Positions 1 to 40,028 of a stretch of DNA of 40,028 nucleotides are shown here, in pieces. The notes beneath the pieces were generated by a model that made no database searches, was not told the DNA's origin, and was given only the letters and a program-made list of their open reading frames with translations. Position 1 is the stretch's first letter. The number at the start of each line of letters is the position of its first letter. The stretch spans positions 1-40,028 of the forward strand of contig CAJOJJ010000017.1 in assembly GCA_905234925.1 (NCBI GenBank). Direction: 5' to 3'. The DNA is from an uncultured Endomicrobiia bacterium (GTDB taxonomy: Bacteria; Elusimicrobiota; Endomicrobiia; Endomicrobiales; Endomicrobiaceae). The translations under genes and the position numbers were made by a program.

Positions 1-40
1 AATCTCGTCAGAAAATAATTCTTGTTTGTAAGGATGCACT

Positions 41-739
41 ATGAAAATTCTTGCAGTATCGGATAAAGAAGATACGAACTTTCAGGATTTTGTTGTCAAT
101 AATCCTGATGTTGTTAAGAATATAGATTTTATTGTATCCTGCGGAGATTTATCAAGAAGTTATTTGGAGTTTTTGGTTGACAGTATTCGTAAACCGTTCT
201 TTTTCGTCGAGGGTAACCACGCAACAGGAAACACCGAAAAGGATTTAAATCAGGATTATTTAGATAAGATTGTAGATAAAGTTTACAACAACGAAAAACA
301 TTTCTGTTTCGGCGGGATAAACTTACATTCCAGAATGGAAATTTTCGGCGATTATATTTTGGCAGGTTTTGAGGGTTGTATGCGCTATAACCGCGGAGAA
401 CATCAATATACCGAAAAAGAAATGGCAAGAATTGTCAAAATAGTTTCCGAAAAAATCAGAATTCAACAGATAAAAGATTTCTTTTTAAGACGGAAAAAGA
501 AAAAAATTATTGTTATTTCGCATGCTCCTATGATAGGAGTACACGATAAAGAAGATTTGTGTCATCAGGGGTTTAAATGTTTTAGAAAATTTTGTGATAA
601 GTTTAAGCCTGAGATGTGGTTTCACGGACACGTACACTACGAAGGACAGACGAGAGAACAGCGAAGCAGGATAGGAAATACGACTGTGATTAATGTTTAC
701 GGGATGCATATGATAACGACAGAAGACGGCAATTTATAA
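41..739 (+). CDS. Calcineurin-like metallophosphoesterase
   Basis: 232 residues. The order of motifs is that of the calcineurin-like phosphoesterase superfamily: CGDLS at about 34-38, GNH at 58-60, SHAP at 160-163 and GHVH at 196-199. These normally hold a dinuclear metal centre that hydrolyses phosphomono- or diesters. The first motif, usually DxH, reads SDKED here (D8, no histidine), so one metal ligand differs from the textbook set; a subfamily with this variant exists as far as I recall. There is no signal peptide, so it is probably cytosolic. ATG at 41 has an AAGGA Shine-Dalgarno at 30-34. Substrate is unknown. The next gene starts about 50 bases downstream, and the two may share a transcript. 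Confidence 0.85.
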   Translation: MKILAVSDKEDTNFQDFVVNNPDVVKNIDFIVSCGDLSRSYLEFLVDSIRKPFFFVEGNHATGNTEKDLNQDYLDKIVDKVYNNEKHFCFGGINLHSRMEIFGDYILAGFEGCMRYNRGEHQYTEKEMARIVKIVSEKIRIQQIKDFFLRRKKKKIIVISHAPMIGVHDKEDLCHQGFKCFRKFCDKFKPEMWFHGHVHYEGQTREQRSRIGNTTVINVYGMHMITTEDGNL

Positions 740-790
740 TTTATAATTAACGATAAAACGGCAAGACGAGAATTTTTAAAAGGAAATGCT

Positions 791-1717
791 ATGAAAAAAC
801 TTTTAATTTTGTTTAGTATATTTTTGTTTTTAAACGGATATGTTATTGCGGCAGTGCCAAACGAGATACGATATAATGGAAAGATAAAGGAATACAGGGA
901 AGAAGTAAACGGAACAAGGAATATAAAATTCAGAATATATGATGCTTTAACCGATGGAACACAGAAGTGGCAGTCGGGAACACAAAGCGTAAATATATCA
1001 AACGGAATATTCAGTGTAGTATTAAGTCCGAATATAGACTGGCGGGAGAAAGACTATTATATAGAGTTGGAAGTAAACAGTAAGGTATTAAGCCCGAGAG
1101 AGAAGCTGACGGCAGTTCCTTACAGTTTACACAGTGCAACGAGCGAAAGCGGGAGCGTAACGGCGACAGGGGAATATTCAATAACGGTAGGTAGCGACAA
1201 GAAACTGATAGTAAACAGCAGCGGAGTAAAGGAAGTAAAAGGGACGGCTGAATATTATATGGTACCCAAAGGCGGGATAATAATATGGTCGGGAGCGGCA
1301 AATGCGATACCTGACGGGTGGGTATTATGTGACGGAACAAACGGGACACCTGATTTAAGAGGAAGATTTGTATTGGGATATGACGGAACGACCTACAATG
1401 CGGGCGATAGCGGCGGAGAAGCTACGCATACTTTAACTGTCGATGAGATGCCAAGCCATAGTCATAACAAAGGAACTATGGAAATTACAGGAAAATTTCC
1501 GGCATGTGTTGAACAAGATATGTTAACAGGTGTAGAAGGAGCTTTTTATATGTCCGGAACAGCGTATGAAGCCGGTGGTACTGGACATACAGGAAATTGG
1601 TTATTAAATTTTCAGGCCTCCAGAAGCTGGACAGGAGAAACAAATTCAGTAGGCGGTTCTCAGCCTCATAACAATATGCCTCCTTACTATACACTGTGCT
1701 ATATAATGAAACAATAA
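791..1717 (+). CDS. Exported protein with C-terminal phage tail-collar-like domain
   Basis: 308 residues. The N-terminus is a clear signal peptide (lysines, then a hydrophobic stretch to about residue 21). A beta-rich region (about 25-115) with the phrase LTAVPYSLHSA precedes a tail-collar-like module: GWVLCDGTNGTPDLRGRFVLG-type sequence begins near residue 175, then SHSHNKG, ending in QPHNNMPPYYTLCYIMK. In phage this domain forms the tip of tail fibres. Here the signal peptide and lack of any phage gene point to a chromosomal surface protein, perhaps an adhesin. AGGAA at 781-785 precedes ATG 791. The GT9 gene starts 1 base after its stop, so it may be co-transcribed with the glycan genes. 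Function is inferred only from the domain. Confidence 0.75.
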   Translation: MKKLLILFSIFLFLNGYVIAAVPNEIRYNGKIKEYREEVNGTRNIKFRIYDALTDGTQKWQSGTQSVNISNGIFSVVLSPNIDWREKDYYIELEVNSKVLSPREKLTAVPYSLHSATSESGSVTATGEYSITVGSDKKLIVNSSGVKEVKGTAEYYMVPKGGIIIWSGAANAIPDGWVLCDGTNGTPDLRGRFVLGYDGTTYNAGDSGGEATHTLTVDEMPSHSHNKGTMEITGKFPACVEQDMLTGVEGAFYMSGTAYEAGGTGHTGNWLLNFQASRSWTGETNSVGGSQPHNNMPPYYTLCYIMKQ

Positions 1718-1718
1718 A

Positions 1719-2732
1719 ATGTTAAAAAATTTTAGAAAAACATTAGCTAAAAAATTTCTTGATAAGAAAGAAAAATCTAACATATCTTTTGATATGAATA
1801 AAATAGATTCTGTTTTGGTATTGAGAGACGATAACAAAATAGGAGATATGATAATATCAACTATTTTATTTAGAGAAATAAAAAAGAAATATCCTCATAT
1901 TAAAATATTTGTTCTTTGCGGTAAATCAAACAAAATAATACTGCAAAACAATCCGTATATTGATAAAATTTTTGTAAGTCATAATAATTTTTGGAAAGAT
2001 ATCTTTGTTTATAGGGAATTAAGAAAACTAAAAATAGGTTTAACAATAGATTTTCTGTTTTTCAGACCAAAGCCGCAGTATCTTTTAAAATTGAGAATAA
2101 TAAACTCTAAGTTTTTACTTGGAATATGTAAAGATAATTATAATGTTTACGACATATCAATAAATATAGATTATAACACACAACACATTTCAAAAATTTA
2201 TACTTCAATTTTAAATAATTTAGGGATAGATAACCCGAATACGAATTATGATATTTTTTTAGATAAACAATCCGAAGAATACGGCAAAAAAATAAAAGAA
2301 GAAAATAAAAACACAAAAATAATCTTTTTTAATACACATTCCGCATCAAGATACAGAACATTATCTTTAGAAAAGACAAAAGAAATTTTAGAAATATTAT
2401 ATAAAGAAAATTTCAAAATAATTTTAAATTCGGAATATGATATAGATGACAAAAATATAATTATTCCGCAGAAAGATAATTTTTTGAAAGTGCTTGCACT
2501 TGTAAAATATTCCGATATTGTTTTGACAATAAATACGTCAATAATTCATGCTGCAAACGCATTTAACAAAAATTTAGTTGCTATTTATAACAACGATTTT
2601 GGGGAAGAAAAAATTGCTCAGGTTTGGGCGCCGAACTATAAAAACGCAATACAGTTGATTTCAAAAGGGAAAGGTATCAATTCAATAGAAACTTCCGAGA
2701 TAATAAATTCATTAAAAGAATTGTGGAGATAA
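1719..2732 (+). CDS. Glycosyltransferase family 9 (heptosyltransferase-like)
   Basis: 337 residues. The N-terminal half has the GT9 signature VLVLRDDNKIGDMI followed by a Rossmann-like segment (KIFVLCGKSNK), and the C-terminal half has the sugar-nucleotide-binding TINTSIIHAANAF stretch. GT9 enzymes such as WaaC/WaaF add heptose to the LPS core on the cytosolic face of the inner membrane. The first 25 residues are lysine-rich and have no Shine-Dalgarno before ATG 1719; an alternative start is ATG 1794 (MNKIDSVLV), which begins right at the conserved fold. The gene lies 1 base from both neighbours, so it is part of a tight glycan operon. The exact sugar is not determinable. Confidence 0.88.
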   Translation: MLKNFRKTLAKKFLDKKEKSNISFDMNKIDSVLVLRDDNKIGDMIISTILFREIKKKYPHIKIFVLCGKSNKIILQNNPYIDKIFVSHNNFWKDIFVYRELRKLKIGLTIDFLFFRPKPQYLLKLRIINSKFLLGICKDNYNVYDISINIDYNTQHISKIYTSILNNLGIDNPNTNYDIFLDKQSEEYGKKIKEENKNTKIIFFNTHSASRYRTLSLEKTKEILEILYKENFKIILNSEYDIDDKNIIIPQKDNFLKVLALVKYSDIVLTINTSIIHAANAFNKNLVAIYNNDFGEEKIAQVWAPNYKNAIQLISKGKGINSIETSEIINSLKELWR

Positions 2733-2733
2733 A

Positions 2734-3732
2734 ATGCCAAAGGTATCAGTAGTAGTTCCGGTATATAATACGGAAAAATATTTGCCTCAATGTTTGGACA
2801 GTATAATAAACCAAACATTTAAAGATTTTGAATGTATTTGTATCAATGACGATTCAACCGATAACTCTTTAAAAGTTCTTGAAGAATACGCAAAAAAAGA
2901 TAACAGAATCAAAATAATTTCTCAGAAAAATGCGGGCCTTTCAAACGTAAAAAATGTCGGTATAAAAAATGCAACAGGTACTTACATTACTTTTATAGAT
3001 TCTGACGACTTTGTTTCGTTGGATTATTTGGAAAAATTATATAAACGTATAGATGAAAATAATTATGATGTGGTCTATTGTAAACATAAATTATATTACG
3101 ATTTAGAAAATACTTATCACAGACCAAAAAGTGAAAAAAAACTTCCGGAACTGGCAAAAAAAATAAATTTATCTTCCGATAAAAATTTTATATTAAAAAA
3201 TCTGCTTTATTTGGTTGAAAATGCAAGAAGTTCCTGTATGAAAATGTACAGACTGGACGCAATAAGAAATAACAATGTTTTGTTTTTTGAAAATATTTTT
3301 GCTCAATGCGATTATGTTCATAATATATTGTTTGCAATGTATTCGAAAAATAATATTTCTTTTATTGACGAAGAATTGTATTTTTACAGAAAACAGGTAA
3401 AAAGTATTTCTATAGATAGAGATAGAATGGTAATAAACGGGTTAAGATCTTTTATAGTTTTAACAAAGAGCTTAAAAGAGAGAAATTTATTAAAAAATAA
3501 TATAATGTGCAATTTTGTTTTTAAAGATTTTATTAAAAGAATCGGTAAAAAAATGTCTCATGAAAGTGAAAAAATAATTCTTCCCGAAATTACGGAACAT
3601 ATAAAATATTTGAAAAAAGATATTTTAGAAAAAGATTTTATGAAAAAGTGTAAATTGAATTTTTATTTATTTGTTATAAATTTATTGGGAGTTAAAAGTT
3701 TTTATTTTTTTAGAATACTGAAGAATTTTTAA
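2734..3732 (+). CDS. Glycosyltransferase family 2
   Basis: 332 residues. Residues 1-110 are a typical GT-A fold: PKVSVVVPVYNTEKYLPQCL, then INDDSTDNS, NAGLSNVKNVG and the metal-binding IDSDDF at about 88-93. The remainder is lysine-rich and divergent, ending in a hydrophobic stretch that could associate with the membrane. GT2 enzymes transfer sugars from nucleotide donors onto LPS, O-antigen or capsule intermediates. GGAG lies at 2723-2726 before ATG 2734. It is separated by one base from the GT9 gene. The acceptor is unknown. Confidence 0.92.
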   Translation: MPKVSVVVPVYNTEKYLPQCLDSIINQTFKDFECICINDDSTDNSLKVLEEYAKKDNRIKIISQKNAGLSNVKNVGIKNATGTYITFIDSDDFVSLDYLEKLYKRIDENNYDVVYCKHKLYYDLENTYHRPKSEKKLPELAKKINLSSDKNFILKNLLYLVENARSSCMKMYRLDAIRNNNVLFFENIFAQCDYVHNILFAMYSKNNISFIDEELYFYRKQVKSISIDRDRMVINGLRSFIVLTKSLKERNLLKNNIMCNFVFKDFIKRIGKKMSHESEKIILPEITEHIKYLKKDILEKDFMKKCKLNFYLFVINLLGVKSFYFFRILKNF

Positions 3733-3752
3733 AAACAAGAAAAACAAACTTT

Positions 3753-4889
3753 ATGGAATATTTTTTTAATTGTCTTTTTGCAATAATATTTCCTTTCGGA
3801 CAAGACGGCTGGAAAGTTTTGTCTTTGGTATCGATAATATTTGCAATTAAATATTTTAATGTTTGGAAAAAGGATAAGATTATTTTATCCTTATTGGTTT
3901 TTTTATTTTACGGACTTATTTTATCCGTTTTTTCCAAAGATGTTGTCTCCGGGTTTGAAGAGATGCAGAGATATTTTTTCGGGTGGTTGTTCCCTTTTCT
4001 GTTAGGCTATGCCGTTGTTGATGAAACTCAAAAAAGAAAATTGTTAAACCTGTATTTGATAGTTTTTTCTTTCACCGTATTTTTGGGATTTTTAGCTTAT
4101 TTTAATATTATTCCGGACAGGATATCTTATCTTACATTTATTGTGGATGAAAGATTAGGCGTTATTTGCGGGCATACCATTTTCGGCGGAAAATGTGCCT
4201 TTATCATATTAATTTTAACCACATTATTTTTGTTTGAGAAAAACAACAAATATAAATATATATTTGCATTCGGAGCCGTGTTTTACTTTTTTGCATTATT
4301 GCTTTCAGGTACAAGAGCATATTATATTTCAGTATTCTGTACTTTTATTTTGATGATATTGTTTTATATTATTAAGAATAAAAAAGCCGTTAAAATTTTA
4401 ATTTTATTTGTTTTACTGAGTATATTAGCTGTAGCAGTGTATAAATTTAATCCTGTTATGCATGAAAGAATAAATAAAACGAGTATAACTAAAGATACTT
4501 CACTTGTTCACAGAATAGATATGTACAAACACGGGTTGAATTTATTGTTAAAAGAGCATAGAATTTTCGGTTTTTATCCTGCGATGTCTGCAACACAAGA
4601 CGGAAATATACACAAATTGCCTCACTTTCATAATATTTATCTGCAGATAATTTTGGATTTCGGCTTTGTGGGTTTTGCCTTATTTTTGATAATATTATAT
4701 GTTATGTTTAAAAGATTATTTTGTCTATATAAAAATACCGGGAATTGTCAATATTTGATGCTAATCTTTGCATGGATTGCCGTGCTGATTTCCGAAAACT
4801 TTGACAGTTTGCTCAGGTATCCTTTTTTTACGGGACAATGTTTTTGGATTACGGGGCTTATGCTCGGAGGCGTAAAAAATGACAAATAA
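3753..4889 (+). CDS. O-antigen polymerase/ligase-like membrane protein
   Basis: 378 residues, very hydrophobic throughout, with roughly ten membrane segments. Between segments lies a polar loop (about 235-300) with HRIDMYKHGLNLLLKEHRIFGF and a HNIYLQIILDFGFVGFALF stretch, which matches the Wzy_C/O-antigen ligase pattern. Such proteins join lipid-linked O-units to each other (Wzy) or to lipid A-core (WaaL) at the periplasmic face. Its place among four glycosyltransferase-type genes supports this. The sequence cannot decide polymerase from ligase. No strong Shine-Dalgarno precedes ATG 3753. It overlaps the GT8 gene by 11 bases, which suggests translational coupling. Confidence 0.82.
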   Translation: MEYFFNCLFAIIFPFGQDGWKVLSLVSIIFAIKYFNVWKKDKIILSLLVFLFYGLILSVFSKDVVSGFEEMQRYFFGWLFPFLLGYAVVDETQKRKLLNLYLIVFSFTVFLGFLAYFNIIPDRISYLTFIVDERLGVICGHTIFGGKCAFIILILTTLFLFEKNNKYKYIFAFGAVFYFFALLLSGTRAYYISVFCTFILMILFYIIKNKKAVKILILFVLLSILAVAVYKFNPVMHERINKTSITKDTSLVHRIDMYKHGLNLLLKEHRIFGFYPAMSATQDGNIHKLPHFHNIYLQIILDFGFVGFALFLIILYVMFKRLFCLYKNTGNCQYLMLIFAWIAVLISENFDSLLRYPFFTGQCFWITGLMLGGVKNDK

Positions 4890-5877
4890 CATTTATACAG
4901 AAGTTATTCCTATAATCTTATGTATAAATAACATTTATTGCCGCCAAACAGCCGCACTCATTAAATCCGTAATTTACAATTCTAAATTTTCAAATTATAA
5001 GTTTTATATTCTGCATTCTTCGGTTGACGAGAATAATCAAAAGTTATTAAAGCAGGTTTTTAACGCCATAGAGTTTATAAATATACAAGAATATATTGAT
5101 AAACAATCCATTGAAAAATACGCAAATACAAATAAAAGCATTGATTACATTTCTTCCGAAATGTACTACAGATTATTTATACCGGATATTTTTAAACAAT
5201 ACGATAAAGTTTTGTACTTAGATTCCGATATGACGGTAATAAAAGACATCAGCGAACTTTATAATATTGATATAGATAATTATTATGCCGGAGTTGTGGA
5301 AGGTAAAATAATAAAAGAGTTTATTAAAAAGAATAAAAAAGTTGATACTTATCCTCAATACAACTGGCAGCAATATTTAAAACTTAAATTAAATAAAAAA
5401 GATTTAAGATATTTTAATTCCGGAATGCTTTTGCTGAATCTTAAAAAATTAAGAGAAGACGGCATTCAGCAAAAGATGTTTGAATTTTTAAAAAAAGAAT
5501 CTCCTTTGGAGTTTCCTGACCAAGATGTATTGAATGCTTTTTTTGATGAAAAAGCTAAATATTTGCCTGAAAAATACAACACGTTTCACGCTGCATTAAA
5601 AAAAGAAACCGTAATTATTCATTTTGTAGGGAAAGAAAAACCTTGGAATTATTATAAAGCTAATGATAGTTTTGAACATTTTTGGAAATATTTAAAGTTA
5701 ACACCTTTTTGGAATACGGAAAACGAAAATATTTACAAAAAATTAAGAGAAAACTATATTGTGTATAAATTTTTAGGGATTGAGTTATTCAAGATGAGGC
5801 AAGACGAACGACATTACAAAATAAAATTTTTATTTATACATTTAACCGTAAACAAAAAGTGGCTAAAATTTTTTTAG
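4879..5877 (+). CDS. Glycosyltransferase family 8
   Basis: 332 residues. The GT8 pattern is clear: IPIILCINNIYCRQTAALIKS at the start, the YYRLFIPDIF segment and YLDSDMTVIKDI at about 112-125 (DxD metal and donor site), FNSGMLLLNLKKLRE near 180, PDQDVLNAFF near 215 and IIHFVGKEKPW near 250. GT8 enzymes of this type (WaaI/WaaJ-like) add glucose or galactose to the LPS core from UDP-sugars with retention. GGAGG at 4865-4869 lies inside the end of the preceding gene and decides the start. The stop TAG (5875-5877) overlaps the stop of the converging deacetylase gene. Confidence 0.92.
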   Translation: MTNNIYTEVIPIILCINNIYCRQTAALIKSVIYNSKFSNYKFYILHSSVDENNQKLLKQVFNAIEFINIQEYIDKQSIEKYANTNKSIDYISSEMYYRLFIPDIFKQYDKVLYLDSDMTVIKDISELYNIDIDNYYAGVVEGKIIKEFIKKNKKVDTYPQYNWQQYLKLKLNKKDLRYFNSGMLLLNLKKLREDGIQQKMFEFLKKESPLEFPDQDVLNAFFDEKAKYLPEKYNTFHAALKKETVIIHFVGKEKPWNYYKANDSFEHFWKYLKLTPFWNTENENIYKKLRENYIVYKFLGIELFKMRQDERHYKIKFLFIHLTVNKKWLKFF

Positions 5878-6650
5878 AAGCTGTCTTTGCCTTTTGTAAT
5901 ATTTAGATAAAAACTAAACAGAGATTTTCCCTGCTTGATATAAAGCCTGTTAATTGCTTTCTTTTTATTGTATTTGAAAGATGTAATTCCTCTTTTTGTT
6001 GAAAAATCAAATAAATAACCGCTTTCAAAAACAAGCTTTCTTATTTTCTCGTCGGCAGCACCTGCCCCTTTCGGATAAGCAAAACAATTTATTTCTTGTG
6101 ATAACTTTTCTTCCAAAAATTTTTTAGATTCTTTAAGTTCATTTACGATTTCCGTTTCATTTAATTTTGATAAACTTGCGTGCGTTACGGTATGGGAACC
6201 GAAAGAAACTAAGCCGCTGTTTTTCATTTCCATAACTTGTTCCCAAGTTAAACAATTCTTTTGTCCGATGTAATTGTATGCGATAAAAATATTAGCTTTA
6301 ACATTTTTCTTTTTTAATATTTTATATGCGTTTGTATAGTTATCCTGCCAACCGTCGTCAAAAGTAATAAGAACAGGTTTTTTCGGAAGCTTAAAAAAAT
6401 TATCCTTATACGATTTTTCCAATTCTTCCAGTGTTATCGGGGTGTATTTATGTTTTAACAGAAAATCAATTTGTTTTTCAAAAGTTTCCGGCTCAATATA
6501 AAATTCTTTCTCTAAATTGCAAGTACTGTCATAGTTATATATATGATGATACATCAACACAACAATACCTTTTTTATTTGGCAGCCACCAAGGGTATTTT
6601 ATTGAAAAAACAAGAAGTATGACAGATAACGTTACAAATACAATAATCAT
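5874..6650 (-). CDS. Membrane-anchored polysaccharide deacetylase (NodB-like)
   Basis: 258 residues. A single N-terminal hydrophobic helix (residues 2-17) anchors or exports it. The NodB homology motifs are all visible: TFDDG at 96-100 (catalytic base and metal aspartate), SHTVTH at 152-157 (metal histidines) and FAYPKG at 190-195. It also has the VLMYHHI phrase common in envelope deacetylases. Family members remove N- or O-acetyl groups from peptidoglycan or exported polysaccharides such as poly-N-acetylglucosamine. The start codon lies only about 7 bases after a good -10 box, so the transcript is likely leaderless (see promoter). It converges on the GT8 gene with overlapping stops. Confidence 0.9.
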   Translation of the reverse strand: MIIVFVTLSVILLVFSIKYPWWLPNKKGIVVLMYHHIYNYDSTCNLEKEFYIEPETFEKQIDFLLKHKYTPITLEELEKSYKDNFFKLPKKPVLITFDDGWQDNYTNAYKILKKKNVKANIFIAYNYIGQKNCLTWEQVMEMKNSGLVSFGSHTVTHASLSKLNETEIVNELKESKKFLEEKLSQEINCFAYPKGAGAADEKIRKLVFESGYLFDFSTKRGITSFKYNKKKAINRLYIKQGKSLFSFYLNITKGKDSF

Positions 6651-6656
6651 TATTTT

Positions 6657-6685
6657 ATTATATCATTTATATAAGAAAAATCCAA
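6657..6685 (-). promoter_or_regulatory. Sigma70-type promoter of the deacetylase gene
   Basis: On the minus strand TTGGAT (6685-6680), a 17-base spacer and TATAAT (6662-6657). The predicted transcription start falls at about 6650-6651, which is the first base of the start codon. Confidence 0.7.
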
Positions 6686-6726
6686 TAATAAATATTATTA
6701 CTTTAATTTTTTATTAGAATAATTTC

Positions 6727-6754
6727 TTGAAAAAAATATAATATTATATATAAT
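6727..6754 (+). promoter_or_regulatory. Promoter of the FAD oxidoreductase gene
   Basis: TTGAAA (6727-6732), 16-base spacer, TATAAT (6749-6754). It is divergent from the deacetylase promoter, and the -35 boxes are about 42 bases apart. The surrounding DNA is almost pure A/T, so the exact hexamers are less certain than the position. Confidence 0.55.
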
Positions 6755-6807
6755 ATTATTATTTATTGCAGTACATTTCGGCTTTTCAGCTAAAAACGGA
6801 GTTTTTT

Positions 6808-8311
6808 ATGGAAGCGGTAATAATCGGGGCAGGCCCTGCAGGATTAACTGCGGCCTATGAGCTGTTGAGGAAAACGGATATAAAGCCCGTAATTTTTGAA
6901 GCTACAAAAGATATCGGTGGAATATCAAAAACTTTTAATTATAAAGAAAACAGAATGGATATGGGCGGACACAGATTTTTTTCAAAGTCCGATACCGTAA
7001 TGAAATGGTGGACGGATTTAATGCCTATACAGACTGTTCCGTCCAAAGACGACATTTTGCTTGACAGGGAAATAGAATTATCAAAATCGGCAGAAGAAAA
7101 AGACCCGGCAAAAATTGATGACGTAATGCTTGTAAGGAACAGGCTTTCCAGAATATATTTTTTAAAAACGTTTTTTGATTACCCGGTATCGTTATCTTTT
7201 AATACCGTTAAAAATTTAGGGTTTATAAGAATAATGAAGATTGGTTTAAGTTATTCTTACAGTTTGATATTTAAAAGAAAAGAAAACAATCTTGAAGATT
7301 TTATGATAAACAGATTCGGCAAAGAATTATATTTAACTTTTTTTAAAGATTATACACAGAAAGTTTGGGGTGTGGCACCGAAGGATATTCCTGCCGATTG
7401 GGGAACGCAGAGAATAAAAGGCTTATCGATAGTAAAAATTCTTCGGCAGGCACTGAAGAAAATTGCAGGAAGCAAACAAGATTTAAAACAAAAAAATACC
7501 GAAACCAGTTTAATAGAAAAATTTTATTATCCGAAATACGGCCCGGGGCACTTTTGGAATGTTGTTGCAAAAAAAATTGTTGAACTCGGCGGGGAAATAA
7601 AAATAAATACGAAAATAGTTTCTTTTGAAACTGACGGGAATAAAATAAAATCCGTAACCGACGATAAAGGCATAAAATACGAAGCCGATTACTTTTTATC
7701 GAGTATGCCCGTACAGGATTTAATAAACGGATTTGACAAAAAAGATGCTGAAGTAAAACGAGTTTCGGACGGGTTGGGCTACAGAAGTTTTATTACCGTC
7801 GGGCTTCTTGTAAGAAATTAAAAACTTATAAGAACAGAGTTCCCGATGACTGGATATATATTCAGGAAAGGGAAGTAAAACTCGGAAGGTTACAGGTATT
7901 TAATAACTGGAGTCCGTACCTTGTAAAAGATTACGAGAATACGGTTTGGCTGGGGCTTGAATATTTCTGTGACGAAAATGACGAAATGTGGAATATGAAA
8001 GACGAAGAATTTATAAATTTTGCCAAGAAAGAGTTGGCGCGGATAAAAATAATAAAAGAAGAAGATGTTCTTGACGGCTGTATTGTAAAAGTGCCGAAAG
8101 CATATCCGGGATATTTCGGAACGTACAAAGAATTTGATGTAATAAAAAGGTTTGTAAATAAATATGAAAATCTTTTCTTGGTCGGCAGAAACGGTATGCA
8201 CAAATACAACAATATGGACCATTCAATGCTTACGGCGATTACCGCCGTTGACAACATTGTGATAATATCTGGCAGGTTAATACCGAACAGGAATATCATG
8301 AAAGCAAATAA
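6808..8311 (+). pseudogene. FAD/NAD(P)-dependent oxidoreductase (UDP-galactopyranose mutase/protoporphyrinogen-oxidase-like), two frameshifts
   Basis: ATG 6808 with GGAG at 6798-6801 starts [20 protein letters not shown], whose GAGPAG (7-12) is the FAD-binding loop; [12 protein letters not shown] follows. The first frame stops at 7819-7821. The homologous protein continues at once in another frame ([49 protein letters not shown]). It then shifts again near 8257-8261 to end in DNIWQVNTEQEYHESK with a stop at 8309-8311. Each shift equals loss of one base in a short run (A at about 7815-7817, G at about 8259). Read through, the protein is about 500 residues, the normal family length, and well conserved. 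It may therefore be a young pseudogene or two sequencing indels. Neighbours suggest a role in envelope sugar chemistry. Confidence 0.82.
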
Positions 8312-8376
8312 TTTTACACAACCTATATAACTTGTGAAAAAAGTGTGAAATTTTGTTTTGAAATGAATAAAATAGC

Positions 8377-8405
8377 TTGACTTTATTTTTGTTAATATCT
8401 ATAAT
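8377..8405 (+). promoter_or_regulatory. Consensus promoter of the OmpA-type gene
   Basis: TTGACT (8377-8382), a 17-base spacer and TATAAT (8400-8405). The predicted start at about 8412 leaves only about 2 bases before ATG 8414, so the mRNA is probably leaderless. If ATG 8429 is used instead, the leader is about 17 bases with no Shine-Dalgarno. Confidence 0.75.
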
Positions 8406-8413
8406 ATGTCGGT

Positions 8414-11176
8414 ATGATTTTTAATATGTTCACTAAAAAGATAATCACCACTTTATCAATATTGGTGTTGTTGCCCGTCGTCGCTTTAGCAACAAGTTCT
8501 GCCAACGATTTTAGAAATGATTTTAGGCAGACACGGGGTTTTGTACGAGCAGAAAATTTAGATTTGTATGATGTTGCTGTTCGTGCCGAATTTCTGTTTG
8601 AAGGAATTTTCAATCAGCGTCATGACGGTTGGTATACGGCACCGAACATGCTCAACAATTATTTTAGGTACAACAGTTCCGATATAAACTTAGATAATCA
8701 GGATTGGAAAGACCATTGGGGACAGACGATGTTCCTTGATGTAGCATTTAAACCTTTTACTTGGGCAAGCGCTCAGTTCGGATTGGAATTTATTGCCGAT
8801 TATGCATCCAGATATTGGGCAACCGTAAATCATCCTCACAGAATGTTCGACAGCGGACAGATTGTTCCTCAATTTTCATGGAATACTGCAAGGGCTGAAA
8901 TTCACAACGATTGGGCTCAGTTGTCTTATAACAGAAATCAGTTTCATTATAATTGGCAGTACGAAGGCGACTTGTTCGGTATATATCAGGCAGAAACAGA
9001 TCCTTACAATTTATTGAGAATTACTGGAAGAGCCGTTCCGGAATGGTACCAGTTGGATATGGAAGGTAAAGCAGGAAAGTTCCAACTTATGTACGGCGAA
9101 ACAATGACCGATTATAAAGACGGTTTCTATATGAAGTATAATGATGTGTTCGGCAGCAATTTAAATTTGTTTTATGTTGACCATGTCATTCCCTATGGTA
9201 AAGAGGGTGAAAGAATGAGAACCGCCGAAGTCAGCACGGACTTCAATATAGGCGGCAGTACTTTAGAAGTAGGCGGAAAATTCAGACCGTTCAGAATAGG
9301 TGACGAATATGATTATCTCGACTCTACTGTAGCAGCAGGAGAAGGGACGAACGGTTCGGGATACGTTATAAAACAGGATAAGACTTCCATGGCGGACGCT
9401 TTCGGCGGTGCCGCAAAGTTATCCGTTCCTAAAAGTTTTTGGTTTGATGTTGTTACATTAAAATATTTATATGAGGGGCTGTCGGCAGGCAACAAACAGC
9501 AGTTTGATATCTCTATACAGCAGGCTTTAACCGATACTTTAACAGGTCACTTTGCTTATATGAGAAGGAAACCTCTTTTAAGAGCTCTTCCGGCTTCGTC
9601 AAGCATTTACGGTCCGGATTTAACACAAGCCAGAGGACAGACTTCTCCTTTTTGGGTATGGTGGAGAAATGAGCCTACCGGTTGGAACAACAGAGATACG
9701 GACCAGTTTACGTTCACGTTCACTTATGACCCGACTCCCGATACTTGGTTCTATTTGTATGAACCTAATACAATTGAAGAATGGAACTTAAACCCGAAAG
9801 AAGATGCTCTTCTTACTTTTGCCACGCAGCTTAAATTAACCAGATATTTGGGCGGAACGGACAGACAGATATACAGAGATGAAAACGATGAAGTTATTTG
9901 GGAAAACTTTTCCGGGTATCCCGTTTACGGGGCATTTCCCTCTGACAGATATTTAGGTTCTTTATATTTCTTAACAAGAATATTTTTTGATAATTATGAA
10001 GTATTATATGACTTTGAAGTCGGTGAAGATGCTGCAACGTTGTCTGCACCTTATACTGCGCAGGAAGTTTATTTGAAAAAAGTTACGGGCTATTTTAAGA
10101 CGAATTTGTCAGTATATACGGGTCCTTACAAATTTAAAATAGGTTATGCCAAAGATGCTTGGGGCCCTGAAGACTGGCACAAAAATTTCGGTGCAACTTA
10201 CGATGAAGTTTATTATGCTCAAGTATCAAGAACGTTTACACCGTGTATAATTGCCGGTGTTGACTATGTCGGCGGAAGAAAAACCGATTATTATGTTGTA
10301 AAGAAAATAGACGGCGTTTCAGCTTCCAGAAACGAGCTTGGAACTTTTGATGAAGTCAGAACTTATGTTCGTTTGATATTTGAAGGATTGTTTAAATTCG
10401 GCAGTAAACCCAGAGTTTCAATTGATGAAGTTATGCCGGAAGTTTCTTTAAGTTTGGCACCGGATGTCATTATGCCGTCAAGAGGACAAAAAACTACATT
10501 GTATCCTTTGGCTTATGACGAAAACGGTATCGCCGCATGGGAAATAAAGCTGCTTGATAAGAGTAATAAAATTGTTTATTCGTTCAGCGGTTACGGAGAA
10601 CCTCCCGAATCCGTTAAATGGAACGGAAAAGATTTCGAAAATAAATATTTGCCGGATGAAACTTATTATGCGCAGTTAACCGTAAGTGATACTTTTGGCA
10701 ACACAAACAAGTCTAATATTTGTCAGGTTCGTTTGATTACTCCTGATTTGAAAGTAGAAGAAACTGAAAAAGGTTTGAAATTGTCATTCTCTTCTAAAGT
10801 GCTCTTTGACTTCGATAAGACAAATATTAAGTCCAGTGCAAGCAAAATATTAAAAGAAACTGCAAGAATATTGAATACGTTTGTTGATAATAACATAAGC
10901 ATAGAAGGTCACACTGATAGTTACGGTTCCGATGAGTATAATCAGAGCTTGTCCGAAAGAAGAGCAAGATCTGTAGCGAATTACTTGGCAAATAATTTGA
11001 ACGTTGACAGAAACAGAATGACTACGATAGGTTACGGCGAAAGAGTTCCTGTTGCGACGAACAAGACAGCGGTCGGCAGAGAACAGAACAGAAGAGTTGA
11101 AATTCTTATCTTGAAAAAGGATGGGAATGACAATATAACAAAAACATCAAATGTAGAGTATGATCTACAGAATTAA
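8414..11176 (+). CDS. Large outer-membrane beta-barrel protein with C-terminal OmpA peptidoglycan-binding domain
   Basis: 920 residues. A signal peptide ends near ALATSS (about 25). Residues 30-660 are rich in aromatic, alternating beta-strand-like sequence with many Tyr/Trp/Phe, as in a large porin-like barrel. Residues about 690-780 look like a FlgD/Ig-type fold (GIAAWEIKLLDKS, GEPPESVKWNGKDF, PDETYYAQLTVSD). The C-terminus is an OmpA domain: LFDFDKTNIKSSAS from 797, EGHTDSYGSDEYNQSLSERR near 834-853, and VGREQNRRVEILI. This domain binds peptidoglycan, so the protein links outer membrane and cell wall. Start ATG 8414 or 8429 (MFTKK); both keep the signal peptide. It heads an apparent run of exported-protein genes, with the next gene 17 bases away. 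Confidence 0.9.
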   Translation: MIFNMFTKKIITTLSILVLLPVVALATSSANDFRNDFRQTRGFVRAENLDLYDVAVRAEFLFEGIFNQRHDGWYTAPNMLNNYFRYNSSDINLDNQDWKDHWGQTMFLDVAFKPFTWASAQFGLEFIADYASRYWATVNHPHRMFDSGQIVPQFSWNTARAEIHNDWAQLSYNRNQFHYNWQYEGDLFGIYQAETDPYNLLRITGRAVPEWYQLDMEGKAGKFQLMYGETMTDYKDGFYMKYNDVFGSNLNLFYVDHVIPYGKEGERMRTAEVSTDFNIGGSTLEVGGKFRPFRIGDEYDYLDSTVAAGEGTNGSGYVIKQDKTSMADAFGGAAKLSVPKSFWFDVVTLKYLYEGLSAGNKQQFDISIQQALTDTLTGHFAYMRRKPLLRALPASSSIYGPDLTQARGQTSPFWVWWRNEPTGWNNRDTDQFTFTFTYDPTPDTWFYLYEPNTIEEWNLNPKEDALLTFATQLKLTRYLGGTDRQIYRDENDEVIWENFSGYPVYGAFPSDRYLGSLYFLTRIFFDNYEVLYDFEVGEDAATLSAPYTAQEVYLKKVTGYFKTNLSVYTGPYKFKIGYAKDAWGPEDWHKNFGATYDEVYYAQVSRTFTPCIIAGVDYVGGRKTDYYVVKKIDGVSASRNELGTFDEVRTYVRLIFEGLFKFGSKPRVSIDEVMPEVSLSLAPDVIMPSRGQKTTLYPLAYDENGIAAWEIKLLDKSNKIVYSFSGYGEPPESVKWNGKDFENKYLPDETYYAQLTVSDTFGNTNKSNICQVRLITPDLKVEETEKGLKLSFSSKVLFDFDKTNIKSSASKILKETARILNTFVDNNISIEGHTDSYGSDEYNQSLSERRARSVANYLANNLNVDRNRMTTIGYGERVPVATNKTAVGREQNRRVEILILKKDGNDNITKTSNVEYDLQN

Positions 11177-11193
11177 AAAAAGGAGACAGAACA

Positions 11194-11823
11194 ATGAAAA
11201 GACTTACTAGTCTGGCAGTAGCAGCTGTTTTCATGTTAGGCGTTTCGGGTATTGCTTTTGCAGCACCTAAAGCTAAAGCAGCAACAGCATCAAAACCAAC
11301 TCCCTCTTTTAAAGCTTTCGCAGTTTATGTTGAAAATGCTTCAAAAGAAAACCACTTTGCACCTTCCGGTTGGATGGGAGATTTCGGCGACTTGAAACTT
11401 AACCAAGCTTGCACAGAAACACCGAGAAGCGGCAACACTTGCATAAAGATTACGTACAGTGCAAAGATGACTCAGGGTGCAGGATGGACAGGTATATTCT
11501 GGCAGCAGCCTGCTAACAACTGGGGAGAAAAGAAAGGCGGTTATGATTTGACCGGTGCTAAGAAGCTTACTTTCTGGGCAAGAGGAGCACAGGGTGGCGA
11601 AAAAATTGCAGAATTTAAAGTTGGCGGTATTACAGGTGAATATCCCGACACTGATTCTTCAAGTATCGGACCTATCGAGCTCACAAAAGAATGGCAGAAA
11701 TATACTATCGATTTGGAAGGCAAAGATTTAAGCCACATCATCGGTGGTTTCTGCTTTGCAGCATCAAAAGATGACAATCCTAACGGATTTGTAATCTATT
11801 TTGATGACATCATTTATGAATAA
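11194..11823 (+). CDS. Secreted carbohydrate-binding-like (jelly-roll) protein
   Basis: 209 residues. Strong AAGGAGA Shine-Dalgarno before ATG 11194. A signal peptide runs to about residue 23 (SGIAFA-APK), then a short alanine/lysine linker. The body looks like a galactose-binding/CBM-type beta sandwich: PRSGNTCIKITYSA, WTGIFWQQPANNW, YDLTGAKKLTFWARG, EWQKYTIDLEGKDLSHIIGG and a final VIYFDDIIYE. That last phrase, with an acidic pair just before the end, is typical of CIA30/CBM11-like folds. It could bind glycan at the cell surface. It resembles the lipoprotein at 12115 in overall plan, so the two may be paralogues. Followed by a stem-loop at 11847. Confidence 0.75.
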   Translation: MKRLTSLAVAAVFMLGVSGIAFAAPKAKAATASKPTPSFKAFAVYVENASKENHFAPSGWMGDFGDLKLNQACTETPRSGNTCIKITYSAKMTQGAGWTGIFWQQPANNWGEKKGGYDLTGAKKLTFWARGAQGGEKIAEFKVGGITGEYPDTDSSSIGPIELTKEWQKYTIDLEGKDLSHIIGGFCFAASKDDNPNGFVIYFDDIIYE

Positions 11824-11846
11824 TTTGATGTTTTTGTAATAGTTAT

Positions 11847-11872
11847 GAAGCGGAAGTTTTCGCTTCCGCTTC
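11847..11872 (+). terminator. Perfect 10-bp stem-loop after the jelly-roll gene
   Basis: GAAGCGGAAG (11847-11856) pairs perfectly with CTTCCGCTTC (11863-11872) around a 6-base loop. There is no T-run after it, so it could be an mRNA-end stabiliser or a weak terminator rather than a classic intrinsic terminator. Confidence 0.5.
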
Positions 11873-11888
11873 GTAACGACAGTTCTTT

Positions 11889-12092
11889 ACAGCTTAAAGT
11901 TGAAAACTTAAAACGACAGGTTAAAAGGTGAAAGGGTGAAGAGGTGAATGGTTTTTGAACGACGAAACGATAAACAACAATGTCGTCATTGCGAGCGAAG
12001 CGAAGCAATCTTGCCGTTGCCGTTAATTATAAATTGTAAACTATAAATTATAAATTGTTTTCTTAAGTTTTGAACTATAAGCTATAAATTAA
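11889..12092 (+). repeat. Intergenic repeat cluster: 7- and 8-base word arrays plus one TGTCATT-type palindrome
   Basis: 11891-11916 is four degenerate 7-base words (AGCTTAA, AGTTGAA, AACTTAA, AACGACA). 11917-11945 is 8-base words (CAGGTTAA, AAGGTGAA, AGGGTGAA, GAGGTGAA). 11981-12010 is a palindrome of the ATTGCGAG...AGCAATC type. 12022-12092 is 7-base AT words (TAAATTG, TAAACTA, TAAATTA, TAAATTG). No open reading frame of interest lies here. Confidence 0.75.
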
Positions 12093-12114
12093 AATTTTTA
12101 GACTATATAAAAGA

Positions 12115-12756
12115 ATGAAAAGTAAATTTTATTTGTTAATCTTGTGTCTTTTTTGTTTGGTATCTTTCGTATCTTGCGACAGATACCCTATAGAGGCTAT
12201 TGTCGAGATACCGGGCAGAATAGATTCTTGGCCTAATCCTTGGTATATTTATGACGACCAAATAAATACCAGAGGAAATATGGAGCCTTACAGATGGGTA
12301 GATGATCAGTTGTGTGCTTCCTGGAATTATGCAAAGGTTGACTTTTCCTGCACAAGCGGTGCAAAAAGCGGACATAAATGTATGTATTTTACTTGGATAG
12401 GAGACTCTACCGATACGAGCGGAGCGACGTATTTCGGTTTTGGTCTTATGGCAAGGGAAGTTCTTGGAGAAAAGATTGCTTTAGGTAAAGCCGGATATAA
12501 TAATTTAACATTTTATATAAAGGGCAGTTTGAATTCCGATTGTGCTTTTGTAATAGAAATTCCCGGAACAAGCGTAAGCAGAACAATATACAGCACGGAT
12601 ATCTCTTCCGAATGGCGGGAAATTGTTGTTCCTATGAGTTTGGCTTCATCAACCGAAGTTGAGTATGATATAGCTTTTGCGTTGAAGAAGTTGGACGGTG
12701 CGGACAAAACCAACGGCGGTACGGTTTATCTTGACGATATAAGGTTTGTTAAATAA
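12115..12756 (+). CDS. Lipoprotein with carbohydrate-binding-like domain
   Basis: 213 residues. The N-terminus is a lipoprotein signal: a hydrophobic run followed by SFVSC, with the lipidated cysteine at about residue 21. The mature part has a beta-sandwich look: SGAKSGHKCMYFTW, ATYFGFGLMAREV, YNNLTFYIKGSLNSD, EWREIVVPMSLAS and a closing GGTVYLDDIRFVK. This parallels the protein encoded at 11194. It probably sits in a membrane leaflet facing the periplasm or outside and binds a glycan; ligand unknown. No clear Shine-Dalgarno precedes ATG 12115; a TATATA element lies only about 5 bases before the start. The next two genes follow with 2-base gaps, so the three form an operon. Confidence 0.72.
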   Translation: MKSKFYLLILCLFCLVSFVSCDRYPIEAIVEIPGRIDSWPNPWYIYDDQINTRGNMEPYRWVDDQLCASWNYAKVDFSCTSGAKSGHKCMYFTWIGDSTDTSGATYFGFGLMAREVLGEKIALGKAGYNNLTFYIKGSLNSDCAFVIEIPGTSVSRTIYSTDISSEWREIVVPMSLASSTEVEYDIAFALKKLDGADKTNGGTVYLDDIRFVK

Positions 12757-12758
12757 TT

Positions 12759-13253
12759 ATGTTAAAGAAAATATTTACTCTTATTATTTCAGTAGTTTTA
12801 TTAAGTTCGGTAAATGCCGGTACTGCCCGTGCATGTACATTAACTTGTGACTTTTCCGAATATACGGCTACAAATGCAGCTATACGTTCTGCCGTTATGC
12901 CCGGTTGGGGGCAAAGATGGAATGAGCAGAAAACTAAAGGTTGGATAGTTTTCGGTGCGTTTGCAGCAACCGTTTTCGGAGCATTTTATTATCTTAATAA
13001 ATCGGAAAGCGATTACGATTCTTATAAAAAGTTAGGTGCAAGAGATTCTTCTTATTATGACGATTATGAAAGGGATTTAAATACTTCCAGAATTTTTGGA
13101 ATTGCAGCTGTATTGATATGGGCATATGCGGTAGTAGATGCTTACATTGTTGCCGATAAAAAATCTCAAGAATATGTTTACAGTAAATTTAATGTTGATA
13201 CTTACGGTAAAGACGGCTTAATGGTTACATACAAAACAAGGTTTAATATTTAA
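12759..13253 (+). CDS. Small membrane protein, DUF5683-like
   Basis: 164 residues. A signal-like hydrophobic N-terminus (to about residue 25) is followed by AIRSAVMPGWGQRWNEQKTKGW, the hallmark of DUF5683-type proteins (an S-A-x-x-P-G-x-G-Q element before the first core helix). A membrane helix (WIVFGAFAATVFGAFYYL), a charged tyrosine-rich loop (YDSYKKLGARDSSYYDDYERD) and a second helix (IFGIAAVLIWAYAVVDAYIVA) come next. The family is found in Gram-negative envelopes; function is unknown. There are two bases between the preceding stop and this ATG and no Shine-Dalgarno, so translation is probably coupled. Confidence 0.7.
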   Translation: MLKKIFTLIISVVLLSSVNAGTARACTLTCDFSEYTATNAAIRSAVMPGWGQRWNEQKTKGWIVFGAFAATVFGAFYYLNKSESDYDSYKKLGARDSSYYDDYERDLNTSRIFGIAAVLIWAYAVVDAYIVADKKSQEYVYSKFNVDTYGKDGLMVTYKTRFNI

Positions 13254-13255
13254 TT

Positions 13256-13609
13256 ATGAACTTCAAAAAAATATTTTTATTATTGTTTTTCGCATTATTT
13301 GTAATGGGTTTTTCTGCCTGTACCAAAAGAGACAGGCTGCTTGACAATACCATTGTGCTGCAGATAGAGCCGGCAGGTGATATTACTTTAAATACGGGTG
13401 ATACTAAAACTTTGACGGCAATAATAAAAAATATAAAATTTGAAGAAGTTTCTCACAGTGTTAAATGGTCAGTTTCGGATTCAAGCTTGGGAAGCTTTTC
13501 AAGCACCACTTCTAAATCTACCGTATTTACTGCAGAGTCTGCAGGTACGGGTACAATAACACTTTCCTGTCAGGGGAATAGTGTAACAGTCAACCTTACG
13601 GTCAGTTAG
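13256..13609 (+). CDS. Small lipoprotein with bacterial Ig-like (Big_2) domain
   Basis: 117 residues. Lipobox GFSAC places the lipidated cysteine near residue 22. The rest fits one Ig-like fold: ITLNTGDTKTLTAIIKN, VKWSVSDSSLGSFSS, KSTVFTAESAGTGTITLSC and a final VTVNLTVS. This W-S-x-x...G-x-x-T-A-x-x-x-G-x-x-x-I pattern is that of Big_2 domains in adhesins and surface proteins. Two bases separate it from the upstream gene. Likely the last gene of the 12115 operon. Confidence 0.72.
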   Translation: MNFKKIFLLLFFALFVMGFSACTKRDRLLDNTIVLQIEPAGDITLNTGDTKTLTAIIKNIKFEEVSHSVKWSVSDSSLGSFSSTTSKSTVFTAESAGTGTITLSCQGNSVTVNLTVS

Positions 13610-13660
13610 TCTGTTGTTTTTTGTTGCTTTTTCCCTCTATATTTGATATCCTATCCCATT

Positions 13661-14134
13661 ATGAAAATCTGTAAAAATTTTTTAAAAATCAATAAAGCCA
13701 ATTACTTAAAGTTTATCGAAAAGAAAAATTCTTCAATGGCTGCAAAGTTTAAAGCGGTGGATTTTTCCGAAAGGATTGTTCTTTTGCCGCACTGTATGAG
13801 AAGTACCGGTAACTGCAAAGCCAAAGACGAGGGTACATATTACACCTGTGTTGGCTGCGGTGCCTGCAAAATAGCACAGATAACAAAGCTTGCAAAAGAG
13901 CTGGGCTATAAAAAAGTTTACATAATGAAAGGCGGCAAAGCTATTCAAAATCTGTTAATTCAGGATAAAACAAAGGCCGTCGTTGCAGTTGCCTGCCACT
14001 TTGAGGGGGCGCAGGGAATAAAAATGACGGACAAATTGAAAGTAATAACACAGTTTGTTCCTCTTTTAAAAGACGGCTGCTGTGATACGGATGTGGATGT
14101 TGAAATTGTTAAAAAAATAATGGAGCAAAAATAA
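13661..14134 (+). CDS. DUF116 family cysteine-rich protein
   Basis: 157 residues from ATG 13661 (a TTG 18 bases upstream is less likely). The family pattern is clear: RIVLLPHCMRSTGNCKAK, then TCVGCGACKIAQI, a GYKKVYIMKGGKAIQNLL segment and VVAVACHFEGAQGIKM. The clustered cysteines (CxxCGxC type) suggest an iron-sulfur or zinc site. DUF116 proteins are common in anaerobes, but their reaction is not established. No Shine-Dalgarno is visible before the start. The helicase gene begins 3 bases after the stop, so they share a transcript. Confidence 0.82.
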   Translation: MKICKNFLKINKANYLKFIEKKNSSMAAKFKAVDFSERIVLLPHCMRSTGNCKAKDEGTYYTCVGCGACKIAQITKLAKELGYKKVYIMKGGKAIQNLLIQDKTKAVVAVACHFEGAQGIKMTDKLKVITQFVPLLKDGCCDTDVDVEIVKKIMEQK

Positions 14135-14137
14135 AAA

Positions 14138-15808
14138 ATGGAAAAACTTAAATTTACCGAGCTTAATTTATCGGCGGAAATTTTAAAAGCCGTTGCGGAT
14201 ATGGGCTTTGAAGAGGCAAGCCCCATACAGTCGCTTGCCATACCGAAAATGATTGAGGGGCTTGATATTATCGGGCAGGCTCAAACCGGAACGGGGAAAA
14301 CCGCCGCTTTCGGAATACCTATCCTTGAAAAAATAAATGCCAAAGAAAAAACTACTCAGGCACTTGTAATGTGTCCGACCAGAGAGCTGGCAATACAGGT
14401 TGCAGAAGAGTTAAAAACTCTTTCAAAATATAAAAGAGGCGTAAACATTATTCCCGTTTACGGCGGACAGCCGATATTTCGTCAGATGTCTGCACTTAAT
14501 AAAGGTGCACACATTGTAATAGGTACACCGGGAAGAATTATCGACCATATAGAAAGAAAAACCATAAAACTTGACCATGTAAAAACCGTCGTTCTGGACG
14601 AAGCCGACGAGATGCTTGATATGGGTTTTCGTGATGATATAGAACTTATATTAAAAAATCTTCCGGAAGAGAAACAGACTGCATTTTTCTCTGCAACCAT
14701 GCCTAAAGAGTTTATGGCATTAACAAGAAAATATCAGGTACGTCCCGAAACAATAAAAGTTGTTCACGAAAAATTAACAGTACCTTTAATAGAGCAGCTC
14801 TATTGCGAAGTTCGTGAACATCAGAAAGTTGAAGCATTGGCAAGATGTCTTGATATGTATGACCCGAAACTTTCTCTTATATTTTGCAACACAAAAAGAA
14901 AAGTTGACGAGCTTGCAGCACAGCTGCAGATAAGAGGATATTCCGCAGATGCCATACACGGCGATATGAATCAAACTCAGCGTGACAGAGTTATGGATAA
15001 ATTCAGAAATAACAAAATAGAAATCCTTATCGCTACTGACGTTGCTGCACGCGGTATAGATGTTGATGATGTGGAAGCAGTTTTTAATTTCGATATTCCG
15101 CAAGATATTGAAGCTTATGTACACAGAATAGGCAGGACAGGCCGTGCGGGAAGAACCGGCCAAGCATTCAGCCTTATTGCAGGAAGAGATATATACAAAT
15201 TAAGAGATATTCAAAGATATACCAAAACTACCGTTAAGAGAATCCCCGTTCCGTCGCTTGCCGACGTGGAAAATGTGAAAATTTCTTCTTTTATGGAAAA
15301 GTTAAAAGAAACTTTAAAGCAGGACACTTTTGAAAAATACATTACAAAAATTGAATCTTTAATTACGGACAACATCACATCCGTTGATGTTGCAGCAGCA
15401 CTTTTTGAAATGATGGTTGAAGCCGAAAATGATAAACAGCACGAAGATATCGACTTAAATGTTCCGAGTTTCGAGAGAGATTTTTCGAAAAAACGTGACC
15501 GTTTCGGGAAATCGGGAAAGAAATTCGGCGACAAGAAAGGTATCAGAAGACATGTCGGTGTGGAAAAAGGAATGACAAGGCTTTTTATCAATATAGGTAA
15601 AAGTAAAAAAGTCCGCCCGGGCGATTTCGTCGGTGCTATTGCAGGCGAAACGGGTATGAACGGAAATATGGTTGGAAGTATTGATATTTATGACAAGTTT
15701 ACTTTTGTGGAAGTACCGTCACAAAATGCACAGCAGGTAATAGATGCGTTAAACAACAGTAATATTAAAGGCCACAGAGTTGCCGTAGAAAAAGCACAAG
15801 GAAAATAG
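14138..15808 (+). CDS. DEAD-box ATP-dependent RNA helicase with DbpA-type RNA-binding tail
   Basis: 556 residues. All core motifs are present: Q motif (ASPIQSLAIP), AQTGTGKT at 48-55, PTRELAIQ, GTPGR, VLDEADE around 152-158, SAT, IFCNTKRK, ARGIDV and HRIGRTGRAGRTG. After a charged linker (about 440-475) the C-terminus (TRLFINIGKSKK, GAIAGETGMNG, VGSIDIYDKFTFVEVP) is a DbpA/CsdA RNA-binding domain. The whole looks like DeaD/CshA, which unwinds structured RNA in ribosome assembly, cold adaptation and mRNA decay. GGAG at about 14121-14124 precedes ATG 14138. It lies between DUF116 and FmdB genes in one operon. Confidence 0.96.
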   Translation: MEKLKFTELNLSAEILKAVADMGFEEASPIQSLAIPKMIEGLDIIGQAQTGTGKTAAFGIPILEKINAKEKTTQALVMCPTRELAIQVAEELKTLSKYKRGVNIIPVYGGQPIFRQMSALNKGAHIVIGTPGRIIDHIERKTIKLDHVKTVVLDEADEMLDMGFRDDIELILKNLPEEKQTAFFSATMPKEFMALTRKYQVRPETIKVVHEKLTVPLIEQLYCEVREHQKVEALARCLDMYDPKLSLIFCNTKRKVDELAAQLQIRGYSADAIHGDMNQTQRDRVMDKFRNNKIEILIATDVAARGIDVDDVEAVFNFDIPQDIEAYVHRIGRTGRAGRTGQAFSLIAGRDIYKLRDIQRYTKTTVKRIPVPSLADVENVKISSFMEKLKETLKQDTFEKYITKIESLITDNITSVDVAAALFEMMVEAENDKQHEDIDLNVPSFERDFSKKRDRFGKSGKKFGDKKGIRRHVGVEKGMTRLFINIGKSKKVRPGDFVGAIAGETGMNGNMVGSIDIYDKFTFVEVPSQNAQQVIDALNNSNIKGHRVAVEKAQGK

Positions 15809-15818
15809 GAGTAAAAAT

Positions 15819-16022
15819 ATGCCTTTATTTGAATTTATATGCAAGAAATGCGGAAAGAAATTTGAAAAATTAGTTTTTTCAACTGATACTGAAAAGCTGT
15901 CTTGTCCCGAGTGCAAAAGCGAAAATGTAGAAAAACAGTTTTCTACTTTTTCTGCAAATTCTTCCGGTTCTTCAAAGAGCAGCGGCCACCACTGTTGCGG
16001 CAGTTGTTGCCATAATCATTAG
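15819..16022 (+). CDS. FmdB-type zinc-ribbon protein
   Basis: 67 residues. MPLFEFICKKCGKKFEKLV with a later LSCPECKSENVEKQF gives the two CxxC knuckles of the FmdB/Zn-ribbon_8 family. The tail is serine-rich and then Cys/His-rich (GHHCCGSCCHNH), possibly a second metal site. Named after a putative regulator of formamidase; in most genomes its role is unknown. TAGGAG Shine-Dalgarno lies 10 bases downstream of the helicase stop, so it is the last gene of that operon. Confidence 0.88.
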   Translation: MPLFEFICKKCGKKFEKLVFSTDTEKLSCPECKSENVEKQFSTFSANSSGSSKSSGHHCCGSCCHNH

Positions 16023-16380
16023 TTCTTTAAATAAAATTTACTTTTTTTGTGCTGGCACTTGACGCAAAAAGGAAATCATATTCTCGTTTGCTCAAGTAAC
16101 GGAAGAAGATTTTGCTTTTTTTGCACTGGCACTATTCGTTTATATTTTCCAAGCCGGGCTCAACTGCTCTTTCCTAACGACTAAAGGAAGACGGAAAGAG
16201 CCACGAACATGGTCGCCCTAAAATTCTCTAAGTAACTGAATTTTACTTGAAAAATATTGCACTCATAAGCAGTGCCTGAGGTGCTTCAAAAAAGAAAATC
16301 TCTTCCTTAGAAATACCGTTCAATTATAAAGTATACGCTATAAATTATAAATTGTCGTCTCATCTCGAACATATTTCCTT
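16023..16380. other. Long intergenic region with several stem-loops, no gene recognised
   Basis: No plausible coding frame. Two near-identical stretches reading TTTTTTTG-(T/C)(G/A)C-TGGCACT occur about 76 bases apart (16044 and 16120). GCTCTTTCC and GGAAAGAGC (about 16168-16205) form a perfect 9-bp stem. Further small hairpins involve AAGTAA/TTACTT (about 16230-16250) and GCACT/AGTGC (about 16260-16276). It is more GC-rich than the surrounding intergenic DNA, so an untranslated RNA is possible, but I could not match a known family. 16322-16355 is a 7-base word array. Confidence 0.4.
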
Positions 16381-16386
16381 TTTGCT

Positions 16387-16520
16387 TGTCATTCCGCACT
16401 TGATGTGGGATCTCGCTTTTGTCTGTCATTGCGAGACCGCTTTAGCGGTCGTGGCAATCCAGTGTCGTTAAAACCGCGAAGCGGTGTCATTCCCGAAGGT
16501 TGTAGTCGGGAATCTATGTT
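16387..16520 (+). repeat. Cluster of three TGTCATT...AATC/ATCT palindromes
   Basis: 16387-16415 (TGTCATTCC...GGGATCT), 16424-16465 (TGTCATTGCGAG...GTGGCAATCCAG with a GACCGC/GCGGTC centre) and 16485-16518 (TGTCATTCCCGA...TCGGGAATCTATG). Between the last two, 16473-16485 is an ACCGC-GAA-GCGGT hairpin. They match palindromes at 23934, 39400 and inside the pilin gene. Confidence 0.85.
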
Positions 16521-16547
16521 TATAAAATACCTTAAATTATAAGCTCT

Positions 16548-16574
16548 AAGCTAAAAAATCACAAAGTGATTTTT
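16548..16574 (+). promoter_or_regulatory. AAGCTAAAA box and triloop hairpin before the radical-SAM gene
   Basis: AAGCTAAAA (16548-16556) runs into a perfect 9-bp hairpin, AAAAATCAC-AAA-GTGATTTTT (16554-16574). It ends 6 bases before ATG 16581, where a Shine-Dalgarno would be expected and is missing. Confidence 0.55.
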
Positions 16575-16580
16575 ATTAAT

Positions 16581-17894
16581 ATGAAAAATAAAATTTTTTC
16601 AATCAGTTCCGGTTTGCAACAGAAGTTCCCGAAGTTTGGAATAAACAAAATAAGGGAATTAACAAGACTTGTTTTTGAAATATCAAAAAAATATAATACT
16701 TCACCATCCTCAACCATAGACGGAATAACCGAAAAAGATTACGAAAAGATAAAAGAATCTCTCCTAAAACTCCGTTATCCTAAAACTTTTTATAAAACAA
16801 AAAAAGAAAATTTTTACCTTCCCGATTTTGATATAGGCGAAAATGATAAAGCGGATTTGTCGCCGAAGAAGTTTAATCCGAAAAATATTTACTATACGGG
16901 CGATGTTATAAATTCAGCTCTTTATAACAGAATAAAAACTTTATTTCCCAACGCAAAATTTATCAAAATAGAAAGTTTAAAAAGTTTTTTGAAAGACAAC
17001 AAATTTTCAATAGAAAAATATAACAAAAGATATGAAAACTTATTTCTTGTCAACGAAAAATACGATTTCTTCAAAAAATGTCCTTGCACAAAAGGCGTAA
17101 ACTGCTGCAATTATTCCATATTAAATATCGGTTTTGGCTGTTTATACGAATGTGAATACTGTTTTTTACAGGGATATCAAAATGTTGCAGGGATTATTTT
17201 CCCTTGCAACCTGCCGGATTTCCTGACAAGAGAGAAAATAAAGCCAGTCGATAACAAAATTTTTTTCTTGCCCAGAGTCGGCAGCGGCGAGTTTACCGAT
17301 TCTTTAATTTTTGACGATGTTACGCATTTTTCCGATGATATAGTAAAATTCTTTAAAGAAAACAGAGATATATCTTTTGAATTTAAAACTAAAAGCACAA
17401 ATATAGAAAATTTGCTAAAGCTCGGCGGAGCCGAAAATATTGTAGTTTCTTGGTCGGTAAATGCCAAGAAAATAATAGAAGAAAACGAACATTGCACTCC
17501 GCATTTGGAAGAAAGGTTAAAGGCTGCTCAGGAATGTATAAAAGCAGGCTACAGTGTCGGGTTTCACTTTGATCCCGTAATACTTTATGACGGATGGCAG
17601 AACGGTTACAAAGAAACAATAGAAATGATTTTTGATTTTATAGATGCAAAATATATAAAATGGATCAGTATCGGTTCTTTAAGAATGGCGGCAAGTTTAA
17701 AGAAAGTTATAGAAGTGCGTTTCCCAGATAATAAAATTATGGACGAAGAATTTTTATTGTCTCACGACGGCAAACTCCGCTACGAAGAAACCGAACGAAC
17801 AAAAATTTATAAATATCTTGTTGATTTAATAAAACAAAAATCTCCCTCCGTCACAGTATATCTTTGTATGGAAAAACAATCCGTTTCCAAATAA
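16581..17894 (+). CDS. Spore photoproduct lyase-like radical SAM protein
   Basis: 437 residues from ATG 16581. The radical-SAM cluster CxxxCxxC is C187-C191-C194 (GCLYECEYC), following the family phrase KCPCTKGVNCCNYSI. The C-terminal half carries typical SplB-family phrases: GSGEFTDSL, VSWSVNA, HCTPHLEERLKAA, VGFHFDPVILYDGW, WISIGSLRM, and DGKLRYEETER followed by VYLCMEK. SplB repairs thymine dimers (spore photoproduct) in spore DNA using SAM and a 4Fe-4S cluster. This organism shows no other sporulation gene here, and this protein is longer at its N-terminus (about 100 extra residues) than SplB. It may act on other DNA damage or another substrate. A GTG at 16566 lies inside the hairpin and is an unlikely start. 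Confidence 0.85.
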   Translation: MKNKIFSISSGLQQKFPKFGINKIRELTRLVFEISKKYNTSPSSTIDGITEKDYEKIKESLLKLRYPKTFYKTKKENFYLPDFDIGENDKADLSPKKFNPKNIYYTGDVINSALYNRIKTLFPNAKFIKIESLKSFLKDNKFSIEKYNKRYENLFLVNEKYDFFKKCPCTKGVNCCNYSILNIGFGCLYECEYCFLQGYQNVAGIIFPCNLPDFLTREKIKPVDNKIFFLPRVGSGEFTDSLIFDDVTHFSDDIVKFFKENRDISFEFKTKSTNIENLLKLGGAENIVVSWSVNAKKIIEENEHCTPHLEERLKAAQECIKAGYSVGFHFDPVILYDGWQNGYKETIEMIFDFIDAKYIKWISIGSLRMAASLKKVIEVRFPDNKIMDEEFLLSHDGKLRYEETERTKIYKYLVDLIKQKSPSVTVYLCMEKQSVSK

Positions 17895-17897
17895 AAA

Positions 17898-17930
17898 AGA
17901 CAGGGTTAATGCTATGTTTTAACCCTGTCT
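17898..17930 (-). terminator. Intrinsic terminator of the pilin gene
   Basis: AGACAGGGTTAA (17898-17909) pairs with TTAACCCTGTCT (17919-17930). On the minus strand the stem is followed by a run of Ts (complement of 17893-17898), so it terminates the pilin transcript. It lacks a T-run on the plus strand but could also mark the end of the radical-SAM transcript. A second hairpin (CAGAAATAC/GTATTTCTG, about 17935-17957) lies between it and the pilin stop. Confidence 0.8.
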
Positions 17931-17965
17931 CGTCAGAAATACTGTTGTATTTCTGAAAAGATTAT

Positions 17966-18487
17966 TTATAGAGCGTGTGCATTGACAACTTCTTCTAATG
18001 TAGAACCACTTGTTATATTATAAGCCATTCTTATTGCAGGTTTTACTCTTCCATCTGTCATTTCTGTCGGCAATGCAACAAACGCACTGAACATATATTT
18101 ACCTGCATTAGCACTATTAACCCAATCCCACCAGAACCAACTGAAGTATTTATTTCCTCTTGCATCAATTCCTAATACTGTTTCATTATTTGTCCATCCA
18201 TTGACGCCGCCACTTGATTGATGATCATCTAAAAAATTTCCGTACTCTGAAAAATATGCTTTCTGTGCAGATAAAATTGTTCCTAACAGTGCATATCCCT
18301 CAGACCATTTTGCTTTATCGACATAGCCCCTATAAATCGGTACGGAAATTGCCGACAGAATAATAACAATTGCAATCGTAATTACCAACTCTACTAAAGT
18401 AAAACCTTTTATTCCTTTTTGTCCGTTATTGCGAGCCGACGAAGTCGGCGTGGCAATCCAGAGTCTTTTCTTGTTTAATCTTTTCAT
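17966..18487 (-). CDS. Type IV pilin-like protein with a repeat-derived leader
   Basis: 173 residues. The prepilin signature is GFTLVELVITIAIVIILSA, with cleavage predicted after G28 and the conserved E at +5 (E33). The mature part has the N-terminal helix, the SVPIYRGYVDKAKWSEGYALL phrase, a KAYFSEYGNF segment and a tryptophan-rich globular domain (FSWFWWDW). It would be processed by a PilD-type peptidase and assembled in a type IV pilus or pseudopilus. The leader is unusually long (28 residues) because an intergenic-type palindrome is inserted in frame (residues about 9-24, LWIATPTSSARNNG). Shine-Dalgarno GAGGAG (complement 18496-18501) and a consensus promoter lie upstream. The divergent XRE gene may regulate it. 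Confidence 0.9.
   Translation of the reverse strand: MKRLNKKRLWIATPTSSARNNGQKGIKGFTLVELVITIAIVIILSAISVPIYRGYVDKAKWSEGYALLGTILSAQKAYFSEYGNFLDDHQSSGGVNGWTNNETVLGIDARGNKYFSWFWWDWVNSANAGKYMFSAFVALPTEMTDGRVKPAIRMAYNITSGSTLEEVVNAHAL
18420..18463 (-). repeat. TGTCATT-type palindrome inside the pilin coding sequence
   Basis: On the plus strand GTCCGTTATTGCGAG, a GCCGAC-GAA-GTCGGC hairpin (18435-18449) and GTGGCAATCCAG. This matches the intergenic copies at 16424-16465 and 23934-23977. It encodes most of the long prepilin leader in frame. Confidence 0.85.
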
Positions 18488-18532
18488 AATTTTTCTCCTC
18501 TTAATTCAAATTTTTATCTTTTCATTAATAGA

Positions 18533-18561
18533 ATTATAACACAAAAATTTTATTTTGTCAA
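18533..18561 (-). promoter_or_regulatory. Perfect consensus promoter of the pilin gene
   Basis: Minus strand TTGACA (18561-18556), 17-base spacer, TATAAT (18538-18533). The predicted start near 18526 gives a leader of about 38 bases with a good Shine-Dalgarno. The full consensus suggests high expression unless repressed. Confidence 0.85.
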
Positions 18562-18568
18562 TGTTTTG

Positions 18569-18587
18569 CATAGAACTTTTATCTATG
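18569..18587. promoter_or_regulatory. Candidate operator between the divergent pilin and XRE promoters
   Basis: CATAGA (18569-18574) and TCTATG (18582-18587) form a perfect inverted repeat with a 7-base centre. It lies just upstream of the pilin -35 box and next to the expected -35 region of the XRE gene (-10 TATAAT at 18611-18616). That is a natural site for the adjacent XRE protein. Confidence 0.4.
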
Positions 18588-18643
18588 TATTTTTGAGTTA
18601 AAATTTATCTTATAATATGAGAAAATAAATATATGGAGGATTT

Positions 18644-18988
18644 ATGACAAAAAAAGAAGATATTTATCGTATAATAAGTAAAAGAATTCAAGAAGAAAGA
18701 AAAAGAGCGAGTTTAACTCAAGAAGAACTTTCAGAAAGAGTTGATATAACAAGCAAGTTTTTAAGCAGAATAGAATGTAATGCGGATAACCCGAGTTTAG
18801 AGTTAATTATAAAACTTGCAGATGAATTCGGTATTTCTTTTGTTGAACTTTTGACCGAAAACAAAAAGAAAGAAAATAAAAATGAAAAATTTTTGAAACA
18901 AGTTCAGTTTCTAACATCCAAATTTACAGACAAACAAAAAGAACAAATTATCAATATCATCAAAAATGTTAAAAAAATATTAAACTAA
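18644..18988 (+). CDS. XRE-family helix-turn-helix regulator
   Basis: 114 residues. Residues about 8-65 form a Cro/C1-type helix-turn-helix: RIQEERKRASLTQEELSER, then VDITSKFLSRIECNADNPSL and LIIKLADEFGISFVELL. The C-terminal 45 residues are lysine-rich and helical (FTDKQKEQIINIIKNVKKIL), perhaps for dimerisation. GGAGG at 18635-18639 precedes ATG 18644; TATAAT at 18611-18616 has no good -35, which fits a regulated promoter. It is divergent from the pilin gene and followed by a strong terminator, so it is monocistronic. The target is inferred only from position. Confidence 0.9.
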   Translation: MTKKEDIYRIISKRIQEERKRASLTQEELSERVDITSKFLSRIECNADNPSLELIIKLADEFGISFVELLTENKKKENKNEKFLKQVQFLTSKFTDKQKEQIINIIKNVKKILN

Positions 18989-19021
18989 TAATTGATAGCG
19001 TGTAAACAATAATTCAAAAAT

Positions 19022-19053
19022 CAGGTGTGATAAAAAATTCACACCTGTTTTTT
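19022..19053 (+). terminator. Intrinsic terminator of the XRE gene
   Basis: CAGGTGTGA (19022-19030) and TCACACCTG (19039-19047) form a perfect 9-bp stem with an 8-base A-rich loop, followed directly by TTTTTT. Confidence 0.9.
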
Positions 19054-19136
19054 CTTTGTAAAATATTTTACAATATAACTTGTTTATATCTTTCTGCAGA
19101 AATATATAATACAAAAAGAGTATATTTGTATATAAA

Positions 19137-19199
19137 TTCACATTTTTTCGGTTGAAAAAATGTAATACATTCACACTTTTTCGGTTGAAAAAATGTAAA
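19137..19199 (+). repeat. Two tandem 33-base hairpin units upstream of valS
   Basis: The unit TTCACA(T/C)TTTTTCGGTTGAAAAAATGTAA occurs at 19137 and again at 19170. The first forms a perfect 10-bp hairpin, ACATTTTTTC/GAAAAAATGT (19140-19149 with 19154-19163), with a GGTT loop. The second has one mismatch. The rest of 18989-19368 holds the XRE terminator, AT-rich DNA and the valS promoter; I see no gene. Confidence 0.8.
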
Positions 19200-19270
19200 A
19201 AATAAGGTCTTCATTAATTGAAAATTTTCTAAAACAAACTTATTTATTATTGAGCTTCTAAAATTTTTCT

Positions 19271-19299
19271 TTGTAAAATAATAAAATAAATTGTATAAT
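19271..19299 (+). promoter_or_regulatory. valS promoter
   Basis: TTGTAA (19271-19276), 17-base spacer, TATAAT (19294-19299). The leader is about 63 bases and holds a GCGAT-TTT-ATCGC hairpin (19340-19352) just before the GAGG Shine-Dalgarno. No T-box sequence is seen. Confidence 0.7.
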
Positions 19300-19368
19300 A
19301 TTGAACTTTAATTTGTAATTAATAATTATTTTTCGTAAAGCGATTTTATCGCAATAAAGAGGTTTAAA

Positions 19369-22020
19369 ATGGAAATGGAAAAAGTTTACGACGCTAAAAA
19401 AGTTGAAGAGAAATGGGTAAACTATTGGATAAACAACAAAACATTTTCTTCAAAAATCGATAAAACAAAAAAATCTTTCACGATAGTCATTCCCCCGCCG
19501 AACGTTACGGGTTCGCTGCATATGGGACACGCATTGAACGATTCTTTGCAGGATGCAATTATCAGATTTAAAAAAATGCAAGGCTTTAATACTTTGTGGG
19601 TTCCGGGAACGGATCACGGCGGAATTGCCACACAGAATGTCGTCGAGAAACTTCTTAAAAAAGAAGGTAAAACGAAATATGATCTCGGCAGAGAAAAATT
19701 TATCGAAAAAATGTGGCAGTGGAGACAGGAAACGGGCGACACGATTTTAGACCAGTTGAAAAAACTCGGATGCGGTCTTGACTGGGACAGAACAAGGTTC
19801 ACTATGGACGAAGCCTGCTCAAAAGCGGTTAAAAGAGCTTTCAAACAGTTCTATGATAAGGGATTGATTTACAGAGGGAAAAGGCTTGTTAACTGGTGCC
19901 CGAGATGTAATACCGCGTTATCTGATATCGAGGTAGAATATCATCCCGAAAAAGGTAATTTGTGGTATATTAAATATCCTATAAAAGATTCCAACGAATT
20001 TTTAACGGTTGCAACCACAAGACCGGAAACGATGATAGGCGATACTGCCGTTGCCGTTAATCCCAACGACGAAAGATACAAAAATATAGTCGGCAAAACC
20101 ATAATTCTTCCGCTTGTCGGCAGAGAAATAAAAATAGTTGCGGATTATATCGTCGATATGCAGTTCGGTACGGGTGCGGTAAAAGTTACGCCTGCACACG
20201 ATGCGGTTGACTATGAAATAGCAAGAAGACACAACCTTGAAATACTTGAAGTTATAGATGCTAACGGAAATATGACAGGTTTGATGGAAAAATATAAAGG
20301 TATGTCCGCAAAAGATGCAAGAGAACAAATTGTTGCAGATTTGCAGGAACAGGGCTATCTTATAAAAACCGAAGATTACAGCCATTCCGTAGGTAAATGT
20401 TACAGATGCGGAACTACTATTGAGCCGATAATGTCGGAACAGTGGTTTTTAAAAGTTGAAGAGATGTCCAAGAGAGCTTCGCAGGCAGCAAAAGATGAAA
20501 AAGTAAAATTCTATCCTGCATCTTGGAAAAAGCCTTACACTTTATGGTTAGACAATTTAAGAGATTGGTGTATCAGTCGTCAAATTTGGTGGGGACACAG
20601 AATTCCCGTTTACTATTGTGTTGACGAGAAAGGAAATAAAACAAACTGCCCGCCTATAGTTGAACAGGAAACACCGACGAAATGTCCTCATTGCGGCAAC
20701 ACTCATTTAGTTCAAGATAACGATGTTTTGGATACTTGGTTTTCATCTGCTATGTGGCCGTTCAGCGTATTTAATTGGGGCGAAAATCCCGACAACAACG
20801 AAGAATTGAAATATTATTACCCGACGGGCGTTCTTGTAACAGGTCATGAAATTCTTTATTTGTGGGTTGCAAGAATGGTTCAGATGGGATTGGAATTTTT
20901 AAACGATATTCCGTTCAGTGATGTATTTATTCACGGTATAGTTAGAGACAAGCACGGTTTAAAAATGTCCAAATCTAAAGGCAATGTTATCAATCCTTTG
21001 GAAATTATGGACCAGTTCGGAACCGATGCTTTAAGGTTTGCTTTGGCACAGTCTGCAGCTCCGGGAAGAGATATGCAGATATCAAACGATTCTTTCCTTG
21101 CTGCAAGAAACTTCGCAAACAAGATTTGGAACGCTTCAAGATTTATTCTTATGAACAAGGGCGAACTTGATATTTCCGACGAGCCTATAGTAAAAGAACT
21201 TTCCGACAAGTGGATACTTAACGAATATAACCAAACGATAAAAGCCGTTACAAGAGCTTTTGAAGTTTATGATATTGATGTCGCTTCGAGAACTCTTTAC
21301 GATTTTATCTGGACAAAATTCTGCGACTGGTATATTGAACTTTCCAAAATCAGAATGAACTCCGAAAATGTTGAAGAAAAGAAGCAGGTATTATCCGTTC
21401 TTATTTATGTGTTAAAAGGAACAATAAAAATGCTTGCTCCCATTATGCCGTTTATATGTGACGAGTTGTGGAGTATATTCAACAACACTACCGATAGTAT
21501 AGTAAATTCAAGTTTCCCTGTTTATGACGAGAAATTTGTTTTTGCCGATGAAGCTTCTCAGATGGCTGTAGTTCAGGAAATAGTTTCCAAGATAAGAAAT
21601 GTCAGAAGCGAAATGAATATTTCCCCTGCGGCGTTTATCACTGCAAAGATAAATATTTTGGACGACAAAAAAACGTCAGTATTGGAAAACGATTCCGAAT
21701 ATATTAAATCTTTGGCAAAAATAAAAGATTTATCTTTCGGCAAAGATATTAAGAGGGAAAAAAATTCGGCGTTGGCTGTTGCTACCGGGTTTGAAATATT
21801 TATTCCGCTTGAAGGACTTATTGATTTGGAAAAAGAAAAAGCAAGAATAAATAAAGAAATCAACAATGTTTTATCGGAGCAGGAAAAGTATAACAAAAAA
21901 CTTTCCAATCCGAATTTTGTTGCCAAAGCTCCGGAAGCCGAAGTTGCAAGAATAAAACAAAAACTTGCCGACACGGAAAGCAAAATTGCCACACTAAAAG
22001 AAACATTGAACAATTTATAA
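19369..22020 (+). CDS. valS: Valyl-tRNA synthetase
   Basis: 883 residues, normal for the family. It charges tRNA-Val with valine in the cytosol. Class I motifs are visible: PPPNVTGSLHMGHALND with HMGH at 51-54, GTDHGGIATQ, and KMSKS at 532-536 (GLKMSKSKGNVINP). The editing domain includes TTRPETMIGDTAVAVNP and GTGAVKVTPAHDAVD. The C-terminus is the typical tRNA-arm-contacting coiled coil (LEKEKARINKEINNVLSEQEKYNKKL). Start ATG 19369 is preceded by GAGG at about 19358-19361; the second methionine (M3) is a possible alternative. It is transcribed alone and followed by a possible terminator. Confidence 0.98.
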   Translation: MEMEKVYDAKKVEEKWVNYWINNKTFSSKIDKTKKSFTIVIPPPNVTGSLHMGHALNDSLQDAIIRFKKMQGFNTLWVPGTDHGGIATQNVVEKLLKKEGKTKYDLGREKFIEKMWQWRQETGDTILDQLKKLGCGLDWDRTRFTMDEACSKAVKRAFKQFYDKGLIYRGKRLVNWCPRCNTALSDIEVEYHPEKGNLWYIKYPIKDSNEFLTVATTRPETMIGDTAVAVNPNDERYKNIVGKTIILPLVGREIKIVADYIVDMQFGTGAVKVTPAHDAVDYEIARRHNLEILEVIDANGNMTGLMEKYKGMSAKDAREQIVADLQEQGYLIKTEDYSHSVGKCYRCGTTIEPIMSEQWFLKVEEMSKRASQAAKDEKVKFYPASWKKPYTLWLDNLRDWCISRQIWWGHRIPVYYCVDEKGNKTNCPPIVEQETPTKCPHCGNTHLVQDNDVLDTWFSSAMWPFSVFNWGENPDNNEELKYYYPTGVLVTGHEILYLWVARMVQMGLEFLNDIPFSDVFIHGIVRDKHGLKMSKSKGNVINPLEIMDQFGTDALRFALAQSAAPGRDMQISNDSFLAARNFANKIWNASRFILMNKGELDISDEPIVKELSDKWILNEYNQTIKAVTRAFEVYDIDVASRTLYDFIWTKFCDWYIELSKIRMNSENVEEKKQVLSVLIYVLKGTIKMLAPIMPFICDELWSIFNNTTDSIVNSSFPVYDEKFVFADEASQMAVVQEIVSKIRNVRSEMNISPAAFITAKINILDDKKTSVLENDSEYIKSLAKIKDLSFGKDIKREKNSALAVATGFEIFIPLEGLIDLEKEKARINKEINNVLSEQEKYNKKLSNPNFVAKAPEAEVARIKQKLADTESKIATLKETLNNL

Positions 22021-22050
22021 TTTATATTTTATAATTTGAACTTAACCGAA

Positions 22051-22090
22051 AAAGACAGGGTTACGGGTAAAAATCCGAAATTCTGTCTTT
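22051..22090 (+). terminator. Possible valS terminator
   Basis: AAAGACAG (22051-22058) and CTGTCTTT (22083-22090) form an 8-bp stem with a 24-base loop, followed by TTAATTTTT-type sequence. The AGACAGGGTTA stretch resembles the pilin terminator stem. Confidence 0.4.
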
Positions 22091-22231
22091 TAATTTTTCT
22101 TCAAGAGATTTTATTTTGTCTTTTAAAAGTTCTATTATTTCTTCTCTTATCGATAATTTTTTTTTTATTTTTTGTTTTTCGGCATTAATAAAAAATTTCT
22201 GTTCGTTTTTCCTTATATATTTAATTTGTAA
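22061..22231 (-). pseudogene. Startless minus-strand coiled-coil frame, possible gene remnant
   Basis: Open for 56 codons on the minus strand but with no ATG, GTG or TTG in frame. It reads as a charged coiled coil ending REEIIELLKDKIKSLEEKLK and then DRISDFYP before the stop. The codon pattern looks gene-like, and the frame crosses a run of ten As. It overlaps the gltX -35 box. It may be a decayed small gene or chance in AT-rich DNA; I lean to a remnant but weakly. Confidence 0.25.
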
Positions 22232-22254
22232 AGTTTTTATAAAAATTATATAAT
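22226..22254 (+). promoter_or_regulatory. gltX promoter
   Basis: TTGTAA (22226-22231), 17-base spacer, TATAAT (22249-22254), the same hexamers and spacing as at valS. Leader about 48 bases with an AGAGG Shine-Dalgarno. Confidence 0.7.
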
Positions 22255-22308
22255 AACAACAAGTATATTTTAAAAAAACAAAATAATTGAATATAAGAGG
22301 ATGATAAA

Positions 22309-23787
22309 ATGAGTATCAGAGTACGTTTTGCACCGTCGCCGACGGGAGATTTACACATCGGAGGTGTAAGAACAGCATTGTTTAATTGGCTGTATGCAAG
22401 AAAAGAGAAAGGTACTTTTATTTTAAGAATAGAAGATACCGACGAGGCGAGATCTACTGATGCCTCAACACAAATTATCATTAATGCTATGAAATGGTTG
22501 AAGCTTAACTGGGACGAAGGTCCGGGAAACGAACCCGAAAAATATGCTCCGTATTATCAAATGAAAAGAAAAGAGCAGGGCATATACCAAAAATATATTG
22601 ATATTCTTCTTGAGAAAGGTTATGCTTACAAATGCTACTGCACTCCCGAAGAAGTGGAAAAAATGAGAGAGCAGGCAAGGCTTGCTAAACAGCCTCCGAA
22701 ATATAACGGGCATTGTGCAAACTTAACAAAAGAACAGCAGGAAGAATATGAAAAACAGGGCAGAACTGCAGTTATCAGGTTCAAAATGCCTAAAGAGGGA
22801 AAAATTGAGTTTGACGATATTGTAAGAGGACACGTAACATTTGAAAACGCTCTTCTTGACGATTTTGTTTTAATGAAAGCTAACGGTGTACCTACATATA
22901 ATTTCGCTTGTGTTATCGACGACCATTTGATGGATATGACACACGTTATCAGAGGTGACGACCATATTTCAAATACGCCCAGACAGATACATTTGTTTAA
23001 AGCACTCGGCTGGGAACCGCCGACGTTTGCACATCTTTCAATGATACTCGGTTCCGACGGGGCAAGGCTTTCCAAAAGGCATGGACATACTTCCGTTCTT
23101 GAATACAGAAAAGAGGGGTATCTGCAGGACGCATTAATAAACTATTTGGCGTTGCTCGGATGGTCAACTGAAGACAGCAGACAGTTATTTTTCGGTGACA
23201 GTTTGGCAGAGAACTTTTCTCTCGACAGGTGTAATTCCAGCCCGGCAACGTTTGACCCGTCAAAGCTTTTGTGGATGAACGGCGAATATATCAGAAATAA
23301 ATCTTCCGAAGAAGTTTACGAACTTTTTATCGACTGGATACAGTGGACTAAACAAGATGCTTTGATTGACGGTTGGGACAGAGATTTATTGAAAAAAGCT
23401 ATTGCTCTTGAACACGAAAAAATAAAATTGTTGAAAGATATTCCCGGGCTTGTCGATTTCTTCTTTAAAGATGTAGTTTACGATGAGCAGGCAGTAAATA
23501 AAGTTTTGTTGTCGGACACAAAGAAAGAAAGCTCACAGGTTGTTTTAAACGAATGCCTTAAGAGACTTCCCAATCAGGCGGACTTTTCACCGGAAGCTTT
23601 GGAACAGTATGCAAGAGACTTGGCTGTAGAGTTAGGTTTCAGCAACGGAAAAGTTTTCCACCCGATAAGAGTGGCAATTTCCGGAAGGACGCAAGGTCCG
23701 AGTCTGTTTCATATGATGGAAGTTATGGGAAAAGATGAAGTTTTAAAAAGAATTCAACGGACGGTAGACAAATTTTTTAAAAATTAA
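22309..23787 (+). CDS. gltX: Glutamyl-tRNA synthetase
   Basis: 492 residues, full length. It attaches glutamate to tRNA-Glu (and possibly tRNA-Gln if the organism uses the amidotransferase route). [20 protein letters not shown] holds the HIGH-type motif (HIGG, 16-19); LSKRH at 254-258 is the KMSKS-equivalent. [35 protein letters not shown] and the C-terminal anticodon-binding helix bundle are as expected. AGAGG precedes ATG 22309. The last codons (FFKN and stop) lie inside a 36-base perfect A/T palindrome. Confidence 0.98.
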
Positions 23788-23806
23788 ATTTAATTTTTAA
23801 AAAATT
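23771..23806. repeat. Perfect 36-base A/T palindrome over the gltX stop
   Basis: An 18-base half (AATTTTTTAAAAATTAAA) is followed with no spacer by its exact reverse complement. It covers the last codons of gltX. It has T-runs on both strands and might serve as a bidirectional terminator, or mark an insertion hot spot. Confidence 0.8.
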
Positions 23807-23930
23807 GAAGAGTGGAATATTAGAAGAGTAGAAGATTGGAAACGACCGAAGGTCAGATGATCGGAAGGTCAGAAGGTCAGCAACGGCGAGGTATGGAAGT
23901 ATAGATGTATGGATGTATGGAAAAGACCTT
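23806..23930 (+). repeat. Long array of degenerate 8-base words
   Basis: Three word sets follow one another in the same 8-base step: GAAGAGTG/GAATATTA/GAAGAGTA/GAAGATTG, then GAAGGTCA/GATGATCG/GAAGGTCA/GAAGGTCA, then GAGGTATG/GAAGTATA/GATGTATG/GATGTATG. Most words begin GA. No coding frame is supported. Confidence 0.75.
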
Positions 23931-23933
23931 GCC

Positions 23934-24022
23934 TGTCATTGCGAGGAGAAAACGAAGTTTTCGACGTGGCAATCCAGCGTCGTTCGTTTGTCATTCCCGA
24001 GTGTCTTTGTCGGGAATCTATG
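23934..24022 (+). repeat. Two TGTCATT-type palindromes in tandem
   Basis: 23934-23977 reads TGTCATTGCGAG, a GAAAAC-GAA-GTTTTC hairpin and GTGGCAATCCAG. 23989-24022 reads TGTCATTCCCGA...TCGGGAATCTATG. An AAATCAC-GAA-GTGATTT hairpin follows at 24038-24054. This is the same order as in the cluster at 16424-16518. Confidence 0.85.
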
Positions 24023-24059
24023 TTATAAAAACACAATAAATCACGAAGTGATTTTTACA

Positions 24060-24180
24060 GCTTTAGATTTGCAAGTTCGTCGATGAAACGAAATATTCAG
24101 CGAGTGCGGTGTGCTGAGATTAAAGTGTAGCGATTGGCACATAAGCGAGCTGAATATAAAGTCGTAATCAGAAATTGTAA
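24060..24180 (+). repeat. 115-base repeat, copy A (copy B at 39179-39300, inverted)
   Basis: ATATTCAGC near 24090 pairs with GCTGAATAT near 24150. Between them lie GTGCGGTGTGCTGAG and GTGTAGCGATTGGCACATAA. The reverse complement of 39179-39300 aligns along the whole length (TTGTGCTG, GTGTAAGCGTAGCGA, GGCACATAAG, AAAGTCGTAA). Confidence 0.7.
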
Positions 24181-24202
24181 ATCGTTATAGAGGAGAAACA
24201 AC

Positions 24203-24517
24203 ATGGAACCAAAAGATTTAAATCAGCATTTATTCAGTTTAATATCAATGTTCGCTTCAGCATGTTGGCAGCAGTTGGGCAAGATGCCCAGCCAAATAGA
24301 CGGGAAAATAAATAAAGATTTGAAAGCTGCTCAAGCAACAATTGAAATGCTTGGAATGTTAAAAGAAAAAATGAAAGGCAATTTGACTAAAGTTGAAGAA
24401 AAGTTATTGGAAGATACTATTTCAAATCTTCAGATGAACTATGCCGACGAAGCAGCAAAACCGGCAGAAGAAAAAACGGCAGAAGGTCAAAAGGTCGGAG
24501 GGGCAGAAGCTCAGTAA
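24203..24517 (+). CDS. DUF1844 family small protein
   Basis: 104 residues. LFSLISMFASACWQQLGKMP followed by AAQATIEMLGMLKEKMKGNLTKVEEKLLEDTISNLQMNY is the DUF1844 pattern, an all-helical domain of unknown function found in many Gram-negative anaerobes. GAGGAG before ATG 24203 is a strong Shine-Dalgarno. The last 12 residues (AEGQKVGGAEAQ) come from the start of the 8-base word array, so the array has been captured as the C-terminus or has grown into it. The conserved domain ends before this. Confidence 0.85.
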   Translation: MEPKDLNQHLFSLISMFASACWQQLGKMPSQIDGKINKDLKAAQATIEMLGMLKEKMKGNLTKVEEKLLEDTISNLQMNYADEAAKPAEEKTAEGQKVGGAEAQ

Positions 24518-24690
24518 TAACGAGGTATAGAAGTATGGATGTATGGAGACGACAGGTTATAAGAGTATGAGTTTATAAGGTTATAAAAGATAAAAGCAAA
24601 AAACTAATAAACTATAAACAAACTAATAACCTAATAACCTGATAGCCTAAAAAACTTTTCAGCTGTTCAGCTATCTCAGCTTATCAGCTA
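24478..24690 (+). repeat. Mirrored 8-base word arrays from the DUF1844 3' end to thiF-like gene
   Basis: 24478-24593 runs in 8-base words through the stop codon (CAGAAGGT, CAAAAGGT, ..., GAAGTATG, GATGTATG, ..., AGTTTATA, AGGTTATA). After a short A-rich centre, 24604-24690 holds words complementary in type (CTAATAAC, CTAATAAC, CTGATAGC, then TGTTCAGC, TTATCAGC). The left and right halves can pair imperfectly (GGTTATAA with TTATAACC-like words). Confidence 0.75.
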
Positions 24691-24708
24691 AAATTGCAAG
24701 GCAATTTT
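24685..24708 (+). promoter_or_regulatory. CAGCTAAAA box and triloop hairpin before the E1-like gene
   Basis: CAGCTAAAA (24685-24693) runs into AAAATTGC-AAG-GCAATTTT (24690-24708), a perfect 8-bp stem. It ends 6 bases before ATG 24715, and there is no Shine-Dalgarno. This is the same geometry as at 16548-16581. Confidence 0.55.
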
Positions 24709-24714
24709 AAAAAT

Positions 24715-25443
24715 ATGAATAATACCCAATTGGAGCGTTACTCACGGCATATATTGTTGAAAGAAATAGGCTTTGACCGTGAAGCTCTCCGCACCGAGCG
24801 AAACGCTATTGCGTCTCATGCGGCAATGTACTTGGCTGCTGCAGGTATAGGCACACTGGGTATAGCGGACAACGACAAAGTTTCTCTTTCCAATTTACAG
24901 AGACAAATAATTCATTCAACCAACCGAATTTCTATGGATAAAGCTCTTTCTGCAAAAGAGACGATAAATAAATTAAATCCCGATGTAAAAGTAAATATTC
25001 ACAACATTTTCGTATCGCAGGAAAATATAACTGATATTATAAAAGACTACGATTTTGTTATTGATGCCGTAGATAATTTTGAAGCAAAATTTTTAATAAA
25101 CGATGCGTGTGTTCTTTCGAGAAAAGCGTTTTCTCACGCAGGTGTGGTGCAGTTCGGCGGACAGCTGATGACGTATGTTCCGGGCAGAAGTGTTTGCTAC
25201 AGGTGCGTTTTTAAAGAACCTCCTTCGGAAGATTGTGTGCAGAGCTGCAGACAGAACGGAATTTTAGGTGCCGTTGCAGGAGTGATAGGAACGCTGCAGG
25301 CTGTGGAAGCCGTAAAATATATTTTAAATATCGGTGAACTTTTGACGGGCTGTATGCTTACTTATGATGCTTTGAAAGCCGAGTTCAGAAAAATAAAACT
25401 TCCGGAAAAAATTAACGATTGTCCGGTTTGCAACAACAGTTAG
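24715..25443 (+). CDS. E1-like ThiF/MoeB/HesA family protein lacking the nucleotide-binding loop
   Basis: 242 residues from ATG 24715 (a TTG at 24694 lies in the hairpin). Family features: LERYSRHILLKEIGF at 7-20, AAMYLAAAGIGTLGIAD near 36-51, SLSNLQRQ, IDAVDNFEAKFLIND, two zinc CxxC pairs (C161/C164 and C236/C239) and SCRQNGILGAVAGVIG. Active relatives adenylate the C-terminus of ThiS, MoaD or similar sulfur carriers. Between EALRTER and HAAMYL the normal VLVIGAGGLGS is replaced by NAIAS: about 6 residues, including the whole GxGxxG ATP loop, are gone in frame. It therefore probably cannot adenylate and may be a decaying or repurposed copy. The neighbouring sulfur-transfer gene is also damaged. 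Confidence 0.8.
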   Translation: MNNTQLERYSRHILLKEIGFDREALRTERNAIASHAAMYLAAAGIGTLGIADNDKVSLSNLQRQIIHSTNRISMDKALSAKETINKLNPDVKVNIHNIFVSQENITDIIKDYDFVIDAVDNFEAKFLINDACVLSRKAFSHAGVVQFGGQLMTYVPGRSVCYRCVFKEPPSEDCVQSCRQNGILGAVAGVIGTLQAVEAVKYILNIGELLTGCMLTYDALKAEFRKIKLPEKINDCPVCNNS

Positions 25444-25575
25444 AAATTAGCAGTTAACAATGAGCAATTTCGGTGTTTTTAATTATTTTAGAATTTTTGC
25501 TTTGCAAAAGTTTATTATATATGCAAAAAATTCGCACTGCGAATTTTTGCAACGATTTCTAATTGCTAATTTTAA
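25441..25575 (-). repeat. Mirrored repeat element with TTTCGGTATTTTTAA-like core
   Basis: Left arm TAGAAATTAGCAG, right arm ATTTCTAATTGCTAATTTT, and a core with CAATTTCGGTGTTTTTAAT. Hairpins TTTTGC-TTT-GCAAAA (25495-25509) and AAAAATTCGC-ACT-GCGAATTTTT (25526-25548) lie inside. The reverse complement of 36250-36378 aligns with it. Confidence 0.7.
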
Positions 25576-25586
25576 AAGGAGAGTAT

Positions 25587-26613
25587 ATGAATAAAAATGC
25601 GGTAAAAATCAAAAGTATTTCTGCAAAAGATTTCATAAAACTCAACCACAGTAAAATGCATATTGTTGACCTTAGAGAAAAAGAGCTTGTATCATTGCAT
25701 CCTTTTACAAAAGCTTTAAATTTTCCTTTTTCTCAAATTTGGTCGGATATTGATAATATACCTAATGATAAGCCTGTATATATTTTTTGTCATTCCGGAG
25801 AAATAAGCATAGAAGTAACAAGAATTCTTGAAGACCGCGGATACAATGCAACAAATATTGAGGGCGGGTATCAAGCTATTTCGAAAACATTGCTGCAAAA
25901 TCCCGTCTATTTGGATTTAAAAGAAGAGAAGTGTCCGGGAATTATTATACAGACAGCAGATGCAATAAACGAGATGTTTGATGGACAGCATCTTATTATA
26001 GAGGCAACGGAAGAATCCTTTATTCCCGATATTGCCGTATGGTGCGAAAGGACAGGAAATAAACTTATAAGTGTTTATACGGATTCTAAAGTTGTACATG
26101 CTGAAATAGAGAAAAAATCTTTTAGTGAAGAAAAACAGTTCAAGATGTTTGCGGATAAAAACGATAAAACTTTTATTGTATTCAGCGGAGATTTGGATAA
26201 AGTTATAAGTGCTTTTATTATAGCGAACGGTGCCGTTGCCATGGGAAGAAAAGTGACGATGTTTTTTACATTTTGGGGTTTGAGTGTGCTTAGAAAACCG
26301 AAAAAATTTTTTATTAAAAAATCTTTTATTGAAAGATTGTTTTCTTTCATGTTGCCGAAAGGAACAAAAGATTTAAAACTTTCTAAAATGAATATGGGCG
26401 GTTTTGGCGCAAAAATGATACGATATATTATGAAAAATAAGGGTGTGGGTTCACTTGAATATTTGGTAGAAAATAGTGAAAGTATTATAAAGAACATTTT
26501 AAAGAGAAAAAAGTGGTATACGTAAGGAAGAACTTATAGACGGTATAGAACTTGGAGGAGTATCTTCTTTCCTCGGTGCTGCCGAGAAATCGGATACGAA
26601 TCTGTTTATATAA
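25587..26613 (+). pseudogene. Rhodanese-TusA-DsrE sulfurtransferase fusion with broken DsrE end
   Basis: ATG 25587 has GGAG nearby. Residues 8-105 are a rhodanese domain (IVDLREKE, IFCHSGEIS with active-site C68, NIEGGYQAI). Residues 108-185 are TusA-like (DLKEEKCPGIIIQTADAINEM, C116). Then comes a DsrE-like domain (FIVFSGDLDKVISAFIIANG, KVTMFFTFWGLSVLRKPKK, KMNMGGFGAKMIRYIMKNKG). Such fusions pass persulfide sulfur between cysteines. The frame stops at 26523-26525. The normal ending resumes in another frame as GIRKEELIDGIELGG...SDTNLFI, stop 26611-26613. Compared with the usual spacing about 14 bases are missing just before it, where the conserved CQMSMDVM-type cysteine segment should be. 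The shortened 312-residue product may still have rhodanese and TusA activity. Confidence 0.8.
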
Positions 26614-26632
26614 CTTGAATATAGAACGCCGA

Positions 26633-27991
26633 TTATTTTTTGATTTTTGCAATTTCTTTTACGGCTTCTTTTACAATCTGTTGAGCAAAAGATTTTATTT
26701 CTTTTTTATCTTGTCCTTCTAACATTACTCTTAACAAATTTTCCGTTCCGGAATATCTTACCAGTACTCTGCCGTTATCGCCGAGTTTTTTCTCAATTTG
26801 TTTAATAACTTTTGTCGTTGCAGGAAGCTTTTCCAAAGGTATTTTTTCTGCAACTTTTTCATTTATAAGAATCTGCGGATACTTTTTTATCCAAGCACAC
26901 ATTTCCGACAATTTTTTCTCTTCTTTTACCAAAATATTTAATAATTGCAAAGCACTTATCTGTCCGTCGCCCGTATCAAGAAGTTGTTTGAATATTATGT
27001 GTCCCGATTGTTCTCCGCCGAGAATTGCTTTGTGCTTTTTCAAATCTTCATATACGTATCTGTCGCCGACTTTACTTGTAACAATGTTTATTTTTTCCGT
27101 TTTGGCGGCTTTAAGCAAGCCTAAATTTGCCATAACGGTTATAACCAAAGTGTTGTTTTTCAATTTGTTGTTATTTTTTAAATATTTTGCAACTACGCCC
27201 AAAAAGAAATCTCCGTCACGTATAATTCCTTTATCGTCAACCGATATTACTCTGTCGGCATCTCCGTCAAAAGCAAATCCGCAGAAACATTTTTGTTCTT
27301 TAACTACTTCAGCAATGGTTTCCGGATGCAATGCTCCGCAGTTTAGATTTATGTTTTTACCGTCGGGATTATTATTTATTACAATGACATTTGCCTTTAA
27401 TTTCTTCAGTACTTCGGGAGCAATTTTATAAGAAGCACCGTTTGCACAATCTATTGCAACGGTTTTACCTTTAAGAGCATCTTTCGGCATGAGAGAGATA
27501 AGAAAATCTTTATACTGATTTACAAGTTTTTTGCTGTCTTTGGAGGAGAAATTTTTGATTTTAGAAGCTGATTTTAAGATTTTTTTCTCGTCAAGATATT
27601 TAACAAGATTTTTTTCAAGTTTGGCTTCCGTACTGTCGGGAAGTTTGGTCCCTTTTGATGAAAAAAACTTTATTCCGTTATCCGTATAAGGGTTGTGCGA
27701 TGCGGATATTACAATGCCTGCCTGATAATCGTTATTTTTAAGGATATATGCCACTGCAGGGGTGGGTAAAACTCCTAAATCCGTTACTTTTATTCCTGCA
27801 GCATTAATACCTTTTGTTAACGCATTAAGTATTCTTTTTCCCGACTGTCTTGTATCTCTGCCGATAAGAATTCCTTTTCCTTGCTTATCGAGAGTTTCCG
27901 CCAATACATAGCCGATAAGTGATACCGTATTATTATCAAAAGGAAATTTATCCGCTTTGCCTCTTATTCCGTCAGTTCCAAAAAATTTCAT
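26633..27991 (-). CDS. glmM: Phosphoglucosamine mutase
   Basis: 452 residues. It converts glucosamine-6-phosphate to glucosamine-1-phosphate for UDP-GlcNAc, the precursor of peptidoglycan and lipid A. Motifs: KFFGTDGIRG at the start, the active serine S98 in SASHNP (96-101), magnesium loop DGDADR (242-247), sugar-binding GGEQSGHI and the phosphate-binding RYSGTENLLRVM near the end. All are intact. Shine-Dalgarno GAGG lies just upstream (complement of CCTC near 28000). It has its own promoter and is divergent from nrdD. The gene would be essential. Confidence 0.97.
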   Translation of the reverse strand: MKFFGTDGIRGKADKFPFDNNTVSLIGYVLAETLDKQGKGILIGRDTRQSGKRILNALTKGINAAGIKVTDLGVLPTPAVAYILKNNDYQAGIVISASHNPYTDNGIKFFSSKGTKLPDSTEAKLEKNLVKYLDEKKILKSASKIKNFSSKDSKKLVNQYKDFLISLMPKDALKGKTVAIDCANGASYKIAPEVLKKLKANVIVINNNPDGKNINLNCGALHPETIAEVVKEQKCFCGFAFDGDADRVISVDDKGIIRDGDFFLGVVAKYLKNNNKLKNNTLVITVMANLGLLKAAKTEKINIVTSKVGDRYVYEDLKKHKAILGGEQSGHIIFKQLLDTGDGQISALQLLNILVKEEKKLSEMCAWIKKYPQILINEKVAEKIPLEKLPATTKVIKQIEKKLGDNGRVLVRYSGTENLLRVMLEGQDKKEIKSFAQQIVKEAVKEIAKIKK

Positions 27992-28017
27992 ATTCTAACC
28001 TCTGTATTTTTGCGTAT

Positions 28018-28046
28018 ATTATACTAATTTTATAAAAAATCGCCAA
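28018..28046 (-). promoter_or_regulatory. glmM promoter
   Basis: Minus strand TTGGCG (28046-28041), 17-base spacer, TATAAT (28023-28018). The leader is about 20 bases. Confidence 0.7.
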
Positions 28047-28099
28047 ATGATTTTTCAATTGCCGGCTGATAATTGCCGAATTTTATGTTGTTATCCATA

Positions 28100-28127
28100 C
28101 TACCTGTAGGGGGTTTTATATATAAAA
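28100..28127. promoter_or_regulatory. Candidate operator upstream of nrdD
   Basis: CTACCTGTAG (28100-28109) and the perfect 14-base palindrome TTTTATATATAAAA (28114-28127) lie about 24 bases before the nrdD -35 box. NrdR boxes are similar AT-rich palindromes upstream of nrd genes, but the known consensus is not matched well, so the regulator is unknown. Confidence 0.3.
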
Positions 28128-28150
28128 AGCCAACATTTAGTATTTTTCGC

Positions 28151-28179
28151 TTGACAAACAGAAAAATTTTTTTTATAAT
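28151..28179 (+). promoter_or_regulatory. Perfect consensus promoter of nrdD-nrdG
   Basis: TTGACA (28151-28156), 17-base spacer, TATAAT (28174-28179). The leader is about 98 bases and A-rich, with GGAG before the start codon. Confidence 0.85.
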
Positions 28180-28283
28180 CTATCCTGCAATTTTCAATTT
28201 CACAAATTTTTCACAAATAACAATTCATAAGACGAAAAAATAAGAAGTAAAAAAATAAATCACGGAGAAAAGGAGAAACGTAA

Positions 28284-30362
28284 ATGGAAAAAGTATTATC
28301 GGTATTCGACAGTATTTTGAAAAGAGACGGAAAAGAAGAAAAGTTCGATTTTAAGAAAATTCAGCAGGCTATTTTGAAAGCAGGACAGGCAACGAAAGAG
28401 TTTGGCGAAGACATCGCATCCAAATTGACGGTAAAAGTTTTAAGTATCGCTCAGGAAACCGTTGCATCCGACAAACCTACGGTAGAACAGATTCAGGATA
28501 TTGTTGAAGAAGTTTTGTTAAATTCTCCTTATAAAGCTTCCGCAAAAGCATTTATTATTTACAGAGACCAGCATGCAAAAATGAGAGATATCGTTTCCGC
28601 ATTTAATGTTGACTTGGTTGATCAGTATCTTTATAAGAAAGATTGGCAGGTTAAAGAAAATAGTAATATGTCTTACTCTTTGCAGGGTTTGAATAACTAT
28701 ATTTCTTCCGAAGTAAGCAAAATGTACTGGCTTAATAAAATATATCCCAACAACATTAAACATGCTCATAGCGAAGGCGATTTTCATATTCACGATTTGG
28801 GAATTTTGGGCGTATATTGCGTAGGTTGGGATTTGTATGATTTGCTCGTTACAGGTTTTAAAGGTGTTGCGGGAAAAGTTGAATCTTATCCGGCAAAACA
28901 TTTTAAATCCGCTTTGGGTCAAATTGTAAACTTTTTCTTTACTTTGCAAGGTGAAGCTGCAGGTGCTCAGGCTTTTTCAAGTTTTGATACTTTGCTTGCT
29001 CCATTTATTGCTTACGACAATTTAAGTTATGAAGAAGTAAAACAAGGTTTACAGGAATTTTTATTTAACTTAAATGTTCCTACAAGAGTAGGTTTCCAGT
29101 CTCCTTTCACAAACTTAACATTTGATTTGAAAGTTCCTAAACACTATAAAGATGAAGCAGTTATTATCGGCGGAAAACCTCAGCCTAAAACATACGGCGA
29201 TTTCCAGAAAGAAATGGATATGTTGAACAAAGCTTTCTTGGAAGTTATGCTTGAAGGCGATGCAAAAGGCAGAGTATTCAGTTTCCCTATTCCTACATAT
29301 AATATAAGTAAAGATTTCGACTGGGATAATCCCGAACTTAAACTTTTGTGGGATATAACTGCAAAATACGGTATTCCTTACTTCGCCGATGCAAGAAGTA
29401 TGTGCTGCAGACTTAGAATTGATAACAGAGAACTCAGAAGAAGAGGCGGCGGACTTTTTGGTGCATCTCCTTTGACCGGTTCTATCGGTGTAGTAACTTT
29501 AAATATGCCTCGTTTGGGATATCTTGCAAAAGATGAAAAAGATTTCTTTGACAGACTTACCGTATTGATGGATATGGCAAAAGAAAGTTTGGAAATCAAG
29601 AGAAAAGTTCTTGAAAAACTTACAGATCAGAACCTCTATCCGTATATGAGCTTCTATTTAAGAAATATTAAACAGAGATTCGGCTGCTATTGGAAGAACC
29701 ATTTCTCCACTATCGGTGTAGTAGGTGTAAACGAATGCTGCTTGAACTTCCTTAAAGAAAATATCGCAAGCGAAAAAGGTAAAGCTTTTGCACTTAAAGT
29801 TCTTACATTTATGAGAGAAAGAATGCAACAGTATCAGGAAGAAACAGGAAACATTTATAACTTGGAAGCAACCCCGGCAGAGGGAACTTCTTACAGACTT
29901 GCAAAAATAGACAGAAAGAAATATTCCGATATCATATTTGCAAATATGGACGCAGTAAAAGAAGACAGACCTCCGTTCTATACAAACTCTACACAGCTTC
30001 CGGTAAACTATACGGAAGATTTGTTTGAAATTCTTGAACTTCAGCACGAAATACAGTCTCTTTACACCGGCGGTACGGTACAGCATATGTTCATAGGTGA
30101 AAAAATTGCAGATACCGAAGCTATGAAGAACTTCATTAAGACTGCATTTACAAACTATAAGCTTCCTTATATGTCAATTACACCTACGTTCAGCGTATGC
30201 CCTAACGACGGATACCAGAACGGCGAAGTAAAAGTTTGTCCTCACTGCGGTGCAACATGTGAAGTTTATTCCAGAGTTGTAGGTTATTTAAGACCGGTAG
30301 CACAGTGGAACGAAGGTAAACAGGAAGAATTTAAAATAAGAAAAACGTGTAAAACGGCATAA
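28284..30362 (+). CDS. nrdD: Anaerobic ribonucleoside-triphosphate reductase
   Basis: 692 residues. Class III enzyme reducing NTPs to dNTPs with a glycyl radical, cytosolic and oxygen-sensitive. The N-terminal ATP-cone (residues about 8-100: ILKRDGKEEKFDFKKIQQAI, EQIQDIVEEVLL) gives allosteric control. The catalytic body includes HIHDLGILGVYC, NLTFDLKVP and GVVGVNECCLNF. The C-terminus has the zinc site (CPNDGYQ, CPHCGATC) and the radical loop RVVGYLRPVAQWN with the glycine at 667. GGAG precedes ATG 28284. It is followed 3 bases later by its activase gene. This is strong evidence for anaerobic growth. Confidence 0.97.
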   Translation: MEKVLSVFDSILKRDGKEEKFDFKKIQQAILKAGQATKEFGEDIASKLTVKVLSIAQETVASDKPTVEQIQDIVEEVLLNSPYKASAKAFIIYRDQHAKMRDIVSAFNVDLVDQYLYKKDWQVKENSNMSYSLQGLNNYISSEVSKMYWLNKIYPNNIKHAHSEGDFHIHDLGILGVYCVGWDLYDLLVTGFKGVAGKVESYPAKHFKSALGQIVNFFFTLQGEAAGAQAFSSFDTLLAPFIAYDNLSYEEVKQGLQEFLFNLNVPTRVGFQSPFTNLTFDLKVPKHYKDEAVIIGGKPQPKTYGDFQKEMDMLNKAFLEVMLEGDAKGRVFSFPIPTYNISKDFDWDNPELKLLWDITAKYGIPYFADARSMCCRLRIDNRELRRRGGGLFGASPLTGSIGVVTLNMPRLGYLAKDEKDFFDRLTVLMDMAKESLEIKRKVLEKLTDQNLYPYMSFYLRNIKQRFGCYWKNHFSTIGVVGVNECCLNFLKENIASEKGKAFALKVLTFMRERMQQYQEETGNIYNLEATPAEGTSYRLAKIDRKKYSDIIFANMDAVKEDRPPFYTNSTQLPVNYTEDLFEILELQHEIQSLYTGGTVQHMFIGEKIADTEAMKNFIKTAFTNYKLPYMSITPTFSVCPNDGYQNGEVKVCPHCGATCEVYSRVVGYLRPVAQWNEGKQEEFKIRKTCKTA

Positions 30363-30365
30363 AAA

Positions 30366-30989
30366 ATGAGAATAGGCGGATTACAAAAAATATCATTTAT
30401 AGATTACCCGCAGAAAACTGCAGCCATAATTTTTACTCAAGGCTGCAATTTTCGCTGCGGGTATTGCCATAATCCCGAGCTTATTTATCCTCAGCTTTAT
30501 CAAATACCTATATTCGAGGAAGAAATTTTTGCTTTTCTTGAAACAAGAAAAGGTAAGCTTGACGGTGTTGTAATTACCGGCGGAGAACCTACACTTCAGC
30601 CTGATTTGATAGATTTTATTAGAAAAGTTAAGGCTATGGGCTTTTTGGTAAAGCTGGATTCCAACGGTTCCAACCCCGATGTTTTAAAGAAAGTTATAGA
30701 TGAGAAACTTGTTGATTATATTGCAATGGATATAAAAGCTCCGCTTGACAAATATAACCTTGTCTGCGGAGTTTCCGTAAACATTGAAAATATTAAAAAA
30801 AGTATTGATTTGATAAAAAATTCAGGAATAGAATTTCAGTTCAGAACTACTTACGATAAAACAAAACTTGTTGATAATGATATTCAAACAATGACGGATT
30901 TCCTCGATGTAAATACACATTACAAAATACAACAGTGTAACCCCGTAAATTTACCGGAAACAGTCAAAAATCAACAATTGGTAAATTAA
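30366..30989 (+). CDS. nrdG: Anaerobic ribonucleotide reductase activating protein (radical SAM)
   Basis: 207 residues. It generates the glycyl radical on NrdD using SAM and a 4Fe-4S cluster bound by C27-C31-C34 (GCNFRCGYCHNP). It starts with the subfamily phrase MRIGGLQKISFIDYP and carries VVITGGEPTLQPDLIDFI. This matches the longer NrdG-2 type (also annotated as a pyruvate-formate-lyase-like activase) rather than short E. coli NrdG. It lies 3 bases after nrdD with no own Shine-Dalgarno visible, so translation is likely coupled. A strong terminator follows. Confidence 0.92.
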   Translation: MRIGGLQKISFIDYPQKTAAIIFTQGCNFRCGYCHNPELIYPQLYQIPIFEEEIFAFLETRKGKLDGVVITGGEPTLQPDLIDFIRKVKAMGFLVKLDSNGSNPDVLKKVIDEKLVDYIAMDIKAPLDKYNLVCGVSVNIENIKKSIDLIKNSGIEFQFRTTYDKTKLVDNDIQTMTDFLDVNTHYKIQQCNPVNLPETVKNQQLVN

Positions 30990-31017
30990 AAAATTTTTCA
31001 TTTAAAGAATATAAGAA

Positions 31018-31052
31018 TGAACGGATATAACAAAAATATCCGTTCATTTTTT
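31018..31052 (+). terminator. Intrinsic terminator of nrdDG
   Basis: TGAACGGATAT (31018-31028) and ATATCCGTTCA (31036-31046) form a perfect 11-bp stem with a 7-base loop, followed by TTTTTT. Confidence 0.93.
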
Positions 31053-31053
31053 G

Positions 31054-31083
31054 TTGGTATTTTTTTATAAAATTTGATACAAT
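31054..31083 (+). promoter_or_regulatory. Probable pdxJ promoter
   Basis: TTGGTA (31054-31059), 18-base spacer, TACAAT (31078-31083). It starts directly after the nrdDG terminator. Confidence 0.5.
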
Positions 31084-31126
31084 AGAAATCTGTATTTTAG
31101 AATTTATAAGTAACAACAGAAATAAA

Positions 31127-31158
31127 TGTCATTCTGAACGAAGTGAAGATTCTTGTCG
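31127..31158 (+). repeat. TGTCATTCTGAACGAAGTG-type palindrome in the pdxJ leader
   Basis: A single copy of the palindrome class reading TGTCATTCTGAACGAAG, then TGAAGATTCTTGTCG. It lies between the predicted promoter and the pdxJ start, so it would be in the mRNA leader. Confidence 0.75.
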
Positions 31159-31209
31159 TTTATGTCTGTCTGAATTTTGAATTATTATAAAATTTCAAAA
31201 GGGGAATTA

Positions 31210-31935
31210 ATGATAAAATTAGGCGTAAATATAGACCATATCGCAACGTTAAGGCAGGCACGCAGAGAAGATTTTCCTTCTCCGGTAAAGGCTATGGCGG
31301 TTTGTGAAAAAGCCGGAGCAGATTCAATAACTACACATTTACGAGAAGACAGACGCCATATTCAGGACAGAGATGTTTTTGAAATAAAAGAAGCTATGAG
31401 GACGAAACTGAATTTTGAAATGGCTGCCTGCGAAGAAATTGTAAATATTGCTTTAAAACTTCAGCCGTATTCCGTATGTATAGTTCCCGAAAAAAGAGAA
31501 GAAATTACGACGGAGGGCGGGCTGGACGTAAAAGGGCAGAAAGTACATCTTGCCGAAGTTGTTAAAAGGCTTAAAGATAAAGGCATAATAGTAAGTATGT
31601 TTATAGATCCCGTCAAAGAACAGATAGAAACTTGTGCCGATATTAAGGCTGATGCGGTGGAAATTCATACGGGGAAATATGCAAATTTGTTTAAAATATC
31701 TAAAGAAAATGCCGCCGAAGAACTGAACAATATAAAAAATGCCGCATCTCTTGCAAAACAATGCGGTTTGATATTTAATGCCGGACACGGCCTTGATTAC
31801 GATAATGTTTTTGATATCTGCAGTATAGAAAACCTTAATGAACTTAATATCGGTTTTTCAATAATTGCCAGAGCGGTTTTTGACGGTTTGGAAACTGCAG
31901 TTTTTGAAATGAAAAAAATATTGTCAAATTATTAA
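31210..31935 (+). CDS. pdxJ: Pyridoxine 5'-phosphate synthase
   Basis: 241 residues from ATG 31210, which has AAGGGG at 31199-31204. A TTG 33 bases upstream is less likely because the conserved N-terminus KLGVNIDHIATLRQARR starts here. PdxJ condenses 1-deoxyxylulose-5-phosphate with 3-amino-2-oxopropyl phosphate to make pyridoxine phosphate (the DXP-dependent vitamin B6 route). Further family phrases: ADSITTHLREDRRHIQDRDV, NFEMAACEEIV, VCIVPEKREEITTEGGLDV, AVEIHTGKYA and FNAGHGLDYDNV. Length is normal. No other B6 gene is in the window. Confidence 0.96.
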   Translation: MIKLGVNIDHIATLRQARREDFPSPVKAMAVCEKAGADSITTHLREDRRHIQDRDVFEIKEAMRTKLNFEMAACEEIVNIALKLQPYSVCIVPEKREEITTEGGLDVKGQKVHLAEVVKRLKDKGIIVSMFIDPVKEQIETCADIKADAVEIHTGKYANLFKISKENAAEELNNIKNAASLAKQCGLIFNAGHGLDYDNVFDICSIENLNELNIGFSIIARAVFDGLETAVFEMKKILSNY

Positions 31936-31949
31936 AAATTTTGTATAAT
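31921..31949 (+). promoter_or_regulatory. Promoter for tRNA-Thr and the downstream gene
   Basis: TTGTCA (31921-31926), 17-base spacer, TATAAT (31944-31949). It overlaps the last codons of pdxJ. The transcript would contain a repeat array (32013-32045) before the tRNA. Confidence 0.7.
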
Positions 31950-32012
31950 CTAACAGTTGTCAGTTTTTTTGTTTTTTAATTGCCGTTTGTCGTTAATTGT
32001 CGTTGCTGTTGC

Positions 32013-32045
32013 AGTTAATTATAAATTGTAAATTATAAATTGTCG
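32013..32045 (+). repeat. 7-base AT word array
   Basis: AATTATA, AATTGTA, AATTATA, AATTGTC in a strict 7-base step. The same words occur at 12022-12092 and 16322-16355. Confidence 0.75.
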
Positions 32046-32052
32046 TAATATT

Positions 32053-32125
32053 GCCGACATAGCTCAGTTGGTAGAGCAATCGCTTCGTAAGCGATGGGTC
32101 GGAGGTTCAAGTCCTCTTGTCGGCT
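32053..32125 (+). tRNA. tRNA-Thr (CGT anticodon)
   Basis: 73 bases forming a full cloverleaf. The acceptor stem is GCCGACA with TGTCGGC, the D stem GCTC/GAGC, and the anticodon stem ATCGC/GCGAT with loop TTCGTAA (anticodon CGT, reads ACG). The T stem GGAGG/CCTCT has loop TTCAAGT, and the discriminator is T. CCA is not encoded. A run of eight Ts follows 4 bases later. Confidence 0.96.
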
Positions 32126-32146
32126 TATTTTTTTTGGGTATAAAAT

Positions 32147-34342
32147 ATGTTGTCGAATTTTATCAAAAACTTTTCTTTAAAAAGTATCTTATACGGTTTA
32201 CCGCTTTTCTATTTTCTTGTGGCGGTAAGTTTTTATTTAGGTTCTTACGACTCTGCACAAATAAAAATAACCATCGTACACATCGGCGGCACATTTTTAA
32301 TTTTTTCATGGCTCGTTAATAAACTGGAAACGGATTTGTTTTCAAACCTTAAGAAAAATTATTTAATTATTTTGCCGATTTTTTTATTTCTTGTATCGGG
32401 AATAATTTCTTATTTTTTTTCTCCGTACAAGCTTGCCTCGGCAAACGAGCTGATAAAACGTTTCGTTTATTGTTTCAGTGCCGTAATAATAATAGATTGT
32501 TTTCAAGATAAAAAAACTCTTTTAAGACTGATTAATTTTCTGATATTTACAACGTATATTGTTTGTATATATGCCGTAATTCAGTTTATTGATACGAAAT
32601 ATTTCCCTGCGCCGCCGGCTTCAGGTTTTGACCCGTTTATATGGCGGTGGGCTTTCGGCAACAGAATTTTTTCAACATTCGGAAACCCTAACTTTATGGG
32701 TGATTTTTTGGTGGTAATGAGTCCCATAGTTTTAGCATTGTTTTTTAAAAAGAAAAAAATTCATCTTTTGTTTTTATGGCTGTTAATTTGTTTTTCGACG
32801 ATATTTTCCTATTCAAAAGGTGCTTGGCTGGGTTTCGGTGCTGGTATAATAACATTTGCATTTTTGTTTGCCGGGTTTGTTTTAAATATAGAAAAAAAGA
32901 AAAAAATAATATTAATATCGGTTATGTCGCTGGTTACTCTTTTGATAGTTGCCGGCGGAATTTTGTTTCAGTTGAAGTCACGTCCCGATAGTTCTTCATT
33001 CAGATTATTTACATGGTTATCCTGCTTTGAGATGATAAAAACGCACCCCGTTATGGGAACGGGTATCGGAACATTTTATTTAACGTATCCCTCTTACAGA
33101 AGACCGCAGATATTTTTTATAGAAGGACTGCACAACACGGAAAGCGATCATCCGGAAAATGAATATTTGGAAGTTTTTTATGACGAGGGACTTATAGGGC
33201 TTGGAATATTTTTGCTGCTGCTTATAACCGTATTGACCGTAGGATTAAAAAATTTATCCTATTTTAAAAATAAAAATTCACATAATAACACGCTTTCTTA
33301 TTTACAGCTAGGTTTTGTTACGGCACTTATATCGCAAATTATTCATAACTGCGTTTGTGTGTCTTTAAGGTTTGTGTCGTCGGGGGTTATGTTGTGGATG
33401 CTTATCGGTTGTATAGGTGCCGTGGCAGTCGGCTGTTTGGAAAAAAATAAAAATGAAAATAATTTTCAGATTCCGTTAATACCTAAAAGAGTTGTTGAAC
33501 TTTTACTGCTTGCGGCAACGGTATACTTAATAAATATTTTTGTCGGATTTTTTCAGGCGGATATTCTTCATTCGAAAGCTATTCGATATTCCAAAGCCGG
33601 AGATTGGGACCGTTCTTTAGAGTTGTATTCGCAAGTTATAGAAAAAAATCCTTCGTTTATTATGGCACGTTATTTCAGAGCTAACAATTTTAATGACAGA
33701 TGGCATGGAGATGACCCGGAACAGGCTCTTAAAGAGTACGATGAAATTTGGAAATTATCTCCGAATTATGTGCAGTCGAAGTTTCTTGCCGGGGTGGTTT
33801 ATTCAAAGCTCGTTTCACATTTTAATAATCAAGTGCAGAAATATTATGAAGAAAATAACGAAGAGGAGCTTCGCAAAGCCGAGAAAGCGAGAGAAGTTTG
33901 TCTCAGAAAAGCTGTAGATTGTTATAATCGGTATAAAATGATAGATCCTGTTTTCCCGCAGGTTTATTATAATTTGGCTGCATTGTATATAGATTCCGGT
34001 AATTATGCTCTTGCCGAGCAGGAATATTTGCAGCATATAAATTTCCCTAATTCGCTTAAAAAATCTCCTCACAATTTTTATGTGGAAAATTGGAAAGAAA
34101 GAAGATTGAACGAATATGCCGAAACCTGCATGAAGCTTGCTTCTTTGGAATACAGATTAGGCAAAATTGACGACAGTGAAAAAATATTTTTGGAAGCATT
34201 AAAATATGACAAGAATAACATTGAAGCATTAAAAAGTTTAGCTGTCATATACGGCAAAAAGGGCAATAAAGAAAAATATGATACTGTTGTTGCAATTTTA
34301 AAGCGTCTGTATCCTGAAGACGCTTATGTTAAAACTTTGTAA
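32147..34342 (+). CDS. O-antigen ligase/polymerase-like membrane protein with C-terminal TPR domain
   Basis: 731 residues. Residues 1-450 hold about ten to twelve hydrophobic segments. The Wzy_C-type region has FSYSKGAWLGFG, FRLFTWLSCFEMIKTHPVMG, a TGIGTFYLTYP phrase and a large loop with HNTESDHPENEYLEVFYDEG. Residues about 480-731 are TPR-like helical repeats (AGDWDRSLELYSQVIEKNP, ALKEYDEIWKLSPN, YYNLAALYIDSGNYALAEQEY, EALKSLAVIYGKKGN). Such fusions occur in ligases that attach glycans to lipid A-core or to proteins. It is a second protein of this class in the window (compare 3753). It starts just after tRNA-Thr. Confidence 0.85.
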   Translation: MLSNFIKNFSLKSILYGLPLFYFLVAVSFYLGSYDSAQIKITIVHIGGTFLIFSWLVNKLETDLFSNLKKNYLIILPIFLFLVSGIISYFFSPYKLASANELIKRFVYCFSAVIIIDCFQDKKTLLRLINFLIFTTYIVCIYAVIQFIDTKYFPAPPASGFDPFIWRWAFGNRIFSTFGNPNFMGDFLVVMSPIVLALFFKKKKIHLLFLWLLICFSTIFSYSKGAWLGFGAGIITFAFLFAGFVLNIEKKKKIILISVMSLVTLLIVAGGILFQLKSRPDSSSFRLFTWLSCFEMIKTHPVMGTGIGTFYLTYPSYRRPQIFFIEGLHNTESDHPENEYLEVFYDEGLIGLGIFLLLLITVLTVGLKNLSYFKNKNSHNNTLSYLQLGFVTALISQIIHNCVCVSLRFVSSGVMLWMLIGCIGAVAVGCLEKNKNENNFQIPLIPKRVVELLLLAATVYLINIFVGFFQADILHSKAIRYSKAGDWDRSLELYSQVIEKNPSFIMARYFRANNFNDRWHGDDPEQALKEYDEIWKLSPNYVQSKFLAGVVYSKLVSHFNNQVQKYYEENNEEELRKAEKAREVCLRKAVDCYNRYKMIDPVFPQVYYNLAALYIDSGNYALAEQEYLQHINFPNSLKKSPHNFYVENWKERRLNEYAETCMKLASLEYRLGKIDDSEKIFLEALKYDKNNIEALKSLAVIYGKKGNKEKYDTVVAILKRLYPEDAYVKTL

Positions 34343-34354
34343 TCAAAGTTTTAA

Positions 34355-34465
34355 TAATTAGCAATTATAAATTATCAATTTCGGAAAAACTACAAATATT
34401 TTATATTTTTCGCTTTGCGATTTTTTATTATACATTATACATTAATAAAGCTTTGCAATTTGTTC
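34355..34465 (-). repeat. Mirrored repeat element, third copy, carrying the metX -35
   Basis: AATAATTAGCAATTATAAATT, CAATTTCGG, a TCGC-TTT-GCGA hairpin (34410-34420) and 7-base words ATTATAC, ATTATAC, ATTAATA. It aligns with the elements at 25441 and (reverse complement) 36250. It reaches the TTGCAA box of the metX promoter. Confidence 0.6.
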
Positions 34466-34480
34466 TTAAAATACTATAAT
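34453..34480 (+). promoter_or_regulatory. metX promoter
   Basis: TTGCAA (34453-34458), 16-base spacer, TATAAT (34475-34480). The -35 comes from the end of the repeat element. Confidence 0.6.
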
Positions 34481-34520
34481 ATATAACTAATTTTGATAAT
34501 TGAGGTTAAGAGGTTAATCA

Positions 34521-35648
34521 GTGTCAAAGATTAAAGAAACAGTTGAAACTAAATATTACACTTTTGAAAATTTTGTTATGAAAAGCGGCAAAATTCTTCC
34601 TAAAGTTACCGTAGCTTATGAAACATACGGAACGCTGAACGAAGCAAAAAATAATGCCGTTTTGATAACACATGCTTTTACCGGCGATGCACATTGTGCA
34701 GCTTATCACGAGGGAGATGAAAAACCAGGCTGGTGGAACTCTATGGTAGGCTCGGGAAAAGCATTTGATACGGATAAATATTTTGTTATCTGTTCCAATG
34801 TTTTGGGCGGTTGTGCGGGAACGACAGGTCCGGAATCGGTTAATCCCGATACGGGAGTTTCTTACGGAACGGATTTCCCGACTGTTACCGTGTCAGATAT
34901 GGTTAAAGTTCAAAAGAAATTGGTAAATTTTTTAGGAATAACCAAGCTTTTCTGTGTTGCCGGAGGTTCAATGGGCGGCATGCAGGTTCTTCAGTGGGCT
35001 ATGGATTACCCCGACCTTATTTATTCCGCAATACCTATTGCCATAACTTTAAAATCCACGCCTCAGCAGATAGCATTTAATGAAGTCGGCAGGCAGGCGA
35101 TAATGTCGGACGTAAGATGGTCTAACGGACACTATTACGGCGGCGACGAACCGGAACGAGGTTTGGCTGTCGCAAGAATGCTCGGGCATATTACGTATAT
35201 GAGTGATTATTCCATGCAGAAAAAATTCCCTATCGATGAAGATAAAGAGAAAAATGCCAGCTTTAATTTTAACGCTGATTTTGAAGTGGAACAATATTTA
35301 AGGTACAGAGGAAGCTCTTTCGTTAAAAGGTTTGATGCCAACAGTTATTTATATCTGTCAAAAGCCATTGACTATTTTGATGTTCAAAAAGATGAGTTTT
35401 TGCCGGAAGATAAAAATATAGACATCAAATTTCTCGTCATATCTTTTGAGTCCGATTGGCTGTATCCGCCGTATCAGTCGGAAAATATAGTAAAATTTTT
35501 GAAAATGAAAAATCAGGAAGTTACCTATTGCAACATACATTCCACTTACGGTCATGATGCTTTTCTTCTTGAAGTAAAAGACGAAACCAATTTGATAAAA
35601 AATTTTTTAAATAAGTTATATGTTGAGGTTTTTGACGGTGAAAAATAA
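34521..35648 (+). CDS. metX: Homoserine O-acetyltransferase
   Basis: 375 residues, GTG start with AGAGG about 9 bases upstream. It transfers acetyl (some members succinyl) from CoA to homoserine, the first committed step to methionine. The alpha/beta hydrolase fold shows VAYETYGTLNEAKNNAVLI, HAFTGDAH, the nucleophile elbow GGSMGGMQ with S150, SDWLYPPYQSE, and H345 in TYGHDAFLLE. NVLGGCAGTTGPESVNP is a family signature. Coupled to metW by an 11-base overlap. A MetX of this type can also be annotated as serine acetyltransferase-like, but the metW partner favours methionine synthesis. Confidence 0.94.
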   Translation: MSKIKETVETKYYTFENFVMKSGKILPKVTVAYETYGTLNEAKNNAVLITHAFTGDAHCAAYHEGDEKPGWWNSMVGSGKAFDTDKYFVICSNVLGGCAGTTGPESVNPDTGVSYGTDFPTVTVSDMVKVQKKLVNFLGITKLFCVAGGSMGGMQVLQWAMDYPDLIYSAIPIAITLKSTPQQIAFNEVGRQAIMSDVRWSNGHYYGGDEPERGLAVARMLGHITYMSDYSMQKKFPIDEDKEKNASFNFNADFEVEQYLRYRGSSFVKRFDANSYLYLSKAIDYFDVQKDEFLPEDKNIDIKFLVISFESDWLYPPYQSENIVKFLKMKNQEVTYCNIHSTYGHDAFLLEVKDETNLIKNFLNKLYVEVFDGEK

Positions 35649-36231
35649 AAACATTTTGTTATCTCATATAAAAATTAATGACATCGTTACCAAAAGGGCT
35701 AAAGTTTTGGATTTGGGCTGCGGTAACGGCGATTTAATGTATATGTTGGAACAAAAAAAACAGGCAAACACGCAGGGCGTGGAAATTTCGGAAGATGCAA
35801 TATATAAATGTGTGGAAAAAGGTCTTTGCGTAATGCATTCCGATATTGACGGAGCATTGGATTTTTATAAAGATGATACTTTCGATTTTGTAATACTCAG
35901 CCAAAGCTTACAGCAGGTTACAAGAACCGATGAAGTTTTAAAAGAATGTTTAAGAATCGGCAGGAAAGTTATAGTTGCGTTTCCGAACTTTGCACATATA
36001 ACGGTAAGGAGTAAACTGTTTTTCGGCGGAAGAGCGCCTGTAACGAAAGCTTTGCCTTACGGGTGGAACGATACGCCTAATATAAGATGTTTAAGTATAA
36101 AAGATTTTGAAATTTTCTGTAAAGAAAAAGGGTACAAAGTAGTAGAAAAATATTTTATAACTAACAGCAGATACTGCTATTTTATGCCGAACTTATTTGC
36201 CCAACAGGCAATTTTTGTTGTTACAAAGTAA
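35638..36231 (+). CDS. metW: MetW-family methyltransferase-like protein
   Basis: 197 residues from GTG 35638, with GAGG at 35624-35627; ATG 35620 would add six residues. A SAM-binding fold opens with AKVLDLGCGNGDLMYML, then QGVEISEDAIYKCVEKGL, DFVILSQSLQQV and a YGWNDTPNIRCLSIKDFE segment. These are MetW hallmarks. MetW works together with MetX in homoserine acylation in many proteobacteria; the exact chemistry is unclear. It overlaps the end of metX by 11 bases (translational coupling). Confidence 0.93.
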   Translation: MKNKNILLSHIKINDIVTKRAKVLDLGCGNGDLMYMLEQKKQANTQGVEISEDAIYKCVEKGLCVMHSDIDGALDFYKDDTFDFVILSQSLQQVTRTDEVLKECLRIGRKVIVAFPNFAHITVRSKLFFGGRAPVTKALPYGWNDTPNIRCLSIKDFEIFCKEKGYKVVEKYFITNSRYCYFMPNLFAQQAIFVVTK

Positions 36232-36249
36232 TATACAATAAACGACGAA

Positions 36250-36378
36250 AAGATAATTAGCAATTAGAAATTTATGAGTTCTTCGAACGAGTTAATGAGC
36301 ATTTTTTGCAAAGCAAAAAATCTAAAATACTTAAAAATACCGAAATTGCTAATTGCTCGTTGCTAGTTTCTAATTAAA
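36250..36378 (+). repeat. Mirrored repeat element (reverse copy of the one at 25441)
   Basis: Left arm ATTAGCAATTAGAAATTT; hairpin TTTTTTGC-AAA-GCAAAAAA (36302-36320); core TTAAAAATACCGAAATT; right arm of 7-base words TTGCTAA, TTGCTCG, TTGCTAG, TTTCTAA. Arms are complementary in type. Confidence 0.7.
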
Positions 36379-36446
36379 TTTTAAACTTATCAGCTGCTCA
36401 GCTCTCAGCTTATCAGCTAAAAATTATATAGTAATTTTTCAAGAGG
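36379..36446 (+). promoter_or_regulatory. CAGCT word array, CAGCTAAAA box and hairpin before the P-type ATPase
   Basis: ACTTATC, AGCTGCTC, AGCTCTC, AGCTTATC words end in CAGCTAAAA (about 36414-36422). A hairpin AAAAATTA-TATAG-TAATTTTT (36419-36439) follows, then AAGAGG (36441-36446) as Shine-Dalgarno. Confidence 0.5.
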
Positions 36447-36451
36447 ATAAA

Positions 36452-39166
36452 ATGGAAAATCAAAACAATAATGTCCAAACATTGTGGCACAGCATTGAAG
36501 CAAACAACGTACTGAAACATTTCGAAACCGACGGTGAACACGGTTTAAAGGAAGCCGATATTGCTGACAGACAGCAGAAATACGGCAAAAATATTTTAAC
36601 ACAGAAGAAAGGCGACGGACCTGTCAAGAGGTTCTTTCTTCAATTTCATAACAGCCTTTTATATGTGCTGATAGTGTCGGGCTTTATTACTTTATTTTTA
36701 AAACAGTATCCGGATTGCAGCGTTATATTCGGTGTAGTTTTGGTTAATGCCATAGTCGGTTTTATACAGGAATCAAAAGCATTAAAATCTTTGGAAGCTC
36801 TTGCAAAGTCCATGACTACACAGGCAGTAGTTATCAGAGACGGGAAAAGAATGCATATAGACTCGTCGGAAGTTGTTCCCGGCGATATTTTGTTTTTCGT
36901 TTCGGGCGACAAAGTGGCTGCGGATGTAAGGTTGGTTTCTTCAAGAGAACTTCAGATAAATGAATCTGCCCTTACCGGAGAGTCTGTTCCCGTAGAGAAA
37001 AAAGTTAATATTCTTCCTGCTTCTACCGTTCTTGCCGACAGAAAAAATATGTTATATGCATCAACGCTTGTTACTTACGGCAGCGGAAAAGGTGTAGTTA
37101 TTGCAACGGGCGATAATACCGAAGTCGGTAAAATTTCGCAGTTGATTTCGGCAGCAGATGTGCTTGATACACCTCTTACGCAGAGAATGGCAAAATTCAG
37201 CGTATTTTTAATTTGGCTGATTATGTCTATGGCTGTAGTTACTTTTGCCGTCGGTATGTACCATGGGCAAGACTGGGTATTGATGTTCTTGGCTGCTATA
37301 GGTTTGGCTGTGGCTGCAATTCCCGAGGGGCTTCCTGCAGCAATGACGATAACGCTTGCAATAGGTGTTTCCAGAATGGCAAAAAGAAAAGCCATTATCA
37401 GAAAACTTCCTGCGGTAGAAACTCTGGGAAGTACGACGGTAATATGTTCCGATAAAACTGGAACTTTAACGGAAAACCAAATGACCGTTACGGAAATTTA
37501 TTCCGGCGGAAAAGTTTTTGATGTTTTGGGAACAGGATATTCTTTCGATGGACAAATAAAAGTAAAAAATGCCGAAGAATATGCCGATATGAATTATTCC
37601 AAAGCTTTAAACATATGTTTAAAAGCAGGCTATTTATGTAATGATGCAAAAATAATAAATATCGACGGAAGAAACGATGTGCAGGGCGACCCGACCGAGG
37701 GTGCATTGATAGTTTCTGCAGCAAAAGCAAAAATTGAAGATGATACGGAACAGAAATATGAAAGGCTTGATGCGATACCGTTTGAATCTCAGTATCAGTA
37801 TATGGCAACACTTCATAAATACGGCGATAAAAATATAGCTTTTGTAAAAGGTGCCGTAGAGAAACTTGTAAATATGTGTTCTTATATGCTTGACGAAAAA
37901 GGAAACGAAATTTTCTTTAATAAGGATGAAGTTTTAAGAATTGCCGATGATATGGCAAAAAGAGGTTTAAGGGTTCTTTGTTTTGCATATATTAAAACGG
38001 ATGTAAATAATAAGCAAATAAACCATTCCGATATTGCAACCGGTTTAACGTTTGTAGGTCTTCAGGCTATGATAGATCCCGCAAGACCTGAAGTTATAGA
38101 GGCTGTTAAGAAATGCCACACTGCAGGAATAAAAATTAAAATGATTACCGGCGACCATGCACTTACCGCATCGGCAATTGCAAAAGCTATAGGAATAGTT
38201 AAGGGCGAAAATGCCAACTATACCGCAGTTACGGGTGCCGAACTTGAAAAATACGACGACGAACAATTGAAAGATATAGCGGAAAATTATTCCGTATTTG
38301 CCAGAGTTACACCGGAACAAAAATTAAGATTGGTAAAAGCTTTACAGGCAAGAACAAATATCGTGGCTATGACGGGCGACGGTGTAAATGATGCTCCCGC
38401 ACTTAAACAGGCTAATATCGGCGTCGCTATGGGTATTACGGGAACGGAAGTTGCAAAAGAGTCCGCCGATATGGTTTTAACCGATGATAATTTTGCTTCC
38501 ATAGTTTCTGCGGTTGAAGAAGGACGAGGAGTTTTTGACAATATAAGAAAGTTTATTATTTGGACGCTGCCTACCAATATGGCGCAAGGTTTGGCAATGA
38601 TGACGGCGATATTTTTAAACAGAGCGGAGCTTCCCATTACTCCGGCACAAATTCTTTGGATTAATATGTCAACGGCATTGTTCTTGGGAATGATGCTTGC
38701 TTTTGAACCGAAAGAAGAGGGTATTATGGAACGTCCTCCCATCAGCCCGAAAATGAAAATTATGGACGGAATATTTATTTACAGAAACATAATAATACCT
38801 ATCATTATCGTCAGCGGAGTATTCGTATTGTTTGATTACGAAATTGCACATGGTTCTACATTGGCACAGGCAAGAGGTGTTGCCGTTTCAGTGTTTATCG
38901 TATGTCAAAGTATGTACTTATTTAACTGCCGTTCAATGACTAAATCAATGTTTCAGTTAGGTTTATGGTCTAATCCGTATATTTGGCTTGGTGTATTCAT
39001 AATGTTTGCTACGCAGTCTATTTTCTTATATGTTCCGCCTATCAATACTTTCTTTGCAACTGCGGGTATCAGTGCAGGTGCTTGGGGCAGACTTTTCATT
39101 TTAGGTTTCATTATTTATACGGTTATAGGAATAAGTAAGTTTATAGGTAACCTATTAAGAAAGTAA
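36452..39166 (+). CDS. P-type cation-transporting ATPase (type II)
   Basis: 904 residues. N-terminal cation-ATPase domain (HSIEANNVLKHFETD, GLKEADIADRQQKYGKN). TGES near 175 (actuator), PEGLP at 291-295 in M4, phosphorylated D334 in CSDKTGTLTENQ, KGAVEKL in the nucleotide site and TGDGVNDAPALKQANIG near 641. C-terminal membrane helices follow. Related pumps export Ca2+ (or Na+/Mn2+) from the cytosol. In M6 the SERCA N-x-x-x-D ion ligands read NMSTA, so the aspartate is alanine; the M4 glutamate is kept. The ion is therefore uncertain. AAGAGG precedes ATG 36452. It is transcribed alone. Confidence 0.93.
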   Translation: MENQNNNVQTLWHSIEANNVLKHFETDGEHGLKEADIADRQQKYGKNILTQKKGDGPVKRFFLQFHNSLLYVLIVSGFITLFLKQYPDCSVIFGVVLVNAIVGFIQESKALKSLEALAKSMTTQAVVIRDGKRMHIDSSEVVPGDILFFVSGDKVAADVRLVSSRELQINESALTGESVPVEKKVNILPASTVLADRKNMLYASTLVTYGSGKGVVIATGDNTEVGKISQLISAADVLDTPLTQRMAKFSVFLIWLIMSMAVVTFAVGMYHGQDWVLMFLAAIGLAVAAIPEGLPAAMTITLAIGVSRMAKRKAIIRKLPAVETLGSTTVICSDKTGTLTENQMTVTEIYSGGKVFDVLGTGYSFDGQIKVKNAEEYADMNYSKALNICLKAGYLCNDAKIINIDGRNDVQGDPTEGALIVSAAKAKIEDDTEQKYERLDAIPFESQYQYMATLHKYGDKNIAFVKGAVEKLVNMCSYMLDEKGNEIFFNKDEVLRIADDMAKRGLRVLCFAYIKTDVNNKQINHSDIATGLTFVGLQAMIDPARPEVIEAVKKCHTAGIKIKMITGDHALTASAIAKAIGIVKGENANYTAVTGAELEKYDDEQLKDIAENYSVFARVTPEQKLRLVKALQARTNIVAMTGDGVNDAPALKQANIGVAMGITGTEVAKESADMVLTDDNFASIVSAVEEGRGVFDNIRKFIIWTLPTNMAQGLAMMTAIFLNRAELPITPAQILWINMSTALFLGMMLAFEPKEEGIMERPPISPKMKIMDGIFIYRNIIIPIIIVSGVFVLFDYEIAHGSTLAQARGVAVSVFIVCQSMYLFNCRSMTKSMFQLGLWSNPYIWLGVFIMFATQSIFLYVPPINTFFATAGISAGAWGRLFILGFIIYTVIGISKFIGNLLRK

Positions 39167-39178
39167 GCTACAGTTACA

Positions 39179-39300
39179 GCAAAAAAATCTAAAGCTTTTG
39201 GTTACGACTTTGTATTGGGTTCCCTTATGTGCCGTTCGCTACGCTTACACTACAGCACAACTGCGGTCGCCAAATACTTCGTCTTACCGACAAATCTTTC
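39179..39300 (-). repeat. 115-base repeat, copy B (inverted relative to 24060)
   Basis: The reverse complement matches copy A. The end stem here is GTATTTGG with CCCAATAC, while copy A has ATATTCAGC with GCTGAATAT, so pairing is largely kept although the bases changed. 39308-39342 then holds 7-base words (GATGTAC, AATGTAT, AATATAC, AATACAA). I see no gene between 39167 and 40028 apart from the RNA below. Confidence 0.7.
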
Positions 39301-39399
39301 GATTTTTTCTGATGTACAATGTATAATATACAATACAAAACGGAAATACCAAAAAGCTTGTTCTTAAAGTTCCTGTCGGAAATCTGCCGTTAAAAAGTC

Positions 39400-39443
39400 T
39401 GTCATTTCGTGCGTCTGCAACGCAGACAGACACGGAATCTATG
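39400..39443 (+). repeat. TGTCATT...GGAATCTATG palindrome
   Basis: Inner arms GTCTG and CAGAC, outer arms TTCGTG and CACGGAA. Its ends match the copies at 16485 and 23989. Confidence 0.8.
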
Positions 39444-39518
39444 TTGAAGTTCATTTACATTTTTAGTTTTTACCGTTAATTATAAAATATGAATTATAAA
39501 ATGCCGTTCCTTTTCTTC

Positions 39519-39547
39519 TTGATTTTAAATTTATTTTGTGTTATATT
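39519..39547 (+). promoter_or_regulatory. Promoter of the structured RNA
   Basis: TTGATT (39519-39524), 17-base spacer, TATATT (39542-39547). Predicted start about 39554-39555. Confidence 0.6.
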
Positions 39548-39554
39548 ATTTTAA

Positions 39555-39798
39555 GCAATTGTAGTTTTTAAATAACTTAATATCAAATGTTTTTGGATCT
39601 TCTACGAGAGGTAGGAGACCGCTTTTGCAGAAATGTAAAAGCAGTTCACACTCCAAAAACAGTTTGCTGAATATTTATAAAAATAAATCAAAGGCTATGT
39701 TGATTTATTCTTATAGTTTTATCTTTCGCCCTTTTACGGGCGAAAGGCAGCGGCTGTGTATGTCGGGTGTGAACTGCGTACACAGCCTTTTTATTTTT
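39555..39798 (+). ncRNA. Unassigned structured RNA with three-way junction, pseudoknot and intrinsic terminator
   Basis: About 244 bases with its own promoter. P1: TGTTTTTGGA (39588-39597) pairs with TCCAAAAACA (39652-39661), 10 bp. Inside P1 are two hairpins: TCTTCTAC/GTAGGAGA (39598-39605, 39611-39618, one G-T pair) and GCTTTTGC/GTAAAAGC (39621-39628, 39635-39642). Downstream: AATAAATCAA/TTGATTTATT (39682-39691, 39700-39709) and CTTTCGCCC/GGGCGAAAG (39723-39731, 39738-39746). The terminator stem GGCTGTGTA/TACACAGCC (39752-39760, 39779-39787) is followed by TTTTT. Its 18-base loop contains GTGTGAACT (39767-39775), an exact complement of junction strand AGTTCACAC (39643-39651). No tmRNA, SRP, RNase P or 6S hallmark was recognised. 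A 63-codon frame crosses it but has no ribosome site. Confidence 0.72.
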
Positions 39799-39854
39799 AG
39801 TTCAATATGTGTTTGACCTTTCTGCCAAAAGCCCTCTCCTTTCGAAAAATCCAA

Positions 39855-40012
39855 AGAAAAAGATAGCTGAGGAGCTGAGAAGGTGATAAGCTGAGAAGTT
39901 TAAGGTAAAATTTTGCTTTGCAAAATTTCCTGTTAAAAATAAATACCGAAAACTTATCAGCCTATCAGCTAAGAAAAACGAAGTTTTTCGTTCTCAACTT
40001 ATCAGCTAAAAA
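39855..40012 (+). repeat. Mirrored repeat element, copy with GCTGA/TCAGC words, before the next gene
   Basis: Left words ATAGCTGA, GGAGCTGA, GAAGGTGA, TAAGCTGA (39863 on). Hairpin AAATTTTGC-TTT-GCAAAATTT (39908-39928). Core TTAAAAATAAATACCGAAA. Right arm ACTTATCAGCCTATCAGCTAA, hairpin GAAAAAC-GAA-GTTTTTC (39973-39989) and a second CTTATCAGCTAAAA. The window then ends in AAAAGGAG, clearly a Shine-Dalgarno for a gene just beyond 40028. Confidence 0.75.
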
Positions 40013-40028
40013 TAACAAAAGGAGAAAT

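Follow-up and report, generated by a model that had tools for sequence, protein, structure and literature searches.

Attenuation by alternative RNA pairing has been described for the repC leader of plasmid pT181, a copy-number attenuator working with a ctRNA, for which sequence-specific pairing defines incompatibility. In Clostridioides difficile, c-di-GMP riboswitches are located before pilin genes, and in other bacteria pilins and DNA-modification genes are often varied by phase switching. Sets of candidate structured RNAs from bacterial genomes and metagenomes are said to include orphan RNAs recognized, like the leader described here, by comparative genomics. We know of no natural attenuator family in which each copy carries a private pairing code. 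The leader RNA analyzed in this study is probably a cis-acting transcription attenuator with a copy-specific antiterminator, located ahead of an accessory gene cassette.

The leader RNA, its copies and the downstream genes

Within the window, the whole stretch of 40,028 nucleotides that was analyzed, the first-pass annotation described positions 39555-39798 as a promoter-driven stretch without a gene, rich in helices, in which a junction strand is complementary over 9 bases, extendable to 11, to the loop of the terminator hairpin. Each of these features was found again (all on the forward strand). The promoter is of sigma70 type, with -35 TTGATT (39519-39524), a spacer of 17 nt and -10 TATATT (39542-39547), and the stretch carries no long gene, its one 63-aa open frame looking like chance. 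The folding energy of the 244-nt RNA was -83.8 kcal/mol against -49.1 (sd 3.9) for shuffled sequences (z = -8.8), and P1, P2, P3, P4, P5 and the terminator hairpin were all present. Downstream of a conserved 5′ box, AACTTAATATyrAAT (39574-39588; alignments A1 and A3), which is unpaired in the models, follow the P1 5′ strand GTTTTTGGA (39589-39597, from fold and alignment), the hairpins P2 (39598-39617) and P3 (39621-39642), the code strand J (39641-39653, core 39643-39651), the P1 3′ strand TCCAAAAAC (P1′, 39652-39660) and its extension (P1′ext, 39661-39669), which is bulged in the window copy and a regular CAGTCG in most copies. P1′ may pair with the P1 5′ strand or, together with the extension, with T5, the terminator 5′ arm GCGGCTGTGTA (39750-39760, from fold and comparison of copies). 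In between lie the hairpins P4 (39674-39717) and P5 (CTTTCGCCC/GGGCGAAAG, 39723-39746), placed by the fold as were P2 and P3, and the terminator is completed by the loop strand PKL (39765-39777) and by the 3′ arm T3, TACACAGCC, plus a T-run (39779-39798). J and PKL were delimited by their pairing across copies. In the window copy, AGTTCACAC at 39643-39651 is the exact 9-base reverse complement of GTGTGAACT at 39767-39775; the match grows to 11 Watson-Crick pairs (39641-39651 with 39767-39777) and, at its longest, to 13 pairs including one G-U (39641-39653 with 39765-39777).

A nucleotide search identified the stretch as a repeat with many copies in its own genome and in one close relative. Using a covariance model, R1, built from the 5′ domain of the leader, we detected 28 copies in its own genome, the highest number found, 23 in G004, 12 in G007, 1-4 in most other members of the genus and 1-6 in other genera of the family, nearly all genomes compared being draft metagenome assemblies. 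A wider model, R2, applied over the whole class, added just two genomes, both Endomicrobiaceae, and the two members found there, which were outside the training set, had these pairings too, in one case with a mismatch. As judged from these searches, the leader is confined to Endomicrobiaceae (Elusimicrobiota), namely Ca. Ruminimicrobiellum and other genera, which are rumen bacteria. Rfam scans of the window and 18 homologous loci gave no family at gathering or permissive thresholds and no match to the T-box covariance model. The RNA is by this comparison a previously unlisted, putative RNA switch, a structured RNA outside Rfam, new as judged by the Rfam scan. The proposal of a new structured RNA with its own promoter and terminator thus stood, except that it is not a lone non-coding RNA but a 5′ leader. 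A phage or plasmid origin was rejected, with no match in phages, plasmids or viral contigs (the last searched by exact pattern), and so was an open frame upstream within the leader, since the copies do not conserve the ATG that precedes P1. At four loci of other genera (L148, L150, L151 and L153), a conserved AGGAG-N-TTG-TCG-TAT-ATG-TAA-like stretch, which could be a 4-codon leader peptide, lies some 40 nt before the 5′ box and is followed by a small hairpin. At L053:6843-7172 and L146:268-1114, two leaders stand in tandem and share one J, but the second of them has lost a loop strand to match it.

At least 11 of the 12 promoter consensus bases were present in 42 of 87 copies, against 12 of 1840 random control stretches; upstream promoters were weak or absent for the non-pilin copies of other genera. 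Most copies having enough sequence are followed by a gene start about 30-280 nt downstream. The pilin N-methylation motif was found in 37 of the 46 copies of G000, G004 and G007 with enough downstream sequence to be informative, compared with 92 of 820 control stretches picked at random within these same loci, which themselves bear pilins. The contig stops at a Shine-Dalgarno sequence, AAAAGGAGAAAT (40017-40028), after which sister copies go on with GCT-ATG of a pilin gene, so that the window ends 3 nt before that ATG; with the leader about 230 nt upstream of the pilin start, the gene of the window leader is almost certainly a type IV pilin just past the contig end. Pilins have been noted as the only appendage encoded by Endomicrobiaceae (PMC11257099). 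Elsewhere, the leaders precede an EcoRI-type methylase with a GmrSD/HNH protein, N6/N4 methylases, an Eco57I enzyme, a SNF2/helicase protein, an HTH+ImmA pair, glycosyltransferase 8, a polymorphic-membrane-like protein and lipoproteins, a set of genes without a pathway in common. A complete cassette of promoter, leader, pilin and terminator lies, in the genome of the window, between a PilZ-like gene and mutL, and is absent from this site in 10 of 10 relatives, which argues for gain or loss of whole cassettes.

Many copies show CTCC...GGAG complementarity in the stretch from the terminator to the start codon, predicted from the sequences to be able to hide the Shine-Dalgarno sequence, with CTCCTTT facing AAGGAG in some copies and CTCCAAA facing TTTGGAG in others. 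The corresponding element of the window, CTCTCCTTTC...TCCAAA (39834-39855), of a type that in many copies is complementary to the Shine-Dalgarno region, may represent a second, weaker layer of control. Two other repeats were observed nearby: a GCTGAGAAGCTGA-type repeat at 39860-40000, between leader and pilin in this genome, at which many contigs break, and, by eye, a roughly 90-bp dispersed repeat (GCGTA..GGCACATAAGGG) at about 39200-39290, which recurs at L169 (G004, before mutL) and is intergenic in both places.

Pairing of J with PKL and the two computed folds

J and PKL are complementary in about 78 copies. The best J:PKL duplex had a mean score of 25.4 in the 84 copies with enough sequence, against 14.9 for non-self pairs, and 89% of the J:PKL cells were paired, against 47% after shuffling and 33-44% when one strand was slid. 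The covariation sought for this pairing was also found, with a score of 1.05 against 0.23 for shuffled sets and 0 of 500 shuffles as high (68 distinct composites); since the register was picked by the best duplex, the non-self control is cleaner than the covariation count. With the register fixed, positions -10 to -3 were 94-100% Watson-Crick, and all four Watson-Crick pair types occurred at most core positions, position -3 being mostly A-U. The frequency of G-U was 0-1% at positions -10 to -3 and 38% at the edge position -1; in the remaining helices of these RNAs, each folded by itself, it was 7-11%, a value not fully comparable because MFE folding adds G-U pairs at the ends of helices.

The P1′ext:T5 duplex is present in essentially all copies and is altered on both sides in other genera, to AAATAATCG:CGATTATTT in one pair of genomes and to GTCGC:GCGAC in a second pair. 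Strict Watson-Crick matching of J and PKL would also be expected of an inverted repeat acting at the DNA level, as an invertible or recombining element with the RNA pairing as a by-product, and one leader pair, on contig C15, is indeed fused head to head at a shared code. In every other copy inspected, however, promoter, leader and gene keep a single relative orientation, the conservation of P1, terminator and T-run is that of RNA elements, and G-U pairs are retained in P1′ext:T5; we consider this explanation very improbable.

Two alternative folds were obtained by computation. For RNA cut after PKL, the MFE structure contained J:PKL in 78 of 78 copies, together with P1′ext:T5 in 75 of 78 and with P1 open in all; for the full-length RNA, it contained P1 and the terminator in 72 of 78. 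These predictions are thermodynamic only and ignore kinetics and pseudoknots. The antiterminator fold was predicted in 96% of cases with the own J, 49% with the J of another locus and 38% without PKL, indicating that, on paper, the code decides the fold at the critical moment. As P1′ and its extension pair with T5 while J pairs with PKL, both duplexes are nested in one long helix and a pseudoknot, which could form only in the terminated RNA, is not required. The pseudoknot originally proposed between junction and terminator loop is therefore real as a pairing but not needed as a pseudoknot, the nested antiterminator excluding both P1 and the terminator; the accompanying guess of a termination switch matches the computed folds, in which antiterminator and terminator are mutually exclusive.

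With an intrinsic terminator located between promoter and gene, the attenuator is proposed to work as follows. RNA polymerase would start at the strong promoter and make P1-P2-P3, P4 and P5. On the emergence of T5 and PKL, the strand J-P1′-extension would pair with T5-PKL in a nested helix of about 20-25 pairs, which would open P1 and keep T5 from T3; if T3 captured T5 instead, P1 would re-form and transcription would stop before the gene. J:PKL would be the outer half of the antiterminator and would differ from copy to copy, so that each leader should open mainly with its own partner strand. The two folds may in this way control readthrough in the cell, for which a kinetic advantage has to be assumed because the terminator fold is favoured in the full-length RNA.

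After termination the RNA may retain a J:PKL pseudoknot, and its formation could instead be the role of the pairing: J would bind the loop of the closed terminator, giving a stable finished RNA and promoting termination or resisting decay. J and PKL face each other in the state with P1 and terminator too, and PKL takes up nearly the whole loop. On geometric grounds, however, 9-12 pairs in a loop of about 12 nt should not all form with the stem fully closed, and the same strands together with P1′ext:T5 give a nested helix without strain. A terminator lock of this kind is conceivable but unlikely.

Diversity of the pairing codes

The identity of J and PKL between copies within a genome was 0.53-0.55, against 0.51 for random sequences and 0.60-0.99 for all other segments, and even leaders 90-93% alike outside the code can differ in it. 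This copy-by-copy difference, the most unusual property of the RNA, was invisible to the first-pass annotation because only one copy was in view. It also bears on a reading as a metabolite riboswitch, with P1-P2-P3 as the aptamer and a small molecule stabilizing P1 and hence termination. Riboswitches are as a rule built with a P1 strand that is exchanged with an antiterminator, and the 5′ box and the P1/P3 sequences are conserved, but no part of the RNA varies more than the junction, few of whose unpaired bases are conserved, and the controlled genes share no pathway; such a riboswitch is in our opinion improbable.

Among 57 loci in three genomes no code occurred twice, although random codes alone would also give almost no duplicates. 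Between genomes, eight pairs were identical at all 11 code positions. Exact sharing usually joins leaders that are also best matches in their bodies, and common descent therefore explains much of it. Two other ideas were rejected: that a genome avoids codes resembling each other, the Hamming distances being those of independent random codes and nothing beyond, and a tie of the code to gene type or place, identical codes across genomes being mostly in different contexts with different genes. A trans partner was likewise rejected, the code common to G010, G001 and G020, the one code searched, being present only in leaders and in one isolated match, about the level of chance. The fused pair of contig C15 (L039:5693-5951, in the window's own genome) consists of two leaders of different type sharing the code GAGGTTATGAAC, J of one being PKL of the other; it looks like recombination at the code repeat, and the same code recurs in G007 (L125).

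On the attenuator reading, code diversity may insulate the copies from one another. Alternatively, terminated leaders might expose J or PKL and act in trans only on newly made transcripts that carry the same code, a locus-specific feedback that would forbid two loci with one code, as for plasmid antisense RNAs within an incompatibility group. The absence of a shared code among the 57 loci, with within-genome codes at random distance, the recurrence of exact codes between genomes, the strong promoters, which would make the terminated leader abundant, and the near absence of G-U from the code core are all compatible with such feedback. On the other side, duplicates are hardly predicted from random codes, no extra trans copy of the code searched was found, and antisense promoters are not enriched (30 of 77 copies against 47% of control stretches); trans feedback is a proposal of small probability. 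The broader idea of orthogonal RNA self/non-self codes, by which up to 28 paralogous leaders of one cell would each be read by their own partner strand alone and, once terminated, feed back on their own locus, making same-code cassettes mutually exclusive, is speculative and rather unlikely; if true, it would mean that accessory genes on the chromosome have an incompatibility system. Should the proposed switch work in this way, it would show how a bacterium can keep some two dozen strong promoters and leaders, nearly identical to each other, free of cross-talk, and it would provide a supply of ready-made orthogonal transcription switches. In addition, the function of pilin arrays in an uncultured group would become testable.

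Comparison with known systems

The leader resembles the c-di-GMP riboswitches as a structured leader before type IV pilin genes, but it gave no covariance-model match to them and also precedes methylase, glycosyltransferase and lipoprotein genes. With the expression platforms of riboswitches and T-boxes it shares a P1 3′ strand common to the 5′ domain and the antiterminator, which excludes an intrinsic terminator before the gene; in contrast to them, no conserved ligand pocket, tRNA-binding element or Rfam match was seen, and the antiterminator has as its outer half a helix that is hypervariable and specific to each copy. It differs from plasmid ctRNA systems in that an antisense promoter is not enriched, at the frequencies given above. 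As in the pT181 repC leader, attenuation would depend on alternative, sequence-specific pairing, but here both pairing strands are located in one RNA, which is chromosomal and present in multiple copies.
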